Source: Nitrososphaerota archaeon | Lineage (GTDB): Archaea > Thermoproteota > Nitrososphaeria > Nitrososphaerales > Nitrosopumilaceae | Length of the DNA: 64,000 nucleotides | Direction of reading: 5' to 3' | Assembly (NCBI GenBank): GCA_021323705.1 | Contig: JAJPKL010000039.1 | Span: forward strand, 1-64,000 | Part shown: piece after piece, positions 1 to 64,000 of the stretch | How positions within the stretch are numbered: the first letter of the stretch is position 1 | Layout: every line of letters begins with the position of its first letter | Program-made: the position numbers and the translations under genes | The notes under the pieces: generated by a model | What the model was told of the DNA's origin: nothing | Database searches by the model: none | Seen by the model: only the letters and a program-made list of their open reading frames with translations

Positions 1-141
1 ACTTGTAGTAATTTTGTGATAAATGGTGTAGGTGTATACTTCAAACTTAGCAATGGAAGCTCCCTAGATATATTTGAGGACGGCAAAATGTCAAAAGTGG
101 TTGAAGTCAAGGTTGCCCAGAATTTCTCTCATGGGCTGTGA
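1..141 (+). CDS. C-terminal fragment of an unidentified protein (cut by window edge)
   Basis: The frame is open from the first base to a TGA at 139-141 and gives 46 residues ending in NFSHGL. The start lies outside the window. The fragment is polar with a beta-type pattern (NGVGVYFKL, LDIFEDGK) and has no membrane segment or sorting signal at its end. No family is recognised. The call rests only on the unbroken frame and sensible composition, so it could be a chance open frame. Confidence 0.45.
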   Translation, partial: TCSNFVINGVGVYFKLSNGSSLDIFEDGKMSKVVEVKVAQNFSHGL

Positions 142-190
142 AATAGATAATGATGCTAGGCTTTCAAATTTCTTTTAAAAAAATCAGGGA

Positions 191-233
191 CAGGTGCCCG
201 CTACAACTGTTGTGGCGGTAACCCCCGGGCCCG
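191..233. repeat. Palindrome-containing GC-rich repeat, copy 1
   Basis: This block begins CAGGTGCCCGCTACAACTG and ends in a CCCCCGGGCCCG run. It contains an imperfect 17-bp palindrome at 200-216 (GCTACAAC-T-GTTGTGGC). A diverged copy lies exactly 1000 bp downstream at 1191, and its core recurs at 276-292. A GTG here opens a frame into the next gene, but this segment looks like repeat DNA rather than coding sequence. Confidence 0.55.
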
Positions 234-275
234 TAGATTTTATTTTTAAAGAAACTGACGAGTTCAAAGAGACTT

Positions 276-292
276 GCTACAACTGTTATAGC
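276..292. repeat. Palindrome core of the repeat, copy 2
   Basis: GCTACAACTGTTATAGC is a near-perfect dyad: arms of 8 nt match at 7 positions around a central T. It shares its left half with the dyad at 200-216. It ends 6 bp before the chosen ATG of the following gene at 299, where it could act as an operator or form a hairpin over the start region. Confidence 0.5.
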
Positions 293-298
293 TGGAAC

Positions 299-1180
299 AT
301 GCTTGAAAAACTAGAACAAAGATACAACATATTAAGTTCAAGTAGTGTGTCCCATATTACGAAGAATCTACTTTTGCTAGTAGTCGTCGTACTTGGAGTA
401 TTAACGTTTAACAGCGCAAGCTCAATAGCAGAACCAGATTCATTTGTAGCAGAAAACAAAAGTGTTACTGTAACACATACAACAATAAAAAACTTGAGCC
501 CTCCGGAATGGCCCCCATGTTGCCCACCTGTAATATTAAGTCAGGTGGAGCTTGCAAGCCAGTTCCAGTTTCTACCAGACAACATGACATGTACGTCGCA
601 GCCTGCGGTTCATCCGGAGCATAGCTGCCTCACAAACCTGATTCCGAACCGCAAAGTTGAATGTTCATATATTTCTGGCAATTCATGTGAGCCGCTTCAC
701 CAGTATACCAGCGGTACAAACCAGAACTGCTTTGCAGGTTCGATGGAATCTGTCTCGTCTGGTTCACAATGGTTTGACTTGTATAATACACAAAACAAAA
801 CTGTCCAGCTGCAATATTTTGGTTTCAAACTTATCTCGGCGACAGGTACACAGGGAAGCATGGGTGGGAGTCCTTTGCTTGGGCCTCATGCAAAGTGCAC
901 ACTTGCACTCTCTAACAGCTATTGGCAGGGAACCCTTGCATTTAAACCAGTTAACATGACCATACAAGTTTCATACTATTATGACGGAAAGCCGTACACA
1001 ACGTCCACCCCCTCGTTGACTGATATCTACAACGATTCCGGAACTTGGCAATTTGACGGTAACAAATGGACCTTTGCAGAACAAAACACGATACCTGTAC
1101 CTGAATTTCCTTACGCAACCATTGTATTGATAACCAGCATCACATCGCTAATAATTTTTTACAGAATGAAATTTAGATAA
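299..1180 (+). CDS. Secreted surface protein with PEF-type C-terminal sorting signal
   Basis: The product is about 293 residues from the ATG at 299. The open frame extends upstream to a GTG at 194, but that part is the repeat block and carries no signal sequence. From 299 the protein has a polar N-terminus, a hydrophobic segment LLLLVVVVLGVL at about residues 23-34, a long Ser/Thr/Asn-rich extracellular part with several Cys (a CC pair in PPCCPP), and a C-terminal VPEFPY motif, hydrophobic helix and basic end. That tripartite tail matches the archaeal PEF-CTERM pattern processed by archaeosortase-like enzymes. The function of the extracellular part is not recognised. Confidence 0.8.
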   Translation: MLEKLEQRYNILSSSSVSHITKNLLLLVVVVLGVLTFNSASSIAEPDSFVAENKSVTVTHTTIKNLSPPEWPPCCPPVILSQVELASQFQFLPDNMTCTSQPAVHPEHSCLTNLIPNRKVECSYISGNSCEPLHQYTSGTNQNCFAGSMESVSSGSQWFDLYNTQNKTVQLQYFGFKLISATGTQGSMGGSPLLGPHAKCTLALSNSYWQGTLAFKPVNMTIQVSYYYDGKPYTTSTPSLTDIYNDSGTWQFDGNKWTFAEQNTIPVPEFPYATIVLITSITSLIIFYRMKFR

Positions 1181-1190
1181 AAAATAGTGG

Positions 1191-1234
1191 CTGGTGCCCA
1201 CTACAACAGTTCTAACAGTAACCCCCCGGGACCG
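1191..1234. repeat. GC-rich repeat, copy 3 (diverged)
   Basis: The sequence from CTGGTGCCCACTACAAC to CCCCCCGGGACCG aligns with 191-233 at roughly three quarters of positions. It keeps the TGCCC, CTACAAC, GTT, GTAACCCCC and GGG blocks, while the dyad is partly decayed. It sits 10 bp after the stop of the PEF protein, so the gene is bracketed by direct copies. Confidence 0.55.
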
Positions 1235-1408
1235 CTTTAATTTTGAATGAGACATTCTGAATTTCTTACATCATGAAAGATCAAGAACTCTCCATTTTTA
1301 GCCTACATGTAAGGCGATCAAATCTATCACTTACCAATAGTTAATTTGCTTTCCAAAAAATCCCTTCTATGGTTATATAGTATAAAGGCGTAAAACGAAC
1401 ATACAAAA

Positions 1409-2245
1409 ATGACAAACCAAAAAGTTGCCATCATTACTGGAAGCTCAAGCGGGATAGGATACGAAACTGCGCTTGCACTTGCAAGAAATGGCTTTCAGAC
1501 ATATGCCACAATGAGGAACCTAGAAAAAGCAAAACCACTTTCAGATGTAGCAAAAAAAGAAAAACTTCCACTGCATATTGTAAAACTAGATGTTACAGAT
1601 GAAAAATCTGTAAACGATGCAATCAAAACAATCAAGTCTGATGCAGGAAGAATTGACGTTCTGGTAAACAACGCAGGCTATGGTCTGATAGGCTCTCTTG
1701 AGGATTTGTCCATGAATGAAATTAAAGCACAGTATGAAACAAACGTCTTTGGTCTGATAAGGGTGACCCAAGCCGTTTTGCCTACAATGCGAGAACAAAA
1801 AAGCGGCATTATTGTAAATGTTAGCTCCATAGGTGGGAAAATGGCTTTGCCTTTGTCGTCTCCCTACATAGGAACAAAATTTGCGGTTGAGGGCTTGAGC
1901 GAATCTATCTCATATGATCTTGAACAATTTGGAATAAAAGTAGTAATAATAGAACCTGGAGCAATTAAAACCAATTTTGACGCCGGCATGATGGTGGCAC
2001 AAAAAAGCCGGAATTCAAGTTCGCCATATTATGATAGCATGCAGAAATTTGAAAGTTCCCTGAGCTCAATTGTAAAAAATGGCACCCCTGCTACTAGGGT
2101 TGCTGAAGTGATACTAGATGCAGTTACATCACCTAACCCCAATCTGAGATATACCGTAGGTGACGATGCTGCCCTTCTTGCACAAAAAAGAAAGGAACTA
2201 CCAGATCCAGAATTTCAAAAACTTGTCTCTGATTTTTTAAAATAA
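1409..2245 (+). CDS. SDR-family NAD(P)-dependent oxidoreductase
   Basis: The product is a 278-residue classical short-chain dehydrogenase/reductase. The glycine-rich nucleotide site TGSSSGIG is at residues 10-17 and NNAG at 87-90. The catalytic Ser is about 140 in NVSS, and the YxxxK pair is Y153/K157 in SPYIGTK. The length is usual for a soluble cytoplasmic SDR. The substrate cannot be read from sequence; the closest impression is the broad group of hydroxysteroid- or ketone-type reductases. A TATA-like stretch (TTATATAGTATAAAGG, 1373-1388) lies about 27 nt before the ATG, which suggests a leaderless transcript. It appears to be a single-gene unit. Confidence 0.93.
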   Translation: MTNQKVAIITGSSSGIGYETALALARNGFQTYATMRNLEKAKPLSDVAKKEKLPLHIVKLDVTDEKSVNDAIKTIKSDAGRIDVLVNNAGYGLIGSLEDLSMNEIKAQYETNVFGLIRVTQAVLPTMREQKSGIIVNVSSIGGKMALPLSSPYIGTKFAVEGLSESISYDLEQFGIKVVIIEPGAIKTNFDAGMMVAQKSRNSSSPYYDSMQKFESSLSSIVKNGTPATRVAEVILDAVTSPNPNLRYTVGDDAALLAQKRKELPDPEFQKLVSDFLK

Positions 2246-2262
2246 ATTGATTTTTGGCTAGA

Positions 2263-2328
2263 GGCCAAAATGATGATCAGAATATGCTATCCATATTGAA
2301 TAACGTCATTCAAAACTACTGACTGGCT
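2263..2328 (+). ncRNA. Candidate C/D box sRNA
   Basis: A perfect box C (ATGATGA) lies at 2270-2276 and a box D (CTGA) at 2319-2322. They are flanked by complementary 5-nt arms GGCCA (2263-2267) and TGGCT (2324-2328) that can form the terminal stem of the kink-turn. The spacing of about 42 nt between boxes is right for an archaeal methylation guide. Internal D'/C' boxes are weak, and no rRNA or tRNA target was identified. It begins 18 nt after the SDR stop and may be processed from that transcript. Confidence 0.35.
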
Positions 2329-2419
2329 GTGATTCTAAAAGTTGGGATCGATTTTGTTGACTGCAGGTGAGTTCCAAGATGAGTAATCCTTTTAAATCTA
2401 GATTCAGTCGATGACTCTT

Positions 2420-4507
2420 ATGGTACATTCTTCTGTATTTCTATTCTCACTTGTCGCGTTAATATTGCTAGGTTCAATCGTTTCAGTTCCAGGTGTCCTT
2501 GCAGCTAAGGACCCAAGGGAGATAGACACACACCCGCCAATCCATATCAAGAGATTCTCTGGAACATCGCCCTCTGGATATGATCCACAAATAATCTGGA
2601 CTGCTTACGGCTTCAAGAACCTTACCTGTACCCACACTACAACAACCGACTGGACTGACCCAAACCTTTGTGGTCATGGACAGATAATTGCCATAGTTGA
2701 CGCATACGACGATCCAAACATTGCAAGCGACCTTCAAACTTTTAACACGCAGTTTGGCCTTCCATCATGTCCTGTAGGCTCTTGTCTTGTAAAACTTGAA
2801 CCGCAGGGAAACACAAATACAAACTCTGGGTGGGCGCTTGAGACCTCGCTTGATGTAGAGTGGGCACATGCAGTCGCACCTGGTGCCAAAATAGTACTAG
2901 TAGAGGCCAAGAACTCGTTCCTCAACAACCTGCTCAGTGCAGTGGATACGGGTGTAGGGCAGGGAGCACAGCAGCTCTCGATGAGCTGGGGAGGGTCTGA
3001 ATTTTCATCCGAGTCCAGTTATGATTATCATTTTAACAGCGGCACAACAAGCTTCTTTGCTTCCTCTGGAGACAGTGGTAGCGGTGTCGAGTACCCGGCA
3101 GCATCTCCATTCGTTGTATCCGTGGGTGGTACAACACTAACCGTTGACAGCTCTGGCAACTATCTAAATGAAACTGCATGGAGCGGTAGTGGTGGAGGTG
3201 TCAGCGTATATGAACCAAAACCAACTTATCAAAATAATTTCAATCCATATAGCGGAAGAGCGGTTCCAGACGTTGCATACGATGCAGATCCAAGTACGGG
3301 GGTTGCAGTCTATGACAGTGTTCCCTACAACGGCCAGAGCGGATGGTTCGAGGTTGGTGGAACCAGCGCAGGTGCCCCGCAGTGGACAGCAATCTCTGCG
3401 ATAGCAAACAGCGGAAACGCAAATCTTGCATCTGCATCATTTGGAACAAGCACTGCCTTGTATGGTGCCGCATCTGGATCTCCCACAGATCCGACCTCTC
3501 CATATGGAAGAAATTATCATGATATCACAACGGGCAACAATGGAGCATGTGGCTCTCTATGCAATGCAGGCTCTGGATATGACGAGGTAACAGGACTTGG
3601 AAGTGCGCAATCTAACAACCTGATTCCATATCTTACTCCGACTCCAACACCTGACTTTACAATATCTGCAAGTCCGTCATCTCTTTCAGTAGCATCTGGA
3701 AGTTCCATATCTTCCACCATCACTGTAACATCGGTTAACGGCTTTGCAGGAATCGTTTCACTAGTTGTATCTCCAAGCGCTGGAACATCGTTTGGCTCAT
3801 CAGCATTAGAAATTACATCAGGAGGCTCAAACTCTACTGCATTGACAATTACTCCTACCAGTTCTGGAACTTATACTGTTACCGGCACAAGCGGCTCATT
3901 ATCTCACTCGGCAAACATCTCAGTTACTGTAGAGACTGCACCGTCTGCCCCACAAAACCTGCAGGGAACTGCTGGAAACCAGCAGGCAAGCCTCTCATGG
4001 CAAGCCCCCTCATCAACTGGCGGTCTTCCCATAACTTACAGCGTATTTAGAAACGGTACTCAGATAGCACAAAACGTTACAACCACGAGCTACACTGATA
4101 CGGGTCTGACTAACGGCGACACTGATACCTACTATGTCGAAGCAGTAAACTCTGTAGGGTCGTCAAGTCCGTCTAATTCCGTATCCGTAACTCCGCAGCC
4201 AACACCTTCGCTGTCAGTTGCTGTCTCTCCAAACAAGTCATCCTATTCCGCAGGATCCACTGCATACATCACAGTTACAGTTACTTCGGGTTCAACCAAT
4301 ATCGGAGGAGCATCGGTAACTTTGACAATCACCGCACCAAACGGCAGCACATCGCAGTCAAGCGGCACGACCAACTCAAATGGCCAGGTAGTCTTCAGCA
4401 TTCACATACTCAAGCATGCACAGAAGGGAACCTATACCGCATCTGCAACGGCCTCACATGCAGGATATCTCTCAGGTAGTGGCTCTGCAACATTCCAAGT
4501 GACTTGA
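2420..4507 (+). CDS. Secreted S53-family (sedolisin/kumamolisin-type) serine-carboxyl peptidase with FN3 and beta-sandwich tail
   Basis: This is an extracellular endopeptidase of family S53, whose members work at acid pH. Numbering from the upstream ATG at 2411, a signal peptide covers about residues 1-31. The catalytic Glu144 and Asp148 are in WALETSLDVEW, the oxyanion Asp221 in SSGDSG, and the nucleophile Ser319 in GGTSAGAP. The Ca2+-site region contains YDEVTGLGS. The usual propeptide of about 170-190 residues is absent, since the catalytic core follows the signal directly. A linker, a fibronectin III domain (about 515-597) and a final Ig-like domain follow, with no PEF anchor. A TATA box at 2389-2398 is 26 nt before the second ATG (2420), which I prefer to 2411. 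Confidence 0.92.
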   Translation: MVHSSVFLFSLVALILLGSIVSVPGVLAAKDPREIDTHPPIHIKRFSGTSPSGYDPQIIWTAYGFKNLTCTHTTTTDWTDPNLCGHGQIIAIVDAYDDPNIASDLQTFNTQFGLPSCPVGSCLVKLEPQGNTNTNSGWALETSLDVEWAHAVAPGAKIVLVEAKNSFLNNLLSAVDTGVGQGAQQLSMSWGGSEFSSESSYDYHFNSGTTSFFASSGDSGSGVEYPAASPFVVSVGGTTLTVDSSGNYLNETAWSGSGGGVSVYEPKPTYQNNFNPYSGRAVPDVAYDADPSTGVAVYDSVPYNGQSGWFEVGGTSAGAPQWTAISAIANSGNANLASASFGTSTALYGAASGSPTDPTSPYGRNYHDITTGNNGACGSLCNAGSGYDEVTGLGSAQSNNLIPYLTPTPTPDFTISASPSSLSVASGSSISSTITVTSVNGFAGIVSLVVSPSAGTSFGSSALEITSGGSNSTALTITPTSSGTYTVTGTSGSLSHSANISVTVETAPSAPQNLQGTAGNQQASLSWQAPSSTGGLPITYSVFRNGTQIAQNVTTTSYTDTGLTNGDTDTYYVEAVNSVGSSSPSNSVSVTPQPTPSLSVAVSPNKSSYSAGSTAYITVTVTSGSTNIGGASVTLTITAPNGSTSQSSGTTNSNGQVVFSIHILKHAQKGTYTASATASHAGYLSGSGSATFQVT

Positions 4508-4543
4508 GCTTCAACGAAATACCTAAACGCCCAGTAATACTTT

Positions 4544-5047
4544 CTAAAAACTAAACTTGAATCTTGTCTTGGTAGAAAGTATGACTATGGATAAAACAGC
4601 TACAGCAAGAACAACAAACGATAAAGTGCCAAACTCTGGAACGACTTGGGTTCCAATCACTTCTATTTTCTCAGTGCCGTCAGGAAAAGATATTGTAAGA
4701 GTCCTTGCAGTGTCTGTCTTGGATTCTTGAAAGTCAACCTCTGCACCGTCTTCTAGTACAAAGAATTGGTCATCAGATGAGCCTGCCTTGGCATCAATCA
4801 AGGCTCTTGGAAGTGTCAATGTAACACTGCCGTCACTTGTAGTTTGCACTGATACAACAAGCGAGGTTGATTTGGTATCAATAGAAATGTCGTTTATCGT
4901 TGCTCCATTTATGTTGTAATTCACATTGTACGATTGACCGCTAGATGGATCCTTTACTGGATATGTGTTGGTGGATTGCGCAAATGCTGGCACACTTAGG
5001 AGGGTGATTGCTAAAACAGCAAAAACAGAATATGCAACCCATCTCAT
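4544..5047 (-). CDS. Small secreted protein with PEFG C-terminal signal
   Basis: The product is 167 residues. It has an N-terminal signal peptide ending near VPAFAQS and a compact beta-rich extracellular domain (DGSVTLTLPRALI, DGAEVDFQE, RTLTISFPDGTEKIEVIG). The tail is VVPEFGTL followed by a hydrophobic helix and a basic end, the PEFG sorting signal common in ammonia-oxidising archaea. The central domain is not assigned to a named function. It is probably anchored to the outer face of the membrane or S-layer. It faces the next gene divergently across a 118-bp gap. Confidence 0.85.
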   Translation of the reverse strand: MRWVAYSVFAVLAITLLSVPAFAQSTNTYPVKDPSSGQSYNVNYNINGATINDISIDTKSTSLVVSVQTTSDGSVTLTLPRALIDAKAGSSDDQFFVLEDGAEVDFQESKTDTARTLTISFPDGTEKIEVIGTQVVPEFGTLSFVVLAVAVLSIVILSTKTRFKFSF

Positions 5048-5165
5048 GAAAAGGTCTGAGACTGACTAGTATTTTTCCTTTACTTGCATTTTGTCATGTC
5101 GTCCTTCTAATGTCGATGACAATTCCTTCTAGAACTTTAAATACAGAAATTATGAAATTCTATCA

Positions 5166-5879
5166 GTGAAATTCAAGCCCATCGTACTTTCATTTTTGGT
5201 AATTACTCTAGCTTTGCCTCTTGGCTTCTATGAAGCACATGCAGACGGGCAGGAAAATGATACTGACAAGAATAACACGCGCCAGACCGAAATTGAAAAT
5301 CAGACTGAGAACCAATACAATTCAACATCGCAAGAAAATATAGGCCTGCAGGTATCAAATTTTGTCCACAATGCTACTGCGGCATTCCAGCAGCAGAGGG
5401 CTGAAACCCTTCAGGCAATCAAAGAGTGTCACCAAAAGATGCAAAATGCAACATCAGAAAACAGGACGCAGATAAGGGACGAGTGTCAGGCAACCCTGAC
5501 TGCAATACGCGAAAAGTATCACGACGTCAGAAAACAATTCCAAGAACTGTTCAAAGAATTCCGAAATAGTATGATAACGCTAAGACACGACGCAGAAGGT
5601 CTCCATGTTTCAGACCAAGATAGGGAAATGGCAATGAAACACATCGATGACGATGTGATAAAAAATGGAACAAAGGGAATCGCGACAGCAATTGAGCACA
5701 TGAAAGGCATGGGAATGATAGGAATCAAAACAGCATTAGAGCATGTGAACAAAACAAATGAAAACTATGAATACGGTCATAACACGCAAAACCGAACCAT
5801 GTCTCCAATGATTCCTCAGGAAGGACAACATGGGCCGCCGACTTCGCCAAGCGAGGGTGGCTCTCACGGAAAACGCTAA
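5166..5879 (+). CDS. Secreted helical, charged coiled-coil-like protein
   Basis: The product is 237 residues from a GTG start, with a signal peptide ending at about HADG. The mature part is highly polar. An Asn/Gln/Glu-rich linker leads to long amphipathic helices at about residues 65-130 with paired Cys (ECHQKM and DECQATL), and the tail is Pro/Gly/His-rich. A TATA-like CTTTAAATAC (5134-5143) sits about 27 nt before the GTG, supporting a leaderless start. The helical region recalls extracellular stress or metal-binding helical bundles, but no family is recognised. Confidence 0.75.
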   Translation: MKFKPIVLSFLVITLALPLGFYEAHADGQENDTDKNNTRQTEIENQTENQYNSTSQENIGLQVSNFVHNATAAFQQQRAETLQAIKECHQKMQNATSENRTQIRDECQATLTAIREKYHDVRKQFQELFKEFRNSMITLRHDAEGLHVSDQDREMAMKHIDDDVIKNGTKGIATAIEHMKGMGMIGIKTALEHVNKTNENYEYGHNTQNRTMSPMIPQEGQHGPPTSPSEGGSHGKR

Positions 5880-5933
5880 TCGATAATTTCTTTTTCACCA
5901 AGCCTGAAAACTGTCAAGATACATTACAGAAAC

Positions 5934-6118
5934 TGTACAAATGTTAGCTGTGTGCCTAGTGGCTCAGAGCTTGTGGAAGACTGGCACCTTGCTGCAGCCG
6001 TTTCCCTAGGTAAAACACACCTGTGAGGATGCCCATCTCAATGGGCGCAATACACCACAAGCAGATCAATAGAATCTTCTTCTTTCTAGGGGACAATCCC
6101 TTGACCTGTGTGTACCAA
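5934..6118. ncRNA. Candidate structured non-coding RNA (strand uncertain, minus favoured)
   Basis: No gene lies between 5880 and 6310, yet the stretch is full of complementary segments. GCTTGTGG (5969-5976) pairs with CCACAAGC (6055-6062). GCCCAT/ATGGGC (6031-6036/6041-6046) forms a tetraloop hairpin. GTGTG..CCTAG (5950-5959) pairs with CTAGG..CACAC (6006-6020), crossing the first stem as a pseudoknot. AGGG/CCCT (6088-6101) forms another hairpin. On the minus strand a TATA-like TTTAAG lies near 6136-6143, placing a start near 6115. A stem enclosing two hairpins recalls SRP RNA helices 5/6/8 (minus strand has GGGAAACGG and GCAGCAAGG), but the long helix 5 is not evident. RNase P signatures were not found. 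Confidence 0.35.
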
Positions 6119-6282
6119 GATGATACATACTTCATCTCTTAAACCTCAATCATTCATACTTGCTCTTAAGGTTATACCCAAATTATCGCGGCAGAAAACC
6201 GGTTATTTTCAAAGTTGGAAATCAGGCAGTGATTAGATCGGATTAGAAGAATGAATCTCTTGTACGACAAACCAAATCCAAC

Positions 6283-6290
6283 TTATATAG
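6283..6290 (+). promoter_or_regulatory. TATA box of the VOC-family gene
   Basis: TTATATAG is centred about 25 nt upstream of the ATG at 6311. It is a clear example of the TATA-to-start spacing expected for a leaderless archaeal mRNA, and it fixes the start of the next gene. Confidence 0.65.
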
Positions 6291-6310
6291 AATGAAAAAC
6301 ATGCTCTCTT

Positions 6311-6679
6311 ATGCCGAGAATAGTTCACTTTGGTCTGCCCGCAGATGATGTCACAAGAGCTCAAAAATTCTACAGTACTGTATTTGGATGGGAGTTTGAA
6401 AAGTGGAATGGCCCGTTTGATTACTGGATGGCAAAAACAGGAGACGACAAGTTGCCCGGAATCAACGGCGGCATGATGAAAAGAATGGCAGGACAGATAG
6501 GAATGGTAAACACAATTGATGTTCCGTCTATTGAAGAGTATGCAAAGAAGATAGAATCAATGGGAGGCAAAGTAATCGAACAAAAGCACACCATTCCAGG
6601 GGTGGGATACATGGCTATATGTGCAGATACTGAAAACAACGGTTTTTGTATAATCCAGTTTGACAAAAATGCAAAGTAG
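6311..6679 (+). CDS. VOC-family (glyoxalase/bleomycin-resistance fold) protein
   Basis: The product is 122 residues with the paired beta-alpha-beta-beta-beta modules of the vicinal oxygen chelate superfamily. Visible elements are VHFGLPADD with a metal-type His near the N-terminus, ARAQKFY-like helix 1 (TRAQKFYSTVFGWEFEKW), a GGMMKR turn, the second module from MVNTIDVPSIEEY, and the closing FCIIQFD strand. Metal use and substrate are unknown; many relatives of this length are annotated only as VOC or antibiotic-resistance-like. It is monocistronic or leads into the MFS gene 100 bp downstream. Confidence 0.88.
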   Translation: MPRIVHFGLPADDVTRAQKFYSTVFGWEFEKWNGPFDYWMAKTGDDKLPGINGGMMKRMAGQIGMVNTIDVPSIEEYAKKIESMGGKVIEQKHTIPGVGYMAICADTENNGFCIIQFDKNAK

Positions 6680-6781
6680 CTACAAAAAATGAGAAGACTA
6701 GAATATGGCAGTATACACCAGCGTCCCAAATATTACAAATAAAGAGATAGGCCTCCATCTTGCTAACTGGAACTAGGTAAA

Positions 6782-8254
6782 ATGTCTGACAAGGAACACC
6801 AAGAACGGGCCTCAGAACCAAACTTGCCAATTTCAATTCCATCAAATGCCTGGGTTGCACTTGCCATAATAAGCGGACTTGCACTTGTTACCATGTATGG
6901 CGAGACAATGGTCCTGCCAGCAATTCCTGACTTTATAAAAGACTTTGATATCTCATACAACACCTCATCGTGGATTCTCTCCACGTATCTAATTGCAGGT
7001 GCGGTCATGACTCCAATAGCAGGTAAACTCTCCGACATTTACGGGAAAAAGAAGATACTCCTAATTGTGATGATCATATATTCATCAGGCATGCTAGCGG
7101 GAGGCTTTGCCAATACGTTCTGGTTTATGATAGTTGCAAGGATTGCCCAAGGGGTTGGAATGTCAATGTTCCCAATTGGCTTTGGCGTTGTACGCGATAT
7201 CTTTCCTGTACGAAAACTCGCAATGGCTCAGGGCATATTCACCTCAACATTTTTTGGAGGTGCCGTAGTAGGACTGCTCGCTGGTGCCACAATAATTCTA
7301 AACTATGGATGGCACGCCACATTCTTCTCCGTATTTCCTATAGCAGTTGGACTCGCACTGATAATGACAAGGTTCATCAAGGTAACACAGTCAAAACAAG
7401 AAAACGATACACAATCAACAAAGATAGATCTAAAGGGAGCAATTGCATTATCGATCACAGTAATTTTGTTTTTGATGGGGCTGTCTTACCTTCAGGACAT
7501 GGCTTACGGCAATATGGTGCCAATTGTTTTCTTTCCGGCATCTGCCGCATCAATGCTGGTCTTTGTGGCCATTGAAAAAAGAACGACTCATCCATTAATT
7601 GACCTCAAACTTCTTACAAACAAGGTACTGCTACCATCGAACATAATCATAATGACGGTTGGAATCTCGACTTTCATGGTATATCAGACAATCCCAATAC
7701 TGATACGCAGTCCGCAGCCGCTTGGCTTTGGAGGAGATCCTCTATCGATAGCAAATGTCCAGCTCCCCTTTATGATAGTCTCACTTTTGGTCTCTGCCAC
7801 GTCGGGATTTTTCCTCTCCAAGGTAGGAAACTTTAGGCTCACCGCACTTGGAACAATAATTTGTGCAATCGGGTTTTTCAGCATATTGGCGTTTCATTCT
7901 ACTGAATTTATGATATCTGCAACACTTACAATAATCTCTGTAGGTCTGTCATTTTCAATTGTAGGCGCATTCAACATTGTTTTGATGCGGTCGCCGCAAG
8001 AAGCATCGGGAATCTCGCTTGGTATGACCGTGCTTTTGGCACTTGTGGGAAATTCCATAGGGCCTTCGCTTGCAGGCATGTACCAGCAGATGAATCAGGA
8101 TACGGTACCAAAATTTACCGGCACATTCCCTACCGCACAGGCATACTATGACATATTTCTCACTGCTGCAATAATCTCCCTGCTCTCAATCGTACTTGTG
8201 ATTACATTGAGCAAATCAATAAAGTACATGCAAGAGCCTGTTGGAGCAAACTAA
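6782..8254 (+). CDS. MFS transporter, DHA2 (14-helix, EmrB/QacA-like) family
   Basis: The product is a 490-residue integral membrane protein with about 14 hydrophobic helices. Helix 1 has the DHA2-type opening GETMVLPAIPDF, followed by SWILSTYLIAGAVMTPIAGKLSDIYGKKK, which contains the MFS loop 2-3 motif (GKLSDIYGKKK). The role is most likely proton-driven efflux of hydrophobic or cationic compounds. A second MFS gene at 35543-37024 is clearly paralogous along its whole length. That copy follows a MarR regulator, while this one has none adjacent, so its control is unclear. The TFB gene converges 35 bp downstream. Confidence 0.93.
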   Translation: MSDKEHQERASEPNLPISIPSNAWVALAIISGLALVTMYGETMVLPAIPDFIKDFDISYNTSSWILSTYLIAGAVMTPIAGKLSDIYGKKKILLIVMIIYSSGMLAGGFANTFWFMIVARIAQGVGMSMFPIGFGVVRDIFPVRKLAMAQGIFTSTFFGGAVVGLLAGATIILNYGWHATFFSVFPIAVGLALIMTRFIKVTQSKQENDTQSTKIDLKGAIALSITVILFLMGLSYLQDMAYGNMVPIVFFPASAASMLVFVAIEKRTTHPLIDLKLLTNKVLLPSNIIIMTVGISTFMVYQTIPILIRSPQPLGFGGDPLSIANVQLPFMIVSLLVSATSGFFLSKVGNFRLTALGTIICAIGFFSILAFHSTEFMISATLTIISVGLSFSIVGAFNIVLMRSPQEASGISLGMTVLLALVGNSIGPSLAGMYQQMNQDTVPKFTGTFPTAQAYYDIFLTAAIISLLSIVLVITLSKSIKYMQEPVGAN

Positions 8255-8289
8255 TAGACATATAACCTTGAGACAAAAACTCTAAAAAT

Positions 8290-9237
8290 CTAGTCTTCCA
8301 ATATTATGCCAAATTCTTTTTTGAGGCTCTGAATTCTGTTCCGTATAGTTACCGTTGTAACTCCCGCCGCCTTGGCAATGTCAAGTTGAGACTTTCTCTC
8401 GCCGTTTAGTACACATGACAAGAAAAGTACGGCAGCTGCTATGCTCATGGGGTTCTTGCCTGCAGATATTCCAAACTCTACCATCTTTGATAACATCTCA
8501 AAAGCTCTTCTTTTTGTCTTCTCGCTTATCCCAACCTCGTTTGAAATTCTTGTAATAAACTCAGCCGAGTCAAACGGCCGCAACTTTAAATCAAGATTTT
8601 CTACCAAGATGCGATAGGTCCTTGATAGGACCTTTCTTCTTATGTTGCTCGCCTCTGAGATGTCCCTCAATGTCCTTGGGATGTCACATCGCCTGCATGC
8701 GGCATAAAGTGCAGCGCAGGCAAGCGCATTTGCATTTCTGCCCTTGGTCAGCTTTGCGGCAAGGGCTTTTCTGTAAATATATGCAGCTTCCTCAATCACA
8801 GATCCCGGAATGGAAAGTCTGATTCTGCTGGAATCAAATATGCTCAACGCAGGTCCTAGGCTTCGGCTTATGGTCCTTGACTTGCTGTGCTGGTCCCATT
8901 TTCGCAGCCGCTCTATGGTATTTTTCATTGTACCAGAAAGCGGCTTTCCCGTAGCATCTACATTTTGATTGCCGATGTTGGTGTACAGTCCCTTGTCATG
9001 CATCGCAAGAGAAAACCCAGCACCTGTCCTGGTCTTGGTCAAAAACTCTCCTAAATCATACGTCGAGCTCTCCTGCTCTCTGTCCACCCCCCTCTCAATT
9101 AAGACAAGCCCGCAACTCTCACAGGTAACTTCTCCTGAGACGGTATCTGTCACCAAGGGACCCTTGTAGCATTTACTCTGCTTACAATACTTGAAAATGT
9201 CGTCATCGGTATACTGTATTATGGTATATGATAGCAC
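8290..9237 (-). CDS. tfb: Transcription initiation factor B (TFB, TFIIB homologue)
   Basis: The product is 315 residues. It has an N-terminal zinc ribbon (C18-x4-C23, C39-x2-C42 with GEVTCESCGLVL), then a B-reader/B-linker region (TRTGAGFSLAMHDKGLYT) and two cyclin-like repeats. The repeats include the family sequences RNANALACAALYAACR and AGKNPMSIAAAVLFLS. The C-terminal helix-turn-helix (AGVTTVTIRNRIQSLKKEF) reads the BRE next to the TATA box. It recruits RNA polymerase to TBP-bound promoters. A second TFB is at 33349-34341, so the genome has at least two and promoter choice may be divided between them. Confidence 0.97.
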   Translation of the reverse strand: MLSYTIIQYTDDDIFKYCKQSKCYKGPLVTDTVSGEVTCESCGLVLIERGVDREQESSTYDLGEFLTKTRTGAGFSLAMHDKGLYTNIGNQNVDATGKPLSGTMKNTIERLRKWDQHSKSRTISRSLGPALSIFDSSRIRLSIPGSVIEEAAYIYRKALAAKLTKGRNANALACAALYAACRRCDIPRTLRDISEASNIRRKVLSRTYRILVENLDLKLRPFDSAEFITRISNEVGISEKTKRRAFEMLSKMVEFGISAGKNPMSIAAAVLFLSCVLNGERKSQLDIAKAAGVTTVTIRNRIQSLKKEFGIILED

Positions 9238-9409
9238 TTTGTTTTAATTATGAATTACGCCCCAATTCTCAGTAGGACAGCGGAGTAGGTTAAGCTAATG
9301 TATACTGTCTTATGTAATGCCTGGCTCTGGAATCAGCAAAAATACTAATGGGACACCAATCATATCCAAAGGCAATGCCGTATTTCCAAAAATGGAATTC
9401 ATATAAAAA

Positions 9410-10489
9410 ATGACAGATCTTTACCGCGTACTGCCAGACGAGATGGATGCACTTGTAACAAGTATGGGGCAGACAAGATATCGCGCAGACCAGCTACTGC
9501 TAATGCTATACCACAAGTTTCCAAAGGATATCTCTTCGCTACATCAACTGCCTTCAGAATTTCGGGAGAAGCTAGTTGCGGCAGGATACACAATTGGTTC
9601 TGCAACCGAGGTTCACCGAGTCGTAAGCAAGGATGGATACACAACAAAACTTCTTCTCAAGCTTGGAGACGGAACTTTGATTGAGACCGTATTGATGCAG
9701 TACAAAAAAGAAAAAGGACATCCAAGGTCAACAGTATGTGTCTCAACACAGGTGGGCTGCCAGATGGGTTGCACATTTTGTGCCACGGGCCAGATGGGAT
9801 TTGAGAGAAACCTCAAAGCAGAAGAAATTGTTGCTCAGGTGTTACACTTTGCCTTGTTGCTCAAAAAGCGCGGAGAACACGTCACGAACCTTGTCTTCAT
9901 GGGAATGGGAGAACCGCTTGCAAATTATGCAGAAACAATCAGGGCAGTGCGGCTGCTGACAGATCCTAGAGCGTTTGGCCTAGGACAAAGGCACATCACA
10001 ATATCCACCGTAGGCGTGATGCAGGGAATTGCTAGTCTAGCAAAAGAGGACCTTCAGGTGGGTCTTGCAATCTCACTTCACGCACCAAACAACGAACTGC
10101 GCAAAAGACTTGTGCCTACTGCAAGACCAAACTCTGTAGAAGACTTGATTGCAACTACGCGAAGCTACTTCAAAAAGACAGGTAGGCGAGTTACTATAGA
10201 ATATGCATTGATAGAAGGCGTCAACGACTCGCCTGAAAATGCAGCAGAGCTTGCCGCACTGCTCAAAGGAAATGGAACGCATGTCAACCTGATTCCAGTA
10301 AACCCAACTGCTGGTGGGTTTGAGCGCCCCAAGTGGAAGCGCATAACGGATTTTGAACGCATACTAAAAGAATCCAAGATAAGTTGTACTGTGAGAGTGG
10401 AGAAGGGAGTGGAGATATCTGCAGCCTGTGGACAGCTGAGGACCGATGTAATAAGGAACATCAAGACTTCCCCTGTTATGGGAAAATAG
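9410..10489 (+). CDS. rlmN: RlmN-type radical SAM adenine C2-methyltransferase
   Basis: The product is 359 residues with full RlmN architecture. An N-terminal helical domain (RYRADQLLLMLY) is followed by the radical SAM cluster site C117-x3-C121-x2-C124 in GCQMGCTFC. The accessory Cys110 lies seven residues before the cluster. The methyl-carrying Cys340 is in ISAACGQLR near the C-terminus. GMGEPLANY is the SAM-binding GGE-like element. Bacterial RlmN makes m2A2503 in 23S rRNA and m2A37 in some tRNAs. Both catalytic Cys are present, so the enzyme should be active. It is mainly a bacterial family and was possibly acquired by transfer. Confidence 0.95.
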   Translation: MTDLYRVLPDEMDALVTSMGQTRYRADQLLLMLYHKFPKDISSLHQLPSEFREKLVAAGYTIGSATEVHRVVSKDGYTTKLLLKLGDGTLIETVLMQYKKEKGHPRSTVCVSTQVGCQMGCTFCATGQMGFERNLKAEEIVAQVLHFALLLKKRGEHVTNLVFMGMGEPLANYAETIRAVRLLTDPRAFGLGQRHITISTVGVMQGIASLAKEDLQVGLAISLHAPNNELRKRLVPTARPNSVEDLIATTRSYFKKTGRRVTIEYALIEGVNDSPENAAELAALLKGNGTHVNLIPVNPTAGGFERPKWKRITDFERILKESKISCTVRVEKGVEISAACGQLRTDVIRNIKTSPVMGK

Positions 10490-10546
10490 ACGTTTGACTA
10501 ATTTGCACTGCAATGGAAATTTATTCTCCACTGTGTAGAACCATGT

Positions 10547-10807
10547 ATGCACAAAGATAGGGGCGTCTGCAAGGGGATTTGCAGGCAATACAAGGCCAGA
10601 AAACCGCGAGATGGCTCAAGCCGCTACCTATCAGATCAGGTGAGGTGCCAGATTTGTGGAATCTTCATGTCTCGAGAGGGATGCCACGACAGGGATGACA
10701 GGCCTGCAAAAAGCGATACGGTGGACCTGTACTGTAATTGCTGCAACTGTATGGTTCGCTCAAAGCCAAGAAACAAACCTCGCATGAAAAACGAGGAAAT
10801 CAACTAA
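10547..10807 (+). CDS. Cys-rich putative zinc-binding small protein
   Basis: The product is 86 residues, basic at both ends. Cys motifs lie in three places: VCKGIC near the N-terminus, CQICG in the middle, and YCNCCNCM near residue 65. A nearby GC(H) completes a possible two-site zinc fold. The protein is hydrophilic, has no signal or membrane helix, and is likely cytoplasmic and nucleic-acid associated. No named family is recognised, though the Cys spacing looks conserved rather than random. The gene starts 58 bp after rlmN on the same strand and may be co-transcribed. Confidence 0.75.
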   Translation: MHKDRGVCKGICRQYKARKPRDGSSRYLSDQVRCQICGIFMSREGCHDRDDRPAKSDTVDLYCNCCNCMVRSKPRNKPRMKNEEIN

Positions 10808-10864
10808 ATCTTGTCAAGAGAAATCATGGTTTGATTGGTATGAAGCAAATAACTATTTGTGTGA

Positions 10865-11275
10865 TCAAACAGTGCTTGGCGTATCCACTTTGAGGTCTAA
10901 CACTTTGGTCATGGCTGGGTCTACCGTGATGTGAACCATACCAAGAAACGGAAACGTAGAATTTGATATCTGAAAAGATGCAGTTATCCCTTCCAACTTT
11001 GCAGAACACGTGGAAATGTCGGAATCCCAACTATATTTTGTGTTGACCCAATACAGCATGTATTTTTGATTTAATGATTTGAATTCGGTTGTGTTGCCTT
11101 CGATGAAATGTATCACCTTGATCGAATTCGTAGCAGACTGGATCTGTTCTTCCAACTGTGTTATCTTCGTTCTGCAGGTGCTTGTTGAATTTGAGCTTGA
11201 TTGATAGTCAGTCACTGGGACTGGCAATATTGCAAGTACCGATATTCCAAAAATAGGCAACAGCGTCAGGTTCAT
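10865..11275 (-). CDS. Exported protein of unknown function
   Basis: The product is 136 residues with a short N-terminal signal-like helix (LLPIFGISVLAILPVPV). A Ser/Thr/Asn stretch, a short coiled-coil-like helix (TKITQLEEQIQSATNSIK) and a beta-rich C-terminal half follow. Two Cys (residues about 34 and 90) could form a disulphide outside the cell. There is no C-terminal anchor. Homology is not recognised. The frame is supported by the signal peptide and by codon use similar to neighbours. Confidence 0.65.
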   Translation of the reverse strand: MNLTLLPIFGISVLAILPVPVTDYQSSSNSTSTCRTKITQLEEQIQSATNSIKVIHFIEGNTTEFKSLNQKYMLYWVNTKYSWDSDISTCSAKLEGITASFQISNSTFPFLGMVHITVDPAMTKVLDLKVDTPSTV

Positions 11276-11635
11276 TCTATATTGTTAACCAATTTTTTAT
11301 ATTTAGTAATTTAGAAGATTTTCTATGATGCTATCTTCTGTATGAGTTTTAGGAATTTATTTGGTGAGAAAAGCATGTCTTTGCAATTGACAGATAATCT
11401 TTCAAACCACACATCAACGAAAATGAATTTTAAAACCTCACTAATTTTATGGATTGTACCTAATTAACATTGTAACATACTGCTGCAGCAAGTGAGATGA
11501 AATTAGAAAAAACGATCCCTGCTCACATCCCTCATTTTCATTTTTTAGCATCTCTGAGAAATGCATCCTTTGAAAAGCAGCATCAAAATGACGGTTCGAT
11601 CCAACTAGAACAAAGTCTTATCGCTGAACAATCTT
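11276..11635. other. Gene-free AT-rich spacer
   Basis: About 360 bp separate two minus-strand genes. It holds AT-rich stretches with TATA-like ATTTTAAAAC near 11427 and a perfect 10-bp palindrome TGCTGCAGCA at 11481-11490. A 68-codon plus-strand frame from 11497 runs into the opposite gene and has no family resemblance. I see no convincing gene or RNA fold here. Confidence 0.5.
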
Positions 11636-12271
11636 CTAGATTCTTTTCCACACAGGGATGTTCAATCTTGCACACTTTTGGTATAGCAATACAATATAGA
11701 TGACATCGCACACAAATATCAAAACATAGAATGCAGGCAAGACTAGAGATTGATGCGATATTGGCTGATACAAGTAAAACGCTATGCTTGAAACTGCTGT
11801 ACCAGCCATCTTGAATAGGCCTATGTAGATGGACTGTCCTCTGGGATGGTTTCTGCTCCGAAGCATCATGATAAAGAAAACCGACATGACAAGATTCTGG
11901 CCAAACGCAGCATATGCCCCCTGCCAATCATCTAGTTGATAACATATGAGATAGATTGCAAGAGATGATATTGCCACAGCTGTCATGAACAAAGAGCAAA
12001 TCTTTCTTGGAGAAAACTTTTGAAACTCTGATGCGCCGTATCTCAAAAATTGTACCACAATTACCAGATCCAGTGAAAACCAAGCGTAGTTTATGTAAAG
12101 TTGTGGAGGTAAATGAGGGTGCACAAACGAAAAGATTGTCTCCCATGAAATGTTTGCAGATAGGGCAATAAACGGCATCCCAAAGGTCTTGTCATTGAAG
12201 CCGCGTTTTATTATCAAGACATAGGTAAGGGACCAGAAGACTCCTCCGAGCACCATTAGTTCTGTAAACAA
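11636..12271 (-). CDS. Seven-helix membrane protein resembling Pyr4-type transmembrane terpene cyclases
   Basis: The product is 211 residues with about seven hydrophobic helices. The segment KTFGMPFIALSANISWE at residues 28-44 resembles the GMP...N.(A/S)WE signature of fungal meroterpenoid and indole-diterpene cyclases such as Pyr4 and PaxB. In those enzymes one Glu and one Asp in the membrane protonate an epoxide or alkene. Matching acidic residues here would be Glu44 and Asp189 (VCDVIYIV in the last helix), with spacing close to that of Pyr4 E63/D218. A role in cyclising or otherwise handling an isoprenoid is inferred. No prenyltransferase gene is adjacent, so the substrate is unknown. Confidence 0.62.
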   Translation of the reverse strand: MFTELMVLGGVFWSLTYVLIIKRGFNDKTFGMPFIALSANISWETIFSFVHPHLPPQLYINYAWFSLDLVIVVQFLRYGASEFQKFSPRKICSLFMTAVAISSLAIYLICYQLDDWQGAYAAFGQNLVMSVFFIMMLRSRNHPRGQSIYIGLFKMAGTAVSSIAFYLYQPISHQSLVLPAFYVLIFVCDVIYIVLLYQKCARLNIPVWKRI

Positions 12272-12451
12272 CTAGAGTGCTCATCGCGCTTCATCTTATT
12301 AGTATTGTCCATTGTACGGGATATTTCCACTCATTTTTTAAGACAAAAAGTGATCACCGATCTATACTCTATCGTAGTGGAACCATGAGAGCTGTTAATC
12401 TAGAAAGATGTTTCATTACCATACTTTAAAAACGGGTTGATCAGAGCAGTC

Positions 12452-13210
12452 TTGTTGAAAAAAGTACTGTATCTTCTAATTGTCCTAAGTTTTGTAATTG
12501 GTGTAACAGTTGGATCATCTCATGTTGTTGCCCAGCAGGCATCGATTCCAAACTGGGTAAAAAACACGGCTCTGTGGTGGGGCCAAGGACAGGTAGGAGA
12601 CGCTGACTTTATCAAGGCAATCCAGTGGATGATAGACAACGGCATAATACACCTATCAACCAATGCACAGTCGCAAACACTGCAGTCCCAAACATCCCAA
12701 CCTGCACAAAATAGCACTCTCTTTTCCCCCTGCACTGCAGTAAATCTAAAAACACCGTCTGACTGCTTGGGACGTTTCCTGCCTGTACCATCTGAAATCA
12801 GTTCGCAGTGGTCCACACATAACGGCATAGGTATACCAAGCGGAATTAGTTCGCCAGTGTTGACCCAAATGGTGCGTGAGGATTTTGAGAACCTAAACAC
12901 AAACCCAATAGAAATCTTTGATGTGTGGATTGAGGAATACCAACCTCCAGAAAAGGGCCAAGCAGTTTTCAAACTAGATGAGCAAACAATGGAAAACGGA
13001 GCAACGAAGTTCATTGGAAGTTCAAAATCAAATGATACCAGCTTCATTTGCATTTGTCCTGACGGATCCGGTGTAACAAGCTATCATTCCGAATTTGTGG
13101 TAGGCTCAGTTGTTGTAAAGGTAGACGGAATAGGCAACGCCAAGAGCGTCATCACAGACATGGGCACAATTAACAAAATAGTGCTTGGAAAGATAATACA
13201 AAGCCAGTAA
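12452..13210 (+). CDS. Secreted protein with WWxxGQ(I/V)GDxDF motif
   Basis: The product is about 252 residues. The signal peptide is followed by IPNWVKNTALWWGQGQVGD and ADFIKAIQWMIDNGII, a short helical module repeatedly found in exported and sensor proteins of ammonia-oxidising archaea. A Gln/Ser/Thr linker leads to a C-terminal alpha/beta domain with Cys in a CICPDG turn. The open frame begins at a TTG (12437), but a TATA-like ACTTTAAAAAC at about 12423-12433 places the start near 12452, where two in-frame TTG codons occur. Ligand and function are unknown. Confidence 0.75.
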   Translation: MLKKVLYLLIVLSFVIGVTVGSSHVVAQQASIPNWVKNTALWWGQGQVGDADFIKAIQWMIDNGIIHLSTNAQSQTLQSQTSQPAQNSTLFSPCTAVNLKTPSDCLGRFLPVPSEISSQWSTHNGIGIPSGISSPVLTQMVREDFENLNTNPIEIFDVWIEEYQPPEKGQAVFKLDEQTMENGATKFIGSSKSNDTSFICICPDGSGVTSYHSEFVVGSVVVKVDGIGNAKSVITDMGTINKIVLGKIIQSQ

Positions 13211-13268
13211 ACCTGAAACAAATTTCCCTATCTAGTATAGTTTTTCATTAGATTGTTTTCAATTATAG

Positions 13269-13817
13269 ATGCTTGTTTCAGGCAGTAAGAACAACCACTA
13301 CTCTCTTATAGGATTGCAAAGAAACCACGGCGTGGCTGAAAACACGAAATACATTGCAATATTGGGAATATCAATTGCTACTATTGCCATTTCATTGGCG
13401 GCAATTGCAATTTCACTGCAAAGCGCAACTCCTGCAAACACACCAAATGCAATGCAAGTAATTGCTCAACCACATTACAGCGGAGAAAAAAAGGAATTCT
13501 GGCTGTTCAACAGCGATATTCCTGATCTGAATGAATCAAAAATGGATATGCCGGATGATGTTTACAGCATGCCGGTTATGGCTGTCTTCAAAGGTGACAA
13601 GGTGGTGATTCATTTCTTCAATACTGAAGGGCAGGGAGAGGATGACCACTCGTTTACCATCTTTGACAAACCATACAACGTCAACGTCACCTTGAAGCCA
13701 GGGGAAAACACAACCATAACGCTTGATGCAAACACAACAGGAACGTTTACCTATTACTGTACGTTCCATCAGCCGACCATGCGAGGCCAGCTCATAGTGC
13801 AGTCTCCTCCCTATTGA
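13269..13817 (+). CDS. Membrane-anchored type 1 (blue) copper protein, cupredoxin fold
   Basis: The product is 182 residues. One N-terminal membrane helix (about 28-50) anchors an extracytoplasmic cupredoxin domain. All four copper ligands are visible: His127 in DDHSFTIF, Cys164 and His167 in YYCTFH, and Met171 after QPT (C-x2-H-x3-M). This is an electron carrier. In ammonia-oxidising archaea small blue copper proteins are thought to take the place of cytochromes c between ammonia oxidation, complex III and the terminal oxidase. The exact partner cannot be read here. The start codon is uncertain because the first 25 residues are polar and a GTG at 13332 is possible. Confidence 0.92.
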   Translation: MLVSGSKNNHYSLIGLQRNHGVAENTKYIAILGISIATIAISLAAIAISLQSATPANTPNAMQVIAQPHYSGEKKEFWLFNSDIPDLNESKMDMPDDVYSMPVMAVFKGDKVVIHFFNTEGQGEDDHSFTIFDKPYNVNVTLKPGENTTITLDANTTGTFTYYCTFHQPTMRGQLIVQSPPY

Positions 13818-13886
13818 AATAATTTTTAAAACAATCTACAAAAAGAATGAAATAAAATCATACTGGGAACAAGTCAACACAGTTGC

Positions 13887-14789
13887 CTATCTAAGGTCGC
13901 GTGCACCGTGAAGCTCGCTTTCTATTACCATCAACCTTTTGATGCGTTCTTCTATTGGCGGGTGTGTTGAAAAGAACTTTGCTATGGTCTGTCCTGATAC
14001 TGCAGGTATGATAAAGAATGCATTCATTCCCTCCATCTTTTGTAATTGTTGAGAGGGAGCTACTTTTACTCTGCCCTCTATCTTCACCAACGCACGGGAG
14101 AGGTTCATGGGTTGGCCAGTAAGATAGGCTCCTCCCCTGTCAGCCGCAAACTCCCTATACCTTGAGATTGCTCGGATTATCAGAAAACTTAGGAACCACA
14201 CGATTGCAGCAACGATTAGAACTGCAAAGATGCCTCCTCCCTGCTGCTGTCTTCCGCCGTATCCTCCTCCCCACATTGAGCCCCACATGGACGACTGCAT
14301 TACATACCACGCAATGGTAGAAAACAGACTTGCAAGCGTGATGACGGTAACATCCCTGTGTCTAATGTGGGTCAGCTCATGTGACAAGACTCCTTCTAGC
14401 TCATCTTTTGAAAGTATTCTCATTATTCCAGATGATACGACAACAACTGAGCTTCTCGGGCTTTTTCCTGTCGCAAATGCATTTGGAGTATCGCTTGGCA
14501 TGACTCCTATTCTAGGTTTTGGAATCTTTGCCTTTGCTGCAAGTTCCTCAACTATCTCATGCAGTACTGGCTGTTCTTCTCTTGATATAATCTTGGTTCC
14601 TGTACTCCACAAGACAATCTTGTCAGAGAAAAACCACTGGGCTCCAATCATCAGCCCTGCAATGACAGCTATTGGCAGAATGCCAAGTCCAAAGTACATC
14701 GAAATAAAAGACAAAAATGCCAAGTAGATTAATGTTAGAACAAAAAAACTAACTGCCATTCGGAATGTTAATTGCCAATCTCTCTGCAT
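13887..14789 (-). CDS. htpX: HtpX-type M48 membrane metallopeptidase
   Basis: The product is 300 residues. Two N-terminal membrane helices (about 13-55) precede the zinc site HELTH at 137-141, with a further Glu ligand in REFAADRGGAYLTG. Two more hydrophobic segments (about 145-160 and 185-210) flank a Gly-rich GGGYGGRQQQGGG loop. The protein ends with the conserved THPPIEERIKRL. The active site faces the cytoplasm, and the enzyme degrades damaged or misfolded membrane proteins. Length and order match the archaeal HtpX family. It is transcribed away from the next gene. Confidence 0.95.
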   Translation of the reverse strand: MQRDWQLTFRMAVSFFVLTLIYLAFLSFISMYFGLGILPIAVIAGLMIGAQWFFSDKIVLWSTGTKIISREEQPVLHEIVEELAAKAKIPKPRIGVMPSDTPNAFATGKSPRSSVVVVSSGIMRILSKDELEGVLSHELTHIRHRDVTVITLASLFSTIAWYVMQSSMWGSMWGGGYGGRQQQGGGIFAVLIVAAIVWFLSFLIIRAISRYREFAADRGGAYLTGQPMNLSRALVKIEGRVKVAPSQQLQKMEGMNAFFIIPAVSGQTIAKFFSTHPPIEERIKRLMVIESELHGARDLR

Positions 14790-14997
14790 AACATGGAATC
14801 TACATCTTTTCTCAATTTAAAACTTGATACGCGAAAATTTATCTCAAATCATATCTCATGCATTTAATTTATTTTGAAATCTGTGAAAGAACCAAAAAAT
14901 CCACGCACGTAAGAGACCAAAATCAAAGATTCTTCTATTAAATGGTTTCTTATAAAAGAGAAGTGTCTCCTATATATTTTAAAGCCGAAAGGATATC

Positions 14998-16515
14998 GTG
15001 CCACGTAACTATGTGTACGTGATAATAGGGGCGCTGGCTCTTGCTATGGCATCAGCTGGAGTGTACGGAATGCTAAACGTACATCTCATACAGGCCAATC
15101 CGTACTCTGGAAAATTACCTGATTATACTTCCCAACTTGACTCACTGAACACTCAGGTCAACTCGATTAGTTCTCAGGTTGACTCGTTGAAATCTCAGGT
15201 TGACTCGATAAGCTCGCAAGTCAATTCCATTAACGATAACATCACCTCGCTGAAGATGCTAAAGACTAATCTTGCAGACATTCATGAGAAGTTGGCCGAT
15301 CTTCAAAGCTTAAACACCAACATAGCAGATATACAAGATAAACTGACAAACATTGCAAACAAGACAAGTCAGGTACCGTCTGCAAGTTATGGAAAAATTC
15401 TAGTCACTCTTGACAAGTCCATCTATGCTCCGGGCAATACGGTACACATAAACGCCATAGGTGCACAGCCTTTGAAAGCAGTCCAAGTACAACTGCTTGA
15501 CAGCAACGGGTTTGTATTGATGGGGCAAACCACGTGGGCAGACTCTACTGGAAGCGTGCTGTATGGATTGCAGCTTTCCAGTGTCATACTGCCAGGCCAA
15601 TACCAAATCAAGCTCACCTCAGACCAAACAACAGGGATGCAACCTATGACTGTAAGCACTAGTTCAAGTGCTACATCTTCAGGATCGTACACCTTTACTG
15701 CACAGACAGACAAGGGAATCTATCAGGGAGGGGATTTGATTCAGATCACGGGCATTGCCACGCCGGGCAGTGCTGTTACTGCAACCCTGCAAAGCGCATC
15801 TGGCATGACTTTGAATTCAGGTGCCACCGCCAACTCTGACGGCACTTATACAATAGTGTTCTCAACGCTGTCTTCATACGAATCAGGAACTTGGACCATA
15901 GCAATAACAAATCTATCCCAAACCAAGACCTTGTCAATCTATCTAGAATCTGCAGGCTCGTCAAACTCTAATACATTTACTGCGCAAACAGACAAGACGT
16001 CTTATCACCAAGGGGACCTTATCCGAATTACAGGAACAGCTCAGCCAAGCACCACAATTACCGCCGTTCTGACCAGTCCATCGCAAAGCACGTACTCATC
16101 TTCAACAACTGCCAACTCTGACGGCACTTATACCATAATCTTTGCTACCTCGTCGTCCTACACTACCGGAAACTGGAACGTAAACGTAAGCAATCTAGGT
16201 CAGTCAAAGATCATATATTTCACAATAGGAACAAGCAACTCTTCAAGCTCTTATCCCTTTACGGCACAGACTGACAAGTCATCATACCAGCGTGGAGACC
16301 TAGTCCAAATTTCAGGCTCTGCACAACCAAGCAGCACTGTGAATGCGGTTCTAGTCAGTCCATCTGGAACAACATACAACACTTCGGCAACAGCAAATTC
16401 TAATGGCAACTATGTGATGTTCTTTTCAACATTCCAGTCCTATCCTACGGGAAACTGGTATGCCGAAGTAACTAACTCTGGACAAACAAAAATTCTTTCC
16501 TTTAATCTGCAATGA
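14998..16515 (+). CDS. Surface protein: N-terminal anchor, coiled coil and tandem beta-sandwich repeats
   Basis: The product is 505 residues from a GTG start. An N-terminal membrane helix is followed by a heptad-repeat coiled coil (about 38-120) with LDSL, VNSISSQ and VDSLKSQ units. One MG2-like beta domain (DKSIYAPGNTVHI) and three near-identical 90-residue beta repeats follow. Each repeat begins FTAQTDK and contains (G/S)YxxGDL(I/V)(Q/R)I(T/S)G. This is a stalk-plus-tandem-repeat surface adhesin or S-layer-like design. A TATA box at 14971-14980 (TATATATTTT) lies about 23 nt before the GTG, supporting a leaderless start. There is no PEF tail. Confidence 0.8.
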   Translation: MPRNYVYVIIGALALAMASAGVYGMLNVHLIQANPYSGKLPDYTSQLDSLNTQVNSISSQVDSLKSQVDSISSQVNSINDNITSLKMLKTNLADIHEKLADLQSLNTNIADIQDKLTNIANKTSQVPSASYGKILVTLDKSIYAPGNTVHINAIGAQPLKAVQVQLLDSNGFVLMGQTTWADSTGSVLYGLQLSSVILPGQYQIKLTSDQTTGMQPMTVSTSSSATSSGSYTFTAQTDKGIYQGGDLIQITGIATPGSAVTATLQSASGMTLNSGATANSDGTYTIVFSTLSSYESGTWTIAITNLSQTKTLSIYLESAGSSNSNTFTAQTDKTSYHQGDLIRITGTAQPSTTITAVLTSPSQSTYSSSTTANSDGTYTIIFATSSSYTTGNWNVNVSNLGQSKIIYFTIGTSNSSSSYPFTAQTDKSSYQRGDLVQISGSAQPSSTVNAVLVSPSGTTYNTSATANSNGNYVMFFSTFQSYPTGNWYAEVTNSGQTKILSFNLQ

Positions 16516-16538
16516 TGATACGATTTGAAATTTATGAC

Positions 16539-16928
16539 TCAGACCATCTTGTTAATTGTACTTATCACATCAACCATCTCTATTGGCTTTTTCAGAATTG
16601 CGCCAACCAAGTTGTCCAGCTTTCCGTTTTCAAAATATGACCCAGATACCAAAACTATTTTTGCATGAGGATCAAACTCTTTTATTTTTGCTGCCCCGTA
16701 AAGGCCGTCATACTCTGGCATCAGATAATCTATGAAAACCAGATAAGGACGGTGTATTTTGTATAATTCTAGCGCTTCCCTTCCGTTGGAGCCGGTCGCT
16801 ACAACATTGACATCATTCATTTGAAGCAGTTCAACAAAGAGGTCACGCACATCTCTGTCATCGTCTATTACGATGGTGTTTATCCTAGGGCGGCCCATAC
16901 CCATCTGTGACTGTTTACTTATTTCCAT
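16539..16928 (-). CDS. Stand-alone CheY-like response regulator receiver
   Basis: The product is 129 residues comprising a single receiver domain. The acidic pocket is IDDDRD (Asp22-24), the phosphoacceptor is Asp67 in VFIDYLMPEYDG, the switch Ser is 95 in LVSGS, and the conserved Lys is about 114 in ILKKPI. There is no output domain, so it must act by protein contact, as in thaumarchaeal phosphorelays. No histidine kinase is adjacent. The first 14 residues are disordered and the start could be an internal ATG. Confidence 0.92.
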   Translation of the reverse strand: MEISKQSQMGMGRPRINTIVIDDDRDVRDLFVELLQMNDVNVVATGSNGREALELYKIHRPYLVFIDYLMPEYDGLYGAAKIKEFDPHAKIVLVSGSYFENGKLDNLVGAILKKPIEMVDVISTINKMV

Positions 16929-16962
16929 TGTATCTAGGGATGCAACATGGGTAAAATAGTGG

Positions 16963-16987
16963 TAGCTTGTCCGGGACTGGCAAGCTA
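16963..16987 (-). terminator. Stem-loop just after a minus-strand stop codon
   Basis: TAGCTTG (16963-16969) and CAAGCTA (16981-16987) are perfect 7-nt inverted arms around an 11-nt loop. The stem starts 3 nt after the stop of the 16990-17451 gene, on the side where its transcript would end. A U-run is only modest (CCACTATTTTACC), so termination or 3'-end protection are both possible. Confidence 0.4.
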
Positions 16988-16989
16988 TG

Positions 16990-17451
16990 TTAATGCGACC
17001 TGCTATTCATCCAGACATAAAATGAGGCCAGTAACATGGTGCCTCCTGTCAAAATTGGTATTGTGGATGAAAACTCGGGAGTGGGAAGAGGATTTAGCTC
17101 AGGCTCACACCATGCAGGTGGAACCGTTGCATTGTATATTGTGGTATTTCCAACACGTGTATTGTTGTATCCGTCCTCATGCTCATGAATGAATTCCGCT
17201 ATGCGGCAGTATCCGCTGGTAACATTTTGTGTCGTAGTATGCGGCTGGTATACAGTAAACACGCCGACATTTTGCTTTAACAAGCTGAAATTATCCGAAC
17301 TAAGAATGACGCTGTGCAGTTCTGCGTTGTCTGGCATGATAAGATCAAACTGCGTATTCATGGAAAAATACGCAACAAGCCCGCTGATTACTGCTATTGC
17401 AGAGCCAGAAATCACAGCTATGTGCTTTTTCTGCATGGATTTGATCTTCAT
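16990..17451 (-). CDS. Small exported protein with PEF-like C-terminal signal
   Basis: The product is 153 residues. It has a basic N-terminus with an uncleaved-looking hydrophobic helix (about 10-28), an extracytoplasmic part with NVTSGYCR and PPAWCEPE Cys and His-rich FIHEHEDG, then PTPEFSST followed by a hydrophobic helix and a basic end. The tail fits the PEF sorting pattern with an atypical FSS after the motif. A TATA-like TTTTTTAAAC around 17474-17484 is about 27 nt before the ATG. No function is recognised; the His/Cys content hints at metal contact. Confidence 0.7.
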   Translation of the reverse strand: MKIKSMQKKHIAVISGSAIAVISGLVAYFSMNTQFDLIMPDNAELHSVILSSDNFSLLKQNVGVFTVYQPHTTTQNVTSGYCRIAEFIHEHEDGYNNTRVGNTTIYNATVPPAWCEPELNPLPTPEFSSTIPILTGGTMLLASFYVWMNSRSH

Positions 17452-17621
17452 GTACGAGTTGTACCGTATAGCATTGTTTAAAAAACTGCCGTAGAAATCT
17501 TCTAATTTTTATTTTATGTGGTATTTTGTTCTGTAACATCACTACATTTTATTTTCATGGTAAAACAAATCGTGTAATTTATGCGCAAGATTAATCTTCT
17601 ATTATTTTTCTTTGACAAAAG

Positions 17622-17816
17622 ATGGCAACTTTTAATTGCGGAGAAAGAGTTCGCATATTGGATTCAGACAAGGGATCTGAAAAGATCTACCGCATTAAAG
17701 ACATGAAAAAATGCCGAAGCGGAGGAACTCTATATCTCCTAAAATCTCTTGAGCAAAATCCCATACTCAGATTATATCACGAAGACAACAGATCGCTTCT
17801 TGAAAGGATCTGTTAA
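17622..17816 (+). CDS. Small basic protein, paralogue of the gene at 49517-49702
   Basis: The product is 64 residues with a compact beta-type fold suggested by GERVRILDS, KIYRIKDMKK and GGTLYLLKSL, and a C-terminal RLYHEDNRSLLERI helix. The protein at 49517-49702 aligns along its whole length with nearly half identical residues, sharing VRI.DS, GG.LYLLKSL, RLY.E and SLLE.I. The pattern recalls small SH3-like or KOW-type barrels, but no named family is recognised. It is likely cytoplasmic. The paralogy supports both genes being real. Confidence 0.75.
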   Translation: MATFNCGERVRILDSDKGSEKIYRIKDMKKCRSGGTLYLLKSLEQNPILRLYHEDNRSLLERIC

Positions 17817-17826
17817 ATTCATTTTT

Positions 17827-19455
17827 CTAAATAAATTCTCTTTTCTTATTACCAACTCTTTGAAATGCTAACAAGAAAATCACTCCTGCAATAAAGATGG
17901 GTATTGCAAATGGGAATTCAGGAGCCTTGACATACGCAGTGCTGCCGATAAACGTGGCCCAAGGAGATGAGCTTGAAGCAACAGAATGGAACTCACCTGC
18001 AACAAAAACGTTGGTAGTATTGGTCGGATCGAGCGCCGCACCAAAATAATCGCCGTACCTTCCACTGGTATCAGGCGCAGCACCTGTTTTGAGTATCTGA
18101 ATCGGTTCAGTCTGACCTGTACTGTCTGCTGGAGTCTGTGTCGCAAACATCAACCCTGGATACGATGATGCCGAAGAATAGCCAAAAATCATGTCGAGAT
18201 CTCCGTTGCCATCGACAGTGATTGCTGGGTAAAAATAGTACATGCCCGAAGTTCCAAGGTCAAAATCTTGGACTATGGAAGACATCCTTGTGTCTATCTC
18301 AATTACTCTTACACATGATCTTGCTTCAGAGTCGCCTATGGGGGTACAGCTATCAGTAAGAACAAGCCAAAGATTCCCGTTATGCCACACAGCATCCAAG
18401 ATTCTGTCGTCATTTGTCTCAAGGTCTATGCTTGTCCCCTTTTGCGCAGCGCCCGGAGGAATGTTGATTGTATGTATGGTGAGATTCTTTGTATGGGGGG
18501 TTGCATTGGGAACAGACCCGCCAATTGAATACAACCTTAGCGTGCTAGTGCTTCCGTAAGCGCTTACCATATACAGCGTGGAAGTAGAACCAAGCGATTT
18601 TGCAGGCATGATTGAAAACTCTGTGATGTCAGGCCCAAATGACTCCATTGAAGGATTTGGGCTGCCTTGTATGAGTTGAGACTTGTCGATGACAAAGTAT
18701 TGTGCCCCAACAAGGGTTGGATTTGTCAAACAATTTGCAAAGTCATTTGCACTGACAACCAACTTGTCGTCGTTTACAGCAATTGCTGGCTGGTCCGGAC
18801 AATTTGCTCCAAAAGAAATGTTGTAGATATTCCAATTTTTTGTAGGATCACTTGTATCAGACACAGCAACCTTTACGCTGTCTGTGGAGACATCTAAAAT
18901 TGAGGCAAACCAGCGATTGCTTTCAGAATCAAAGAAAATTCTAGGATCGCTTAGAAAATCGCTCTGTGCAACAGAGTAAAAATCATACAAAGAGACTGTG
19001 GTTACAGGCTGACTCTGCTTCTGCCATACCTCCTCGGAAGTATTGACCATCTCAACTATGTGATCTGGGCCTACTGCAATCTGAACATCTGGAGGACTGC
19101 AATTGCACTGACTTTGGTCTAGCCCGTCAAATTGAGAGATAATCTGTACTTCCTTGATGATGGAAACGGTAGGAGCTAACATCCTTGCAGCTGGCATACT
19201 TGTTGTATTATTTAGCTTGATGGATTTTGGCTTGCTCTTGGATTCTATGTATGATGACTGACTCTTTGGAAGAAACGGCATGGTGAAATGATGTGGTTGG
19301 TTTTTAGATTTTGGCAGGCTAGATACGTTTACCTTGCCTGTGTATGAAACCTTGTCTTGACTACTGCCGATTGCAGCATATGACGCATTAGCAAACAAAT
19401 TGGAACCAAAAAGTATTGTTCCAAATAATATTGCCAAAAAAATCTTCTTATTCAA
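17827..19455 (-). CDS. Large PEF-anchored exported protein, probable beta-propeller
   Basis: The product is 542 residues with a signal peptide of about 27 residues. A variable Ser/Lys-rich region precedes a long beta-rich body containing PPDVQIAVGPDHIVEMVN, DPRIFFDSESNRWFAS, DQPAIAVND and YPAITVDGNGDLDM. These resemble the repeated blades of BNR/sialidase-like propellers. Two close Cys sit in QCNCSPPD. The C-terminus has APEFPF, a hydrophobic helix and a basic end, a PEF sorting signal. It starts with TTG. A surface binding or hydrolytic role is possible, but no catalytic set is visible. Confidence 0.8.
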   Translation of the reverse strand: MNKKIFLAILFGTILFGSNLFANASYAAIGSSQDKVSYTGKVNVSSLPKSKNQPHHFTMPFLPKSQSSYIESKSKPKSIKLNNTTSMPAARMLAPTVSIIKEVQIISQFDGLDQSQCNCSPPDVQIAVGPDHIVEMVNTSEEVWQKQSQPVTTVSLYDFYSVAQSDFLSDPRIFFDSESNRWFASILDVSTDSVKVAVSDTSDPTKNWNIYNISFGANCPDQPAIAVNDDKLVVSANDFANCLTNPTLVGAQYFVIDKSQLIQGSPNPSMESFGPDITEFSIMPAKSLGSTSTLYMVSAYGSTSTLRLYSIGGSVPNATPHTKNLTIHTINIPPGAAQKGTSIDLETNDDRILDAVWHNGNLWLVLTDSCTPIGDSEARSCVRVIEIDTRMSSIVQDFDLGTSGMYYFYPAITVDGNGDLDMIFGYSSASSYPGLMFATQTPADSTGQTEPIQILKTGAAPDTSGRYGDYFGAALDPTNTTNVFVAGEFHSVASSSSPWATFIGSTAYVKAPEFPFAIPIFIAGVIFLLAFQRVGNKKREFI

Positions 19456-19705
19456 TTTGTATGTGAAAAGAAAGACCGAAAAAGCAATCTATTTTGTTTC
19501 TATATATCATTAGGGAACTAGCTTCAAATTTGATTAATAGGATTTACGTATGATTTGACTGTAAAATTCTTATTGCATATCATTTCGTGTGTTTTTGTAC
19601 CGTTCTTACACCTCGATGACAAAATTTATTGCAAAGGAAGCGAAAACCTTGGCGGTACTGTACAGTGTGTGTTCTGGATATGTTGTTGAAAATAAATTTC
19701 TTGAT

Positions 19706-19858
19706 TTACTTTAGATTGAGTACTCTGCTGCCAATCCTTCCAGACCTGACATGAAAGTTCAGACAACACCTGCATTCTCTTTCCACGCAGTCTTTTTCCA
19801 AATCGTGCCCGCACATGCCGCACTGGCAGTGCCTCAGTATGTTTTCTACACTACTCAT
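19706..19858 (-). CDS. Cys-rich microprotein, 50 residues
   Basis: The ATG is at 19858 and the stop TAA at 19706-19708. The protein begins MSSVENILRHC. Cys occur at 11, 13, 16, 24, 29, 31 and 32 with His at 10 and 18 (CQCGMCGH, DCVERECRCC). This would suit one or two zinc ions or an iron-sulphur site. The C-terminal third is basic (VRSGRIGSRVLNLK), suggesting nucleic-acid contact. It lies in a gap otherwise without genes. The dense, regular Cys pattern argues for a real gene, although no family is recognised. Confidence 0.65.
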   Translation of the reverse strand: MSSVENILRHCQCGMCGHDLEKDCVERECRCCLNFHVRSGRIGSRVLNLK

Positions 19859-19937
19859 TTTCTCGCCATATAATACGCAGAAGTTAGTTAAAAACTACGT
19901 GACTTTTTCTGGCTACAAACATGTTGTATCTCGGACA

Positions 19938-20330
19938 CTACATCTCTATCAAGGAAACTTGCTTTCTATGAGAGTCAATGGTGCTGACTATCTTTTTTGC
20001 TAGGTTTATTGGACTGTTGTTTTTATTGCATGTTACAAGTATGACGTGGTCCTCTACGGGAAAAGTAATCATCGTGAGATTGGCTCTTTCAGAGATGTGG
20101 TAATTAATTGGGCCGTAAACATCATCGAAATCTTTTCCCATCGATATCTGAAGGACACATTGCATAAGCAAGTGCTCGTTTATGTATTCTGCATGTTTTT
20201 TTGCAACTTCTGGTTTTGACGCGTTTTCAACGAGCCTGCCCATCTTGTTTATTACGGAAACGGATTGTATGCTCTTGTTAACGCTAAGAATAGTATCGCA
20301 CAATGCATCAAGGGATGCATAAAAGGACAT
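19938..20330 (-). CDS. Roadblock/profilin-like small protein of thaumarchaeal type
   Basis: The product is 130 residues from the ATG at 20330. The frame is open further upstream to a TTG at 20408. The pattern SVNKSIQSVSVINKMGRLVE, then INEHLLMQCVLQI, then RANLTMITFPVEDHVILVTCN and INLAKKIVSTID is that of a roadblock/LC7-like alpha-beta fold. Such proteins are abundant in ammonia-oxidising archaea and may match DUF6659. They are cytoplasmic and function is unknown; related folds regulate small GTPases. The upstream extension overlaps another small open frame (20378-20530), so the shorter start is preferred. Confidence 0.75.
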   Translation of the reverse strand: MSFYASLDALCDTILSVNKSIQSVSVINKMGRLVENASKPEVAKKHAEYINEHLLMQCVLQISMGKDFDDVYGPINYHISERANLTMITFPVEDHVILVTCNKNNSPINLAKKIVSTIDSHRKQVSLIEM

Positions 20331-20377
20331 CACATGCTCAGGTACATGATACTCTTCCTTCCTAAAAAGTCTGGCGA

Positions 20378-20530
20378 TCAAATAAAAATATTTTTCCAAA
20401 ATTGGCAATGGGCCTCTGATCTCGGGTTTTCTCCGCTTTCTTTTTCATCGACTTTTTGCACTTCTGCTACTATTTTTGTGTTGTTTGCTACAGGTCCGAT
20501 TTCATTGTCTGGCTCTGTAGAACCTATCAT
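20378..20530 (-). CDS. Possible 50-residue acidic small protein
   Basis: An ATG at 20530 opens a 50-codon frame (MIGSTEPDNEIGPVANN at the start, CQFWKNIFI at the end). It stops 47 bp upstream of the chosen start of the roadblock-like gene. The composition is rich in Glu, Asn and Lys without low-complexity runs, as in real short proteins, but there is no recognised motif. It could also be an upstream regulatory frame of the next gene. Confidence 0.4.
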   Translation of the reverse strand: MIGSTEPDNEIGPVANNTKIVAEVQKVDEKESGENPRSEAHCQFWKNIFI

Positions 20531-20687
20531 ACAATTAATGATTTTGTAAGTTTAGAAACCTTGTTCCTATAGAATGCGGTATCTACACTCCAAATATGAA
20601 ACTGGCCAAGTGTATCTTTCAATTGCCTCAAGGCATCCATTCTTATAGACGTTAGATTCATTGATAGACAACAAGGGAGGTGCAATG

Positions 20688-20969
20688 ATGAGTTACAACG
20701 AAGGCGGTTATGGTCAGTCTAGAGGCTATGGTGGCGGAAGACGATTTGGCGGTAATAGACAGTTCGATGATAGACCAAAACCAGTAGAAACTGGAAAAGA
20801 ATACGACGTATCTATTACAGAGATCAGTAGAAAAGGAGACGGTATCGCGAGAGTAGAAGGTTTTGTGATATTTGTTAAGAACGGAAAAGCTGGTCAAAAC
20901 GCGAAAGTAAAGGTTACCGAAGTAGGCCAGCGATTCGCTATTGCTGAAATAGTAGAAACTGCTTCTTAG
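20688..20969 (+). CDS. TRAM-domain RNA-binding protein
   Basis: The product is 93 residues. A Gly/Tyr/Arg-rich N-terminal tail (YNEGGYGQSRGYGGGRRF) precedes a TRAM domain running from KEYDVSITEISRKGDGIARVEG through FVIFVKNGKAGQ and AKVKVTEVGQRFAIAEIVE. Archaeal TRAM proteins bind RNA and have been proposed as cold-shock-like RNA chaperones. A strong Shine-Dalgarno sequence (GGAGGTG, 20676-20682) stands 5 nt before the ATG at 20688, deciding this start over upstream TTG/ATG codons. It is one of the few clearly leadered genes here. Confidence 0.93.
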   Translation: MSYNEGGYGQSRGYGGGRRFGGNRQFDDRPKPVETGKEYDVSITEISRKGDGIARVEGFVIFVKNGKAGQNAKVKVTEVGQRFAIAEIVETAS

Positions 20970-21074
20970 GAAGAGCAATTACTTGAAAATATCCACATTT
21001 TTCATATTTTTATTCTAATTTTATCTTGAATAAATTAAAAACCAAACTGAAACTGACTTATGGTTTCATGATTG

Positions 21075-21115
21075 CTGATAATCTGACAGATCTGATTATC
21101 AGGGTTGATAATCAA
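21075..21115 (+). promoter_or_regulatory. Cluster of TGATAATC dyads upstream of a zinc-ribbon gene
   Basis: CTGATAATC (21075-21083) and GATTATCAG (21094-21102) are perfect 9-nt inverted arms. They are followed by the palindrome TTGATAATCAA (21105-21115). The cluster ends about 9 bp before a TATA-like TTAAATA (21124-21130), a position typical of an activator or operator site. Confidence 0.5.
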
Positions 21116-21158
21116 TTGCGCTCTTAAATATGGTGAGAAGGGATGAGATAAACTTGGT

Positions 21159-21293
21159 TTGAAAAAGTGCGAAGTTTGCGGAAAGGAAATCCAGGATCCT
21201 CTTGCCACCCACTGTTCAGATGAATGTCTTCGTAGAAGCATAGTGCACAGCAAGAAGTTTGATCCAGCATCGGTCAAAAAAACGCAGAATTAG
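21159..21293 (+). CDS. Four-Cys zinc-ribbon microprotein, 44 residues
   Basis: A TTG start gives KKCEVCGKEI at the N-terminus, then THCSDECLRRS and a basic tail ending VKKTQN. The C-x2-C and C-x3-C pairs spaced by about 12 residues fit a single structural zinc. A TATA-like TTAAATA (21124-21130) lies about 30 nt upstream of the TTG, and no ATG is available in frame, so a leaderless TTG start is inferred. It is probably a cytoplasmic nucleic-acid or ribosome-associated protein. No named family is recognised. Confidence 0.7.
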   Translation: MKKCEVCGKEIQDPLATHCSDECLRRSIVHSKKFDPASVKKTQN

Positions 21294-21356
21294 TTCCTAT
21301 TCTGATAGAGATTTTTGAGAATCAAACTGCATCCACCGACACATACTGGAAAAACC

Positions 21357-21599
21357 TTAATGCTTTGTCAAGTCGTTTTGCGCAACATCCTGTAAGGTGG
21401 TCTTTATGATTGGGTCTGTAACATTTTGTATCTTGTCCCTAATCTGAACTGTCTTATCAAATAGGGCCCCAATTTGTGTAAAATGAAAATAAGACACTAA
21501 AAATAATACAACGACACATATGATTATTATTTTGCCTATCATTGGTAAAACTTGGTCATTCCTCTTTTTACATGATGTGGTAAGGAGGTTTATAGTCAT
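21357..21599 (-). CDS. Small single-pass membrane protein
   Basis: The product is 80 residues, or 61 if translation starts at the internal ATG at 21542. One strong membrane helix (IGKIIIICVVVLFLVSYF) is followed by a polar amphipathic C-terminal part (FDKTVQIRDKIQNVTDPIIK). It has no motif and no recognised family. It converges toward the zinc-ribbon gene with about 60 bp between them. Confidence 0.5.
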   Translation of the reverse strand: MTINLLTTSCKKRNDQVLPMIGKIIIICVVVLFLVSYFHFTQIGALFDKTVQIRDKIQNVTDPIIKTTLQDVAQNDLTKH

Positions 21600-21682
21600 A
21601 TGTTAAATTTTAAATGATTCTAAGCTAGCTTCACTTCGATCATAGACATTAAATCAAAATCGAAAACAGTCTTGTTTACCGC

Positions 21683-21868
21683 ATGCCAAAAATAATAATC
21701 GACATCACCAATGCTGATTATTCTGATTTTCTTGCCGAGTGCAACTCGCAGAACATGACGCCCGAAGAAAAGATACGGGAGATAATCACATGTTATGTAA
21801 TACTGAGAAGAAACAGAAGAAAGCTCCCCCAGAAGGTACTAGATCCTTTCCTGTCTCATGAAAGATAG
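21683..21868 (+). CDS. Small hypothetical protein, 61 residues
   Basis: The start ATG yields MPKIIIDITNADYSDFLAEC and a helical, basic C-terminus (REIITCYVILRRNRRKLPQ). The N-terminal strand followed by helix, and the basic second helix, are compatible with a small DNA-binding or antitoxin-like fold, but no match is recognised. It lies just upstream of two ribbon-helix-helix genes on the same strand. Confidence 0.5.
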   Translation: MPKIIIDITNADYSDFLAECNSQNMTPEEKIREIITCYVILRRNRRKLPQKVLDPFLSHER

Positions 21869-22076
21869 GTAATATGAAACCAAATTGTCTGTATGGCACT
21901 TGGGACTTTACATATGAAAATGACGCGTTCCCATTTGTGAAAATGATAAAGAACTGGACTCTCAGTGTTGCTTTTTAAGACTTGTGGTACAAATTGAGAA
22001 AAAGTGTATGCTTGTGAATGAATGTCAGTGAACAAGGTTCGTCATTTCATAAATACTCTGAACTGAAAATAACTAT

Positions 22077-22631
22077 ATGATGAATGTGGTCAGCAATTCC
22101 AAAAAGACCTCCACCATTACCTTCAGGCTAGATGATGGCACCATAACGAGATTGCGCGATCTGTCAAAGGTGCAAGAGGTAAGCACAAACACGCTGGTAA
22201 ACCAAGCTCTACGACGATTCATCGATTGGGATGTGTATCTGCCAAAGTCAGGACTTGTAACTCTAACCAAACCTGTCCTGAAAAAAATTTTTGAAAACCT
22301 CAACGAGAAATTTGTGGTAGAACTTGCAACCACAATAGGAAAAGAAGAGATGGAGGATATTGTGCTTTTCATGCGTGGCAAAGTAGACCTCAAGTCTTTT
22401 CTGTCTTGGTATGAAACCATGATGCTAAACTCGTCCGTGCAGACAAGCCACCTAATTGATGGTGGACTGCATAGCATGGTTCTAAAGCATGATCTTGGCA
22501 AGAACTGGGCCCTGTATCAAAAGACAATGCTGGAACTTATCTTCAAAGAGTTGTTGCACATGAACGTAGAATTAGAATACGACAACAACACCATCCAAGT
22601 GGTTTTTACAGATGATGGAACCTCAATCTGA
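22077..22631 (+). CDS. Ribbon-helix-helix regulator-like protein, first of a tandem pair
   Basis: The product is 184 residues. The N-terminal 50 residues (STITFRLDDGTITRLRDLSKVQ, then STNTLVNQALRRFIDWD) have the strand-helix-helix pattern of Arc/CopG-type DNA-binding domains. The remaining 130 residues are an alpha/beta domain shared with the next gene. A TATA-like CATAAATAC (22049-22057) is 25 nt upstream of the ATG. The stop overlaps the start of the paralogue by about 20 bp, so they are translationally coupled. Likely a DNA-binding regulator; target unknown. Confidence 0.75.
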   Translation: MMNVVSNSKKTSTITFRLDDGTITRLRDLSKVQEVSTNTLVNQALRRFIDWDVYLPKSGLVTLTKPVLKKIFENLNEKFVVELATTIGKEEMEDIVLFMRGKVDLKSFLSWYETMMLNSSVQTSHLIDGGLHSMVLKHDLGKNWALYQKTMLELIFKELLHMNVELEYDNNTIQVVFTDDGTSI

Positions 22632-23163
22632 GCCCAAACAGCTAAACGACAAACCGACTAGAACAATTACCTTCAGAGTAAACTCTCAGGTACTGGCCAA
22701 GCTAAAAGATTATGCAAGACGGGATAAATCCACTGTAAACGCACTTGTAAACAAGATCCTGCTGCAAGCAATAGAGTGGAATGTTATTGCGGCAAAGTCA
22801 AGCTTGATGCCAACAGAAAGGGATGTCGTTAAATCAATTCTCGATAATCTGGACGATGAAACAATTGTACATATTGCTCAGAGGAAGGGAAAGACTCTGC
22901 CAAGGGATCTATGCCTCTCGATGCATGGAAGTTGTGAAATAAATGATTGGATTGATATCATAAAACTTGGATCGTCTGTGACAGGGTTTGACCTTGCTAC
23001 AATGAATGATGAAAGTGGAACGGTATTTGTGATGCGACACAACATGGGAAAAAAATATTCATTGCACTCTAGCTCATTTTACAAGCAGGCCTTTAAGGAA
23101 TTTGACTGTGATGCTATATTCGAAGCTTCTGAGAACACACTTGTGTTCAAGATGCCAAAGTAA
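22612..23163 (+). CDS. Ribbon-helix-helix regulator-like protein, second of a tandem pair
   Basis: The product is 183 residues. The N-terminal TRTITFRVNSQVLAKLKDYA and VNALVNKILLQAIEWN segments repeat the RHH pattern of the upstream gene. The C-terminal domain shares LP(K/R)-like, (D/E)(D/E)xIVxxA and VM(R/K)H(N/D)(M/L)GKxxxL elements (here VMRHNMGKKYSL; upstream VLKHDLGKNWAL). The pair probably arose by tandem duplication and could form heterodimers. The ATG overlaps the end of the first gene, giving one operon. Confidence 0.75.
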   Translation: MMEPQSEPKQLNDKPTRTITFRVNSQVLAKLKDYARRDKSTVNALVNKILLQAIEWNVIAAKSSLMPTERDVVKSILDNLDDETIVHIAQRKGKTLPRDLCLSMHGSCEINDWIDIIKLGSSVTGFDLATMNDESGTVFVMRHNMGKKYSLHSSSFYKQAFKEFDCDAIFEASENTLVFKMPK

Positions 23164-23469
23164 TCTTTCTAGAACAAACGGCATCTTGCTGTAGACGCTG
23201 CACTGGATGGCAAATTTGAGAATCTTATATCACGACATGATGGAAACTGTAGGGATAGAGTCTGGGGGGAAGGGCACGTTCCCATAAAATGACATGCCCT
23301 ACAGCTTCCAACGCAAAAATAATTTCTGAATCAAATAATACTTGTGTACTATTGTTCGTGAACAATGTTTTCTATGGATGTGACATGTCGGCCAAAACCT
23401 GCGAAACGGTATCTGACGCAATACCCAGTTCCAAACTAAACTTGCAGGTATATTTCTTGGAGTTAAAAT
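23164..23469. other. 306-bp spacer without a confident gene
   Basis: The spacer holds a TATA-like CTTATATCA (23223-23231), the hairpin described at 23242-23309, and a 72-codon plus-strand frame from 23289 that overlaps the TPR gene and has no family features. A second TATA-like GGTATATTTC near 23447 belongs to the TPR gene. Confidence 0.5.
23242..23309 (+). ncRNA. Candidate hairpin RNA with its own promoter
   Basis: GGAAACTGTAGGG (23242-23254) pairs with CCCTACAGCTTCC (23297-23309) at 12 of 13 positions. Inside, GGGAA/TTCCC (23267-23271 and 23279-23283) forms a second hairpin. A TATA-like sequence is centred near 23227, so transcription could begin near 23252, within or just after the left arm. 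This could be a small RNA, a 5' structure of the TPR mRNA, or a protein-binding dyad. Confidence 0.35.
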
Positions 23470-23883
23470 ATGCCTGCCTTTTACACAAATGCCATGGGAG
23501 AGGCTGACTCGTGGTACAGACAAGGCAACGAAATGATGATGCGGGAAAAAAGCGAAGAGGCTATAGTAGCGTATGATAGGGCAACAGAGCTTGATCCAAA
23601 CCATGTAAGTGCATGGAACAACAAAGGAATAGCGCTGTTTAGACTCAAGCGTTATCAAGATGCCATCAATTGCTATGACAAGGCACTCGCACTAAACCCA
23701 AATCATGCAAATGCGTGGTACAACAAAGCAAAGGCGCTGAGGGGTCTTGGACAAACAATCCTTGAAAAAGCAAATGAGGATAGAGTATCTGCTGCAAAAG
23801 TCATCAACGAATCACTCGCAGTATTCAATTCTGCAGAGGAGTGTTACAGCAAGGCAGAGTCTCTTTCATCTCAAAAACCCTAG
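23470..23883 (+). CDS. Tetratricopeptide-repeat (TPR) protein
   Basis: The product is 137 residues with two to three TPR units. The first begins ADSWYRQGNEMMMREKSEEAI, the next HVSAWNNKGIALFRLKRYQDAI, and the third HANAWYNKAKALRGLG. Each carries the W-G-Y-A-P type pattern, with DPNH/NPNH at the junctions. TPRs mediate protein-protein contacts, and a cytoplasmic scaffold or co-chaperone role is likely. The partner is unknown. The start may alternatively be the ATG at 23494. Confidence 0.88.
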   Translation: MPAFYTNAMGEADSWYRQGNEMMMREKSEEAIVAYDRATELDPNHVSAWNNKGIALFRLKRYQDAINCYDKALALNPNHANAWYNKAKALRGLGQTILEKANEDRVSAAKVINESLAVFNSAEECYSKAESLSSQKP

Positions 23884-23889
23884 CGTTGT

Positions 23890-24204
23890 TTATTGTCCAA
23901 TAGCTTTGATTATGGTGTCTCTTATCTCAGATGTTTTCTTAAATATTGTTTTGGCAATCTCATCTATCTCTCCACTGTTTGGCTTTTTCCCCCCATGCGC
24001 AACAAAATAGTATGTCTCAAACTTGCCAATGATTGAGCCATGCGTATACCCGTAGACGTATTCTGATTCGTCTTTTATCTGAAAAATGTTGCTGAACTCT
24101 GGCAGACGCAGATTCCTCACAAGTCCTGGTATCTTAGAAATCTCCTCATCTATCATAGTCTTGAGTACATCTCTGTCTTTTTCTTTGAGTGCCACGCTTG
24201 CCAA
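23890..24204 (-). CDS. Small conserved-looking cytoplasmic protein of unknown function
   Basis: The product is 104 residues. Two helices (KEKDRDVLKTMIDEEISKI and the C-terminal IDEIAKTIFKKTSEIRDTI) flank a beta-sheet part with YVYGYTHGSIIGKFETYYFV. The balanced alpha/beta pattern and typical codon use support a real gene. Similar small alpha/beta proteins of about 100 residues recur in ammonia-oxidising archaea, but no name is assigned. It ends 6 bp from the stop of the convergent TPR gene. Confidence 0.7.
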   Translation of the reverse strand: MASVALKEKDRDVLKTMIDEEISKIPGLVRNLRLPEFSNIFQIKDESEYVYGYTHGSIIGKFETYYFVAHGGKKPNSGEIDEIAKTIFKKTSEIRDTIIKAIGQ

Positions 24205-24302
24205 TCATGAAACTCCAATAAAAGCAGTGATATTGTGATGCCATGACTAGAGGCAACACATCAACTTTTAAAATACCTCAATACAAGAAAAAGACAACCA
24301 AA

Positions 24303-24920
24303 ATGGAGCCTATAATTCTTGGATTCCTAAATTCGATAGCTTTGCAGATCCCTGGCATAGGGCAAAGCCAGCTTGGAAGTGTTAATCCATGGGTAAAGGG
24401 CTTGGTGCCGTCTGCACTTGGCATAATTGGAATAGCAATCATGCTGAACCTCTTCAGTGCTGGAATAAGAAAAAAGATGGTGGACCAAGATAAGCTGAGA
24501 AGGCTGATGAAGGAGACTAGGGCTTGGCAGAAAGAAAGAATGGCCGCCTTTAGGGCAAAGGACCAAGAAAAAATCGATCAGCTCAACAAAAAATCCGCAT
24601 ACATGAACAAGTTAAACATGGAAATAATGCAGTTGAACATGAGGCCAATGGCCCTTACATTTGTGCCGTTTCTGCTTATTTTCTATTTTCTGCTGCCTCA
24701 CATGTTTGCATATACTGTAGCAGAGTCTCCAATTCCACTCAACGTGTTTCCAGGAAACTTTTTCCATCTGACATGTTCTGCAGAAGACGTAAAAGATGGA
24801 TCTAAAACTCACTGTGTACATGAGAACGACATGTATTTCTGGGGCTGGTACTTTCTCTCCTCAATCTCCGTCAGTGGGATAATAATGCGAGTAACCAAGA
24901 CCTCAACTAACATAGACTAG
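24303..24920 (+). CDS. Archaeal Oxa1/YidC-like (EMC3/DUF106 type) membrane insertase
   Basis: The product is about 205 residues. A first helix (PSALGIIGIAIMLNLFSAGI) is followed by a cytoplasmic basic coiled coil (QDKLRRLMKETRAWQKERM and so on, rich in Lys/Gln). Then come helices at MALTFVPFLLIFYFLLP and near the C-terminus (WGWYFLSSISVSGIIMR). This is the topology of the archaeal YidC/Get1/EMC3 superfamily, which helps insert membrane proteins beside the ribosome. The frame opens at 24243, but a TATA-like TTTTAAAATA at 24266-24275 and the natural start of the hydrophobic part favour the ATG at 24303. Confidence 0.85.
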   Translation: MEPIILGFLNSIALQIPGIGQSQLGSVNPWVKGLVPSALGIIGIAIMLNLFSAGIRKKMVDQDKLRRLMKETRAWQKERMAAFRAKDQEKIDQLNKKSAYMNKLNMEIMQLNMRPMALTFVPFLLIFYFLLPHMFAYTVAESPIPLNVFPGNFFHLTCSAEDVKDGSKTHCVHENDMYFWGWYFLSSISVSGIIMRVTKTSTNID

Positions 24921-25000
24921 ATCTTTTCTTTCGCAAAATCAGCTAGTTTGCTGAATTGTAATAATAAAAGCTGATGAATGTCTATTATTGCGGCCCAAAA

Positions 25001-25147
25001 ATGCATGATATGGACAAACCACGAACAAACTACGGTGAGACTTTTACAAGGAAAGTGCTCATACCATACTGGTTTGAGATTGTATCGGGAATATTTGTAG
25101 GAATGAGCATGTTTCTCATCTTTGCAATAAAAGCACCCATTAACTAA
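25001..25147 (+). CDS. 48-residue single-pass membrane microprotein
   Basis: The ATG at 25001 gives a polar N-terminus (MHDMDKPRTNYGETFTRK) followed by a clear membrane helix (PYWFEIVSGIFVGMSMFLIFAI) and the end KAPIN. The orderly positive-inside layout and lack of stop codons make a real gene likely. The size resembles accessory subunits of membrane complexes, but no specific family is recognised. It lies between the insertase-like gene and the next plus-strand gene. Confidence 0.65.
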   Translation: MHDMDKPRTNYGETFTRKVLIPYWFEIVSGIFVGMSMFLIFAIKAPIN

Positions 25148-25167
25148 AGCTCCAACGGATCCATTAA

Positions 25168-25707
25168 ATGTCAGCAACATGCACATCCATCGTGAGTTCT
25201 GGTCAGCTAAAAGACAAGATAAAAAGATGGCTTGAGAACGAGGATTATGCCATCTCAGAGAGGGGAGAAGAGATTTCCGAATTCCATCTAGTAATATCTA
25301 ATTTTCATGGCAAGGGGACCTTTGCAGATATAGTCAAGCTGAAGAACAAAGATTTTATCATATTGGGTAGCGCACTGCAGAATCCTCCAGAATTTATGAA
25401 GGTGCTCTCTACAGTTGCAGAAAATGAAAGATCTGACTTTTTCAACCACGTGCAAAGAGAACTATTAAAGTTTCAAGTGGATCACGAGTTTCATCCAAAC
25501 AAACTCATGCCTGAACGCATGATAGTAAGAGATGTTGTTTACGATGAAGGCATTACAAGAGCAGATTTCATGGAACGCCTAAAGCGAGTAAAGTTTGCTT
25601 CGCTCTATCTGTTATGGTCTATTGGGCACAAGTTCTCAATTGATTCTGCACCCTCATCAACACCGCACCACCTGTCCACCCAAAATTCTCGTCCGCCCTA
25701 CGGGTAG
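25168..25707 (+). CDS. Conserved archaeal hypothetical protein (possibly DUF2299-like)
   Basis: The product is 179 residues. An N-terminal alpha/beta region (LKDKIKRWLENEDYAISERGEEISEFHLVIS) is followed by strands FADIVKLKNKDFIILGSAL, a central helix NHVQRELLKFQVDHEF and a C-terminal helix LKRVKFASLYLLWSIG. The order resembles archaeal DUF2299 proteins (helix, then beta-alpha-beta domain with unknown role), but I cannot confirm this. The C-terminal 25 residues are disordered. No catalytic motif is seen. Confidence 0.65.
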   Translation: MSATCTSIVSSGQLKDKIKRWLENEDYAISERGEEISEFHLVISNFHGKGTFADIVKLKNKDFIILGSALQNPPEFMKVLSTVAENERSDFFNHVQRELLKFQVDHEFHPNKLMPERMIVRDVVYDEGITRADFMERLKRVKFASLYLLWSIGHKFSIDSAPSSTPHHLSTQNSRPPYG

Positions 25708-25712
25708 TTTTC

Positions 25713-26012
25713 TCAGCTAGTTCCACAATCGTATTTGCCATATTTTCCTTCAAGTCCTGCAACTCTGGTGATGTTCACTGAATCTGAATCATTTTGGATT
25801 ACTAGGTGGCAGCCAAAGTTTTCAGTGGGATATCCCTTGTCAATCTTGTTAGTCAAGGCAACTGCTGCGTCTACCGATGAGCTTGTAGGATGAGACTTGT
25901 CAAAGAGGGTATGACCAACAATTTCAGGCACAAGTATCAAAATTAAGATCAGGACTGCAAATCTATTGATCCTCTTCTTCCGCTTTTGATCCAATCTATC
26001 TTTGAGCACCAT
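25713..26012 (-). CDS. Small anchored extracytoplasmic protein, paralogue of 30825-31103
   Basis: The product is 99 residues. A basic N-terminus (DQKRKKRINRFA) is followed by a membrane helix (VLILILILVPEIVGHTLF) and a small outer domain. That domain has SSSVDAAVALTNK, CHLVIQND, NITRVAGLEGKYG and a final Cys, suggesting a Cys-Cys disulphide. The gene at 30825-31103 aligns throughout, so this is a lineage-specific duplicated family. No function is known. Confidence 0.75.
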   Translation of the reverse strand: MVLKDRLDQKRKKRINRFAVLILILILVPEIVGHTLFDKSHPTSSSVDAAVALTNKIDKGYPTENFGCHLVIQNDSDSVNITRVAGLEGKYGKYDCGTS

Positions 26013-26022
26013 TTATTATATA

Positions 26023-26418
26023 TTAACCAAAATTACGATTTTCAATTTCTGACAACTCATCTGCCTGTTTTTTTGACTGTTTTTTAATACATTCCTCATA
26101 TCTTTTGCTGGCGTCGCGATAAGATTCTTCAACTGCTTGTACGGCAGCGTCTATCTGGACCTTGCTTGCTGCAGCGTCGTGGAGTTCGACAAACCCCTCG
26201 TGATCCATATCTTCTAGCGAGTTTACAATCTCAGATGCGCTGGCAGATGTTAACCTGACAAGGCCTGTTGCAATGAGATAGTTTTGCGCACTTGATAAAG
26301 CGTTAGAGAACGCAAACTCTGCATTTTCCTGCTGATAGTACAGCTCATGAAGCCTTTCTGTTGTCTTTGTAAGCTCGTTGTATTCGTCCTCGCATTCCAT
26401 GTTTACCACTTGATGCAT
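26023..26418 (-). CDS. Helical hypothetical protein
   Basis: The product is 131 residues, almost entirely alpha-helical and acidic. It has a long helix at about 8-45 (EDEYNELTKTTERLHELYYQQ), a second through SSAQNYLIATGLVRL, and a third with VQIDAAVQAVEESYRDASKRYEECIKK. There are two Cys and no signal or membrane segment. Coiled-coil dimerisation is likely. No family is recognised. The stop is 11 bp from the next gene's start on the same strand, so the two may be co-transcribed. Confidence 0.65.
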   Translation of the reverse strand: MHQVVNMECEDEYNELTKTTERLHELYYQQENAEFAFSNALSSAQNYLIATGLVRLTSASASEIVNSLEDMDHEGFVELHDAAASKVQIDAAVQAVEESYRDASKRYEECIKKQSKKQADELSEIENRNFG

Positions 26419-26537
26419 TACGGGTTCTTATCTTTTAATCGGATGACACGCAGACGACAAATTTACTTTTTTTTGACCCCGAGAATACTATTCATCAATT
26501 TGCTGCTTAAATAACAAATCTGAAAGAAACGCATGAA

Positions 26538-26615
26538 ATGCCGTACGAAGAAATCTACTTTCAGAGGCTAAAGGAAGAAGACCCTGAAGAGTATATGGCC
26601 GCAACAAGCCAGTAG
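26538..26615 (+). CDS. Possible 25-residue microprotein
   Basis: The ATG at 26538 gives MPYEEIYFQRLKEEDPEEYM and stops at 26613-26615. A TATA-like CTTAAATAAC (about 26504-26513) lies about 29 nt upstream, the usual leaderless spacing. The peptide would be an acidic amphipathic helix. Its small size leaves chance likely, but the promoter and composition make it worth listing. Confidence 0.35.
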   Translation: MPYEEIYFQRLKEEDPEEYMAATSQ

Positions 26616-26651
26616 CATCATATCTAACTGATGCTAACATTTCATCTCTTT

Positions 26652-27701
26652 TTACTTGAGCATATTGATCCTTGTGAAAGCCACAAGAATCACAATAGAT
26701 ACAGTCAGAGCAAGGAAAGTTACTGCACCAAATTCAGGAACGGTGCTTTGCACAGAATTTGTAGAATTTGAGATTGAAAATTTTTGTACGTTTGGATTGT
26801 CATATGATGCATCCGTCACATAGACATTGCCGGAAGAATCAACTGCAACTCCTGACGGAGAATCAAATTTTCCTTTGCCTGTGCCATGTGTTCCAAATTG
26901 AGCAATGAACTGACCGGTTCCTGTAAATTTCTCTACTCTGCCATTTTGCAAGTCTGTTACATACACGTGGCCCGTAGAATCAACTGTTATTCCTTGGGGT
27001 GAGATGAATTGTCCTTCTCCCGTGCCTTCAGTGCCCCACTTGGTAACAAACACGCCATCGCCTGTAAACTTTTCAATTCGGTTATTTCCCGTGTCTGCCA
27101 CATATACATAGCCAGAAGAATCAACTGCAATGCCTACCGGTGAATCAAACTGTCCGTCATCGCTTCCAAGACTGCCCCATCTTGCAAGGGTCTGACCGTT
27201 GGTTGAAAACTTGACTACCATGTTTTTTGTTGGGTCAACAAAATACAGGTTGCCATAAGAGTCTAGCGCTATTCGAGTTGGATAGTATGGTGCAAGATCA
27301 AACTCCTTTATGTACTTCCCAGAACTATCAAATTCTTCTATTCTATTATTAGACTGGTCTGCCACATACACATTTCCTTGACTATCTACGGCAATACCGG
27401 TAGGCAAATTAAACTGGCCTTCTGCCTTTCCATAAGTTCCCCACTTGGCAAGAAACTTGCCATCTCCTGAGAACTTTTCAATTCGGTTGTTGTTGGTATC
27501 TGTTACGTATACATTTCCAGACAAGTCAAGTGCAATGCTTGCAGGAACGTACAACATGCCATCATAATTTCCAAGTGAACCCCACTTTGTCACAAATGAG
27601 TATGTCTCTTCTGCAGATGCTGCTGGCATCTTGGCATGAGTGGTATACACTAAGAACAAAACTAAAAGACAGAAACCCACTATTGTGTGCCGCTTTAACA
27701 T
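26652..27701 (-). CDS. NHL-repeat beta-propeller, exported with PEFG sorting signal
   Basis: The product is about 349 residues. A signal peptide is followed by six NHL blades, each with the pattern P.GIAVDS.GNVYV(A/T)D..NNRI(E/Q)KF and a KWGT(Y/L)G.. .GQF linker. The six blades would close a single propeller. The C-terminus VPEFGAVTF, hydrophobic helix and basic end form a PEFG signal. NHL propellers on the cell surface bind protein or glycan ligands. The frame opens at 27740, but a TATA-like TTATTTAAG (27727-27735) supports the ATG at 27701. Confidence 0.92.
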   Translation of the reverse strand: MLKRHTIVGFCLLVLFLVYTTHAKMPAASAEETYSFVTKWGSLGNYDGMLYVPASIALDLSGNVYVTDTNNNRIEKFSGDGKFLAKWGTYGKAEGQFNLPTGIAVDSQGNVYVADQSNNRIEEFDSSGKYIKEFDLAPYYPTRIALDSYGNLYFVDPTKNMVVKFSTNGQTLARWGSLGSDDGQFDSPVGIAVDSSGYVYVADTGNNRIEKFTGDGVFVTKWGTEGTGEGQFISPQGITVDSTGHVYVTDLQNGRVEKFTGTGQFIAQFGTHGTGKGKFDSPSGVAVDSSGNVYVTDASYDNPNVQKFSISNSTNSVQSTVPEFGAVTFLALTVSIVILVAFTRINMLK

Positions 27702-27777
27702 TTTACAAGCTCTCTCTTGGCTTTCCTTATTTAAGATCACCTAATGTTTCAAAACAGATCTTGCGTTGGCAGAGTTT

Positions 27778-28260
27778 CTATTTTGTAATCTTACAATGGC
27801 CTGAAATTCCTCTTACTGCAAGAAAGTAAGTATAGCCAAGTATTGCAATTGAGACAAGTCTTAAGGGAATCTCATATTGCGTAAGAAATGCTGTTGCTGT
27901 GCCACCCACCGATCCTATTGCAGAAGCAGCAGCAAAGCCAACTGAACTACAGCTGCATGCTCCAGCACTTGCTCCAATTATTGTCCCCAAAAACCCTCCT
28001 CCCGTCTTCTTCATGCTTTCTCCAAACCACAGCATTCTGTATACACTAAGGCTTGTGACAATGCCTGAGAGCGATGCTACTGCAACTATCAAAACAAAAT
28101 TTAGAACATTGTCTTTGGAAACATAAAATGAGAACTGCGGTGCAAAGAAAATTATCTGTGACATGTAGGAAAGAAGGACAAAGAGCACGCAAAATATTCC
28201 AACTCCTAATGCTGTATATTTACGATTTGAGAAAACAAGTCTCAATACCTGCTTTTGCAC
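27778..28260 (-). CDS. Four-helix membrane protein with a GACSCSS motif
   Basis: The product is 160 residues from a GTG with a TATA-like ATTAAATAATT about 28 nt upstream. Hydrophobic helices lie at about 17-42, 50-70, 85-115 and 125-150. The third contains Gly-rich GTIIGASAGACSCSSVGFAAASAIGS, where Cys97 and Cys99 lie in the membrane next to small residues. Such paired membrane Cys occur in metal or disulphide-handling proteins, but no family is assigned. It ends 77 bp before the NHL gene on the same strand. Confidence 0.72.
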   Translation of the reverse strand: MQKQVLRLVFSNRKYTALGVGIFCVLFVLLSYMSQIIFFAPQFSFYVSKDNVLNFVLIVAVASLSGIVTSLSVYRMLWFGESMKKTGGGFLGTIIGASAGACSCSSVGFAAASAIGSVGGTATAFLTQYEIPLRLVSIAILGYTYFLAVRGISGHCKITK

Positions 28261-28401
28261 TAGTATAAGATCTTTGAGGAATTATTTAATTTCAACCATT
28301 AGAGCTGAGAAATCGGCTGTGTATTTTGTTTGGCTTTCATTTCATAACTGCGCAAATGGGTTAAAATAAGGAACAAAAGCATAGCGACCAGAGGCTCAAA
28401 G

Positions 28402-28962
28402 ATGGTCAAAAAAACAAAGGATGAAGACAAAAAGATTCCAGAAAAAGGACCATCAAAAAATAAAAATAAACTAATCGCAATAGGAATAATTGCTGCAATA
28501 GTTGCAGGGGCGGCCTATTTTCTTAATAAAGCAGACAATACGGTAGACTCTACATATCCTTCAATAGATGGAATTCCGTGTGAAACGCAAGAATACGGTA
28601 CTTTTCACATACACGCCCACCTTGATGCCTTTGTCAACGGACAGCACGTTACTGTGCCGCAATACATTGGAATAAAGGATAACACCTGCCTCTATTGGCT
28701 CCACACGCATGATAATTCTGGCATAATGCACATCGAGTCTCCAAAGCAGCAGAACTTTACTCTGGGGCAGTTCCTTGACATGTGGCGAGCTACCGGTAGT
28801 GCAGCACCTCCAAGTGGTGACCCGATCATCTTTGTTAATGGACAGGAAGTATCTACAAAACCATCTGACACAGGACTCAATCAACACGATGAGATTGTAA
28901 TTGTATACGGGCAATCGCCTGCCAACATACCGTCATTTTACCAATTTCCAGAAGGCCTGTAA
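28402..28962 (+). CDS. Membrane-anchored His-rich extracytoplasmic protein
   Basis: The product is 186 residues. A strongly basic cytoplasmic N-terminus (about 1-24) and a membrane helix (KLIAIGIIAAIVAGAAYFL) anchor an outer domain. That domain has the His-rich motifs TFHIHAHLDAF, LHTHDNSGIMHIE and a Cys pair (GIPCET, DNTCLYW). The two His clusters on adjacent strands could bind copper or zinc. Similar HIHAHL...HTHD..GI(I/M)H proteins occur in ammonia-oxidising archaea and some bacteria, but the function is not established. Confidence 0.75.
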   Translation: MVKKTKDEDKKIPEKGPSKNKNKLIAIGIIAAIVAGAAYFLNKADNTVDSTYPSIDGIPCETQEYGTFHIHAHLDAFVNGQHVTVPQYIGIKDNTCLYWLHTHDNSGIMHIESPKQQNFTLGQFLDMWRATGSAAPPSGDPIIFVNGQEVSTKPSDTGLNQHDEIVIVYGQSPANIPSFYQFPEGL

Positions 28963-29016
28963 GGTATCTGACATATCTGCACTTGATCTAATATGGCAGA
29001 CTAAAAATGTGAAAAA

Positions 29017-29112
29017 CTATCTTCTAGTCATTCTTTCGTATCCGCATCTTGTACACACAAACTTCTTCCCAATGTCAAAGAGTGGACCGCTACATTTTGA
29101 ACATTTTTTCAT
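29017..29112 (-). CDS. 31-residue zinc-ribbon microprotein
   Basis: The ATG at 29112 opens a 31-codon frame with MKKCSKCSGPLFDIGKKF followed by VCTRCGYERM. The C-x2-C...C-x2-C pattern with about 13 intervening residues is the classic zinc ribbon, like the tip of archaeal transcription and ribosomal proteins. It is basic throughout. The clean motif makes a real gene likely despite the size. Confidence 0.7.
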   Translation of the reverse strand: MKKCSKCSGPLFDIGKKFVCTRCGYERMTRR

Positions 29113-29168
29113 TTTTTATCGTCTGAGTTACTAAAATAAAAAGTATGGAGCTTGATAAACCTCGCATC

Positions 29169-29522
29169 TTAACTCATTGAGCTAAGATCCTTTGTTGCTG
29201 TTACACCTTGATCAGTAGTTACTGTTACCATCTTTGAGCCTTGTGGAGGTGACAACATTATTTTCTGACCTGGGTCTAACTCTAGTATGCTGTCGAAATT
29301 TGTTCCATAATCTGCCTTTAGGTTGGTAAGGGGCGAAGATCCTGTATTTGTCACATAAAGACGTATTACCGAACCCACTCCCATCTGCATTTCGCTATTG
29401 GCGTCTACAGCCAATCCATACTGGGGCGAACTTGTGTGGAACATGAAAAGGACTACAACTGCGATTACTACTGCAGCTCCTCCTCCAATTCCTCCATAAA
29501 CCAATGGTTTTGAAGTACCCAT
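29169..29522 (-). CDS. Single-pass exported protein with a CARDB-like beta domain
   Basis: The product is 117 residues. An N-terminal Gly-rich hydrophobic helix (GGIGGGAAVVIAVVVLFMF) is followed by a small beta-sandwich with SVIRLYVTNTGSSPLTNL and DPGQKIMLSPPQG. This resembles the CARDB/DUF11 class of surface beta domains. No anchor is present at the C-terminus. Likely membrane-tethered outside the cell; function unknown. Confidence 0.7.
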   Translation of the reverse strand: MGTSKPLVYGGIGGGAAVVIAVVVLFMFHTSSPQYGLAVDANSEMQMGVGSVIRLYVTNTGSSPLTNLKADYGTNFDSILELDPGQKIMLSPPQGSKMVTVTTDQGVTATKDLSSMS

Positions 29523-29610
29523 CCGACTTTCACAATATTGACTAGTAATTTAAGGATGGTGAATCAAGTCAGATTTTGTGTGCCTGCCGAGTTTTCCAGG
29601 CCATCTCATG

Positions 29611-30546
29611 CTATGAAGAGGATTTCTTTGTCTTGCGTTTCTTTTTCTTGTTTTTGTAGTGCCACAAGAAGATCAAGAATCCTATTACACTTGATACTAT
29701 GGTTCCGACTCCAACTACGGGGGCAATGAAAAACTGTCCCACCCAAATTCCATTTGCGTCGCCTATCTCAAGCAGGCCTCTCTGTCTCACAAAGACGTTA
29801 AACGAATTATCTATGGAATACGTCTTTCCGTTGTCGTCAGAATATGTTCCATTTACATGAATGACAGCATTTACGGGATCGCCTACGTTCTTTTGAGTTT
29901 GGACTACAAACTCGAAATCAGTTGATTTGCCTGCATCTAGGTCGGTGATTGCAACAGATTTCTTTCCTGAAATCTGCACCTCTGAGGAAAAGGCAGAAAG
30001 TTGTAGGTTGTGTGCGCTGGAGCCTTGATTAATTATCGTGCCCTTGATGGAAAAAGGCTCTCCAGAAAACGCATTGCTTGGAGTCTGAAGGTTAAGCGAT
30101 AGGGACGGCTTTGATGCTACAAGAAACTGGGTTGTCTGTGTAACGGCATGTCTTATGGGCTGTGAGTCAAAAAACCCCTTGACAAAATAATCCACCTCCA
30201 CGTTTGCAACAAATGTCCCATCAGGGACTCTGTCCTTTACGGTGGCGTTGAAGTTATTTCCCAGCGTAGAATCTTTTGCCAGCTTGTCTATGTGAAAGCT
30301 ATTCTGCTGGATTTGAAGTTCTGGGCAGGTTATGGTTACTGTTATGTTTGACACTTGGTCTACTGTTGCCTTGATAACCGATGACAATACAAAATTTTTT
30401 CCCTGCATCACTATATCCGGATAGTCCAAGCTCAGCTGAATGTTTGGATCCGTGATGCTGTTTTGTATTGCATGGGTCGGCATGGAAGGAACTGCCAAAA
30501 AAAGGATCAAAAAACAACACACTGCAAATTTGCGCGAAACTTTCAC
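29611..30546 (-). CDS. Surface protein with CARDB-type domains and C-terminal anchor
   Basis: The product is 311 residues. A signal peptide (about 1-26) precedes two beta-sandwich domains. The second, from SLNLQTPSNAFSGEPFSIKG to NQGSSAHNLQLSAFS and DAGKSTDFEFVVQTQ, matches the CARDB/COG1361 pattern of archaeal S-layer-associated proteins. A membrane helix (FFIAPVVGVGTIVSSVIGFLIF) and a Lys-rich cytoplasmic tail (KNKKKKRKTKKSSS) end the protein. It probably supports or binds the S-layer. Confidence 0.82.
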   Translation of the reverse strand: MKVSRKFAVCCFLILFLAVPSMPTHAIQNSITDPNIQLSLDYPDIVMQGKNFVLSSVIKATVDQVSNITVTITCPELQIQQNSFHIDKLAKDSTLGNNFNATVKDRVPDGTFVANVEVDYFVKGFFDSQPIRHAVTQTTQFLVASKPSLSLNLQTPSNAFSGEPFSIKGTIINQGSSAHNLQLSAFSSEVQISGKKSVAITDLDAGKSTDFEFVVQTQKNVGDPVNAVIHVNGTYSDDNGKTYSIDNSFNVFVRQRGLLEIGDANGIWVGQFFIAPVVGVGTIVSSVIGFLIFLWHYKNKKKKRKTKKSSS

Positions 30547-30665
30547 TCTCTTGATATGAATTGTACCGTGTATTCAAAATTTCTATCCTAAATGATGTGC
30601 AGGCACAGGAACAACACGTGGTCAGTACTTTGTAGGTTTATCTACCCATGACAGTTTAGTATATC

Positions 30666-30797
30666 ATGAAAGCCAAGTTCAAGACGGTATGTTCTGAATG
30701 TAAGGCGGAAATCAGTGTAGGAGCTGAAATCTCAAAAACGCCGTCTGGAAAATGGGTTCACAAACACTGTGCACCAGAATCAAGCGAGTTGCCGTGA
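30666..30797 (+). CDS. 43-residue Cys-containing microprotein
   Basis: The ATG at 30666 gives MKAKFKTVCSECKAEISVG followed by a KTPSGKWVHKHCAPE segment. A C-x2-C pair and a later H-x-H-C provide four possible zinc ligands, as in treble-clef or PARP-type small zinc fingers. The N-terminal half is basic. No named family is assigned. It stands alone between two minus-strand genes. Confidence 0.68.
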   Translation: MKAKFKTVCSECKAEISVGAEISKTPSGKWVHKHCAPESSELP

Positions 30798-30824
30798 CGC
30801 CATATCTCGCATGCATCTAGCTCT

Positions 30825-31103
30825 CTAGGTGCATGAATAAACAGCATACTGTCCTTCAATTCCTGCAGCTCTGGTTACATTTGTAGCCGAGGTGTCGTTT
30901 TTGAGAACAAGATGGCATTTTGTATCCCCGCTTACATACATGCTGTGCTGTCTAGTGGTCAAAGAAAGGGCAGTATCAACAGAAGAAGTGACTGGATGTT
31001 TTTGTGTGTCAAAATAAAAATGCGCTACAAGTTCCGGTATTGCTATCATGAGTATGACCAAGATAGCAAACTTGTTTATACGCCTTTTCTGCTTGGAATC
31101 CAA
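30825..31103 (-). CDS. Small anchored extracytoplasmic protein, paralogue of 25713-26012
   Basis: The product is 92 residues. The N-terminus KQKRRINKFA and membrane helix ILVILMIAIPELVAHF are followed by TSSVDTALSLT, CHLVLKND, NVTRAAGIEGQY and a terminal Cys. It aligns end to end with the 99-residue protein at 25713-26012, including both Cys. The two are duplicated members of an unnamed thaumarchaeal-type family located outside the membrane. Confidence 0.75.
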   Translation of the reverse strand: MDSKQKRRINKFAILVILMIAIPELVAHFYFDTQKHPVTSSVDTALSLTTRQHSMYVSGDTKCHLVLKNDTSATNVTRAAGIEGQYAVYSCT

Positions 31104-31168
31104 ACGGTCTTTTGTTTCCTGTACCGCATTATATTAAGATACAAGACAGTTTGCACTAATTTCAAACT

Positions 31169-31210
31169 CCAAAAAATAAAAAATGGCAATCCTACAGGTG
31201 CAGGATTGCC
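31169..31210 (-). terminator. Hairpin plus T-rich tract, intrinsic-terminator-like
   Basis: GGCAATCCT (31185-31193) and AGGATTGCC (31202-31210) are perfect 9-nt arms with an 8-nt loop. On the minus strand they are followed by ATTTTTTATTTTTT. The stem overlaps the stop codon of the small gene at 31192-31341. This layout is like a bacterial intrinsic terminator; in archaea the T-tract alone may be enough. Confidence 0.55.
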
Positions 31211-31341
31211 GTCAATATTCCTGCTCCAATCATTGCACCAAGACCAAGAAAGAGAAGGTCAAATGCAATAACTTTCTTAAATGGAGCACGAACTTGCATA
31301 GACCACACACTGGGTCTTCTTGATTCAAGTTTGTTTTCCAT
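31192..31341 (-). CDS. 49-residue single-pass membrane microprotein
   Basis: The ATG at 31341 gives a polar, basic N-terminus (MENKLESRRPSVWSMQV) and one helix from FDLLFLGLGAMIGAGILTAI. It ends HL inside the terminator stem. The positive-inside layout and a hairpin terminator directly at its end support a transcribed gene. No family is recognised. Confidence 0.65.
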   Translation of the reverse strand: MENKLESRRPSVWSMQVRAPFKKVIAFDLLFLGLGAMIGAGILTAILHL

Positions 31342-31448
31342 GCAGTATAATACCTGAAAAAACTAGATAACGTATTTTCAGCTAAATTTCTTAATTGTAA
31401 GCTAGATTCTTGAAGATGCATGATATGTACTGGATGAGAATATTACCT

Positions 31449-31565
31449 ATGCGAATAGAATGCAACGGATGTGGTTCAAGAAATGCCTCAGTACACTATG
31501 TTGCCAAGTACAAAGGATACAGAGGGTCTTGCCCTAACTGTGGGGCCGACTGGCCAGAGTCATAA
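31449..31565 (+). CDS. 38-residue zinc-ribbon microprotein
   Basis: The ATG at 31449 gives MRIECNGCGSRNASVHY followed by GYRGSCPNCGADWPES. The C-x2-C..C-x2-C ribbon is perfect and spaced by about 19 residues, as in the small zinc ribbons of archaeal information proteins. The frame extends upstream to ATGs at 31425 and 31434. The stop at 31565 abuts the end of the convergent Rpo7 gene. Confidence 0.72.
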   Translation: MRIECNGCGSRNASVHYVAKYKGYRGSCPNCGADWPES

Positions 31566-32093
31566 TTAGTGCTTCCTCCATTCCTGAGGGCCAAGACTGG
31601 GCTCACTGCAGGTAAGTCCAATCTTTACTGAACTGTCTTTTCCAATGGATATTGCAGATACGCGGGCGCTGACTCTGGAGCCAATTCTGAGAGGAGTTGG
31701 ATGTTTGCCTGCATAAATGATTCCCGCTTTTGCATCAACTCGCACAACATCTTGTGCTATCTGTGAGAGGTGCAGTACGGCATCGGTTGGGCCAATTCTT
31801 ACAAATGCGCCAAAGTCTGTTATCTCAATTACTTCTCCTCTGATGATTTCATGCATCCTTGGATTGAAGACGAGCGCATCAAGTTCTACCTTGTGAAGCG
31901 TTTCTCCAGTTGAGGATACAAGTCCGCGCCCCTCAATCTTTATGTCAAAAACCATTATGACAAATCCAAGTGTCGGGTCAATCTTGCTGTGGTATCTTTC
32001 ATGGAGTATGTCTGCTGCCACTTTTTTTAGTGGCTTTCCAAACATTTTCGGTGGAATTCTTATGGTGTCAACCAGACTGCAAACAAAAAACAT
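31566..32093 (-). CDS. rpo7: RNA polymerase subunit Rpo7 (RpoE1)
   Basis: The product is 175 residues. The N-terminal tip domain (LVDTIRIPPKMFGKPLKKVAADILHERYHSKID) is followed by an S1/OB RNA-binding domain (GEVIEITDFGAFVRIGPTDAVLHLSQI and later RVSAISIG). With Rpo4 it forms the polymerase stalk that guides RNA and helps initiation. Length and order match the archaeal family. The Spt4 gene usually found beside rpo7 in archaea is not seen here. A convergent zinc-ribbon microprotein is on the opposite strand. Confidence 0.95.
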   Translation of the reverse strand: MFFVCSLVDTIRIPPKMFGKPLKKVAADILHERYHSKIDPTLGFVIMVFDIKIEGRGLVSSTGETLHKVELDALVFNPRMHEIIRGEVIEITDFGAFVRIGPTDAVLHLSQIAQDVVRVDAKAGIIYAGKHPTPLRIGSRVSARVSAISIGKDSSVKIGLTCSEPSLGPQEWRKH

Positions 32094-32145
32094 GAAAAGG
32101 ATTCATGAAAAATTAATTTATGAATCTTGCCTGTTTCTTGTACAC

Positions 32146-32727
32146 TCATCCCTCAAACTCGTCCCAGATCAAATCTATCCTATCTCTGAGTTCTTTTACG
32201 TCGATTTTTTCCATGAAATCTCTTTCTACCCTATATCCATAAAGTTCGTTCTCGCTGTACGTTGGGTCGACCAGTCTGTCTTCTACATGAGGAATTGCGC
32301 CGGACTTCCATTCTCTCATCTCAAACATCCACACAGGATCGTTCAAATCTGTAAAGTCTATGTCATCATGACCTATGAAAAGCACATGGCACTTGGGCAG
32401 ATTCGCATAAAGTTTTTCATATGCAATCATTTGTGCCTTTGAAATGAGTATTCTGTCATCGTGAAATATTTTGAGCTCGAAGATCATAAACCCTCCATTG
32501 TGCTCAATCAACCAGTCGATATCGGTACCGCCTGATGTCTTCATGCGCTTTGATATCAAATTGCCAAGAACCTCTCTTGTTTTTGCAAACAAAAGAGGAT
32601 TTGCTATCTTGTGCTTTGGTTCGTCGAGTTCATCTTTGATGTGGCTTGACTTTGGTTTACCTGCTGTTTTTGCCCCATTTTGACTGTACAAAATGTCTGC
32701 AAGGTTAGGCTTGGCATCAGGCGACAT
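32146..32727 (-). CDS. PD-(D/E)XK nuclease-like protein
   Basis: The product is 193 residues. A helical N-terminal half leads to a restriction-endonuclease-like core: GGTDIDWLIEHN (Asp69/71), strand FMIFELKIF (Glu84-x-Lys86) and helix ISKAQMIAYEKLY (Gln99). This is the D...(E/D)xK...Q order of the PD-(D/E)XK superfamily. The N-terminal GGTDIDW resembles metal-site strands in Holliday-junction and repair nucleases. The C-terminal third is unassigned. The substrate is unknown; a DNA-repair or recombination role is inferred. Confidence 0.7.
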   Translation of the reverse strand: MSPDAKPNLADILYSQNGAKTAGKPKSSHIKDELDEPKHKIANPLLFAKTREVLGNLISKRMKTSGGTDIDWLIEHNGGFMIFELKIFHDDRILISKAQMIAYEKLYANLPKCHVLFIGHDDIDFTDLNDPVWMFEMREWKSGAIPHVEDRLVDPTYSENELYGYRVERDFMEKIDVKELRDRIDLIWDEFEG

Positions 32728-32889
32728 TATGAAGCGTTGGACGTGGCTATCTTATAGATACTCGAAATCAATTTTTGGAAACAAATAGCTATGTCAAGCA
32801 TACAAAAACACGATTCGATAATGTCTCAAAACGTTATGTGTTGCAGTGTGTACTTACCAAGATTTATGCCAAATCCACTCACATAACAT

Positions 32890-33348
32890 GTGGTCAAAAT
32901 CAAGGTAAGGCTGCGAATTGACATGCCGCGTGAAATAGTGTGGCAAACGGTTTCTGATATAGACAACGACCCCTACTTTTGGAAAGGGATAACATCTACT
33001 AGAAATCTCTTCAAAAATGAAAATACGCTTGTACGCGAAGTGATACTGGGTGAGGACAATATATGCACCCAACTGGTAACGACATGGCCTATAGAAAAAA
33101 TTCGGGTACAGTGGATAAAGGGAGTTATAAAAGGAGTAAAAGAAATTCTCTTAATTTCTTTAGGAGACAAAACGCTTTTTGAGGTTCAAATGAACTATGA
33201 GTTTCCTGGAATAGGAAGATCAGATTCTAGACTACTTGCAAAGCTATTTCAAAACGAGGCAGAACTTGCTGCTGATCTCATAAAAAGAATTTCCGAAACA
33301 CAAGATTGCGAAACTTACCTGACTGCGAGAAAATTGTGGGTGAACTAA
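32890..33348 (+). CDS. SRPBCC (START/Bet v1-like) protein, co-transcribed with TFB
   Basis: The product is 152 residues with the helix-grip pattern of the polyketide cyclase/dehydrase group: IDMPREIVWQTVSDIDNDPYFWKG, a central beta-sheet and a long C-terminal helix. The gene at 52002-52418 is a paralogue (FWKG, VREV..G/VNREV, KGV(I)KG/KGVIDG). It begins with GTG, and its TAA stop ends directly before the TTG of the TFB gene, so the two are translated from one message. Such folds bind lipids or other hydrophobic ligands. Confidence 0.85.
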   Translation: MVKIKVRLRIDMPREIVWQTVSDIDNDPYFWKGITSTRNLFKNENTLVREVILGEDNICTQLVTTWPIEKIRVQWIKGVIKGVKEILLISLGDKTLFEVQMNYEFPGIGRSDSRLLAKLFQNEAELAADLIKRISETQDCETYLTARKLWVN

Positions 33349-34341
33349 TTGGCAAAGACAAACAAAGTCAAGCAGATTCTTTTTGACGATTCATCATCAG
33401 GTATTGCATCAAAAAAGATGGAAGTTTTTGACACATCTTCTCAAAAATGCCCCACAGTGGGATGCAAGGGAGAGCCGATAATTACTGACATCTCCTCTGG
33501 AGAGATAATCTGCGGCTCTTGCGGATTTGTACTGCTTGAAAGATCCATAGATCCAAACCCAGAACATATTTCTGATGCAACAGAGTTTGTCACAAAAACA
33601 AGAACGGGACCTGAGCAGTCTCTTACAATGTACGATATGGGAATGATGACCGTAATATCTGACAAAGATGCTATGGGTCGGGCCTTGTCCAATGACATGA
33701 AAAATACTTTCGGCAGACTAAAGGTACTTAACAGCAGAAGCAGGATGGCATCATCTAACCGCACGCTCAGGTTTGCCTTGTTGCTTCTCTACTCACTTAA
33801 AACAAAGTTGGGCCTCCCGGACTCGACAGCAGAAAATGCTGCGTATCTTTACCGCAAGTCAATGCAAAAAAAGATAACAATAGGACGAAGCGCAAAAGGA
33901 TTAATGTCAGCATCTGTCTACTTGGCCTGCAGGCAGACTGATATCCCGCGCTCTCTAGCTGACATATCTGAGGCAGCTAACGTGAGCAAGAAAGAGGTCA
34001 GCCGTGCCTACCGAAACCTCGTTGAAAAGCTTGAGATATCTATAGATCCATGCAACCCATCAGAGTTTGTCACAAAGATAGCGCACGAAGCAAACATCAG
34101 TGAAAAGACACAAAGGGATGCTCTTAAGATGCTGTTGCAACTGTCTGAGAACGGAACGTCTGCAGGCAAAAATCCGATGGCTCTCGCAGCAGCTGCACTT
34201 TACTTGGCATGTGTCTTAAACGGTGAAAAAAAGACCCAGTCTGAGATAGCAAAGGCTTCTGGAATAACCTCTGTTACCATAAGAAACAGATACGCTTCGC
34301 TAAAAAAAGAGATCAAACTTAAAACAAGCGATTCCATCTAA
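33349..34341 (+). CDS. tfb: Transcription initiation factor B, second copy
   Basis: The product is 330 residues from a TTG abutting the SRPBCC stop. The zinc ribbon is C34-x4-C39, C55-x2-C58 (GEIICGSCGFVLLER). The B-linker is TRTGPEQSLTMYDMGMMT and the cyclin repeats include SAKGLMSASVYLACR and AGKNPMALAAAALYLA. The final helix-turn-helix is ASGITSVTIRNRYASLKKEI. It shares the design of the TFB at 8290-9237 but differs enough in the linker to suggest a separate promoter set or condition. The N-terminal extension of about 25 residues is unusual. Confidence 0.97.
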   Translation: MAKTNKVKQILFDDSSSGIASKKMEVFDTSSQKCPTVGCKGEPIITDISSGEIICGSCGFVLLERSIDPNPEHISDATEFVTKTRTGPEQSLTMYDMGMMTVISDKDAMGRALSNDMKNTFGRLKVLNSRSRMASSNRTLRFALLLLYSLKTKLGLPDSTAENAAYLYRKSMQKKITIGRSAKGLMSASVYLACRQTDIPRSLADISEAANVSKKEVSRAYRNLVEKLEISIDPCNPSEFVTKIAHEANISEKTQRDALKMLLQLSENGTSAGKNPMALAAAALYLACVLNGEKKTQSEIAKASGITSVTIRNRYASLKKEIKLKTSDSI

Positions 34342-34376
34342 ACCGGATGGAAAAATTATTTTTTGTTTGTAATTCT

Positions 34377-34955
34377 CTAGCCTAATGATCTAGAGTGCTT
34401 GTGAGTGTGAGGCCTTTCTCCCGGATACTTTCTTCTCATGTGGCCCGAGGGTCTCCCATATAGTAATTCTAAGAACCAAGCTTCATGCTCGATCTCTTCC
34501 CTGAGTATGTCTTTTGCCACGTCGTATGTGGCAGGATCTTTGTTGTATGTCATTTTGCACACCTTGTTCCAGTTCACAATTGCTCCCTGTTCTGCTTTTA
34601 GACATTTTTCAAGTATTGCCTTGGTATCTGTTGGATTTGGGGGCAACTGCAAGAACTCACAGCCTGACATCTTGATAAAATTTTGAGCATCAATTGGCAG
34701 CTTGCCGCCAAGTTCGTAAATTCTTGAAAGGCATGACTCAAAGTGACTGAGGTCCTCAAGCCTTGCATCCTCAATAACTCCCTTCAGCGATTCTCCTTCC
34801 ATTCCAGTGCAGTGTGCCCTGAGATTTGTAAAATAGTAATAGGCAGTAAATTCAACTGATGCATTGTAAACTAGAGCGTTTATCAATTCCTTTATGTTGA
34901 CGCCGTTTTGCTCAAGAACTTTGACGCCGACAACGTTTGGTTCCTTCTTAGTCAC
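34377..34955 (-). CDS. DPSL-type (thioferritin-like) ferritin-family protein
   Basis: The product is 192 residues with the four-helix bundle of ferritin-like iron proteins. Ligand-type residues are Glu35 (SVEFTAYYYF), ExxSHFE around 67-73, Glu122 in KAEQGAIVNWN and EEIEHEAWF near 153-160. Cys118 and Cys133 lie close in helix D, as in the DPSL/thioferritin group of archaeal Dps-like proteins, which protect from peroxide by oxidising iron. A His-rich tail (PHTHKHSR) ends it. A TATA-like sequence (34977-34987) lies about 25 nt before the ATG. Confidence 0.9.
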   Translation of the reverse strand: MTKKEPNVVGVKVLEQNGVNIKELINALVYNASVEFTAYYYFTNLRAHCTGMEGESLKGVIEDARLEDLSHFESCLSRIYELGGKLPIDAQNFIKMSGCEFLQLPPNPTDTKAILEKCLKAEQGAIVNWNKVCKMTYNKDPATYDVAKDILREEIEHEAWFLELLYGRPSGHMRRKYPGERPHTHKHSRSLG

Positions 34956-35020
34956 AGTTACGATTCAGGACTGGTGGAAGATATAAAGAGATCGTTATCC
35001 TGCAGCAAGGCTTAAAATAG

Positions 35021-35047
35021 TTAGATAACTAATGATTAGATACCTAA
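35021..35047 (+). promoter_or_regulatory. Two operator-like dyads at the MarR start
   Basis: TTAGATAACTAA (35021-35032) and TTAGATACCTAA (35036-35047) are 12-bp sites, each with TTAG/CTAA arms, and 15 bp separates their centres. With the TATA-like CTTAAAATAG at 35011-35020 and a predicted start near 35040, they cover the promoter and first bases, ideal for repression by the MarR dimer encoded next. Confidence 0.6.
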
Positions 35048-35052
35048 TCTAT

Positions 35053-35532
35053 ATGGCCAAATATGATTTTGAAACAAGTGTGGGATTTGTAGTTAACAGT
35101 ACTGCAAAGGCATTCCAAAAAGTCTTGGACATGGAGTTGAGGAAAAATGTAGGCGTAACAATCAGCCAGTGGCGCGTTATAGTGACCCTAATCCAACATC
35201 CGGGTTTGACTCAAAAAGAGATTGCAGACAAGGTTGGGATCGAAGGCGCTACGCTTGTGCCGGTAATTGACAAAATGGAACAGGAAGGACTGTTAAAAAG
35301 AAAACCTGACTCAAAAGACAGGCGAGTGAATCGCATATACCTGACCTCCAAGGCTGACTCTCTATGGAATTCTATGATGGAGTGCGCCCTTCACATAAGA
35401 AAAACTTCTACCAAAGACATATCGGAAGACGAGCTTGAAACCACACTAGAAACACTGCGCAAAATATCAAAAAACCTGTCAGAGTATTTTGAGGTCGACA
35501 CTATGCTTGCAGTGCCACGAAAAAAGGTTTGA
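35053..35532 (+). CDS. MarR-family winged-helix regulator
   Basis: The product is 159 residues from the ATG at 35053 (the frame opens at 35032 inside the operators). The winged helix includes VTISQWRVIVTLIQHPGLTQKEIADKVGIEGATLVPVIDKMEQEGLLKRKPDSKDRRVNRIYLT. Hence a recognition helix after QKEIA and a wing with DSKDRR are visible, typical of MarR. The helices at both ends form the dimer and ligand cleft. It lies 10 bp before an MFS exporter, so it probably represses that gene and itself until a hydrophobic inducer binds. Confidence 0.93.
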   Translation: MAKYDFETSVGFVVNSTAKAFQKVLDMELRKNVGVTISQWRVIVTLIQHPGLTQKEIADKVGIEGATLVPVIDKMEQEGLLKRKPDSKDRRVNRIYLTSKADSLWNSMMECALHIRKTSTKDISEDELETTLETLRKISKNLSEYFEVDTMLAVPRKKV

Positions 35533-35542
35533 GATGAAATAA

Positions 35543-37024
35543 ATGGTAATGTCAAAGGGACCAAAAGATATCTCGCCTGATACAATATCTCCACTTGCAT
35601 GGAAGACGCTTATCATTCTCAGCCTTCTTGCAACGATGGTGATGTATGCTGAAACAATGCTTGTTCCGGCAATACCTGATCTCATCAAGGACTTTCATAT
35701 TTCTTATAGCACATCATCGTGGATTCTCACCACTTATCTTGTAGCTGGGGCAATCATGACTCCAATTGCAGGCAAGTTGTCTGATGTCTACGGCAAGAAA
35801 AAGATGCTGCTTGTCATTATGATAATTTATGCAATAGGAGTATCGCTTGGAGGATTTGTAACAAACATCTACGAAATGTTGATAGTTCGTGTAGTGCAGG
35901 GAATCGGGATGTCTATGTTTCCAATTGCATTTGGACTGATAAGGGAACAATTTCCGATACGTAAGCTTGCCATAGGGCAGGGGATAATTTCTTCCATGTT
36001 TGCAGCAGGTGCAGTCATTGGGCTGGTTGCAGGTGGACACCTGATTCAAAATTACGGGTGGCAGGCCACTTTCTTCTCAATAATACCTATAGTGATTACA
36101 CTAATTGCGGTGGTGCAGAAATTCATTCATGTAGGAGAGATACATCCGCACTGGAAGGACGAACCAAACCAGTCAGCCCCAAATCAAAAGCCTAGCATCG
36201 ATGTCCAAGGTGCCGTGACGCTTGCAATTTCAGTGACTGCATTTCTTATGGCTCTTACCTTTGTTGAGACTGGAGACGCGATAGAATCTTCCACAATGCT
36301 AGGCTTGGTTGCAATTGGAGTTGTCTACCTAGTATTCTTTGTCATAATAGAACAGAGATCAAAGTCTCCTCTGATTGATCTCAAAATACTGCTCAACAAA
36401 ACAATACTGCCATCAAATGTAATGATAATGATTGTTGGAATGTCAATGTTCATGGTATTTCAGACAATACCGGTGCTGATTCGAAGTCCTTTACCGCTTG
36501 GTTTTGGAGAAGATCCTGTGGCCACAGCAAACGTGCAGCTGCCGTTTGCGCTAGTCCTACTAATTTTTGGCCCCACTTCCGGCTTTATTATTTCTAAACT
36601 AGGCTCTACAAAACCCATAATTGTCGGAAGCATCATTGGCGCAGCCGGATTCTCTAGTCTTCTGATGTACCACTCAACAGAGTTTATGGTTTCTGCAAGT
36701 CTTGCAGTGCTATCTACAGGTCTTTCTCTTATCAATGTAGGAGCAATGAATGTAATCATGATTGCAACTCCAAAACAAAATGTCGGCGTCTCACTTGGCA
36801 TGAGCACGCTGATAAGAATAATTGGTGCATCAGTTGGACCTACAATGGCTGGTATGTTCATGCAGACTCACAAGACATCCCTGCCGGGAGTTGTCGGAAC
36901 ATTTCCTACTGCAGATTCTTACAACTTGATATTTCTCTGCGCTACGCTAGTCTCCATAGCGTCAATCGGCCTTGCCGTATTTTTGAGAAGCTCTGTCTCT
37001 AAAACACTGGTTCATACAAAATAA
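35543..37024 (+). CDS. MFS transporter, DHA2 (14-helix) family, MarR-linked paralogue
   Basis: The product is 493 residues with 14 predicted helices. GETMLVPAIPDL-like helix 1 (AETMLVPAIPDL) and SWILTTYLVAGAIMTPIAGKLSDVYGKKK (loop 2-3 motif) match the gene at 6782-8254 closely along the full length, including SPLIDLK and VGNSIGPS-like parts (IIGASVGPT). The first ATG is used here; a further ATG is 6 bp inside. Its operon with MarR indicates inducible efflux of toxic hydrophobic compounds. It ends 4 bp from a convergent gene. Confidence 0.93.
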   Translation: MVMSKGPKDISPDTISPLAWKTLIILSLLATMVMYAETMLVPAIPDLIKDFHISYSTSSWILTTYLVAGAIMTPIAGKLSDVYGKKKMLLVIMIIYAIGVSLGGFVTNIYEMLIVRVVQGIGMSMFPIAFGLIREQFPIRKLAIGQGIISSMFAAGAVIGLVAGGHLIQNYGWQATFFSIIPIVITLIAVVQKFIHVGEIHPHWKDEPNQSAPNQKPSIDVQGAVTLAISVTAFLMALTFVETGDAIESSTMLGLVAIGVVYLVFFVIIEQRSKSPLIDLKILLNKTILPSNVMIMIVGMSMFMVFQTIPVLIRSPLPLGFGEDPVATANVQLPFALVLLIFGPTSGFIISKLGSTKPIIVGSIIGAAGFSSLLMYHSTEFMVSASLAVLSTGLSLINVGAMNVIMIATPKQNVGVSLGMSTLIRIIGASVGPTMAGMFMQTHKTSLPGVVGTFPTADSYNLIFLCATLVSIASIGLAVFLRSSVSKTLVHTK

Positions 37025-37028
37025 AATC

Positions 37029-37853
37029 TTAGGATTCGTTAGTCGTATCTGTACTCTCAAGTTTACTTTTGAGAAGGCTTATCTCATTTTTTGCAGCCTC
37101 GTATTCTTCTCTTGTGCGCGCAAGAGCCGCCTTTACAATATCCAACTCTTTCTTTGTGGCCTCATACTTTGAGTTGAGCGCCGCAGTCACTGCACCGGCC
37201 GCCTCGACTATTTTTTTCGTGTCGTCTTTCCTGCCCACTGCGGCAAGTTCTTTTTCTATAAACTCTAGCTCATTTTTTACTATGAGTGTCTCCTTTTTCT
37301 TCATTTCATGTTGTGATTTTAGTGCATCAAGTTCTGATTTTGACTTTTGTACCAGCGTCTTTGCATCCTCTACTTCCTTTCTAGCTTCGTCTATTTTTGA
37401 TTGTATTTCATCAAGTTCTCTTGTCTTCTCTTCTTTTTGAGATTCTATTGATGAAAGTTCGTCTCTTCTGTGCTGGATCTGTCGCTTGACCTCTTCAATC
37501 TCGTTCTGATTGTATTGGGATTTTACCATCTCAAGTTCAGACTTGGCTTTTTTTATCTGGTCTTGCACTGTTTCTCGCTCTTCTCTGATTGAGGAAATCT
37601 CTGTCCTCAGGGACTCTAGTTCTTCGCTTGCTGCCTTGGACTCTTTTTTTGCAGCATCAAGTTCAGATTTTACCCCCTCTAGTTCCCGCGTATAAGAGTC
37701 AAGCATGAGAGCACTTTCCTGAATATCTTTTTTTATCTGGTCCAGCTCATTTTGTGATTGTATTTTTTGGTCCTGTTCCAGAATGCGTTCTTGCACGCTT
37801 TCTTTTGATCCTTCGCTTTCAGATTCCTTCTTTGAGCGGCCAAAAAGTCCCAT
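37029..37853 (-). CDS. Long coiled-coil protein
   Basis: The product is 274 residues, nearly all coiled coil. Heptads such as LDQIKKDIQESALMLDSYTRE, EELESLRTEISSIREERE and SIESQKEEKTRELDEIQS extend from about residue 30 to 265. The N-terminus (MGLFGRSKKE) is short and basic, with no membrane segment. There is no ATPase head, so it is not a full SMC or Rad50. It may be a structural or partition-like spacer protein. The function is not recognised. Confidence 0.8.
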   Translation of the reverse strand: MGLFGRSKKESESEGSKESVQERILEQDQKIQSQNELDQIKKDIQESALMLDSYTRELEGVKSELDAAKKESKAASEELESLRTEISSIREERETVQDQIKKAKSELEMVKSQYNQNEIEEVKRQIQHRRDELSSIESQKEEKTRELDEIQSKIDEARKEVEDAKTLVQKSKSELDALKSQHEMKKKETLIVKNELEFIEKELAAVGRKDDTKKIVEAAGAVTAALNSKYEATKKELDIVKAALARTREEYEAAKNEISLLKSKLESTDTTNES

Positions 37854-37909
37854 TAGTAGAACTTGTTGCTTATGGTAAGAAAAGTATTCCTCTTTGAGCA
37901 GAGCAACAA

Positions 37910-38104
37910 TCAGCCAGTTCTTTTCTTTCGAACAAAACTGATGTAAAATCCTATCCCGCCTATGGCAAACCCAAATATGATTACTGCCAGCCCTGACGCG
38001 GTGTCATTTTTAAAGTAACCTGGCGCAAACACAAAGATCAATATGCCAATTGCAATCAGTACCATCCCGCTGCCCTTTGGCCTGTTGTGCTCACTGTGTG
38101 CCAT
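37910..38104 (-). CDS. Small two-helix membrane protein
   Basis: The product is 64 residues. A His/Asn-rich N-terminus (MAHSEHNRPKGSG) is followed by two hydrophobic helices (MVLIAIGILIFVFAPGYF and GLAVIIFGFAIGGIGFYI) and a basic end (RKKRTG). The ATG is 1 bp after the lysS stop region, so it is probably co-transcribed with lysS and elp3. No function is recognised. Confidence 0.7.
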   Translation of the reverse strand: MAHSEHNRPKGSGMVLIAIGILIFVFAPGYFKNDTASGLAVIIFGFAIGGIGFYISFVRKKRTG

Positions 38105-38105
38105 G

Positions 38106-39692
38106 CTAGATGTGCTCAGATATGGAAGCAGCTACTTTCTTTCTTCCAATGTCAAGTATGAAAGGCCCAAGCTTCGGTCCTCTGTCAGAAGCTAGTATTA
38201 TCTGATATAGAATCTTGAAAAAGTCTTTTGGTTGTACGCCGTTGCTTTTTGCAATTTGATATATGTCATTTTGCAGATCGGCCGGTTCGTTATCAACAGA
38301 CAAAACATTTGCAAGCTCTGTCAGAGCTTTCTTTGCCGAGTCGTCTATCTGTACTTCTACCTTTGATGGCCTGTCAAAGTCATCTGCATAATTTCCAGCC
38401 AATGCAATCAACTCATCAACATCTTTGGATGTTTCCTTTATGGTTCCGTATTCAATGAGTTTTTTTGTCACCCTTGCAACTCTGTCTTCTCTAAATATTT
38501 TTCCCAGCTGGATTAACAGCCTATAATTTACATACGGCGGTTGGGTTTTTGGGGGATTCAGCAAATTCACGTACTCGTACAGGCCTCTTGTCTTGATTGT
38601 CTTTGCTTTGTTGTCAAGCTTAATCTTTCCAAAGTAAATGTTCTCAAGCTCATGGTACTCTTCCATCAAGGCAGGAATGTCTTCAAAGCCAACCTCGCGT
38701 GTGCCGGTAATTCTCTTGTATAGTAGTAACAAGATAGATTTGGGCGTGCCATATTTTAGCCACGCCTGAGACGTCACCACATTGCCAAGGGACTTGGATA
38801 TCTTCTTGCCTCCTTTGTCAAGAAACATCTCGTATTTTACATGGGTAGGATGCGGAAAACCAAGAATCTCGTCTGCCACCCAGTCGTTGACCTTGACTGA
38901 GTCCATGATGTCTTTTCCATATGCCTCAAACCTAATGTCAAACGCCTGCCATCTTGCTGCAAACTCTACCTTCCAGGCAAGCTTTCCCATGTCTTTTGTA
39001 ATGTCTGCTATGCCATCGTGGCCGCAGCCGTCAAGAACTCTGGAGCCAATCGTAGTGCTGCCGCACTTGTACTTGATCTTTTTCTCATCAGGAAGGTATT
39101 CATACGCAATCGCAGTGTAAAGCCTGCCGCAGTTTGCACAGACAGGAAAGTAAGGCAAGGTCTCCTGGTATTTTTCCTGACCAACAAGCTCAGCAATTTT
39201 TTCTCCAATCTTTTTGCTGTTTGTAAGTATTGTGTGAATCTGGTCTTTTAGCAGGCCGTTCTTGTAAGTGTCCACTCCTCGCTGAAACTTGTACTTGATT
39301 CCAAGCTTGTCAAGCCCATCAAGAAGCAAACTGCTCATGTGCAGCCCGTATGAATCATGGCAGCCAAAGGGATCGGGAATAAACGATACAGGTTTTGCAA
39401 TATGGTCTTTTAGCCAATCAGGCAGTCCTTCCGGTATCTTTCTGAGCCCGTCAAGATCATCAGAATACGCAATGAGTTCTGACTTGAATCCCATGTCTTC
39501 GAGCGCAAGTTTTACTCCATACGCCCTAACAGCATCCCCCAAACTTCCGATGTGGGGAATACCTGACGCACCAAGACCGCTCTCTACTCGTATGGTACCG
39601 GTGCTTCTTCCAAGAGATTTTTCTCTTTGGAGAAGCTCATCTGCAAGCTTGTCTATCCACGTGCCTCTCCCGATTGTTTTTTGCTCTTCCAT
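38106..39692 (-). CDS. lysS: Class I lysyl-tRNA synthetase (archaeal type)
   Basis: The product is 528 residues. It attaches lysine to tRNA-Lys with ATP. The HIGH-type motif is IPHIGS at residues 45-50 and the KMSKS-type motif is KISKS near residue 300. A Cys-rich insert with CANCGR and CGSTTIG..CGHDG forms a zinc site, as in other class I LysRS. This class, rather than class II, is typical of many archaea. It overlaps elp3 by one base, so the two genes form an operon. Confidence 0.97.
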   Translation of the reverse strand: MEEQKTIGRGTWIDKLADELLQREKSLGRSTGTIRVESGLGASGIPHIGSLGDAVRAYGVKLALEDMGFKSELIAYSDDLDGLRKIPEGLPDWLKDHIAKPVSFIPDPFGCHDSYGLHMSSLLLDGLDKLGIKYKFQRGVDTYKNGLLKDQIHTILTNSKKIGEKIAELVGQEKYQETLPYFPVCANCGRLYTAIAYEYLPDEKKIKYKCGSTTIGSRVLDGCGHDGIADITKDMGKLAWKVEFAARWQAFDIRFEAYGKDIMDSVKVNDWVADEILGFPHPTHVKYEMFLDKGGKKISKSLGNVVTSQAWLKYGTPKSILLLLYKRITGTREVGFEDIPALMEEYHELENIYFGKIKLDNKAKTIKTRGLYEYVNLLNPPKTQPPYVNYRLLIQLGKIFREDRVARVTKKLIEYGTIKETSKDVDELIALAGNYADDFDRPSKVEVQIDDSAKKALTELANVLSVDNEPADLQNDIYQIAKSNGVQPKDFFKILYQIILASDRGPKLGPFILDIGRKKVAASISEHI

Positions 39693-41293
39693 TATACCAA
39701 TTCCTTTGACATGTACGGACCGTAAATTGAATATCCTAATTTCTTGTAGTATTCTCGTGTGCCTACTGCACTTATGACCAGCAGCTTCTTTGCATCAAAC
39801 TCTTCCTTTGAAATTCTTTCCGCTTCTCTCATCAAGTTCTTTCCTAATCCAAGGTGCTGCACGCTGTCTCTGTCACGCTTGCCAAGCTTGAGCGATTTGC
39901 CGTACACGTGGAGTTCTCTTACGATGCAGGTGTCGGAAGTAATTTCCTTTCTGTGAGCATACCTGCTTGGCTTTCGAAGCCTCAAAAATCCAAATATCCT
40001 GTCTTTAGAGTCGTCATATGACAAAAACACTTCATGGCCATGAGACGACTCGTAATTTTCCCTGTTCATCTTGATGTCATCTACGTCGATTGTTTCCTCT
40101 GAGAGGCCTGCCTCCCTGCACCTGATGCACTTGCAGGAAAGGTTTTGCATCTTGAGGTTGTGCTGTACTATCTGGCGCAGGTTTCCAAGGTTGGGTCCTG
40201 CAACTATCTGATCAGATGAGATCTCCCTCTGCATTCTCATTATCCTCACCCACCTTGGGATTGTCTTTTTGACCTCCGTCAGTACATTGATCATGTCGTC
40301 CCGTGAGTACGGCACATACTGACCTTCCTTGTACGAGTTGTAAAGCGGCGTGTTTTCAAGGACCAACGTGGGATAGATCTTCAACATGTCGGGCCTCAAG
40401 GAAGGATCTGAAAACAACCTCTTGAAATCCTCAATGTCTTCTTCCGGAGTCACGGTAGGAAGTCCTGGCATCATGTGTGCCACAATCTTGTAGCCCGTAT
40501 CTTTTGATACCTGAAATGATTCTACAACATCTTCAAACGTATGTCCCCTGTTGACACTCTGGTAAACTCTTTCATGAAGGCTCTGGACTCCTATCTCAAC
40601 CCTTGTTATTCCATAGTCAAGCATCCAGTCAACATGCTCCGCTTTGCAGTAATCTGGCTTGGTCTCTATTGTAAACCCAACATTTCTAATGTTTGCATTT
40701 TCATTGTTCTTTTTGGCTGATTCCAAACTGTCCGAATCAAATCCATTTAGCGCATCAAAGCATGATTTGATAAAAGATATCTGATATTGGCGTGGCATGA
40801 AAAGAAAAGTTCCTCCCACAATTACCAGTTCAAGCTTTGCAATGTCATGACCGTAACCAATCAAATGTTCTATCTTGTCAGTAACTTGTTTTTTGGGATC
40901 ATAATTGTTTGATATTGCATTTTGTGTGGACGGCTCCCGTCCAGTATAGCTGTTTGGAGTGTTGAACTCAATTCCTCCCGGACAGTAGGTGCACCTTCCA
41001 TGCGGGCACGCATATGGCTTTGGCATGAGTGCAATGACGGCAACTCCAGATGCAGTCTTTACAGGTTTTCTTATCAGAGCGCGCTGCAGCCTGACAAAAT
41101 CTTGGCCGCTCACTGATGCAAGGATCTCATAATTCCTTGGTATTCGTTCCAGCGAGTACTTAACACATATGCGCTTGACCTCACGCTTGACGTCTTTGCT
41201 TGTAGGCGATGCTATTGCAAGAAGATTTTGTGAAATTTCTTTACATGCATCCTCAAAGCTTATCTCTATCTGCTGCACGCATTGTTTGGACAA
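39692..41293 (-). CDS. elp3: Elp3-type tRNA uridine-34 modification enzyme
   Basis: The product is 533 residues. The radical SAM domain has the cluster motif C96-x4-C101-x2-C104 in CPHGRCTYC. The C-terminal acetyltransferase (GNAT) domain carries LGKNLMREAERISKEEF and DAKKLLVISAVGTREYYKKLGY. In archaea Elp3 alone makes the cm5U-type modification at the wobble uridine of tRNAs. It starts with TTG. It shares one base with lysS, so lysine charging and wobble modification are made from one transcript. Confidence 0.96.
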   Translation of the reverse strand: MSKQCVQQIEISFEDACKEISQNLLAIASPTSKDVKREVKRICVKYSLERIPRNYEILASVSGQDFVRLQRALIRKPVKTASGVAVIALMPKPYACPHGRCTYCPGGIEFNTPNSYTGREPSTQNAISNNYDPKKQVTDKIEHLIGYGHDIAKLELVIVGGTFLFMPRQYQISFIKSCFDALNGFDSDSLESAKKNNENANIRNVGFTIETKPDYCKAEHVDWMLDYGITRVEIGVQSLHERVYQSVNRGHTFEDVVESFQVSKDTGYKIVAHMMPGLPTVTPEEDIEDFKRLFSDPSLRPDMLKIYPTLVLENTPLYNSYKEGQYVPYSRDDMINVLTEVKKTIPRWVRIMRMQREISSDQIVAGPNLGNLRQIVQHNLKMQNLSCKCIRCREAGLSEETIDVDDIKMNRENYESSHGHEVFLSYDDSKDRIFGFLRLRKPSRYAHRKEITSDTCIVRELHVYGKSLKLGKRDRDSVQHLGLGKNLMREAERISKEEFDAKKLLVISAVGTREYYKKLGYSIYGPYMSKELV

Positions 41294-41378
41294 GTTTGGG
41301 TATTAAATCCTAATCTGAGATAATAACCAAAACCTTTTTGGTATTCAAACATCCAATAACAACTAGGGCTAGTCAGAA

Positions 41379-41603
41379 ATGGCAATTGGATATGTAGCAA
41401 TTCACTGTGACATTGGACGAGAAGTGCAAACGTACGAACGCATAGTTACGACCCCGAATGTGAGAGAGGCAAGCATAGTGATGGGCCTTTACGATATAAT
41501 ATGCAAAATAGAGACCAAATCTACAAAGGAACTGGAAAACGCAGTCATGCAGATAAGGAAGATTCCACACGTGCAGACTACAATGACGCTGCTGGTGCTG
41601 TGA
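41379..41603 (+). CDS. Stand-alone Lrp/AsnC ligand-binding (RAM) domain
   Basis: The product is 74 residues with the beta-alpha-beta-beta-alpha-beta RAM fold: GYVAIHCDIGREVQTYERI, the turn VREASIVMGLYDIICKIE (with the (G.YD) motif MGLYD), and HVQTTMTLLVL. There is no DNA-binding domain. Such proteins form open rings and sense amino acids, perhaps working with separate regulators. It ends at the base before the convergent purM stop. A paralogue is at 43219-43452. Confidence 0.9.
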   Translation: MAIGYVAIHCDIGREVQTYERIVTTPNVREASIVMGLYDIICKIETKSTKELENAVMQIRKIPHVQTTMTLLVL

Positions 41604-42626
41604 CTAGGCTATCTTTAACGAATCGATAAAGACGCCCTTTCTGTCCGTTATCTCTCCTATCTGTCTGCTGTGAAGCCCATGCTTTTTGAATATCTCATCA
41701 ATTCTTTCTTCCTCTTCTTCTGGTACGATCAAGCAAAATCCAACTCCCATGTTAAACGTCTTGTACATCTCTTCTTTTTCCACGTCCTGGTTCTCTATGA
41801 CTTGAAATATTTCTGGAGGCTCAGGCAGGCTATCAATCAGATATCCTGTTTTTTTGAGACGCAAAAGTTTGGTAAATGAGCCTCCGGTTATGTGCGCAAG
41901 TCCGTGTATGTCGCACTCCCTTATGGCTTCAAGCACCGGCTGCACGTAAATCTCAGTTGGCTCCAAAAGCGCCTCGCCCAAAACTCCAAGCCCTCTTATC
42001 TTGTCACGCAGTGAATATTTTGAGAGCAGAACTTTTCTTGCAAGGGAATACCCATTTGAGTGCAGTCCGCTGCTTTTTACCCCAATTATGATATCGCCTG
42101 GATTGATCGAGTCTCCAAGGATCAAATTCTGCTTGCTGAGAAGGCCTACCACCATTCCTGCCAAATCAAATGAAAAGTTTTTTCCCGCTATGAGATCCGG
42201 CAGTATGGCAGTCTCGCCTCCAACGATTGGAACTCTGGCTTTTTTTGCCCCCCTGACAAGTCCGCGAACAATCTCCTTGAATATGTTTTGATCATTTCTG
42301 TTTGCGGCAATGTAATCTACAAAAGAAATCGGCACAGCCCCCGTGCATATGATGTCATTTACATTCATGGCTACGCAGTCTATGCCTACAGTATCGTATT
42401 TTTTCATCGTCTGCGCAATTATCACTTTGGTGCCGACCCCATCAGTATGCGTTGCCAGAAGCTTTCCGCCCGGAATCTCTACAATCCCAGCATAGTGCCC
42501 AAACCCAGACATTGTCTTTATCCCTTTTTGCAGATTATGCGTGGATGAAATCAGCCTTCCAATGCTTGCCTGGCTCTGCTTTATCTTCTTGATGTCTATG
42601 CCAGCGTCTCTGTATGTGACTCCCAA
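41604..42626 (-). CDS. purM: Phosphoribosylformylglycinamidine cyclo-ligase (AIR synthetase)
   Basis: The product is 340 residues. PurM closes the imidazole ring in purine synthesis (FGAM + ATP to AIR). Visible family elements are VTYRDAGIDI at the start, LLATHTDGVGTKVIIAQ, NVNDIICTGAVPISFVDY, GGETAILPDLI and SGLHSNGYSLARKV, with HITGGSF near the C-terminus. It starts with TTG and is of standard length. No other pur gene is adjacent. Confidence 0.97.
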   Translation of the reverse strand: MGVTYRDAGIDIKKIKQSQASIGRLISSTHNLQKGIKTMSGFGHYAGIVEIPGGKLLATHTDGVGTKVIIAQTMKKYDTVGIDCVAMNVNDIICTGAVPISFVDYIAANRNDQNIFKEIVRGLVRGAKKARVPIVGGETAILPDLIAGKNFSFDLAGMVVGLLSKQNLILGDSINPGDIIIGVKSSGLHSNGYSLARKVLLSKYSLRDKIRGLGVLGEALLEPTEIYVQPVLEAIRECDIHGLAHITGGSFTKLLRLKKTGYLIDSLPEPPEIFQVIENQDVEKEEMYKTFNMGVGFCLIVPEEEEERIDEIFKKHGLHSRQIGEITDRKGVFIDSLKIA

Positions 42627-42689
42627 TGCATCTTGCTCTTGTTGTTGAGAATAAAAGAATTTTGTGTGCAGGTGCAGTTTGGGTGTTTT

Positions 42690-43031
42690 CTAGGCCTTTT
42701 GAGTGAACAGATCAAGCATTGTCATTCCCTTTTCCGTTATGAAATAAACCATATTTGGTCCAAAGGGCTCTTTTCGGATAAAGTTGTATGCCATGCATAG
42801 GTCAAGGTAGTTTAGAAAAGACCTTTTCATTCTAATGTTTGATTTTACATAAAGGTCTGAGAATGTCATCGGACTGCATCTTAGCTGGTATAGCAATTTT
42901 AGGATGGATATTGTACTAAAATCACGTGCCCGTGTCTTTACAGCGTCCAGTACCTGCTCGTCCCTTTTTATTATAAAGTCTGAAAACCGATCGGCTACCT
43001 CCACTGGAAGGTAGGTCATTCTTGTTCTCAT
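42690..43031 (-). CDS. Winged-helix regulator-like protein
   Basis: The product is 113 residues. A short N-terminal helix is followed by the winged-helix order: TISILKLLYQLRCSPMTFSDLYVKSNIRMKRSFLNYLDLCMAYNFIRKEPFG and VYFITEKGMTMLDLF. It is typical of thaumarchaeal single-domain HTH proteins. Direct repeats TACGGTA lie between its TATA-like region and start codon, which suggests self-regulation. The target is unknown. Confidence 0.8.
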   Translation of the reverse strand: MRTRMTYLPVEVADRFSDFIIKRDEQVLDAVKTRARDFSTISILKLLYQLRCSPMTFSDLYVKSNIRMKRSFLNYLDLCMAYNFIRKEPFGPNMVYFITEKGMTMLDLFTQKA

Positions 43032-43033
43032 AT

Positions 43034-43051
43034 TACGGTAGTGGTACGGTA
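43034..43051 (-). promoter_or_regulatory. Direct TACGGTA repeats upstream of a winged-helix gene
   Basis: TACGGTA occurs at 43034-43040 and 43045-43051, one helical turn (11 bp) apart, just before the ATG of the divergent-side gene (start 43031). Position and phasing suit a repressor site for autoregulation. Confidence 0.4.
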
Positions 43052-43218
43052 TTGTACTTTATTAATCTAGCTGATGATTTTTTTGAGCTGTTAAATAGAT
43101 TTTTTGAACAACTGCCGTGTCCAAAAAATATTGCATAGTATATGCACAATTTTTTGCTGTCAGAGAACGATTTTGACATATGCAATTTGTTTTTATCCTA
43201 GAGGTGCTGAGACCCAGC

Positions 43219-43452
43219 ATGCATAGTGCATTTGTTCTCATGAACGCTGAGCTAGGCAAGGAAAACCAGATCGTAAGTGAGATTAAAAAAATAGAACATG
43301 TCAAGGAAGTCTATCCCGTCTATGGTGTCTACGATGTCTTGATGGTAATAGAGTCCGACTCTATGGAGGACCTGCGTGAAACCATAACTTCCAAGATCAG
43401 AAAATTGGACGGCATAAAATCCACACTTACAATGATTATTGTTAAAGACTAG
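43219..43452 (+). CDS. Stand-alone Lrp/AsnC ligand-binding (RAM) domain, second copy
   Basis: The product is 77 residues from the ATG at 43219 (the frame opens at 43180). It has the RAM pattern AFVLMNAELGKENQIVSEIK, VKEVYPVYGVYDVLMVIE (with the G.YD motif), helix MEDLRETITSKIRK and strand STLTMIIV. It aligns with the 74-residue RAM protein at 41379-41603, which supports the shorter start. Likely an amino-acid-sensing oligomer. Confidence 0.88.
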   Translation: MHSAFVLMNAELGKENQIVSEIKKIEHVKEVYPVYGVYDVLMVIESDSMEDLRETITSKIRKLDGIKSTLTMIIVKD

Positions 43453-43497
43453 TCTTTTCTATCGTTTAATAAAAGCCGTCAAAGATCACCATATAGA

Positions 43498-44505
43498 TTG
43501 GCAAATGACTTTGTTATGCTTCTTGCATGGCTTGGAGAGCTGTTAATATCAAGCTGGCTGCTTTCCGAAGGGGCAGAACATCTCTCCGAGAGGTGGGGTG
43601 GAAGATTTGTCGGGCGCACTTTACTCAGCATAGCTACCACTCTGCCTGAAATTGGAATTGTGGTCGCAGCGGCAAAGGACGGCTCATATGACACGGCTAT
43701 TGGTTCTGCACTTGGAAGCAATTTGTTCATGATGACGCTCGGATTGGCAGTCATGTTAATAATTGCAACAACGCGACTTTCAAAATCACCACAAAAGTTT
43801 GTCGATGTCAAGGAGTTCAAGCTAGACAAAATACTTCTTGTGGTTACTGCTGTTATAGGTGCTATTGCATTTGTAAATGGATATGACGTAACTGACGCAG
43901 TATTATTTTCTGGACTGTTTGGCGTGTATCTCTATCTGGCATATCGCGAGATGAAAAAAGAAAAAGAGCAAGAGAGGCTTGAAACCCAACTCCACCAAAA
44001 CGTCATGCAAAAGACATCAAGAAAACATTTTGCGCGTTCCATGGTGCTCTTTGCAGTTGGTACTGCAGGCATCTTTTTTGGAGCCGAGCCTTTTGTTCAC
44101 TCGCTTGAGGGGCTCTCAACTGATCTTGGAATATCTGTTGTAGTGCTTGCAATAATTGTAAGTCCAATTGCTGGCGAAATGCCTGAGAAAATCTCTATGA
44201 TATTGCTGGCAAGAAAGGGAAGCAAGGGCGCATCTATTGCAGTGGCAAACGTGCTTGGCTCTAAGATAGTCAACAACACGCTTTTGCTTGCAGTGGCCAT
44301 CTTTGCAGCAATGACATACAAGGGATTTGGCGCTGTAATCTCAAACACTTCCCTGCTGGAAAACCAGATGATACTGGTTACTGTCATAACCATAATTGCA
44401 CTGATCCCCATGTTTAGAAACAAACTTGACCTCAGGGCAGGAATACTGCTGCTTGGGCTCTATGCAGTTGGAATTGGATTCCAATTTTTCATGTCAGGCC
44501 ACTAA
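43498..44505 (+). CDS. Cation/Ca2+ exchanger (CaCA family)
   Basis: The product is 335 residues with about ten helices in two inverted halves. The first alpha repeat has SIATTLPEIGIVVAAAK..TAIGSALGSNLF and the second SPIAGEMPEKISMILLAR..SIAVANVLGSKIVNN, both characteristic of sodium/calcium or proton/calcium exchangers. A basic coiled segment (about 145-180) separates the halves. It starts with TTG; an ATG lies 18 bp inside. It ends 4 bp into the convergent tldE-like gene. Confidence 0.9.
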   Translation: MANDFVMLLAWLGELLISSWLLSEGAEHLSERWGGRFVGRTLLSIATTLPEIGIVVAAAKDGSYDTAIGSALGSNLFMMTLGLAVMLIIATTRLSKSPQKFVDVKEFKLDKILLVVTAVIGAIAFVNGYDVTDAVLFSGLFGVYLYLAYREMKKEKEQERLETQLHQNVMQKTSRKHFARSMVLFAVGTAGIFFGAEPFVHSLEGLSTDLGISVVVLAIIVSPIAGEMPEKISMILLARKGSKGASIAVANVLGSKIVNNTLLLAVAIFAAMTYKGFGAVISNTSLLENQMILVTVITIIALIPMFRNKLDLRAGILLLGLYAVGIGFQFFMSGH

Positions 44506-45857
44506 ATGGGCAGCGCCTTGATTCCCTCGGCTTTGACTGAGGGCGTAATGCATGGAAGAGCGCTCCATTGTAGCACGTTTCTAGAGTCATTTCCAATGTC
44601 TGATATGTTTTGAAGAAGCACCGGCAGGTTGTGTACTATTCTTACAGGCTTGCCTGCACTTACTATCTTGCCGTTCTCTATTATTCTGATTCCGCTTCTT
44701 GCAGTGCAGGAAAAATCCCCCCTCTCAGGATTTACAGAATAGGTATACCAAAGTCTTCCAATAAGCAGACCCTTCTTGGTCTCCCTTATCATCTGGTCCC
44801 TGCTCGCTCTTCCTTTTTTTATCATCAGGTTGTGGGTGGCAGGACTTGGGATGGGGCTTGATGACCTGCCCATGGGGCTTCCAAGTCTTGATGCATTGCC
44901 TGTAGAGTCCGAGCCTTCCTTGAAGGCATGAAACAAATCTGAATAAGTGCTTGAAAAAATTCCTGAATCTATCAGATGTCTTGTTTCTGTGGGAACTCCC
45001 TCGTCATCAAAGGGCTTGCTCCCTATCCCGTCTGGAAAGCGGGGATCATCAATCAGAGAAAAATCTTCCACCGCAATCCTTGTGCCAAGTTTTTCTGAAA
45101 AACAACTCCTTTTTTCAGAATATGTCTTTAGGCTGAAATTTGAAGAGAAAACAAAGGCAAGCATCTCGCCTATTGCATATGGTTCAAGGATTATGGAATA
45201 TGTCTCCTGCTTGCAGCTTTGAGGGTTTACCGAGTTTACGCACATTTCCTTTGCATCGGTTCCTATCTGTTCTGCAGAAAATAAATTCATGGTTCTGCAT
45301 GACATTGCCCCTATTCCGCTGACCGGCACGCTTCCATAGTCCGAGTCTGTATTGATAGTTCCAGCAATGTATGTGGCCTTGTCCGCACAACTCAAACCAT
45401 TGGTGTTTGCTACCTCAAAATACTCAGAAACAATGTTTAGTGAACCAGAAATTCTCTTTATTTTTTGGTCTGATGAAGACTGTATCATTATTTTTGCAAT
45501 CTCAACTGCTTCCATTCCTGTAATTTCTTCTAATTTCTTGTCATATGTTTTTTCGATTTTGTCAAACTGTGCCGGATGAGGAAGCGACTTCCAGAAACTT
45601 TTTGGTTCAAGGAGAGATTTTGTCTGCAGCGCTCTTTCTACAATACTTGTGTCTTCAATGTCAGTTGAGGCAGCCGACAAGATCTTTTTCTCGTGCACTA
45701 GCCGTACGCCAATGCTTTGTTCCGAATTTTGCTTGAGCTCTGCTATCTCAGAATCAGTTATCCTAACCGTGGTTATCTTTTTGCGAACATGCACGGCTTC
45801 GCATTCGTCAATGTGGAGTCCTGCTGCTTTGCGAAGAAAAGGCTCGCAATTTGACAA
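44502..45857 (-). CDS. TldD/PmbA-family protein (TldE-like)
   Basis: The product is 451 residues. The long N-terminal alpha/beta part has RLVHEKKILSAAST. The C-terminal beta-barrel has family markers: DDPRFPDGIGSKPFDDEGVPT, DLFHAFKEGSDSTGNASR, SPIPSPATHNLMIKKG and PERGDFSCTARSGIRIIENGKIV. In bacteria TldD and TldE form a protease that matures peptides. The HExxH-type zinc motif of TldD is not seen, so this is the TldE/PmbA subunit. It lies 1 bp after cofH in the same transcript. Confidence 0.9.
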   Translation of the reverse strand: MSNCEPFLRKAAGLHIDECEAVHVRKKITTVRITDSEIAELKQNSEQSIGVRLVHEKKILSAASTDIEDTSIVERALQTKSLLEPKSFWKSLPHPAQFDKIEKTYDKKLEEITGMEAVEIAKIMIQSSSDQKIKRISGSLNIVSEYFEVANTNGLSCADKATYIAGTINTDSDYGSVPVSGIGAMSCRTMNLFSAEQIGTDAKEMCVNSVNPQSCKQETYSIILEPYAIGEMLAFVFSSNFSLKTYSEKRSCFSEKLGTRIAVEDFSLIDDPRFPDGIGSKPFDDEGVPTETRHLIDSGIFSSTYSDLFHAFKEGSDSTGNASRLGSPMGRSSSPIPSPATHNLMIKKGRASRDQMIRETKKGLLIGRLWYTYSVNPERGDFSCTARSGIRIIENGKIVSAGKPVRIVHNLPVLLQNISDIGNDSRNVLQWSALPCITPSVKAEGIKALPI

Positions 45858-47123
45858 CTAGTTTCGCCTATTGTTCTTGAATCTGTACCTGTCAAGCTTT
45901 ATCAGTTCCTGGTACGAGCCAAAGCGGGCGGTGTCTTCTACCGCATCTAGTGTATCTTCCTCGTTCTCAGACTCGTAAGTCTTGATTATGTCGTACTTGG
46001 TGTTTCTCTGCGCAGGAATTCTTCCAATCTCTCTTACAAGATGCCTTATCTTGCGGGGCTTGATGAGCTGGCCATGTCCTGCCCCCGCGGCAGTTGAGAT
46101 GCTCTCATTGATGAGTGTCCCCCCAAAATCGTTTGCCCCGCATGTGAGGAGCAGTTGTGACATGTTGGCACCTTCTTTTACCCATGATGTCTGGATGTTG
46201 CTGATGTGGTTGTTTAGCATGATGCGGGAAATGGCATGTGTCAGCACTGTGTCTTTCCCGTCGGCACCGCCCTTTAGCCCGTGGTGAAGTCTCTCTTTGA
46301 ACATTGGAGCCTCACTATGAATAAAGTTTAGAGGAACAAATTCCGTAAAACCGCGGGTCTCTTTTTGTATCTCTCGTATGAGGCCAATGTGCCTTGCCCT
46401 GTCCTCATGAGTCTCAAGATGCCCAAACATCATGGTGGAGGTGGATGGTATTCCAATACTGTGTGCAGTCTTTATTACTTCAATCCATTTTTTTACGCTG
46501 ATTCTGCCAGGTGAAATCTTGTCGCGCAAGGGCTGATCTAAAATTTCAGCGGCAGTTCCCGGAAGCGAGTTTACGCCGGCCTCTTTTAGTCTGTGTAGAT
46601 ATTCCTCAACTGATACATTTGATCTGGTAGAACCATACAAGACTTCTTCAGGTGAGAACCCGTGTATGTGTATGTCACCAACCTCCTTTTTTATCGCCCT
46701 GCAAATATTTTCATAAATGTCGCCGTCCATGTCTGGCGGAAGTCCTGCCTGCACGCATACCTCCGTTGCTCCAAGAGCACGTGCCTCCTTTGCCCTTTTC
46801 ACTATTTCTTCAATTGGAAGAAAATATCCTTCCTCTTCTCGAAAATCCCTGCTGAATGCGCAAAAGCCGCACTGCTTGATGCAGACGTTTGTAAAGTTGA
46901 TGTTTCTGTTGATGACATAGGTTACGATCTCACCTACTCTCCTTCTGCGAAGCTCGTCTGCAACCATTGTCAAAAGATGAAAATCAAGCCCGCTTGCAGA
47001 AAAAAGCCTTGTGGCCTCTGCAACTGTCACCTCTTTTTCAGATAATGCCCTGTCTAGCGTATCTGCAATTAGAGGGTCGGCATGCCTGAGAAGCGAATCA
47101 ATTACTGCAACCTGTGTCTTCAT
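45858..47123 (-). CDS. cofH: CofH, FO synthase subunit 2
   Basis: The product is 421 residues and is a radical SAM enzyme. The cluster site is C81-x3-C85-x2-C88 in CIKQCGFC. Family elements include EVCVQAGLPPDMDG, HIHGFSPEEVLYG, LKEAGVNSLPGTAAEILD and STTMMFGHLE-like STSTMMFGHLETHEDRA. CofH joins 4-hydroxybenzyl (from tyrosine) to the ribityl-uracil to give the precursor of FO, the chromophore of F420. It overlaps cofG by 4 bp. Confidence 0.97.
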   Translation of the reverse strand: MKTQVAVIDSLLRHADPLIADTLDRALSEKEVTVAEATRLFSASGLDFHLLTMVADELRRRRVGEIVTYVINRNINFTNVCIKQCGFCAFSRDFREEEGYFLPIEEIVKRAKEARALGATEVCVQAGLPPDMDGDIYENICRAIKKEVGDIHIHGFSPEEVLYGSTRSNVSVEEYLHRLKEAGVNSLPGTAAEILDQPLRDKISPGRISVKKWIEVIKTAHSIGIPSTSTMMFGHLETHEDRARHIGLIREIQKETRGFTEFVPLNFIHSEAPMFKERLHHGLKGGADGKDTVLTHAISRIMLNNHISNIQTSWVKEGANMSQLLLTCGANDFGGTLINESISTAAGAGHGQLIKPRKIRHLVREIGRIPAQRNTKYDIIKTYESENEEDTLDAVEDTARFGSYQELIKLDRYRFKNNRRN

Positions 47124-48289
47124 ATCAAATATTCCTCATTTACCAAGCCATCCAAGTCTGCTATTTCAAGCATTCTAGATCTTACACCAGAATCTACCAT
47201 GTGGAAAAATTCCGGATAGGTAGGGAACCTGGCCCGGAGGTCAAAACCTGATTTTTTACAGTTTTCCCGCACCGTGCTTATCTGAGGCCATGAAAATTCC
47301 GGGTTGACATAATCAGGTGTTATCGGAGATATTCCGCCCCAGTCGTTTATTCCAGTTTGAAGAAAGTCCTGGTATGAATTGGGCGAAAGGTTTGGGGGAA
47401 TCTGTATGTTCATTTCCGGCATGACAAGCCTTGTCAGCGCAACTAGGTTTTTGAAGTATTTTTCTTGGGGGGTAGGCGTGTTCTGCATCAACGTATCAGG
47501 TTTTGGCTGAAAGTTTTGCAGTATCACTTCTTGTATGTTGCCGTATTTTTGGTGAATGGATTTTATTGTAAATATGGAATCAATTATCTCAAAGGGACTC
47601 TCACCTATTCCTACCAGAAGGCCTGTAGTCATTGGTATGGCCAAATCTCCGGCGTTTTCAAGAACGCGTCTTCTTGCCCGGGGATTCTTGCTTGGCGCAA
47701 ATTCATGCGGCATTCCTTTGCCGGTCAACCTCTCGCTTGCGTTTTCAAGCATCACTCCAAGGCTTGCGTTGGTCTTTTTCAGTTGATTCATCTCAGATTT
47801 TGTCAAGTTTCCAGCATTGGTGTGTGGAAACAGTCCCCCCTTTAGGGCCATCTCAGATGTGTGGACAAGAAACTCTGATGTGCTTGAAAAACCGTTTTCC
47901 TTTAGCCACTCCATTGCCTTGCTGTATTTCTGCTCCGGCCTTTCGCCGGTAACAAAAAGCGCTTCGGTGCACTTGAATTTTTTTCCTACCTCGATGAGAT
48001 TTGCAACATCCTGCTTTGACATCATGGAAATCTTGGAATCTCCAGGCTCTGACTTGTAGGTGCAGTAGGAGCATGTGTCCCTGCACAGGTTTACAACATT
48101 GAAAAAAACTTTTCTTGAGTAGGTAACTATTCTTCCCTTGTTTTTGTTTCTGAGAATTTCTGCAGCCCTGTAAAGCTCATGCGGGTTGCTTTCGGCATCT
48201 TGGTAAATCTGATATGCATCATCAAGCGTAACTTCTCTTCCATCAAATACTTTGTTTAATAATTCAGAGTTTAGAATTATTCTGCTCAA
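47120..48289 (-). CDS. cofG: CofG, FO synthase subunit 1
   Basis: The product is 389 residues and is a radical SAM enzyme that closes the 5-deazaflavin ring of FO. The cluster site is C69-x3-C73-x2-C76 in CRDTCSYC. Further family elements are ALFVTGERPEQKY, PHTNAGNLTKSEM, LGVMLENASERL, TTGLLVGIGES and INDWGGISPITPDYVNPE. A TATA-like CATAAATACAAC near 48315 lies 26 nt before its TTG, so the cofG-cofH-tldE operon starts here. Confidence 0.97.
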   Translation of the reverse strand: MSRIILNSELLNKVFDGREVTLDDAYQIYQDAESNPHELYRAAEILRNKNKGRIVTYSRKVFFNVVNLCRDTCSYCTYKSEPGDSKISMMSKQDVANLIEVGKKFKCTEALFVTGERPEQKYSKAMEWLKENGFSSTSEFLVHTSEMALKGGLFPHTNAGNLTKSEMNQLKKTNASLGVMLENASERLTGKGMPHEFAPSKNPRARRRVLENAGDLAIPMTTGLLVGIGESPFEIIDSIFTIKSIHQKYGNIQEVILQNFQPKPDTLMQNTPTPQEKYFKNLVALTRLVMPEMNIQIPPNLSPNSYQDFLQTGINDWGGISPITPDYVNPEFSWPQISTVRENCKKSGFDLRARFPTYPEFFHMVDSGVRSRMLEIADLDGLVNEEYLI

Positions 48290-48327
48290 CTAGTCTTGTA
48301 GCTTAGGGAGTTGTATTTATGCTTGTA

Positions 48328-49452
48328 CTAGAATTGGTTTGGCCTCTGCTGGAGAGTAAGTGTAAACTGCAAGGTCTTGCCGTCGCGAACTACTGTGAGT
48401 ACCATCTTGTCCCCTACTGATTTTTTGTCCTGCAAGTAGTTGAGCAGATCATCGATCTTCTTGATTGGGTGGCTATCTGCCGCAACGATGATGTCTCCGC
48501 CTATTTTGTATTGTGTCCCGTTGATGGTCCTTGTTTCCTTGTATCCATGAAGCCCCGCTTCTGCTGCAGAACTGTTAGGGACTACGGTATTTATCATAAA
48601 CCCGTAAGGTATTGGCAATTGGAGGGTGCTGGCCAGATCTGAGTTTACGCTTATTCCAGTTATGCCAAGCCATGGGTGGTCATAGTGTCCTGTCTGTATC
48701 AAAACCGGAACTATTCTTTTCATTGTATTTGATGGAATTGCAAACCCTACCCCTGAAAACTCTCCTGTCTCTGATTGAATTGCCGTGTTTATTCCAACCA
48801 CATTGCCCTGCATGTCAAGAAGCGGTCCTCCAGAGTTACCTGGGTTTATTGGAACATCGATTTGAATCACGTCAGGGATTGAAAAGGAACTGTTTGGAGG
48901 ATCAAGCAGTCTGCCAAGCTGACTTACTATTCCTGATGTTATTGTACCAGTTAGTCCAAATGGATTTCCGATTGCTGCCACTTGGTCACCAATTCTTAGG
49001 TTGGCCGAGTCTCCAAGCGGAAGTGGATGTAAAACATAGGAACTGGGTTCCACCTTGACAACTGCTAGATCTGCATATGGGTCTGTACCAATTATTTTTG
49101 CTGACATGGACTGGCCGTCATGGAAGACAACTTCCACCTTGGAACCGTCCTGCACAACATGGTTGTTAGTTATGATGTGGCCCATCTTGTCATATACAAT
49201 TCCTGAGCCAATGTCTTTGTCAACCTTGCTGTCGTTTGCCTTGCTGACTATGATCTGTACAACGCCCTGATCAGATTTGGCAAAAAGGTCCGCCACACTA
49301 AGCTGCGAACTTTTCATGATTGACTGATCAAAGGGATTGGTCTGAGTGACCTCGTAAGGAGAGTCTTTGTTTGGTAATACCACAAAGACTGATATCAACA
49401 CAATTACTACTGCGCAATAAATTCCGCCTAAAACAGCACTGGTCTTATCCAA
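48328..49452 (-). CDS. HtrA/DegP-like membrane-anchored serine protease with PDZ domain
   Basis: The product is 374 residues. An N-terminal membrane helix (about 7-26) anchors a trypsin-like domain with His98 (NNHVV), Asp128 (DPYADLAVVK) and Ser207 (NPGNSGGPL). A PDZ domain covers about 270-365 (GYKETRTINGTQYKIGGDIIVAAD). It degrades or refolds damaged extracytoplasmic proteins. It starts with TTG, with a TATA-like ATTATATG about 28 nt upstream. Length and order are usual for the family. Confidence 0.95.
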   Translation of the reverse strand: MDKTSAVLGGIYCAVVIVLISVFVVLPNKDSPYEVTQTNPFDQSIMKSSQLSVADLFAKSDQGVVQIIVSKANDSKVDKDIGSGIVYDKMGHIITNNHVVQDGSKVEVVFHDGQSMSAKIIGTDPYADLAVVKVEPSSYVLHPLPLGDSANLRIGDQVAAIGNPFGLTGTITSGIVSQLGRLLDPPNSSFSIPDVIQIDVPINPGNSGGPLLDMQGNVVGINTAIQSETGEFSGVGFAIPSNTMKRIVPVLIQTGHYDHPWLGITGISVNSDLASTLQLPIPYGFMINTVVPNSSAAEAGLHGYKETRTINGTQYKIGGDIIVAADSHPIKKIDDLLNYLQDKKSVGDKMVLTVVRDGKTLQFTLTLQQRPNQF

Positions 49453-49516
49453 GGATTGACGTTATGGTTGGTAGTCATATAATATTTTGTTTCACAAAAC
49501 TCGGTATCAAAATCGT

Positions 49517-49702
49517 CTATGAGATTTTTTCAAGAAGCGATTCTTCGTTTTCATAGTACAGACGAAAAACATCCTCATCAAGGGATTTTAAGAGATAGAG
49601 ATTTCCTCCCTTCCTAATCTTTTTGATCTTTTTTATGATGTATACTCGGCCAAACTCTCTTTGCGAATCTGCAATTCTTACAATGTCTCCCAAGTCAAAC
49701 AT
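49517..49702 (-). CDS. Small basic protein, paralogue of 17622-17816
   Basis: The product is 61 residues from the ATG at 49702 (the frame opens at 49747). It contains FDLGDIVRIADSQ, RVYIIKKIKKIRKGGNLYLLKSL and VFRLYYENEESLLEKI, matching the 64-residue paralogue nearly residue for residue in length. The chosen start has a TATA-like TCTATATTC about 27 nt upstream and lines up with the paralogue. A nucleic-acid binding barrel is possible; no function is known. Confidence 0.75.
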   Translation of the reverse strand: MFDLGDIVRIADSQREFGRVYIIKKIKKIRKGGNLYLLKSLDEDVFRLYYENEESLLEKIS

Positions 49703-49798
49703 CTTCATAGTAAAACCAATGGCAGAATATAGATTAACGTTGCGCATGAATCAGCAGATCGCAGGGGTCGCCACCCGTTCAATTCTGTTTTTAATTGG

Positions 49799-50707
49799 CT
49801 AGCCCTGGTGCATCTTTTCAACATTGTGACTCTCCTTTGTAACAAGGTATATGCCAAGCAGCATGAGCCCTATGGCCAAAATCTGATACGCCCCAATCTT
49901 TTCGTGCAAAAATATGAACGCAAAGATCAGGCCAAAGACCGTACCTGTAGAATAAATCAACATTGTCCTTACGGTCCCTATCCTTTTCAGGCTATGCAAA
50001 AACAAGTAAAGTGCAATACCAAATCCAACTAGCCCGACAAGGAGCAGATTTGGAATCTCAAACAATGTGATATCAAGCGGGATTTTGACAGCAAGGGCAA
50101 AGATAAAGAGAGTGACACCGCCTATGAGGCCCTTGAACTGCACAAGCCTTGAGATGTCGATGCGATGCGACGCTATCTTGCTTATGTTGTTGTCAAGTGC
50201 CCAAAGGGCCATCGAGAGTATTATCAAAAGATTGCCTTTCTTTTTTATGTCAAAGACATGGTCTGAAAACTGAAGATCTGTTGTAACTATAAAGACGCCG
50301 CTTAGAACAAGTATGGTTGCAAGATATCCCTTGGGCCCAAGTTTTTCTTTAAAAAAGATCAGCGCAAAAAGAACTGTAAATATTGTTTCAGAGTTTGACA
50401 GGATTGCAGTATCTGATGCGGTTGTCTGCTCAAGTCCTGTGAAAAACAAGGCCGGTGCAAGTATGGCGCCCGTGGCAGATATTGCAAGCACAAGGGGCCA
50501 GTCTCTTGCCTTTATCTGCAGTCCTTTTACCTTGTATGATAACGGAGCAGAAGAGAGCGCTGCAAGCAAGTATACGAGCGAGCCGTACATCAGTGGATTG
50601 GTGGTTGCAAGAACGGGCTTGGAAGCCGTCGATATTGACCCAACTAGTATGGCGCACAGTACTGCCGATACATAGCCAATTCTTGTCGACTTGTCTAACT
50701 GAACCAA
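49799..50707 (-). CDS. EamA/DMT-family transporter
   Basis: The product is 302 residues with ten predicted helices in two EamA repeats. The first ends with ALFFTGLEQTTASDTAILSNSETIFTVLFALIFFKEKL and the second has RTMLIYSTGTVFGLIFAFIFLHEKI, the helix 3-4 patterns of the drug/metabolite transporter superfamily. It probably exports or imports a small metabolite. The C-terminus is polar (SHNVEKMHQG). The substrate is not predictable. Confidence 0.9.
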   Translation of the reverse strand: MVQLDKSTRIGYVSAVLCAILVGSISTASKPVLATTNPLMYGSLVYLLAALSSAPLSYKVKGLQIKARDWPLVLAISATGAILAPALFFTGLEQTTASDTAILSNSETIFTVLFALIFFKEKLGPKGYLATILVLSGVFIVTTDLQFSDHVFDIKKKGNLLIILSMALWALDNNISKIASHRIDISRLVQFKGLIGGVTLFIFALAVKIPLDITLFEIPNLLLVGLVGFGIALYLFLHSLKRIGTVRTMLIYSTGTVFGLIFAFIFLHEKIGAYQILAIGLMLLGIYLVTKESHNVEKMHQG

Positions 50708-50786
50708 GATAAACTACAAACTACGACGCTATCTAAACTTCTTTCTAAACCATAAAACAAACAAAAGAAATCTCGCCGCACGCCGG

Positions 50787-51995
50787 TTACAAGCTTATCG
50801 AGTCTTGCACCGTATCTGTCATGGAGTACGTCCTGCCTCTCCATGTTACTGCTTTGCTGCTTTTTGCATTTAGGATTCCGCTTGCAAACCCGCCTACAAT
50901 TATGGCGCTTCCAAGTGGAGTGCCTAGCGCATATCTTGCATCAAGCCCAAGACCTTTTACCGCGTCGATGATGCTTGCAATGTACACAAGTCCAGACGCA
51001 ACCAAAGATATTCCAAACAGGACCGTAAACGACTGCGACGCAGACTCTAATATCCCAGAATAGACCATGATTGGAAATGGCATGAAAAGCAAAAACAATA
51101 CTGCCGCAAAAATTCCAGAAGCAATTTTTCCTGATTGTAGATACAGCGGAGTCATCAAGCGCTTTAGCGCGTGCCATAGTGTTACCAAGTCTCTTGCCCA
51201 TACTGCCTCGACTAGGTGCTCGCCCCTGACCATCTTCATCTTGTATCCTAATTCCTTTACTTTTTTGCCAAGGGCGCCGTCCTCAACAAGTTCGCTTTTT
51301 ACCCCTTCGTGCGTCCCAACCTTGGAATAGGTCTCGCGCTTTATGATAAAGAAGCTGCCAAAAAAATAGCCGGTCTTTTTCGAAGAGTCGTTTACTCTTA
51401 GTGCGGAAAACCTCGTATGCAAAAATGTGGAAAGTACGGGAAGTGTGATCTTTGTCCAAGTGTCAAGGCAGAGCATCTTTGGAATCACTGTCAAGGCGTC
51501 CAGCCCTTCGCTTAGAAGATGAGACACCGAAAGTGAAATTGTGTTTTTAGAGTGCGTCGTGTCTGCGTCCGTGAAGAGCAACAGCTCGCCACTGGCTTTT
51601 TTGTACCCCTCTACACAGGCCCAGTTTTTGCCCATCCATTTTTCAGGCTTTGGTTCTGCAAGAACATACTTTACTTTTGGATTGTCTTTTGCAATCTTTT
51701 TGATTATCTCACCTGTCCTGTCGTCTGACCTGTCATCTATTGCAATTATTTCATAATTTCCATAGTCCTGATTGATTAACGAACTCAGACACTTTTCAAT
51801 AAAATTTTCTTCATTTCTTGCAGGCAAGATGACGGAGACCTTGGGGTTGTCGTGAATCTTTGGCTCAAACCTGTCCAAGAAAGGCGAGTCGCGAAAGGTT
51901 ATCCACATTGACCGAATCAAGAGTATCCATGTTATGGCTACTGCAGCAAGGATTGCGACCAGTACGTAATTGAATACATCTACGGCAAAATACAT
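50787..51995 (-). CDS. Membrane glycosyltransferase family 2
   Basis: The product is 402 residues. An N-terminal helix (VLVAILAAVAITWILLI) precedes a GT2 GT-A domain: VSVILPARNEENFIEKCLSSLINQ, the nucleotide-binding IIAIDDRSDDRTGEII and the metal-binding LLFTDADTTHS near residue 145. Four C-terminal membrane helices follow (about 290-385). The arrangement recalls carotenoid, hopene-associated or dolichol-type transferases that act on lipid-linked acceptors. It is followed by an SRPBCC gene 6 bp downstream. Confidence 0.88.
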   Translation of the reverse strand: MYFAVDVFNYVLVAILAAVAITWILLIRSMWITFRDSPFLDRFEPKIHDNPKVSVILPARNEENFIEKCLSSLINQDYGNYEIIAIDDRSDDRTGEIIKKIAKDNPKVKYVLAEPKPEKWMGKNWACVEGYKKASGELLLFTDADTTHSKNTISLSVSHLLSEGLDALTVIPKMLCLDTWTKITLPVLSTFLHTRFSALRVNDSSKKTGYFFGSFFIIKRETYSKVGTHEGVKSELVEDGALGKKVKELGYKMKMVRGEHLVEAVWARDLVTLWHALKRLMTPLYLQSGKIASGIFAAVLFLLFMPFPIMVYSGILESASQSFTVLFGISLVASGLVYIASIIDAVKGLGLDARYALGTPLGSAIIVGGFASGILNAKSSKAVTWRGRTYSMTDTVQDSISL

Positions 51996-52001
51996 CTAGG
52001 G

Positions 52002-52418
52002 TTATCTCTCGGCTTCTTCTTTGATGCTTTGCAGCGCCTGCTCTGTACCGCTCTGGATGTGCTTTTTTACCATGCCTGTAAACATCCCCATCATGCCTGA
52101 AAGCTTGATGTCCCACACAGCTTCAAGCCTGGTCTTCTCTCCCTGCGGAGTCACTGATATGGTCTTTGTTCCGTCAATGACGCCCTTTGTGAACTGGGCA
52201 TGAATTTTCTCTTTGGGATATATGGTAACAGTCTGCATGCACTTTGAGTCTTTGAAGGCGATTGTAACCTCGCGGTTTACTGTGTTGCCTTCTTTTGATA
52301 TGTTGCGCACCTCCTTGGTTCCTTTCCAAAATTTGGGCTCCGAGTCAAGGTCTGATATGATGTTCCAGACTTTGTCAAGAGGCGCGTTTATCTCAACTGA
52401 TGCCTGAACCTGAGCCAT
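52002..52418 (-). CDS. SRPBCC (CoxG-like) ligand-binding protein
   Basis: The product is 138 residues with helix-grip pattern: VEINAPLDKVWNIISDLDSEPKFWKG, NREVTIAFKDSKCMQTVTI, TKGVIDGTKTISVTPQG and a long C-terminal helix from GMFTGMVKKHIQSG to IKEEAER. It is a paralogue of 32890-33348. It lies 6 bp upstream of the GT2 gene on the same strand, so the two may act together on a lipid substrate. The carried ligand is unknown. Confidence 0.88.
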   Translation of the reverse strand: MAQVQASVEINAPLDKVWNIISDLDSEPKFWKGTKEVRNISKEGNTVNREVTIAFKDSKCMQTVTIYPKEKIHAQFTKGVIDGTKTISVTPQGEKTRLEAVWDIKLSGMMGMFTGMVKKHIQSGTEQALQSIKEEAER

Positions 52419-52539
52419 GAATTAAAGAATTTTGTATTCCTATTTATTTTGTGAGCTGAAAACAACGCGTACATATGCGTGTTTGAAATCTATTCTGACA
52501 CTTCGAAATCAATTTTAATGAGGTAGAAAAAGGTTTTCT

Positions 52540-52863
52540 GTGACTGTAACTTATGACGATTTTGCCAAACTGGAAATCCGTGTGGCAAAAATAGTCGAGG
52601 TCGAGAAAATTCCAGGCAAGACAAGGATAGTAAAGGGCGTCATAGATCTGGGAGATGAAAAAAGGCAAGTAATAATCGGCGGTGCAGAATATTATCCGCC
52701 TGAAGAACTAGTTAACAAAAAAGTTATAGTGCTTGCAAATCTTGAACCAAGAAAGATTGGTGGGATAGAATCCAACGCCATGCTTTTGGCAGCAGACCTC
52801 AACGACAAGCCGTTCTGGCTTACTGTAAACGAAGACGTTCCTCTTGGAACAAAGATAAAGTAA
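52540..52863 (+). CDS. tRNA-binding domain protein (EMAP/MetG C-terminal type)
   Basis: The product is 107 residues from a GTG start and forms a single OB-fold tRNA-binding domain: DDFAKLEIRVAKIVEVEKIPGKTR, LGDEKRQVIIGGAEYYPPEEL and ANLEPRKIGGIESNAMLLAA. It corresponds to the beta subunit or C-terminal domain of archaeal methionyl-tRNA synthetase, which increases tRNA affinity in trans. A dimer is expected from the family. Confidence 0.93.
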   Translation: MTVTYDDFAKLEIRVAKIVEVEKIPGKTRIVKGVIDLGDEKRQVIIGGAEYYPPEELVNKKVIVLANLEPRKIGGIESNAMLLAADLNDKPFWLTVNEDVPLGTKIK

Positions 52864-53000
52864 CTAAAGCGTCTCTTGTTTGCAAGATTTGGCATCCGTG
52901 TTTACCTTGATGAAAAGAGTTGCTTTTAGGTGAGAATGCAGTAACGCCAACCAAATGTCTTACAAGCATTGTATTGCAGAGCCCCCCACCCACATGTTGG

Positions 53001-53043
53001 ACAAATCTGCGAACAAATCTGTCCATTTCTGGCCAAATGGACA
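53001..53043. repeat. Direct and inverted repeat cluster in a spacer
   Basis: The direct repeat ACAAATCTG occurs at 53001-53009 and again at 53013-53021. It is followed by a perfect hairpin TGTCCATTT/AAATGGACA (53020-53028 and 53035-53043) with a 6-nt loop. The spacer 52864-53130 has no gene. The hairpin lies 88 bp from the stop of the FAD oxidase gene, so termination or a small RNA is possible. Confidence 0.4.
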
Positions 53044-53130
53044 ACAATTCTGTGCGTCTGACCCTCTATCGTCCAATGTAGAATGTACGGTACACTAATC
53101 TGTGAAGATGTGGGTGCATTTCTTGTACGG

Positions 53131-54549
53131 TCAAATGACTATCTTTCCTGGGTTGAGAATATTGTCTGGGTCAAACAGCCGTTTTATTTTTTTGAAAGCA
53201 CCATATGTCTTGTTTCCGTATTGCATCTTTACAAATTCAGATCTTGCAAGACCGTCTCCGTGCTCACCAGTTATTGTTCCGCCTATGCTTATCACTCCAG
53301 AGAAAAATTCTAGCGCAATCTTTCTCATCAAATGTTTGTCTTTTTTCTTCAGTATGGGTCTTGTGTGAAGGTTTCCGTTGCCGGCATGCCCGTATACGAT
53401 AACTCTGATGGGGTATCTTGATGTCAAGTATTCTACCAAGTCAAGTAAAAGTGGAAGCCTGTGAACTGGAACTGTAGCGTCTTCCATGGAAGAAAAGATC
53501 ATCTCATTTCGTGAGGTGTTTCGAAGTGTATGTGATAGTGCAGAGTTCCTATGCGACCACCATCGTGCAATCTGTTTTTCCTTGGTGGTATGGATGACCA
53601 TCTTGCCAGAAAGCAGACCCGTGCACTTTTTCCTTTTTCTTGATATGCTATCATCAAACTCCACAAAGAGCAAACATTTTGTTCCTTTTGGTAGGCTGAC
53701 CCTGATGTGGCGGGCTATGTTGTAATCTATCACCTCAACTGCCGACGGCCCAAGCTTTAGTATTTTTGGCACGTCATAGGCTGCCTCCTTGAGAGTCTTG
53801 TATGAGGATATAATCAAAACAGTCTGCCTTGGGATTGGTAAGGTCTTGAGCTTGGCAGAGGTAATTATTCCAAGAGTCCCTTCCGAGCCTGCAATGATCT
53901 TTTGCACATCTGACTTTTTTGTGATTTTATCGACCCTGTAGCCACATGAATTTTTTGATACACGCGGAAAATGTTTCTGGGTTTCTAAATTTGCAATTTT
54001 TAAAATCTTTCTTGCAAGAAATCTCTTCTGGGGTAAACTGACAAGATTTCCTTTCGGTGTAACAACTTGCACACTAATTAGGTTGTCAACCGTGCTGCCA
54101 TACTTTAGGGAGTGACTCCCACTAGCGTTGGTTCCTACCATTCCTCCAATGGTGCAAAATGGACCAATGGATGGATTTGGTCCAAGAAACCTGCCGTGTT
54201 TTTTTAGGATCTTATCTATGTCACCCTTGAAAGCTCCGCTTCCTGCCTGCACAAATCCACGGCCGACTTTGATCTTGTTAAAATGTTTCATGTCAACAAT
54301 GATGCCGTTCCCAAGGCTGCTGCCAACAAGACCTGTGCCTGCGCCTCTTGGTGTAACTGAAACCTTGTGCAGTGATGCGAATTTGAGAATCTTGATAATG
54401 TCTCTTTCATTTTTGGGGTATGCTACGGCTGAAGGTCTTACTGCATAGGAACTTGCATCAACTGAATAAAAATTCAGAGTGTGCTTGTCCCACGATACGT
54501 TGCAGGCCGCTTTTTTTGCAAGAGCTTGGCCTACTTGATTCTGTAGCAT
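53131..54549 (-). CDS. FAD-linked oxidase, GlcD/D-lactate dehydrogenase type
   Basis: The product is 472 residues. The FAD-binding PCMH domain has VTPRGAGTGLVGSSLGNGII, GPNPSIGPFCTIGGMVGTNASG and HSLKYGSTVDNL. The C-terminal FAD-linked oxidase domain has VIVYGHAGNGNLH and GTITGEHGDGLARSEF, with the His-Gly-Asp-Gly residues near the flavin. It oxidises a 2-hydroxy acid such as glycolate or D-lactate and passes electrons to quinone or another carrier. No Fe-S partner subunit is adjacent. Confidence 0.93.
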   Translation of the reverse strand: MLQNQVGQALAKKAACNVSWDKHTLNFYSVDASSYAVRPSAVAYPKNERDIIKILKFASLHKVSVTPRGAGTGLVGSSLGNGIIVDMKHFNKIKVGRGFVQAGSGAFKGDIDKILKKHGRFLGPNPSIGPFCTIGGMVGTNASGSHSLKYGSTVDNLISVQVVTPKGNLVSLPQKRFLARKILKIANLETQKHFPRVSKNSCGYRVDKITKKSDVQKIIAGSEGTLGIITSAKLKTLPIPRQTVLIISSYKTLKEAAYDVPKILKLGPSAVEVIDYNIARHIRVSLPKGTKCLLFVEFDDSISRKRKKCTGLLSGKMVIHTTKEKQIARWWSHRNSALSHTLRNTSRNEMIFSSMEDATVPVHRLPLLLDLVEYLTSRYPIRVIVYGHAGNGNLHTRPILKKKDKHLMRKIALEFFSGVISIGGTITGEHGDGLARSEFVKMQYGNKTYGAFKKIKRLFDPDNILNPGKIVI

Positions 54550-54626
54550 ATAGTTTCTTGTAGTCTTGGGTTAAAAACAATTTAATTTCTTACAAAGATT
54601 TAATTTGGATTGCATGGGATTTTTTC

Positions 54627-55751
54627 ATGTTGGATTTTCTAGGGATGAATTTAGACAAGCTTCTCAATTCTAATGATAATTCTAACCCATTGATGTGGCT
54701 TGTCTGGATTGTTCCAATCTTTGTCTTCATGCTTTATGGCCAAAAGATTCAGCTGCAAGTCACTTCCTCTGAAATCAACAAATCTCTTGAAAAGCTGAAA
54801 ACATATCGAGATGATACAAGAAAAGAACTAATTGATTACATCAAAGATACAATGAAGCCAAGCTGGGATGTTCCATCTAGACTTGACAGATACTTTGAGT
54901 ATTTTACAATAATGCCTGTTGATATGGACCCAAACGGGATTGTTCCAAAAATCAGGCACATGATGAAAAGTCGAGAAGACTTTACACGAGCACAGGTCAA
55001 AACATTTGTCTCTGACCTGAGTCCGCTTGAAGAAAGCAAGATAATCAACATACTTGAGATAGTGACAACAATACAACTACTTTACAAAAGCGTAAGACAC
55101 CTGTTCTTGACTGCAAAAAAACAAAACAATTTCCCGCTCATCCTGCCACTGCAGATGATGATTCCGTTCATCATGGAGGAGGCAGAAGCGCTCAAGACTG
55201 CTGTAACTGCGTTCAGGCAAGGCCAGCCAATAGGCGATGGTATAGGGCCAATGATTGTGGGTAAAATGATGCTTGATATGAAAAAAATAAAGGCTGCACA
55301 AGAAACAGTCTGGGGGGAAAAAGACTTTGAAGGGCGCAAACTCTTACTCCTAAAGGCAGAGGGGCCTGCAGGGACGGTGGGCAAACCAAGTGAAGCAGTT
55401 GAAAAGATAATTTCAGAGAAAAAACCGGACGTAATCATAATGGTGGATGCTGCTTTGAAGCTTGAAGGTGAAGAGACAGGTTCTATAGCGCATGGATTTG
55501 GCGCAGCAATTGGTGGCATCGGGACAGAAAGATTCCAAATCGAAGAGATTGCTACAAAGCACAGCATCCCAATTTACGCAATTGTGATAAAACAATCCAT
55601 TAAAGAGGCCATCACATTAATGAAAAAGGAGATTGCCGATGCTGCAGACAAAGTCACATCGCAGATATACGACTTGGTAAAGGACACCACCAAGACAGGC
55701 CAGTCTGCTCTGATAATTGGTGTAGGAAATACTATAGGTGTATCGCAGTGA
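54627..55751 (+). CDS. DUF1512-like archaeal membrane-associated protein
   Basis: The product is 374 residues. An N-terminal membrane helix (LMWLVWIVPIFVFMLYG) precedes a charged helical region (about 35-200) and a C-terminal alpha/beta domain (KPDVIIMVDAALKLEGEETGSIAHGFGAAIGGIGTERFQIEE to ALIIGVGNTIGV). The whole pattern is that of archaeal DUF1512 proteins of about 370 residues, whose function is not established. The C-terminal domain resembles proteins that handle an amino- or nucleotide-type ligand. It overlaps the next gene by 4 bp. Confidence 0.88.
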   Translation: MLDFLGMNLDKLLNSNDNSNPLMWLVWIVPIFVFMLYGQKIQLQVTSSEINKSLEKLKTYRDDTRKELIDYIKDTMKPSWDVPSRLDRYFEYFTIMPVDMDPNGIVPKIRHMMKSREDFTRAQVKTFVSDLSPLEESKIINILEIVTTIQLLYKSVRHLFLTAKKQNNFPLILPLQMMIPFIMEEAEALKTAVTAFRQGQPIGDGIGPMIVGKMMLDMKKIKAAQETVWGEKDFEGRKLLLLKAEGPAGTVGKPSEAVEKIISEKKPDVIIMVDAALKLEGEETGSIAHGFGAAIGGIGTERFQIEEIATKHSIPIYAIVIKQSIKEAITLMKKEIADAADKVTSQIYDLVKDTTKTGQSALIIGVGNTIGVSQ

Positions 55752-55936
55752 TATTTTTAAGAAAAAAACAAGAAATCATAAATCCATATACTGTTGAACA
55801 GTGTACTTCGTGCAATACATCCAAAAAGCGAAAATTTGCCGACGGCGATTATGTCTTCAAGATGGTTGCCAAGTGCACGTCTTGCAACAATGGGCAAGTA
55901 ATAATATCAAAAATCTACGGCGAAGTTGTCAAATAG
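55748..55936 (+). CDS. Small zinc-ribbon protein coupled to the DUF1512-like gene
   Basis: The product is 62 residues from a GTG that overlaps the previous stop by 4 bp (GTGA). A C-x2-C (EQCTSCNT) and a second C-x2-C (AKCTSCNNG) are spaced by about 24 residues and frame a zinc ribbon. The termini are basic. The coupling suggests that it works with the DUF1512-like protein. The end overlaps the convergent map gene by 8 bp. Confidence 0.82.
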   Translation: MIFLRKKQEIINPYTVEQCTSCNTSKKRKFADGDYVFKMVAKCTSCNNGQVIISKIYGEVVK

Positions 55937-56819
55937 TGGTCACGATGACGCCATCTTCTTGCGGTATGAAGGTGTGCTCTGCTTGTGCGACCCTTTGGTT
56001 GTTTGCCTCCACAAGAATGGGGTAAGACCTGACAATTTTATTCTGAATTAGTTTATCCAAAAGTATCCGGGCTGTCTTTTCATCCCACTCTGATATCAAC
56101 CATCTTAATGCAAACGGAAGCATGTTGAATTTCTGCCATATAAAGTCAATCATCTTGTTGGCGTCATCGTCTTTGGAACGTTTTCTTGTTGCAAGAGAAA
56201 ATATGTTTCTGGTCTTTCCTTCACGCACAAACCCAAGGCCGTCGGGGGTGGTAACAAACGGTTCGCACGCATACGCCTCTGTTGACTGGAAAGAAAATGA
56301 TCCTATGGACCATATGTTTGGAACTGACTTGCCTGCATGAATGGTATATTGCTCAAGCGAGTGACCGCTCAGGTTTGCAATTGGTACTCCGCCCATTTGC
56401 CTTACTGTGTTTTCGATAGCCTTTCCAACATCACTTGATTTTGTCCCAACACGCATGATGGAAATTGCATCTCGTAATGCCGATTCTGCTGCCTGTACCA
56501 GATAATCGTAATTTGGGTCATAGCATACAGTTACAGCAGTATCTGCGATGTAACCATTAATTTGAACCCCTAAATCAATTTTCAAAAGATCAGTTTCTTT
56601 GACCACTATACTGTCATTTGGTTCCGCAGTGTAGTGTGCAGCTATTTCGTTTAAACTTGCATTTACGGGAAATGCACACTTGCCTCCTTTCTGTTCTATC
56701 TCTTTTTCAATCGATTCGCAAATTTCAAACAAGGTAGAACCAACATGGTATTTTTTTCTTGCATTCTCCCTCACCTCTGATGCAATCTTACCAGCTGTGA
56801 TGTAATCTTGAATTTGCAT
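55929..56819 (-). CDS. map: Type II methionine aminopeptidase
   Basis: The product is 296 residues. It removes the initiator Met from new proteins. Metal ligands are Asp82 (LKIDLGV), Asp93 (IADTAVTV), a His in the NLSGHSLEQYTIHAG region, a Glu in STEAYACEPFVTTP and a C-terminal Glu in PQEDGVIV. His62 (AAHYTAEP) is the substrate-side residue. The helical insert typical of type II is present. A TATA-like TTTTAAATAAC lies about 27 nt before its ATG. Confidence 0.97.
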   Translation of the reverse strand: MQIQDYITAGKIASEVRENARKKYHVGSTLFEICESIEKEIEQKGGKCAFPVNASLNEIAAHYTAEPNDSIVVKETDLLKIDLGVQINGYIADTAVTVCYDPNYDYLVQAAESALRDAISIMRVGTKSSDVGKAIENTVRQMGGVPIANLSGHSLEQYTIHAGKSVPNIWSIGSFSFQSTEAYACEPFVTTPDGLGFVREGKTRNIFSLATRKRSKDDDANKMIDFIWQKFNMLPFALRWLISEWDEKTARILLDKLIQNKIVRSYPILVEANNQRVAQAEHTFIPQEDGVIVTTI

Positions 56820-56904
56820 TGGTTTATGCTTGAATCTGTTTGTTATTTAAAATCATCATCAGCTGAGAAGCTTAAATTGGGGACTTTTGGGTGCATTCAA
56901 TATC

Positions 56905-56978
56905 GGGATCGTGGTCTAGCTTGGCATGATTCGGGTTTTGGGTACCTGAGGTCGTCGGTTCAAATCCGGCCGATCCCA
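56905..56978 (+). tRNA. tRNA-Pro (anticodon TGG)
   Basis: The 74-nt gene folds as a normal cloverleaf. The acceptor is GGGATCG/CGATCCC with discriminator A. The anticodon stem is CGGGT/ACCTG with loop TTTGGGT, so the anticodon is TGG (reads CCA, CCG and CCN by wobble). The T arm is GTCGG-TTCAAAT-CCGGC. The 3' CCA is not encoded. A TATA-like GCTTAAATT (56870-56878) is about 30 nt upstream. Confidence 0.95.
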
Positions 56979-56979
56979 C

Positions 56980-56985
56980 TTTTTT
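56980..56985 (+). terminator. T-run after the tRNA
   Basis: Six T residues directly follow the tRNA 3' end (after a C), which suits archaeal polymerase termination. Confidence 0.55.
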
Positions 56986-57156
56986 CCGTATCTCTGGAAT
57001 CGTCCGAATTTCAATGGGTTATTATCTTACTTTGACGAATTCTGATAAGCCAGGCGATGAAGAAGAGTTAGAGACATGATTAAAAGATGAATGCTGATTC
57101 AGTGACTCTGAGTACTGGCATACCTATTTATTGAAATTTTTTGTTCAAAGAGCGTC

Positions 57157-57399
57157 TTGGGATTTGAAAAGCGCGAAATCTTGCTCATCCTAGGAGTCTT
57201 ATTTTTGATGGTAGGGTTGTTGCCATTTCTAGCTCCAGTCTATGCAGTGGCAATTGCAGTCTCAGCATACTTTGGGATGCGGTTATTTGTCAAGAAAAGA
57301 AAACAGCAAATTCAAAAGGACGTCGGGGAAGGAATTTGTGCAGTCTGCGGTTCTAGGATAATACAAAATGCATGTCCAAACTGTGATGGTACACAGTAA
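57157..57399 (+). CDS. Small membrane protein with C-terminal zinc ribbon
   Basis: The product is 80 residues from a TTG. Two hydrophobic segments (about 8-27 and 28-45, LLILGVLFLMVGLLPFLAPV) are followed by a basic linker and CAVCGSRIIQNACPNCDG, a C-x2-C...C-x2-C zinc ribbon facing the cytoplasm. A TATA-like CTATTTATTG (57125-57134) lies about 27 nt before the TTG. No function is recognised. Confidence 0.75.
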   Translation: MGFEKREILLILGVLFLMVGLLPFLAPVYAVAIAVSAYFGMRLFVKKRKQQIQKDVGEGICAVCGSRIIQNACPNCDGTQ

Positions 57400-57545
57400 A
57401 TGTGAGACCTGTAAGATGAATTATACGAACAGCTTATAATGAATTTGAGGCCTATCCTACATATGCAACCAAAGGCATATTGGGGATTAACAACTAGCTC
57501 AACTTTTCCACAATCAACACCTAAAATTGTAATCTCTACGATGAA

Positions 57546-60500
57546 ATGATAGCACAGATGAGATACTTGAGATCCTACACTATTGTCAGCTTTTTAATTC
57601 TAATTTTAATTGGACAAACTTATTCTGCTCTGGGGCAAGTCTCTCCAATAGCAAATCATGTTGTCATAAATGAAGCCAACATCAACCCTGTCGGAGATGA
57701 TACAAAATACCCAATAGATTGGGTAGAGCTTTACAATCCTACAAGTTCTCCTGTGAACGTTGGCGGGTGGACAGTTAGTGCAACGACTGGACTCAAGCTT
57801 GTTTATATGATACCTGGCAATACAATGCTTCAAAGCAAACAGTTTATGGTCCTAACATATGGACCTATGTGGTTTCCACACGCTGGTGCAGTCATACAAC
57901 TAAAAAATAGCACCGGCTCAGTAATTGATCAAACTCCGCCACTAACTGACTTTCAAGGTAGTGGCAGTTCATGGCAGAGGATGTATGACGGTTATGAAAC
58001 AGGATCTTCAAGCGACTGGGTCTACAAGACTGCTACTCCTGGATCCTCTAATGGACAACTTGCAACAACAACTACCGCCACTTCTGCAACCATGACATTC
58101 TCTACTGATAAGACAAGTTACATTTTTGATGACACTGTAAAAATGAGTGGCAAAGTTTCAAAACTTGTGACCGATATACAGGGTTATCCTTTGCCGGTAA
58201 TCTTGACTATGGCAGGACCTAGCGGTTTTCAAAAAACGTTTACGGTCTATCCTGATGTCAACATGCTGTTTAGTACATCGATAAAGACAAGCCAAGTTAC
58301 GGGATTCTCAGAGGGCAACTATACAATTTCGGCGTCATATGGAAGCATCAAAACATCAACAGGTTTTACGCTAAGCGCTACCGCATTTGTTCCTCCGCCG
58401 CAAACTGCTCCAGTCACAATGTCGCTTTCTACAGACCAGCCAAGCTATACCGTACTGCAACCAATTACTCTTAATGGAAATGTTTCTAAAGTAATTCCTC
58501 TCACCCCAGTAGTCTACAAGGTTTATGATCCAAATAGCACCATGATATATCAAGGAAATCTCTATCCTGACTCTGAAGGACATTTTACAACCTACAGCCC
58601 ATACCAGTCGCACTCTAGCGCATCTGGAATTATGATAAACAGCATTACTCCGACATACGGTACATATACTATTATTGCAACATACGGCGGCGCAAAAGCT
58701 ACTGCGACATTTACTGTGGTTACTCAGCAAGCTCAAACTGTTCCATTGATAGTTTCCACCGACAAACAGGCCTATGGACTTGGAGACACAGTGCACATAA
58801 GCGGCAGCACACAATTACACGGCCTGCAGAATTCGGGACTTTCTCCAGGCTTGGAAATTGTCCAGTCTTATGCAGCAAGTACTGTTAGAGGAACTGTGCC
58901 ACAAACTCTTGATATCAAGACATTTGTCAACGTAAAATCAGATAATACCTTTACTTACGATTTTACCATTCCAAGTGATTCGGTCAGACTTGGCAACTAT
59001 CGAGCAATAATATCTACAGGTTCTGCAAAAGCCGAAGCTGATTTCGTAGTTGTGCAAAACCCCAATACCTATCAGGCGACAGGGCCGGCAGGGCCGTTCA
59101 CAATGGTTACCGACAAGACATCATATGCATACGGAGACCCAATTGTAATTTCAGGCCAAGTGCAAGCAAGCATGATAATTCAAGGGGTCCAAGTCCAGAT
59201 CTCAGTTTTCAATTCGACGGGAGGTCCATTGTATTCTCAAACGTCATTTCTCAGCGGTGCCGCAATCAGCCAATCCACACCACTGACATTTTCTGCATAT
59301 CCTGATAGCAGTGGAAACTATGTCATAAGACAGTCTCTTACACCGGGCATGTTTACTGCAGGTACGTACACCCTCAAAGCTACATACGGCAATCTTAAAG
59401 CATCTGCCACATTCTCTGTATACAATCCGTTGGATACTGGCAATCAGGGTCCAATAGTAGCTACTCTTGATAAGCAGGTGTATGGGGTGGGAGAGACCGT
59501 ACACCTAACTGGAAAACTGTCAAGTTCTGCAGGAAACGCGGTATACGTCCTGACCCTCCTCAAACCTGATGGTGGAGTAATTACTACGCCTTTGACAATA
59601 AACAAGGGGCTTTTCTCATGGGATTGGACAGTGCCAAGCCAAGCAGCCTACAACACTGCATCCACATTTACCACTAACAGGGCATCATCATTTAGTGCTA
59701 CTTCGCAGACAAATCTCTATGGAATCTATACAGTTACCATAAACTCCGACTATGGAAATTCACAATTGTTCTTCCAAGTATCACAAAACCCGCAGAACCA
59801 AACTGCCATAACTCCATTTGTCATAGAGACCGACAAGCCAAGTTATCGAAATAGTGATGTAGTAACCATATCTGGGCAGGCACTGCCGCAATCTAATGCT
59901 GCTGCCCAATATGCAAACAACCAAGTCCAGATCTCTATTTTCACACAAACCGGACAAGAAACATATCGCTATGGTGCCACACTCAATCAAGGGGGACAGT
60001 TCCGTGTTTCACTACCGCTGCAACCTGGGGTATGGGCGGCAGGAACCTACAAGATTTATGCGCAGTATCTCACTTATAGTGCTACAATAACATTTGATGT
60101 GACAAATCCATATCAAGTAAGCTCAGGACCACTTCAACTTTTCATAACGACAGATCATGGAAAATATCTGCCCGGTCAGACGGTTTTGATCACTGGCAGA
60201 ACAAGCTATATCATATCAGTTGACAATGTCTATCTCACATTTGGACTTGCAAATGATACCATAGTAAGTGAGGGACAGGTTGTATCACAAAAAGGTAATA
60301 CCTTGCAACATGCAACAGCACGTTTTGATTCATATGGCTCATTTAGCTACAACTATCAAGTTCCACAATCTGCCGCTGTTGGAAATTATACCATAGTAGC
60401 TCAAGTGCCATTTGGAAACTATAATGCATATTATGAAGTGGTAAAACAACTGCCTCAAGAAAATGTAACGCAAACAGGTGTTCCACCAACTACAAATGCA

Positions 60501-61025
60501 ACCCAGGTTCCGCCTCCTGCAAATGTGACCCAAGCCTTGCCTGAATTGACCGTAATCCCGACAAGCGTTGGCCCAACACAAAAGTTCTCCACCCCTTCCA
60601 TGATTGTAGACAAAGAGAGCATGATATCAGACTCTACAATTGCAGTAAACCTAAACGAAAAGACTGTGGGCAACCAGACCTACTATCCACGCGAGATAGA
60701 CGGGTTACTTCGAGTAAATCCTGGAGATGTAAATTCTGTCAGCATGAAAGTAAGCTTGCCTGACGGTACCTGCATGATAGGCTCAAGCGCAGACTGTAAA
60801 ATATCCCAGTCTACATACCACGCAAACTCACTTTACCAGAATGTGAAAATTGGAAACGAGAACTTTTTGGTTGGCTATTCCGGACCAAATCAAAGGGTTC
60901 AGCAGTTCAGCATCCTGCCGACCAACGCCGATGATTCTATGCCGTCTGGCCAGTGGCATGTAGATATAATCAAAAATAATCAAGTGTCTAGATTCTACTA
61001 TCAAGTAACTTACGCAACAAAATAA
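57546..61025 (+). CDS. Very large exported protein with lamin-tail domain and many beta-sandwich repeats
   Basis: The product is 1159 residues. A signal peptide of about 30 residues is followed by a lamin-tail domain (VVINEANINP..DWVELYNPTSSPVNVGGWTVS..QFMVLTYG; about 35-150). About eight repeats of the Ig/MG2 type then follow, each opening with TDKxSY or similar and (Y/F)xxGDxVxIxG (examples FSTDKTSYIF, VSTDKQAYGLGDTVHISG, METDKPSYRNSDVVTISG). A final beta domain has one Cys pair (GTCMIG, SADCKIS). There is no PEF tail. A surface adhesin or S-layer-associated fibre is inferred; the lamin-tail domain may bind DNA or ligands. Confidence 0.85.
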   Translation: MIAQMRYLRSYTIVSFLILILIGQTYSALGQVSPIANHVVINEANINPVGDDTKYPIDWVELYNPTSSPVNVGGWTVSATTGLKLVYMIPGNTMLQSKQFMVLTYGPMWFPHAGAVIQLKNSTGSVIDQTPPLTDFQGSGSSWQRMYDGYETGSSSDWVYKTATPGSSNGQLATTTTATSATMTFSTDKTSYIFDDTVKMSGKVSKLVTDIQGYPLPVILTMAGPSGFQKTFTVYPDVNMLFSTSIKTSQVTGFSEGNYTISASYGSIKTSTGFTLSATAFVPPPQTAPVTMSLSTDQPSYTVLQPITLNGNVSKVIPLTPVVYKVYDPNSTMIYQGNLYPDSEGHFTTYSPYQSHSSASGIMINSITPTYGTYTIIATYGGAKATATFTVVTQQAQTVPLIVSTDKQAYGLGDTVHISGSTQLHGLQNSGLSPGLEIVQSYAASTVRGTVPQTLDIKTFVNVKSDNTFTYDFTIPSDSVRLGNYRAIISTGSAKAEADFVVVQNPNTYQATGPAGPFTMVTDKTSYAYGDPIVISGQVQASMIIQGVQVQISVFNSTGGPLYSQTSFLSGAAISQSTPLTFSAYPDSSGNYVIRQSLTPGMFTAGTYTLKATYGNLKASATFSVYNPLDTGNQGPIVATLDKQVYGVGETVHLTGKLSSSAGNAVYVLTLLKPDGGVITTPLTINKGLFSWDWTVPSQAAYNTASTFTTNRASSFSATSQTNLYGIYTVTINSDYGNSQLFFQVSQNPQNQTAITPFVIETDKPSYRNSDVVTISGQALPQSNAAAQYANNQVQISIFTQTGQETYRYGATLNQGGQFRVSLPLQPGVWAAGTYKIYAQYLTYSATITFDVTNPYQVSSGPLQLFITTDHGKYLPGQTVLITGRTSYIISVDNVYLTFGLANDTIVSEGQVVSQKGNTLQHATARFDSYGSFSYNYQVPQSAAVGNYTIVAQVPFGNYNAYYEVVKQLPQENVTQTGVPPTTNATQVPPPANVTQALPELTVIPTSVGPTQKFSTPSMIVDKESMISDSTIAVNLNEKTVGNQTYYPREIDGLLRVNPGDVNSVSMKVSLPDGTCMIGSSADCKISQSTYHANSLYQNVKIGNENFLVGYSGPNQRVQQFSILPTNADDSMPSGQWHVDIIKNNQVSRFYYQVTYATK

Positions 61026-61077
61026 TCTACATCCAATCAAATAGCATGTAATTTATTCCTCGATGTGCTGCGGTATC

Positions 61078-61587
61078 ATGATGCAAGTCCAGATATTCAT
61101 GATGCGACAAGATGATCCGACCAAATGCACTGCGGCAAAACTGGTCAAGTTTGGCTTGGCAAAACAAGTACGAAAAACAACCCAAGGCACGCTGGTCCTA
61201 GATCCTTTTGCAGAACAGGTAGTTTTGAAGAACGATGAACAACTTGTGAATTCTATCACTGCTGTAGACTGCTCATGGGAACTTGCACAAAAAGAATTTG
61301 CGCGGAACTTTTCAGGACTTTCTCGCAAACTGCCCCCACTGCTTGCAGGAAATCCTGTAAACTATGCCAAGATAGGAAAGCTCACCACTGCAGAATCTAT
61401 TGCTGCAACTCTTTTCATTATGAGGCTTGACAACCAAGCACATGAAATGCTGAACAAATTCAAATGGGGACACACATTTTTTGAGCTCAACGAAGACCTT
61501 CTAAAAGACTATTCAAACGCCAAAACTCTCGAAGAGGCATCTAAAATATCTCATGAGTATGGGCTTGTGCCTGTATCTAGGGGCTAA
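61078..61587 (+). CDS. tsr3: Tsr3, 16S rRNA aminocarboxypropyltransferase
   Basis: The product is about 169 residues. Tsr3 transfers the aminocarboxypropyl group of SAM to an m1-pseudouridine in small-subunit rRNA (acp3). The family elements CTAAKLVKFGLAK, LVLDPFAEQVV, VDCSW, RKLPPLLAGNPVNYAKIGKLTTAESIAATL and FKWGHTFFELNEDLLKDY are all present in order. The frame opens at 61063, but the TATA-like TAATTTATTCC (about 61047) and family start at QVQIFMMRQDD favour 61078. Confidence 0.95.
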   Translation: MMQVQIFMMRQDDPTKCTAAKLVKFGLAKQVRKTTQGTLVLDPFAEQVVLKNDEQLVNSITAVDCSWELAQKEFARNFSGLSRKLPPLLAGNPVNYAKIGKLTTAESIAATLFIMRLDNQAHEMLNKFKWGHTFFELNEDLLKDYSNAKTLEEASKISHEYGLVPVSRG

Positions 61588-61711
61588 AAGGATCTTATGG
61601 TTCGATTTTTGAGATATGTGTTCTAAGAAAGGAACTTTTAAGACACAAATACTATCTGTCCTTCACGGGTAGAGATTTATGCGACCCTTTTTTCTCCACG
61701 AATAGGTTTAC

Positions 61712-64000
61712 ATGGAATCGGAAAAACAATCAGGACTAATTCGCAGCCTATCACTGCTAGACATTACTATGGTAGGTATTGCTTCAATGATTGCTGGCTC
61801 TATCTTTAATTTGATTGGGCCTGCCATGCACGAAGCTGGACCTTCTCTGCTTATTGCATTTGCACTAAGTGGCCTAATTAGCTTCTTTACTGCGCTAACC
61901 TACGCCGAGCTTGGTTCTGCATTTCCAGAGGCAGGTGGAGGATATAGATGGGTCAAAGAGGGTCTGCCAAGACCTAATGCGTTTATCAGTGGATGGATAG
62001 CCTGGTTCGCCCACATGATTGCAGGTAGCTTGTATGCAGTATCTTTTGGTTCATTTTTTGGCAGTCTGCTTCAAAGCGTAGGTGTATCTTCACACTATGG
62101 AGGAATCCCACTCCAGATAATTATTGGTGGAGCAGTGGTAATAATTTTCACCTATGTAAATTACAGGGGAGTATCACTTACAGGTAAAGTAGGAAATGTA
62201 CTTACATTCACACAACTTGCAATAATTGTATCATTTATTGTTGCAGGCATTTTCGCTTGGGGTTTTGTAAATCACAATTGGTCAGTAAATTTCCAGAACA
62301 TTGTACCAAAGGGGTTCGGAGGCATGATGCTTGGACTAGGCATCACGTACATTGCATTTGAGGGATATGAGATAATTGTTCAAACTGGAGAAGAAGTTAA
62401 AAATCCAAAGAAAAACATTCCAAAAGCGGTCTTCATAACACTTGGAATTGTCACCGCTATTTACATTGTCTTTACTTTCTCCTTTCTTGTAGGGTTAGAT
62501 CCATCCAAGTTGGGAAGCGAGGCATGGAGATTTATAGGTGATAATCAGGAACTTGGTATTCCAAAAGCTGCGCAATTTCTTCTGCCATTTGGAACCATAA
62601 TTGCCTTTGCAGGAGGAATGGTGTCAACCGTTGCTGGTCTTAGTGCCACAACATTTTCTTCAAGCAGGGTTTCGTTTGCGATGGGTAGGCAATACAACCT
62701 ACCCTACATTTTCAGCTCGGTACATTCTAGATATCACACACCACACTTTGCAATAATTGTATCAGGTTTCGTAATGTTGGTCATGGCAGTTTGGCTTCCC
62801 ATAGAACAACTTGCAATTGCAGCAGGTGTGATGTTCCTGTTTTTGTTCACCCAAGTGAATTGGGCTGGGATACAGATTCGTAGACTTTATGGGCATAAAC
62901 TTGACTATGGTTTCAAAATTCCTCTCTTTCCTATCATGCCTCTAATTGGAATCTTTGCTAAGGCTGGGCTTGCCATCTTTCTTTTGATATACAATCCTCT
63001 CAGCTGGTTAATCGCAATAGTCTGGATACTGATAGGCTTCTCAATCTACAAACTGTATATCTCAAAGAAGGAAATCGAACATTATGCTCCCTTGGTTGCA
63101 AACATAGGCCCATCACAAAGAAAGGACTATCGCATAATGGTAGTTTTCAATAAAAAAACAGTTGAAAAACTTGTAACGATTGCATCTGCCATTGCAAAAT
63201 CCAAGGATGGTGAGATCTCACTCTTGAATGTGGCAACAATCCCAATACAGATTCCGCTCTCTATGGCACATGGGTTTGCTGAGCCTGTGATGAAATCCTT
63301 TGACGAATTAAAGAAGATGCCGGGCTTTTCAGACTATAGGTATCTGGTAAGACTCTCGCACGATACAACCGAAGCAATTCTTGCTACTGCTGAAGAACAA
63401 GGAATCAATCTTCTTGTAATGGATTTCTATGATCTAAAAAATAATAGAAAATTGCTCTCTCTTACTACATGTGATGTTATCGGAGTAAATATCAAAAAAG
63501 AATTTGAACAAGAGATCTCGCGCATAGTTGTAGCATATGACAAAGGGAGACATTCCGATCTAGGTCTTGAAATTGCACATTCATTTTCAAATACGATGAA
63601 CAGCAAGATACGAATCGTAAGAGGGGTGGTAGAATCACCTGAGGAAGAGCGCGATATACTCAGCAGAATAAACGAAAAGATGTTTGATCTTGATTTGAAG
63701 AAAGTTCCAGTTGAAAGGATCTATCCCACAAGTATTGATATCACAAAAGATCTGTTACACAATCTGAACCAAGAACCGGAGGTAGTGATAGTTGGTGCAG
63801 GAAATCAACCCGAGCAAGCCTTTAGTCCGACCACCCTGGCCATTGTTGATGAATCAAAATATAGTGTATTTGTGGTGCGAGACTCGAGATTTTCTAACAT
63901 CAGAGCGCGATACTTTTGGAACGTAATTGCGCCAAGATTGAGGGAAAACCGATTCATTTACAAGATATATCATACGGTGTATGGTCTTGTAAAACCAAGG
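61712..64000 (+). CDS. APC-superfamily permease with C-terminal USP-like domains (3' end cut)
   Basis: The frame is open for 763 codons to the window edge. The N-terminal 460 residues hold about 12 helices, with the helix 1 pattern MVGIASMIAGSIFNLIGPA and later FPEAGGGYRWVKEG and YIAFEGYEIIVQTGEEVKNPKKNIPKAV. These match the amino acid/polyamine/organocation superfamily. From about residue 470 (DYRIMVVFNK) a cytoplasmic part with two universal-stress-protein-like units follows (VVAYDKGRHSDLGLEIAHSF, VVIVGAGNQP). The USP tail probably senses ATP or energy state and regulates transport. The substrate is unknown. Confidence 0.9.
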   Translation, partial: MESEKQSGLIRSLSLLDITMVGIASMIAGSIFNLIGPAMHEAGPSLLIAFALSGLISFFTALTYAELGSAFPEAGGGYRWVKEGLPRPNAFISGWIAWFAHMIAGSLYAVSFGSFFGSLLQSVGVSSHYGGIPLQIIIGGAVVIIFTYVNYRGVSLTGKVGNVLTFTQLAIIVSFIVAGIFAWGFVNHNWSVNFQNIVPKGFGGMMLGLGITYIAFEGYEIIVQTGEEVKNPKKNIPKAVFITLGIVTAIYIVFTFSFLVGLDPSKLGSEAWRFIGDNQELGIPKAAQFLLPFGTIIAFAGGMVSTVAGLSATTFSSSRVSFAMGRQYNLPYIFSSVHSRYHTPHFAIIVSGFVMLVMAVWLPIEQLAIAAGVMFLFLFTQVNWAGIQIRRLYGHKLDYGFKIPLFPIMPLIGIFAKAGLAIFLLIYNPLSWLIAIVWILIGFSIYKLYISKKEIEHYAPLVANIGPSQRKDYRIMVVFNKKTVEKLVTIASAIAKSKDGEISLLNVATIPIQIPLSMAHGFAEPVMKSFDELKKMPGFSDYRYLVRLSHDTTEAILATAEEQGINLLVMDFYDLKNNRKLLSLTTCDVIGVNIKKEFEQEISRIVVAYDKGRHSDLGLEIAHSFSNTMNSKIRIVRGVVESPEEERDILSRINEKMFDLDLKKVPVERIYPTSIDITKDLLHNLNQEPEVVIVGAGNQPEQAFSPTTLAIVDESKYSVFVVRDSRFSNIRARYFWNVIAPRLRENRFIYKIYHTVYGLVKPR

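Follow-up and report, generated by a model that had tools for sequence, protein, structure and literature searches.

Positions 11636–12271 of the window, by which we mean the whole 64,000-nucleotide stretch of Nitrososphaerota DNA that was analysed, encode a small membrane protein that had been likened to the Pyr4-type terpene cyclases. The locus therefore raises the question of whether an archaeon carries such a cyclase and, if it does, on which molecule the enzyme might act. Membership of the family Nitrosopumilaceae points to an ammonia-oxidiser lineage for the source organism.

Identification of a Pyr4-like gene

The minus strand carries the gene as an ORF of 211 codons, read from 12271 down to 11636, with a TTG start immediately after a TAG; the plus strand across the same interval contains 12 stops. 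The TTG start is credible, because the homologues open with a Met codon in the equivalent position and continue with identical residues (MFTE...). Translation of the ORF shows both the GMPFIALSANISWE segment and the Asp of the last helix.

A Pfam search of the 211-residue protein returned one family above its cut-off of 27 bits: PF25129, the Pyr4-like transmembrane terpene cyclases, which scored 87.7 bits (E = 1.2e-24), protein residues 5–197 being aligned to profile positions 20–222 of 227. The original prediction had placed the protein among Pyr4-type cyclases and named a profile search of that family as the check; this match, together with the retention of the DmtA1 residues described below, bears the placement out. 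Each of the 25 aligned homologues has its own PF25129 match, none of the 14 control genomes has one, and the family match is far beyond chance. The size of the protein and its seven predicted helices fit the trait of the family (about 200–250 residues, seven transmembrane helices). An NCBIfam search of the protein gave no family, and no relative was found by searching PDB sequences with the single protein or with a profile, or by scanning IMG/VR with the family alignment. By its sequence, the archaeal protein is a genuine representative of the Pyr4-like family PF25129.

A prokaryotic form of these enzymes had been expected to be new. That expectation fails, since bacteria are already known to have Pyr4-like cyclases, several of them characterised; among the established ones are XiaH, DmtA1, TylF, GroF and ZigF (PMC13307353, PMC6173783), and a survey confined to bacteria counts 1107 Pyr4-like candidates (PMC13307353). 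Terpenoid genes lie near 264 of the 1107, so that orphan bacterial members are common and uncharacterised. No paper on archaeal Pyr4-like cyclases was found in a partial literature search, and the protein apparently extends a known enzyme family, characterised so far in fungi and bacteria, to a further domain of life.

Conservation of catalytic residues

In DmtA1, the variants W29A, W59A, Y33A and Y33F are inactive, E60A and E60Q abolish function, and D214A, N56A and Y217A are nearly inactive or poorly active, the latter applying to N56A and Y217A (PMC6173783). All seven of these mutagenesis positions are kept in the archaeal protein, as W13, Y17, N40, W43, E44, D189 and Y192, with a constant numbering offset of 16 for the first five and of 25 for the last two. 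On the minus strand, the codons for W13 to Y17 (DmtA1 W29, Y33) occupy 12221–12235, and both residues are invariant among the homologues (W 24/24, Y 24/24). Those for N40 to W43 (DmtA1 N56, W59) occupy 12143–12154 (N 24/25, W 25/25), and Tyr192 (DmtA1 Y217) is encoded at 11696–11698 (Y 24/24). The codon of the proposed proton donor, Glu44 (DmtA1 E60), lies at 12140–12142, also on the minus strand, where all 25 aligned homologues have E, and that of Asp189 (DmtA1 D214) at 11705–11707, with D in all 23 homologues having the column.

Glu44 and Asp189 had been matched at the outset, with similar spacing, to the two essential acids of Pyr4, which we take to be E63 and D218, the positions quoted in that earlier prediction. 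The match is upheld by the conservation of both residues and by their separation, which is 145 residues against 155 in Pyr4; the corresponding distance in DmtA1, between E60 and D214, is 154 (PMC6173783). A further acid of DmtA1, D94, helps to protonate the alkene (PMC6173783) and falls by spacing on Y78 in the archaeal protein. An alkene start is thus unsupported by that residue, and the residues leave the mode of initiation unsettled.

Predicted structure

An AlphaFold2 model, built from a three-sequence alignment and of moderate confidence (mean pLDDT 73.5, pTM 0.67), has seven helices (residues 2–26, 31–50, 57–82, 88–113, 119–139, 148–168 and 177–202), the number that had been predicted. 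Given this moderate confidence, the orientation of the two acids was judged by helical wheel and not by distance in the model: E44 is ~176 and D189 ~164 degrees from the hydrophobic moment of its own helix, placing both near the conserved, polar, non-lipid face.

When the window-protein model was compared with the PDB using Foldseek, SWEET (5cth), cystinosin and the KDEL receptor were among the top matches. A second AlphaFold2 model, of a deltaproteobacterial homologue (L003 5974–6621; pLDDT 69.9), gave the same first fold family and again ranked SWEET and the KDEL receptor near the top, although it was built from the same three sequences and is not fully independent. The top PDB matches of both models have probabilities of 0.94–0.99 and TM scores of about 0.44–0.53, with E-values no better than 0.11 (0.12 for the window model), which is not significant; most other matches have TM scores of 0.15–0.3. 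Against viral proteins, the window model gave PQ-loop matches (E 0.008–0.17 for the top five, two of which are named PQ-loop). None of the 25 members matched the PQ-loop/MtN3 Pfam family at E ≤ 1e-3, an hhalign profile comparison detected no internal repeat of 3+3 halves, and a partial literature search turned up no publication that connects PQ-loop proteins to terpene cyclases. The models thus offer a SWEET/PQ-loop/KDEL-receptor fold for the whole Pyr4 cyclase family as a possible lead and not as proof; if true, it would bear on how the family arose.

Genomic context

Comparison by blastn and tblastn with two related genomes, G292 and G259, places the gene in a probable single-gene insertion of ~1.1 kb (approx. 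11343–12424). Both genomes lack the cyclase at this locus and keep the flanking order: RlmN, an 86-aa ORF, orf136, the insertion point, a 257-aa ORF, cupredoxin and HtpX in G292 (L082), and RlmN, the 86-aa ORF, orf136, the 257-aa ORF and HtpX in G259 (L083). The insertion edges show no direct repeats longer than 10 nt and no transposase or mobile-element signature. The difference reflects either insertion here or loss from the G292 and G259 loci, and insertion is favoured because carriers of the same genus have the cyclase at other sites. In the window, an RlmN-type radical SAM methyltransferase (9410–10489) is followed by a small cysteine-rich ORF (10547–10807), an arrangement common to most genomes of the genus.

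No conserved neighbourhood was found across 20-odd cyclase loci. Isoprenoid genes are absent beside the cyclase in the window and do not recur among 140 neighbour proteins, on which ground a reading of the locus as part of a gene cluster was rejected. The commonest recurring neighbour family was methyltransferases, at 7 of the 140, a count that is unremarkable without a background.

Two local arrangements elsewhere were also recorded. A PAP2-type phosphatase lies ~2.1 kb from the cyclase in L044 (11244–11882) and in L032, which come from genomes of different archaeal families, and in the gromomycin cluster the PAP2 gene groG adjoins the cyclase gene groF; the proximity of PAP2 to the archaeal cyclase may be chance. 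On the Nostoc sp. C057 plasmid p057_N (L053 16842–18662), a Pyr4-like gene directly precedes an annotated isopentenyl phosphate kinase (AA_kinase family), which is an isoprenoid context in a cyanobacterium.

Distribution and selection

Within the order, 400 genomes were screened and 22 hold the family; among the 209 of high quality the count is 16. The carriers are spread over two families and six genera, and 9 of 70 genomes of the second archaeal family have the gene. A sample of the phylum yielded the cyclase family in 6 of 398 genomes, including one fragmentary occurrence in a genome from another order. The occurrence is patchy, with the gene present or absent within single genera. A genome of another archaeal order (G526) holds two fragments of a Pyr4-like protein (L048 and L049) that are more actinobacterial-looking (FALGLNFAWE) and may represent a separate acquisition or contamination.

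The closest non-archaeal relative found is that of the deltaproteobacterial MAG (L003), at 51% identity and among bacterial-looking neighbours; homologues on two Nostoc plasmids are 48–49% identical, and those on Streptomyces plasmids 35–43%. A 25-row tree groups the 20 archaeal proteins in a single clade (support 95/97); next to it stand the Nostoc pair, at weak support (80/54), and deltaproteobacterial relatives. The bacterial relatives were drawn from plasmids and one proteobacterial group; since the resulting five bacterial rows are few, the tree goes no further than to suggest a single transfer into archaea.

Pairs with unsaturated dS have dN/dS values of 0.03–0.12, indicating that the archaeal gene is under strong purifying selection. 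One copy, in G292 (L038 9098–9718), is interrupted by one internal TAG, and those in G063 (L046 9267–10017) and G153 (L047 3768–4398) are frame-broken, which suggests loss in some lineages or assembly errors. Because broken copies occur in some relatives, the product is dispensable there; the gene is useful where it is kept and dispensable otherwise.

Pathway genes and the likely substrate

The source genome contains no P450 and no squalene/phytoene synthase (SQS_PSY). Its five UbiA matches compare with three to five in same-family relatives lacking the cyclase, and its several FAD_binding_3 matches score low and cover the profile incompletely (the best, at 32.6 bits, spans profile positions 1–169 of 349), while relatives that lack the cyclase have as many. 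No co-occurrence of the cyclase with extra UbiA, P450, SQS_PSY or FAD_binding_3 was seen. With neither P450 nor SQS_PSY, no extra UbiA and weak FAD_binding_3, no dedicated prenylation or epoxidation is evident, and a core, non-epoxidised compound is consequently the likeliest substrate, an assignment that we hold tentatively. Most fungal members take substrates epoxidised by flavin monooxygenases (PMC10882540). Epoxidation is not needed by the Pyr4-like enzymes MfmH (PMC10882540) and DmtA1, and GroF is proposed to act, likewise without it, on hexaprenylguanidine (PMC12105684).

Proposed reaction and alternative explanations

Judged by family and residues, the archaeal protein is probably a proton-initiated terpene cyclase, and alkene-initiated cyclisation of a core polyprenyl compound would be the most economical reading. 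A polyprenyl-bearing molecule would enter the cavity of the seven-helix bundle from the membrane, where Glu44 on helix 2, aided by Tyr17, Asn40 and Asp189, would protonate one of the prenyl double bonds, and the ensuing cation cascade would close one or more rings. Trp13, Trp43 and Tyr192 may help to shape the cavity or stabilise the cation. The substrate would be something already made by the cell, such as a geranylgeranyl-lipid precursor, a prenyl alcohol or diphosphate, or a menaquinone precursor, with no dedicated meroterpenoid involved, and cyclisation would start from an alkene and not from an epoxide.

The lack of both a conserved neighbourhood and a neighbouring isoprenoid pathway counts against a cyclase. 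The low share of bacterial candidates near terpenoid genes also means that orphan members could have taken on a different role, and the archaeal protein might then be a fold-family member that no longer cyclises terpenes and functions in the manner of SWEET, PQ-loop or KDEL-receptor proteins, whether as a carrier, as a receptor or by binding lipid in the membrane. Such a role would account for the missing terpenoid neighbourhood and is what the leading PDB matches and the viral PQ-loop matches would resemble. However, the PDB E-values are not significant and the models are of moderate confidence, neither a PQ-loop/MtN3 match nor an internal repeat was detected, and the fold may simply be that of the Pyr4 cyclases themselves. 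The keeping of all seven cyclase residues would be unexpected in a carrier, and we consider this role unlikely.

A somewhat smaller chance attaches to a meroterpenoid cyclase of the classical type, whose substrate would carry an epoxide on its prenyl chain and whose fellow pathway genes would be scattered through the genome. The habit of most fungal members (PMC10882540) speaks for it, as do the several FAD_binding_3 and five UbiA-type matches in the genome, but there is neither a P450 nor a gene cluster, the FAD_binding_3 matches are weak and no more frequent than in relatives without the gene, and the UbiA counts are the same as in those relatives. As a membrane protein that occurs in this lineage and comes from a family of ring-forming enzymes, it might also be thought to close crenarchaeol's cyclohexane ring in ammonia oxidisers, a step for which we know of no identified enzyme. 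Crenarchaeol is, as far as is known, nearly universal in the order, whereas the gene is confined to 22 of 400 genomes and is present, absent or broken within genera; this patchiness led us to reject the candidate, and such a role is highly improbable.

Returning to the proton-initiated cyclase, we hypothesize, with considerable reserve, that some ammonia-oxidiser lineages took up one bacterial-type Pyr4-like cyclase, which in the absence of a dedicated pathway ring-closes a core isoprenoid of the cell (a quinone, a prenyl alcohol or diphosphate, or an unsaturated ether-lipid precursor) to give a cyclic terpenoid or lipid undescribed in Archaea, and that Pyr4 cyclases share the SWEET/PQ-loop/KDEL-receptor fold. 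A selectively maintained stand-alone copy would imply that a cyclic isoprenoid has so far been overlooked; it might be a variant lipid or quinone, which could serve as a biomarker, or a compound with inhibitory action. With a substrate that is probably simple, the protein would also represent a cyclase in minimal form, and its interest would rise if its product turned out to be a lipid or quinone of the archaeon.

Comparison with known systems

The SWEET, PQ-loop and KDEL-receptor proteins (PDB 5cth, 7zk1, 6i6j), with seven helices in a 3+1+3 arrangement, are the best structural matches of the two predicted models; seven helices are likewise predicted for the archaeal protein. They differ in lacking a sequence-family match, the E-values being not significant, and are carriers or receptors that are not known as cyclases.

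Pyr4 and about 60 fungal homologues belong to the same Pfam family, PF25129, and their two catalytic acids correspond to Glu44 and Asp189. The fungal members are found in meroterpenoid or triterpenoid clusters and act mostly on epoxides from flavin monooxygenases, whereas the archaeal gene stands alone, with no dedicated epoxidase evident. TylF, of the cyanobacterial tolypodiol pathway, GroF, XiaH and ZigF are likewise prokaryotic Pyr4-like cyclases (PMC13307353, PMC12105684), TylF and GroF being compared here by description and not by sequence. Their genes are adjoined by a prenyltransferase, an oxygenase and other pathway genes, and the archaeal gene is without such neighbours.

DmtA1, from drimentine biosynthesis in Streptomyces (PMC6173783), is encoded in a cyclodipeptide-terpene cluster whose prenyltransferase resembles phytoene synthase, a family that the archaeal genome lacks, and has the extra acid D94 where the archaeal protein has Y78. 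The two proteins have in common seven helices, predicted in the archaeal case, and all seven tested residues, at matching spacing.
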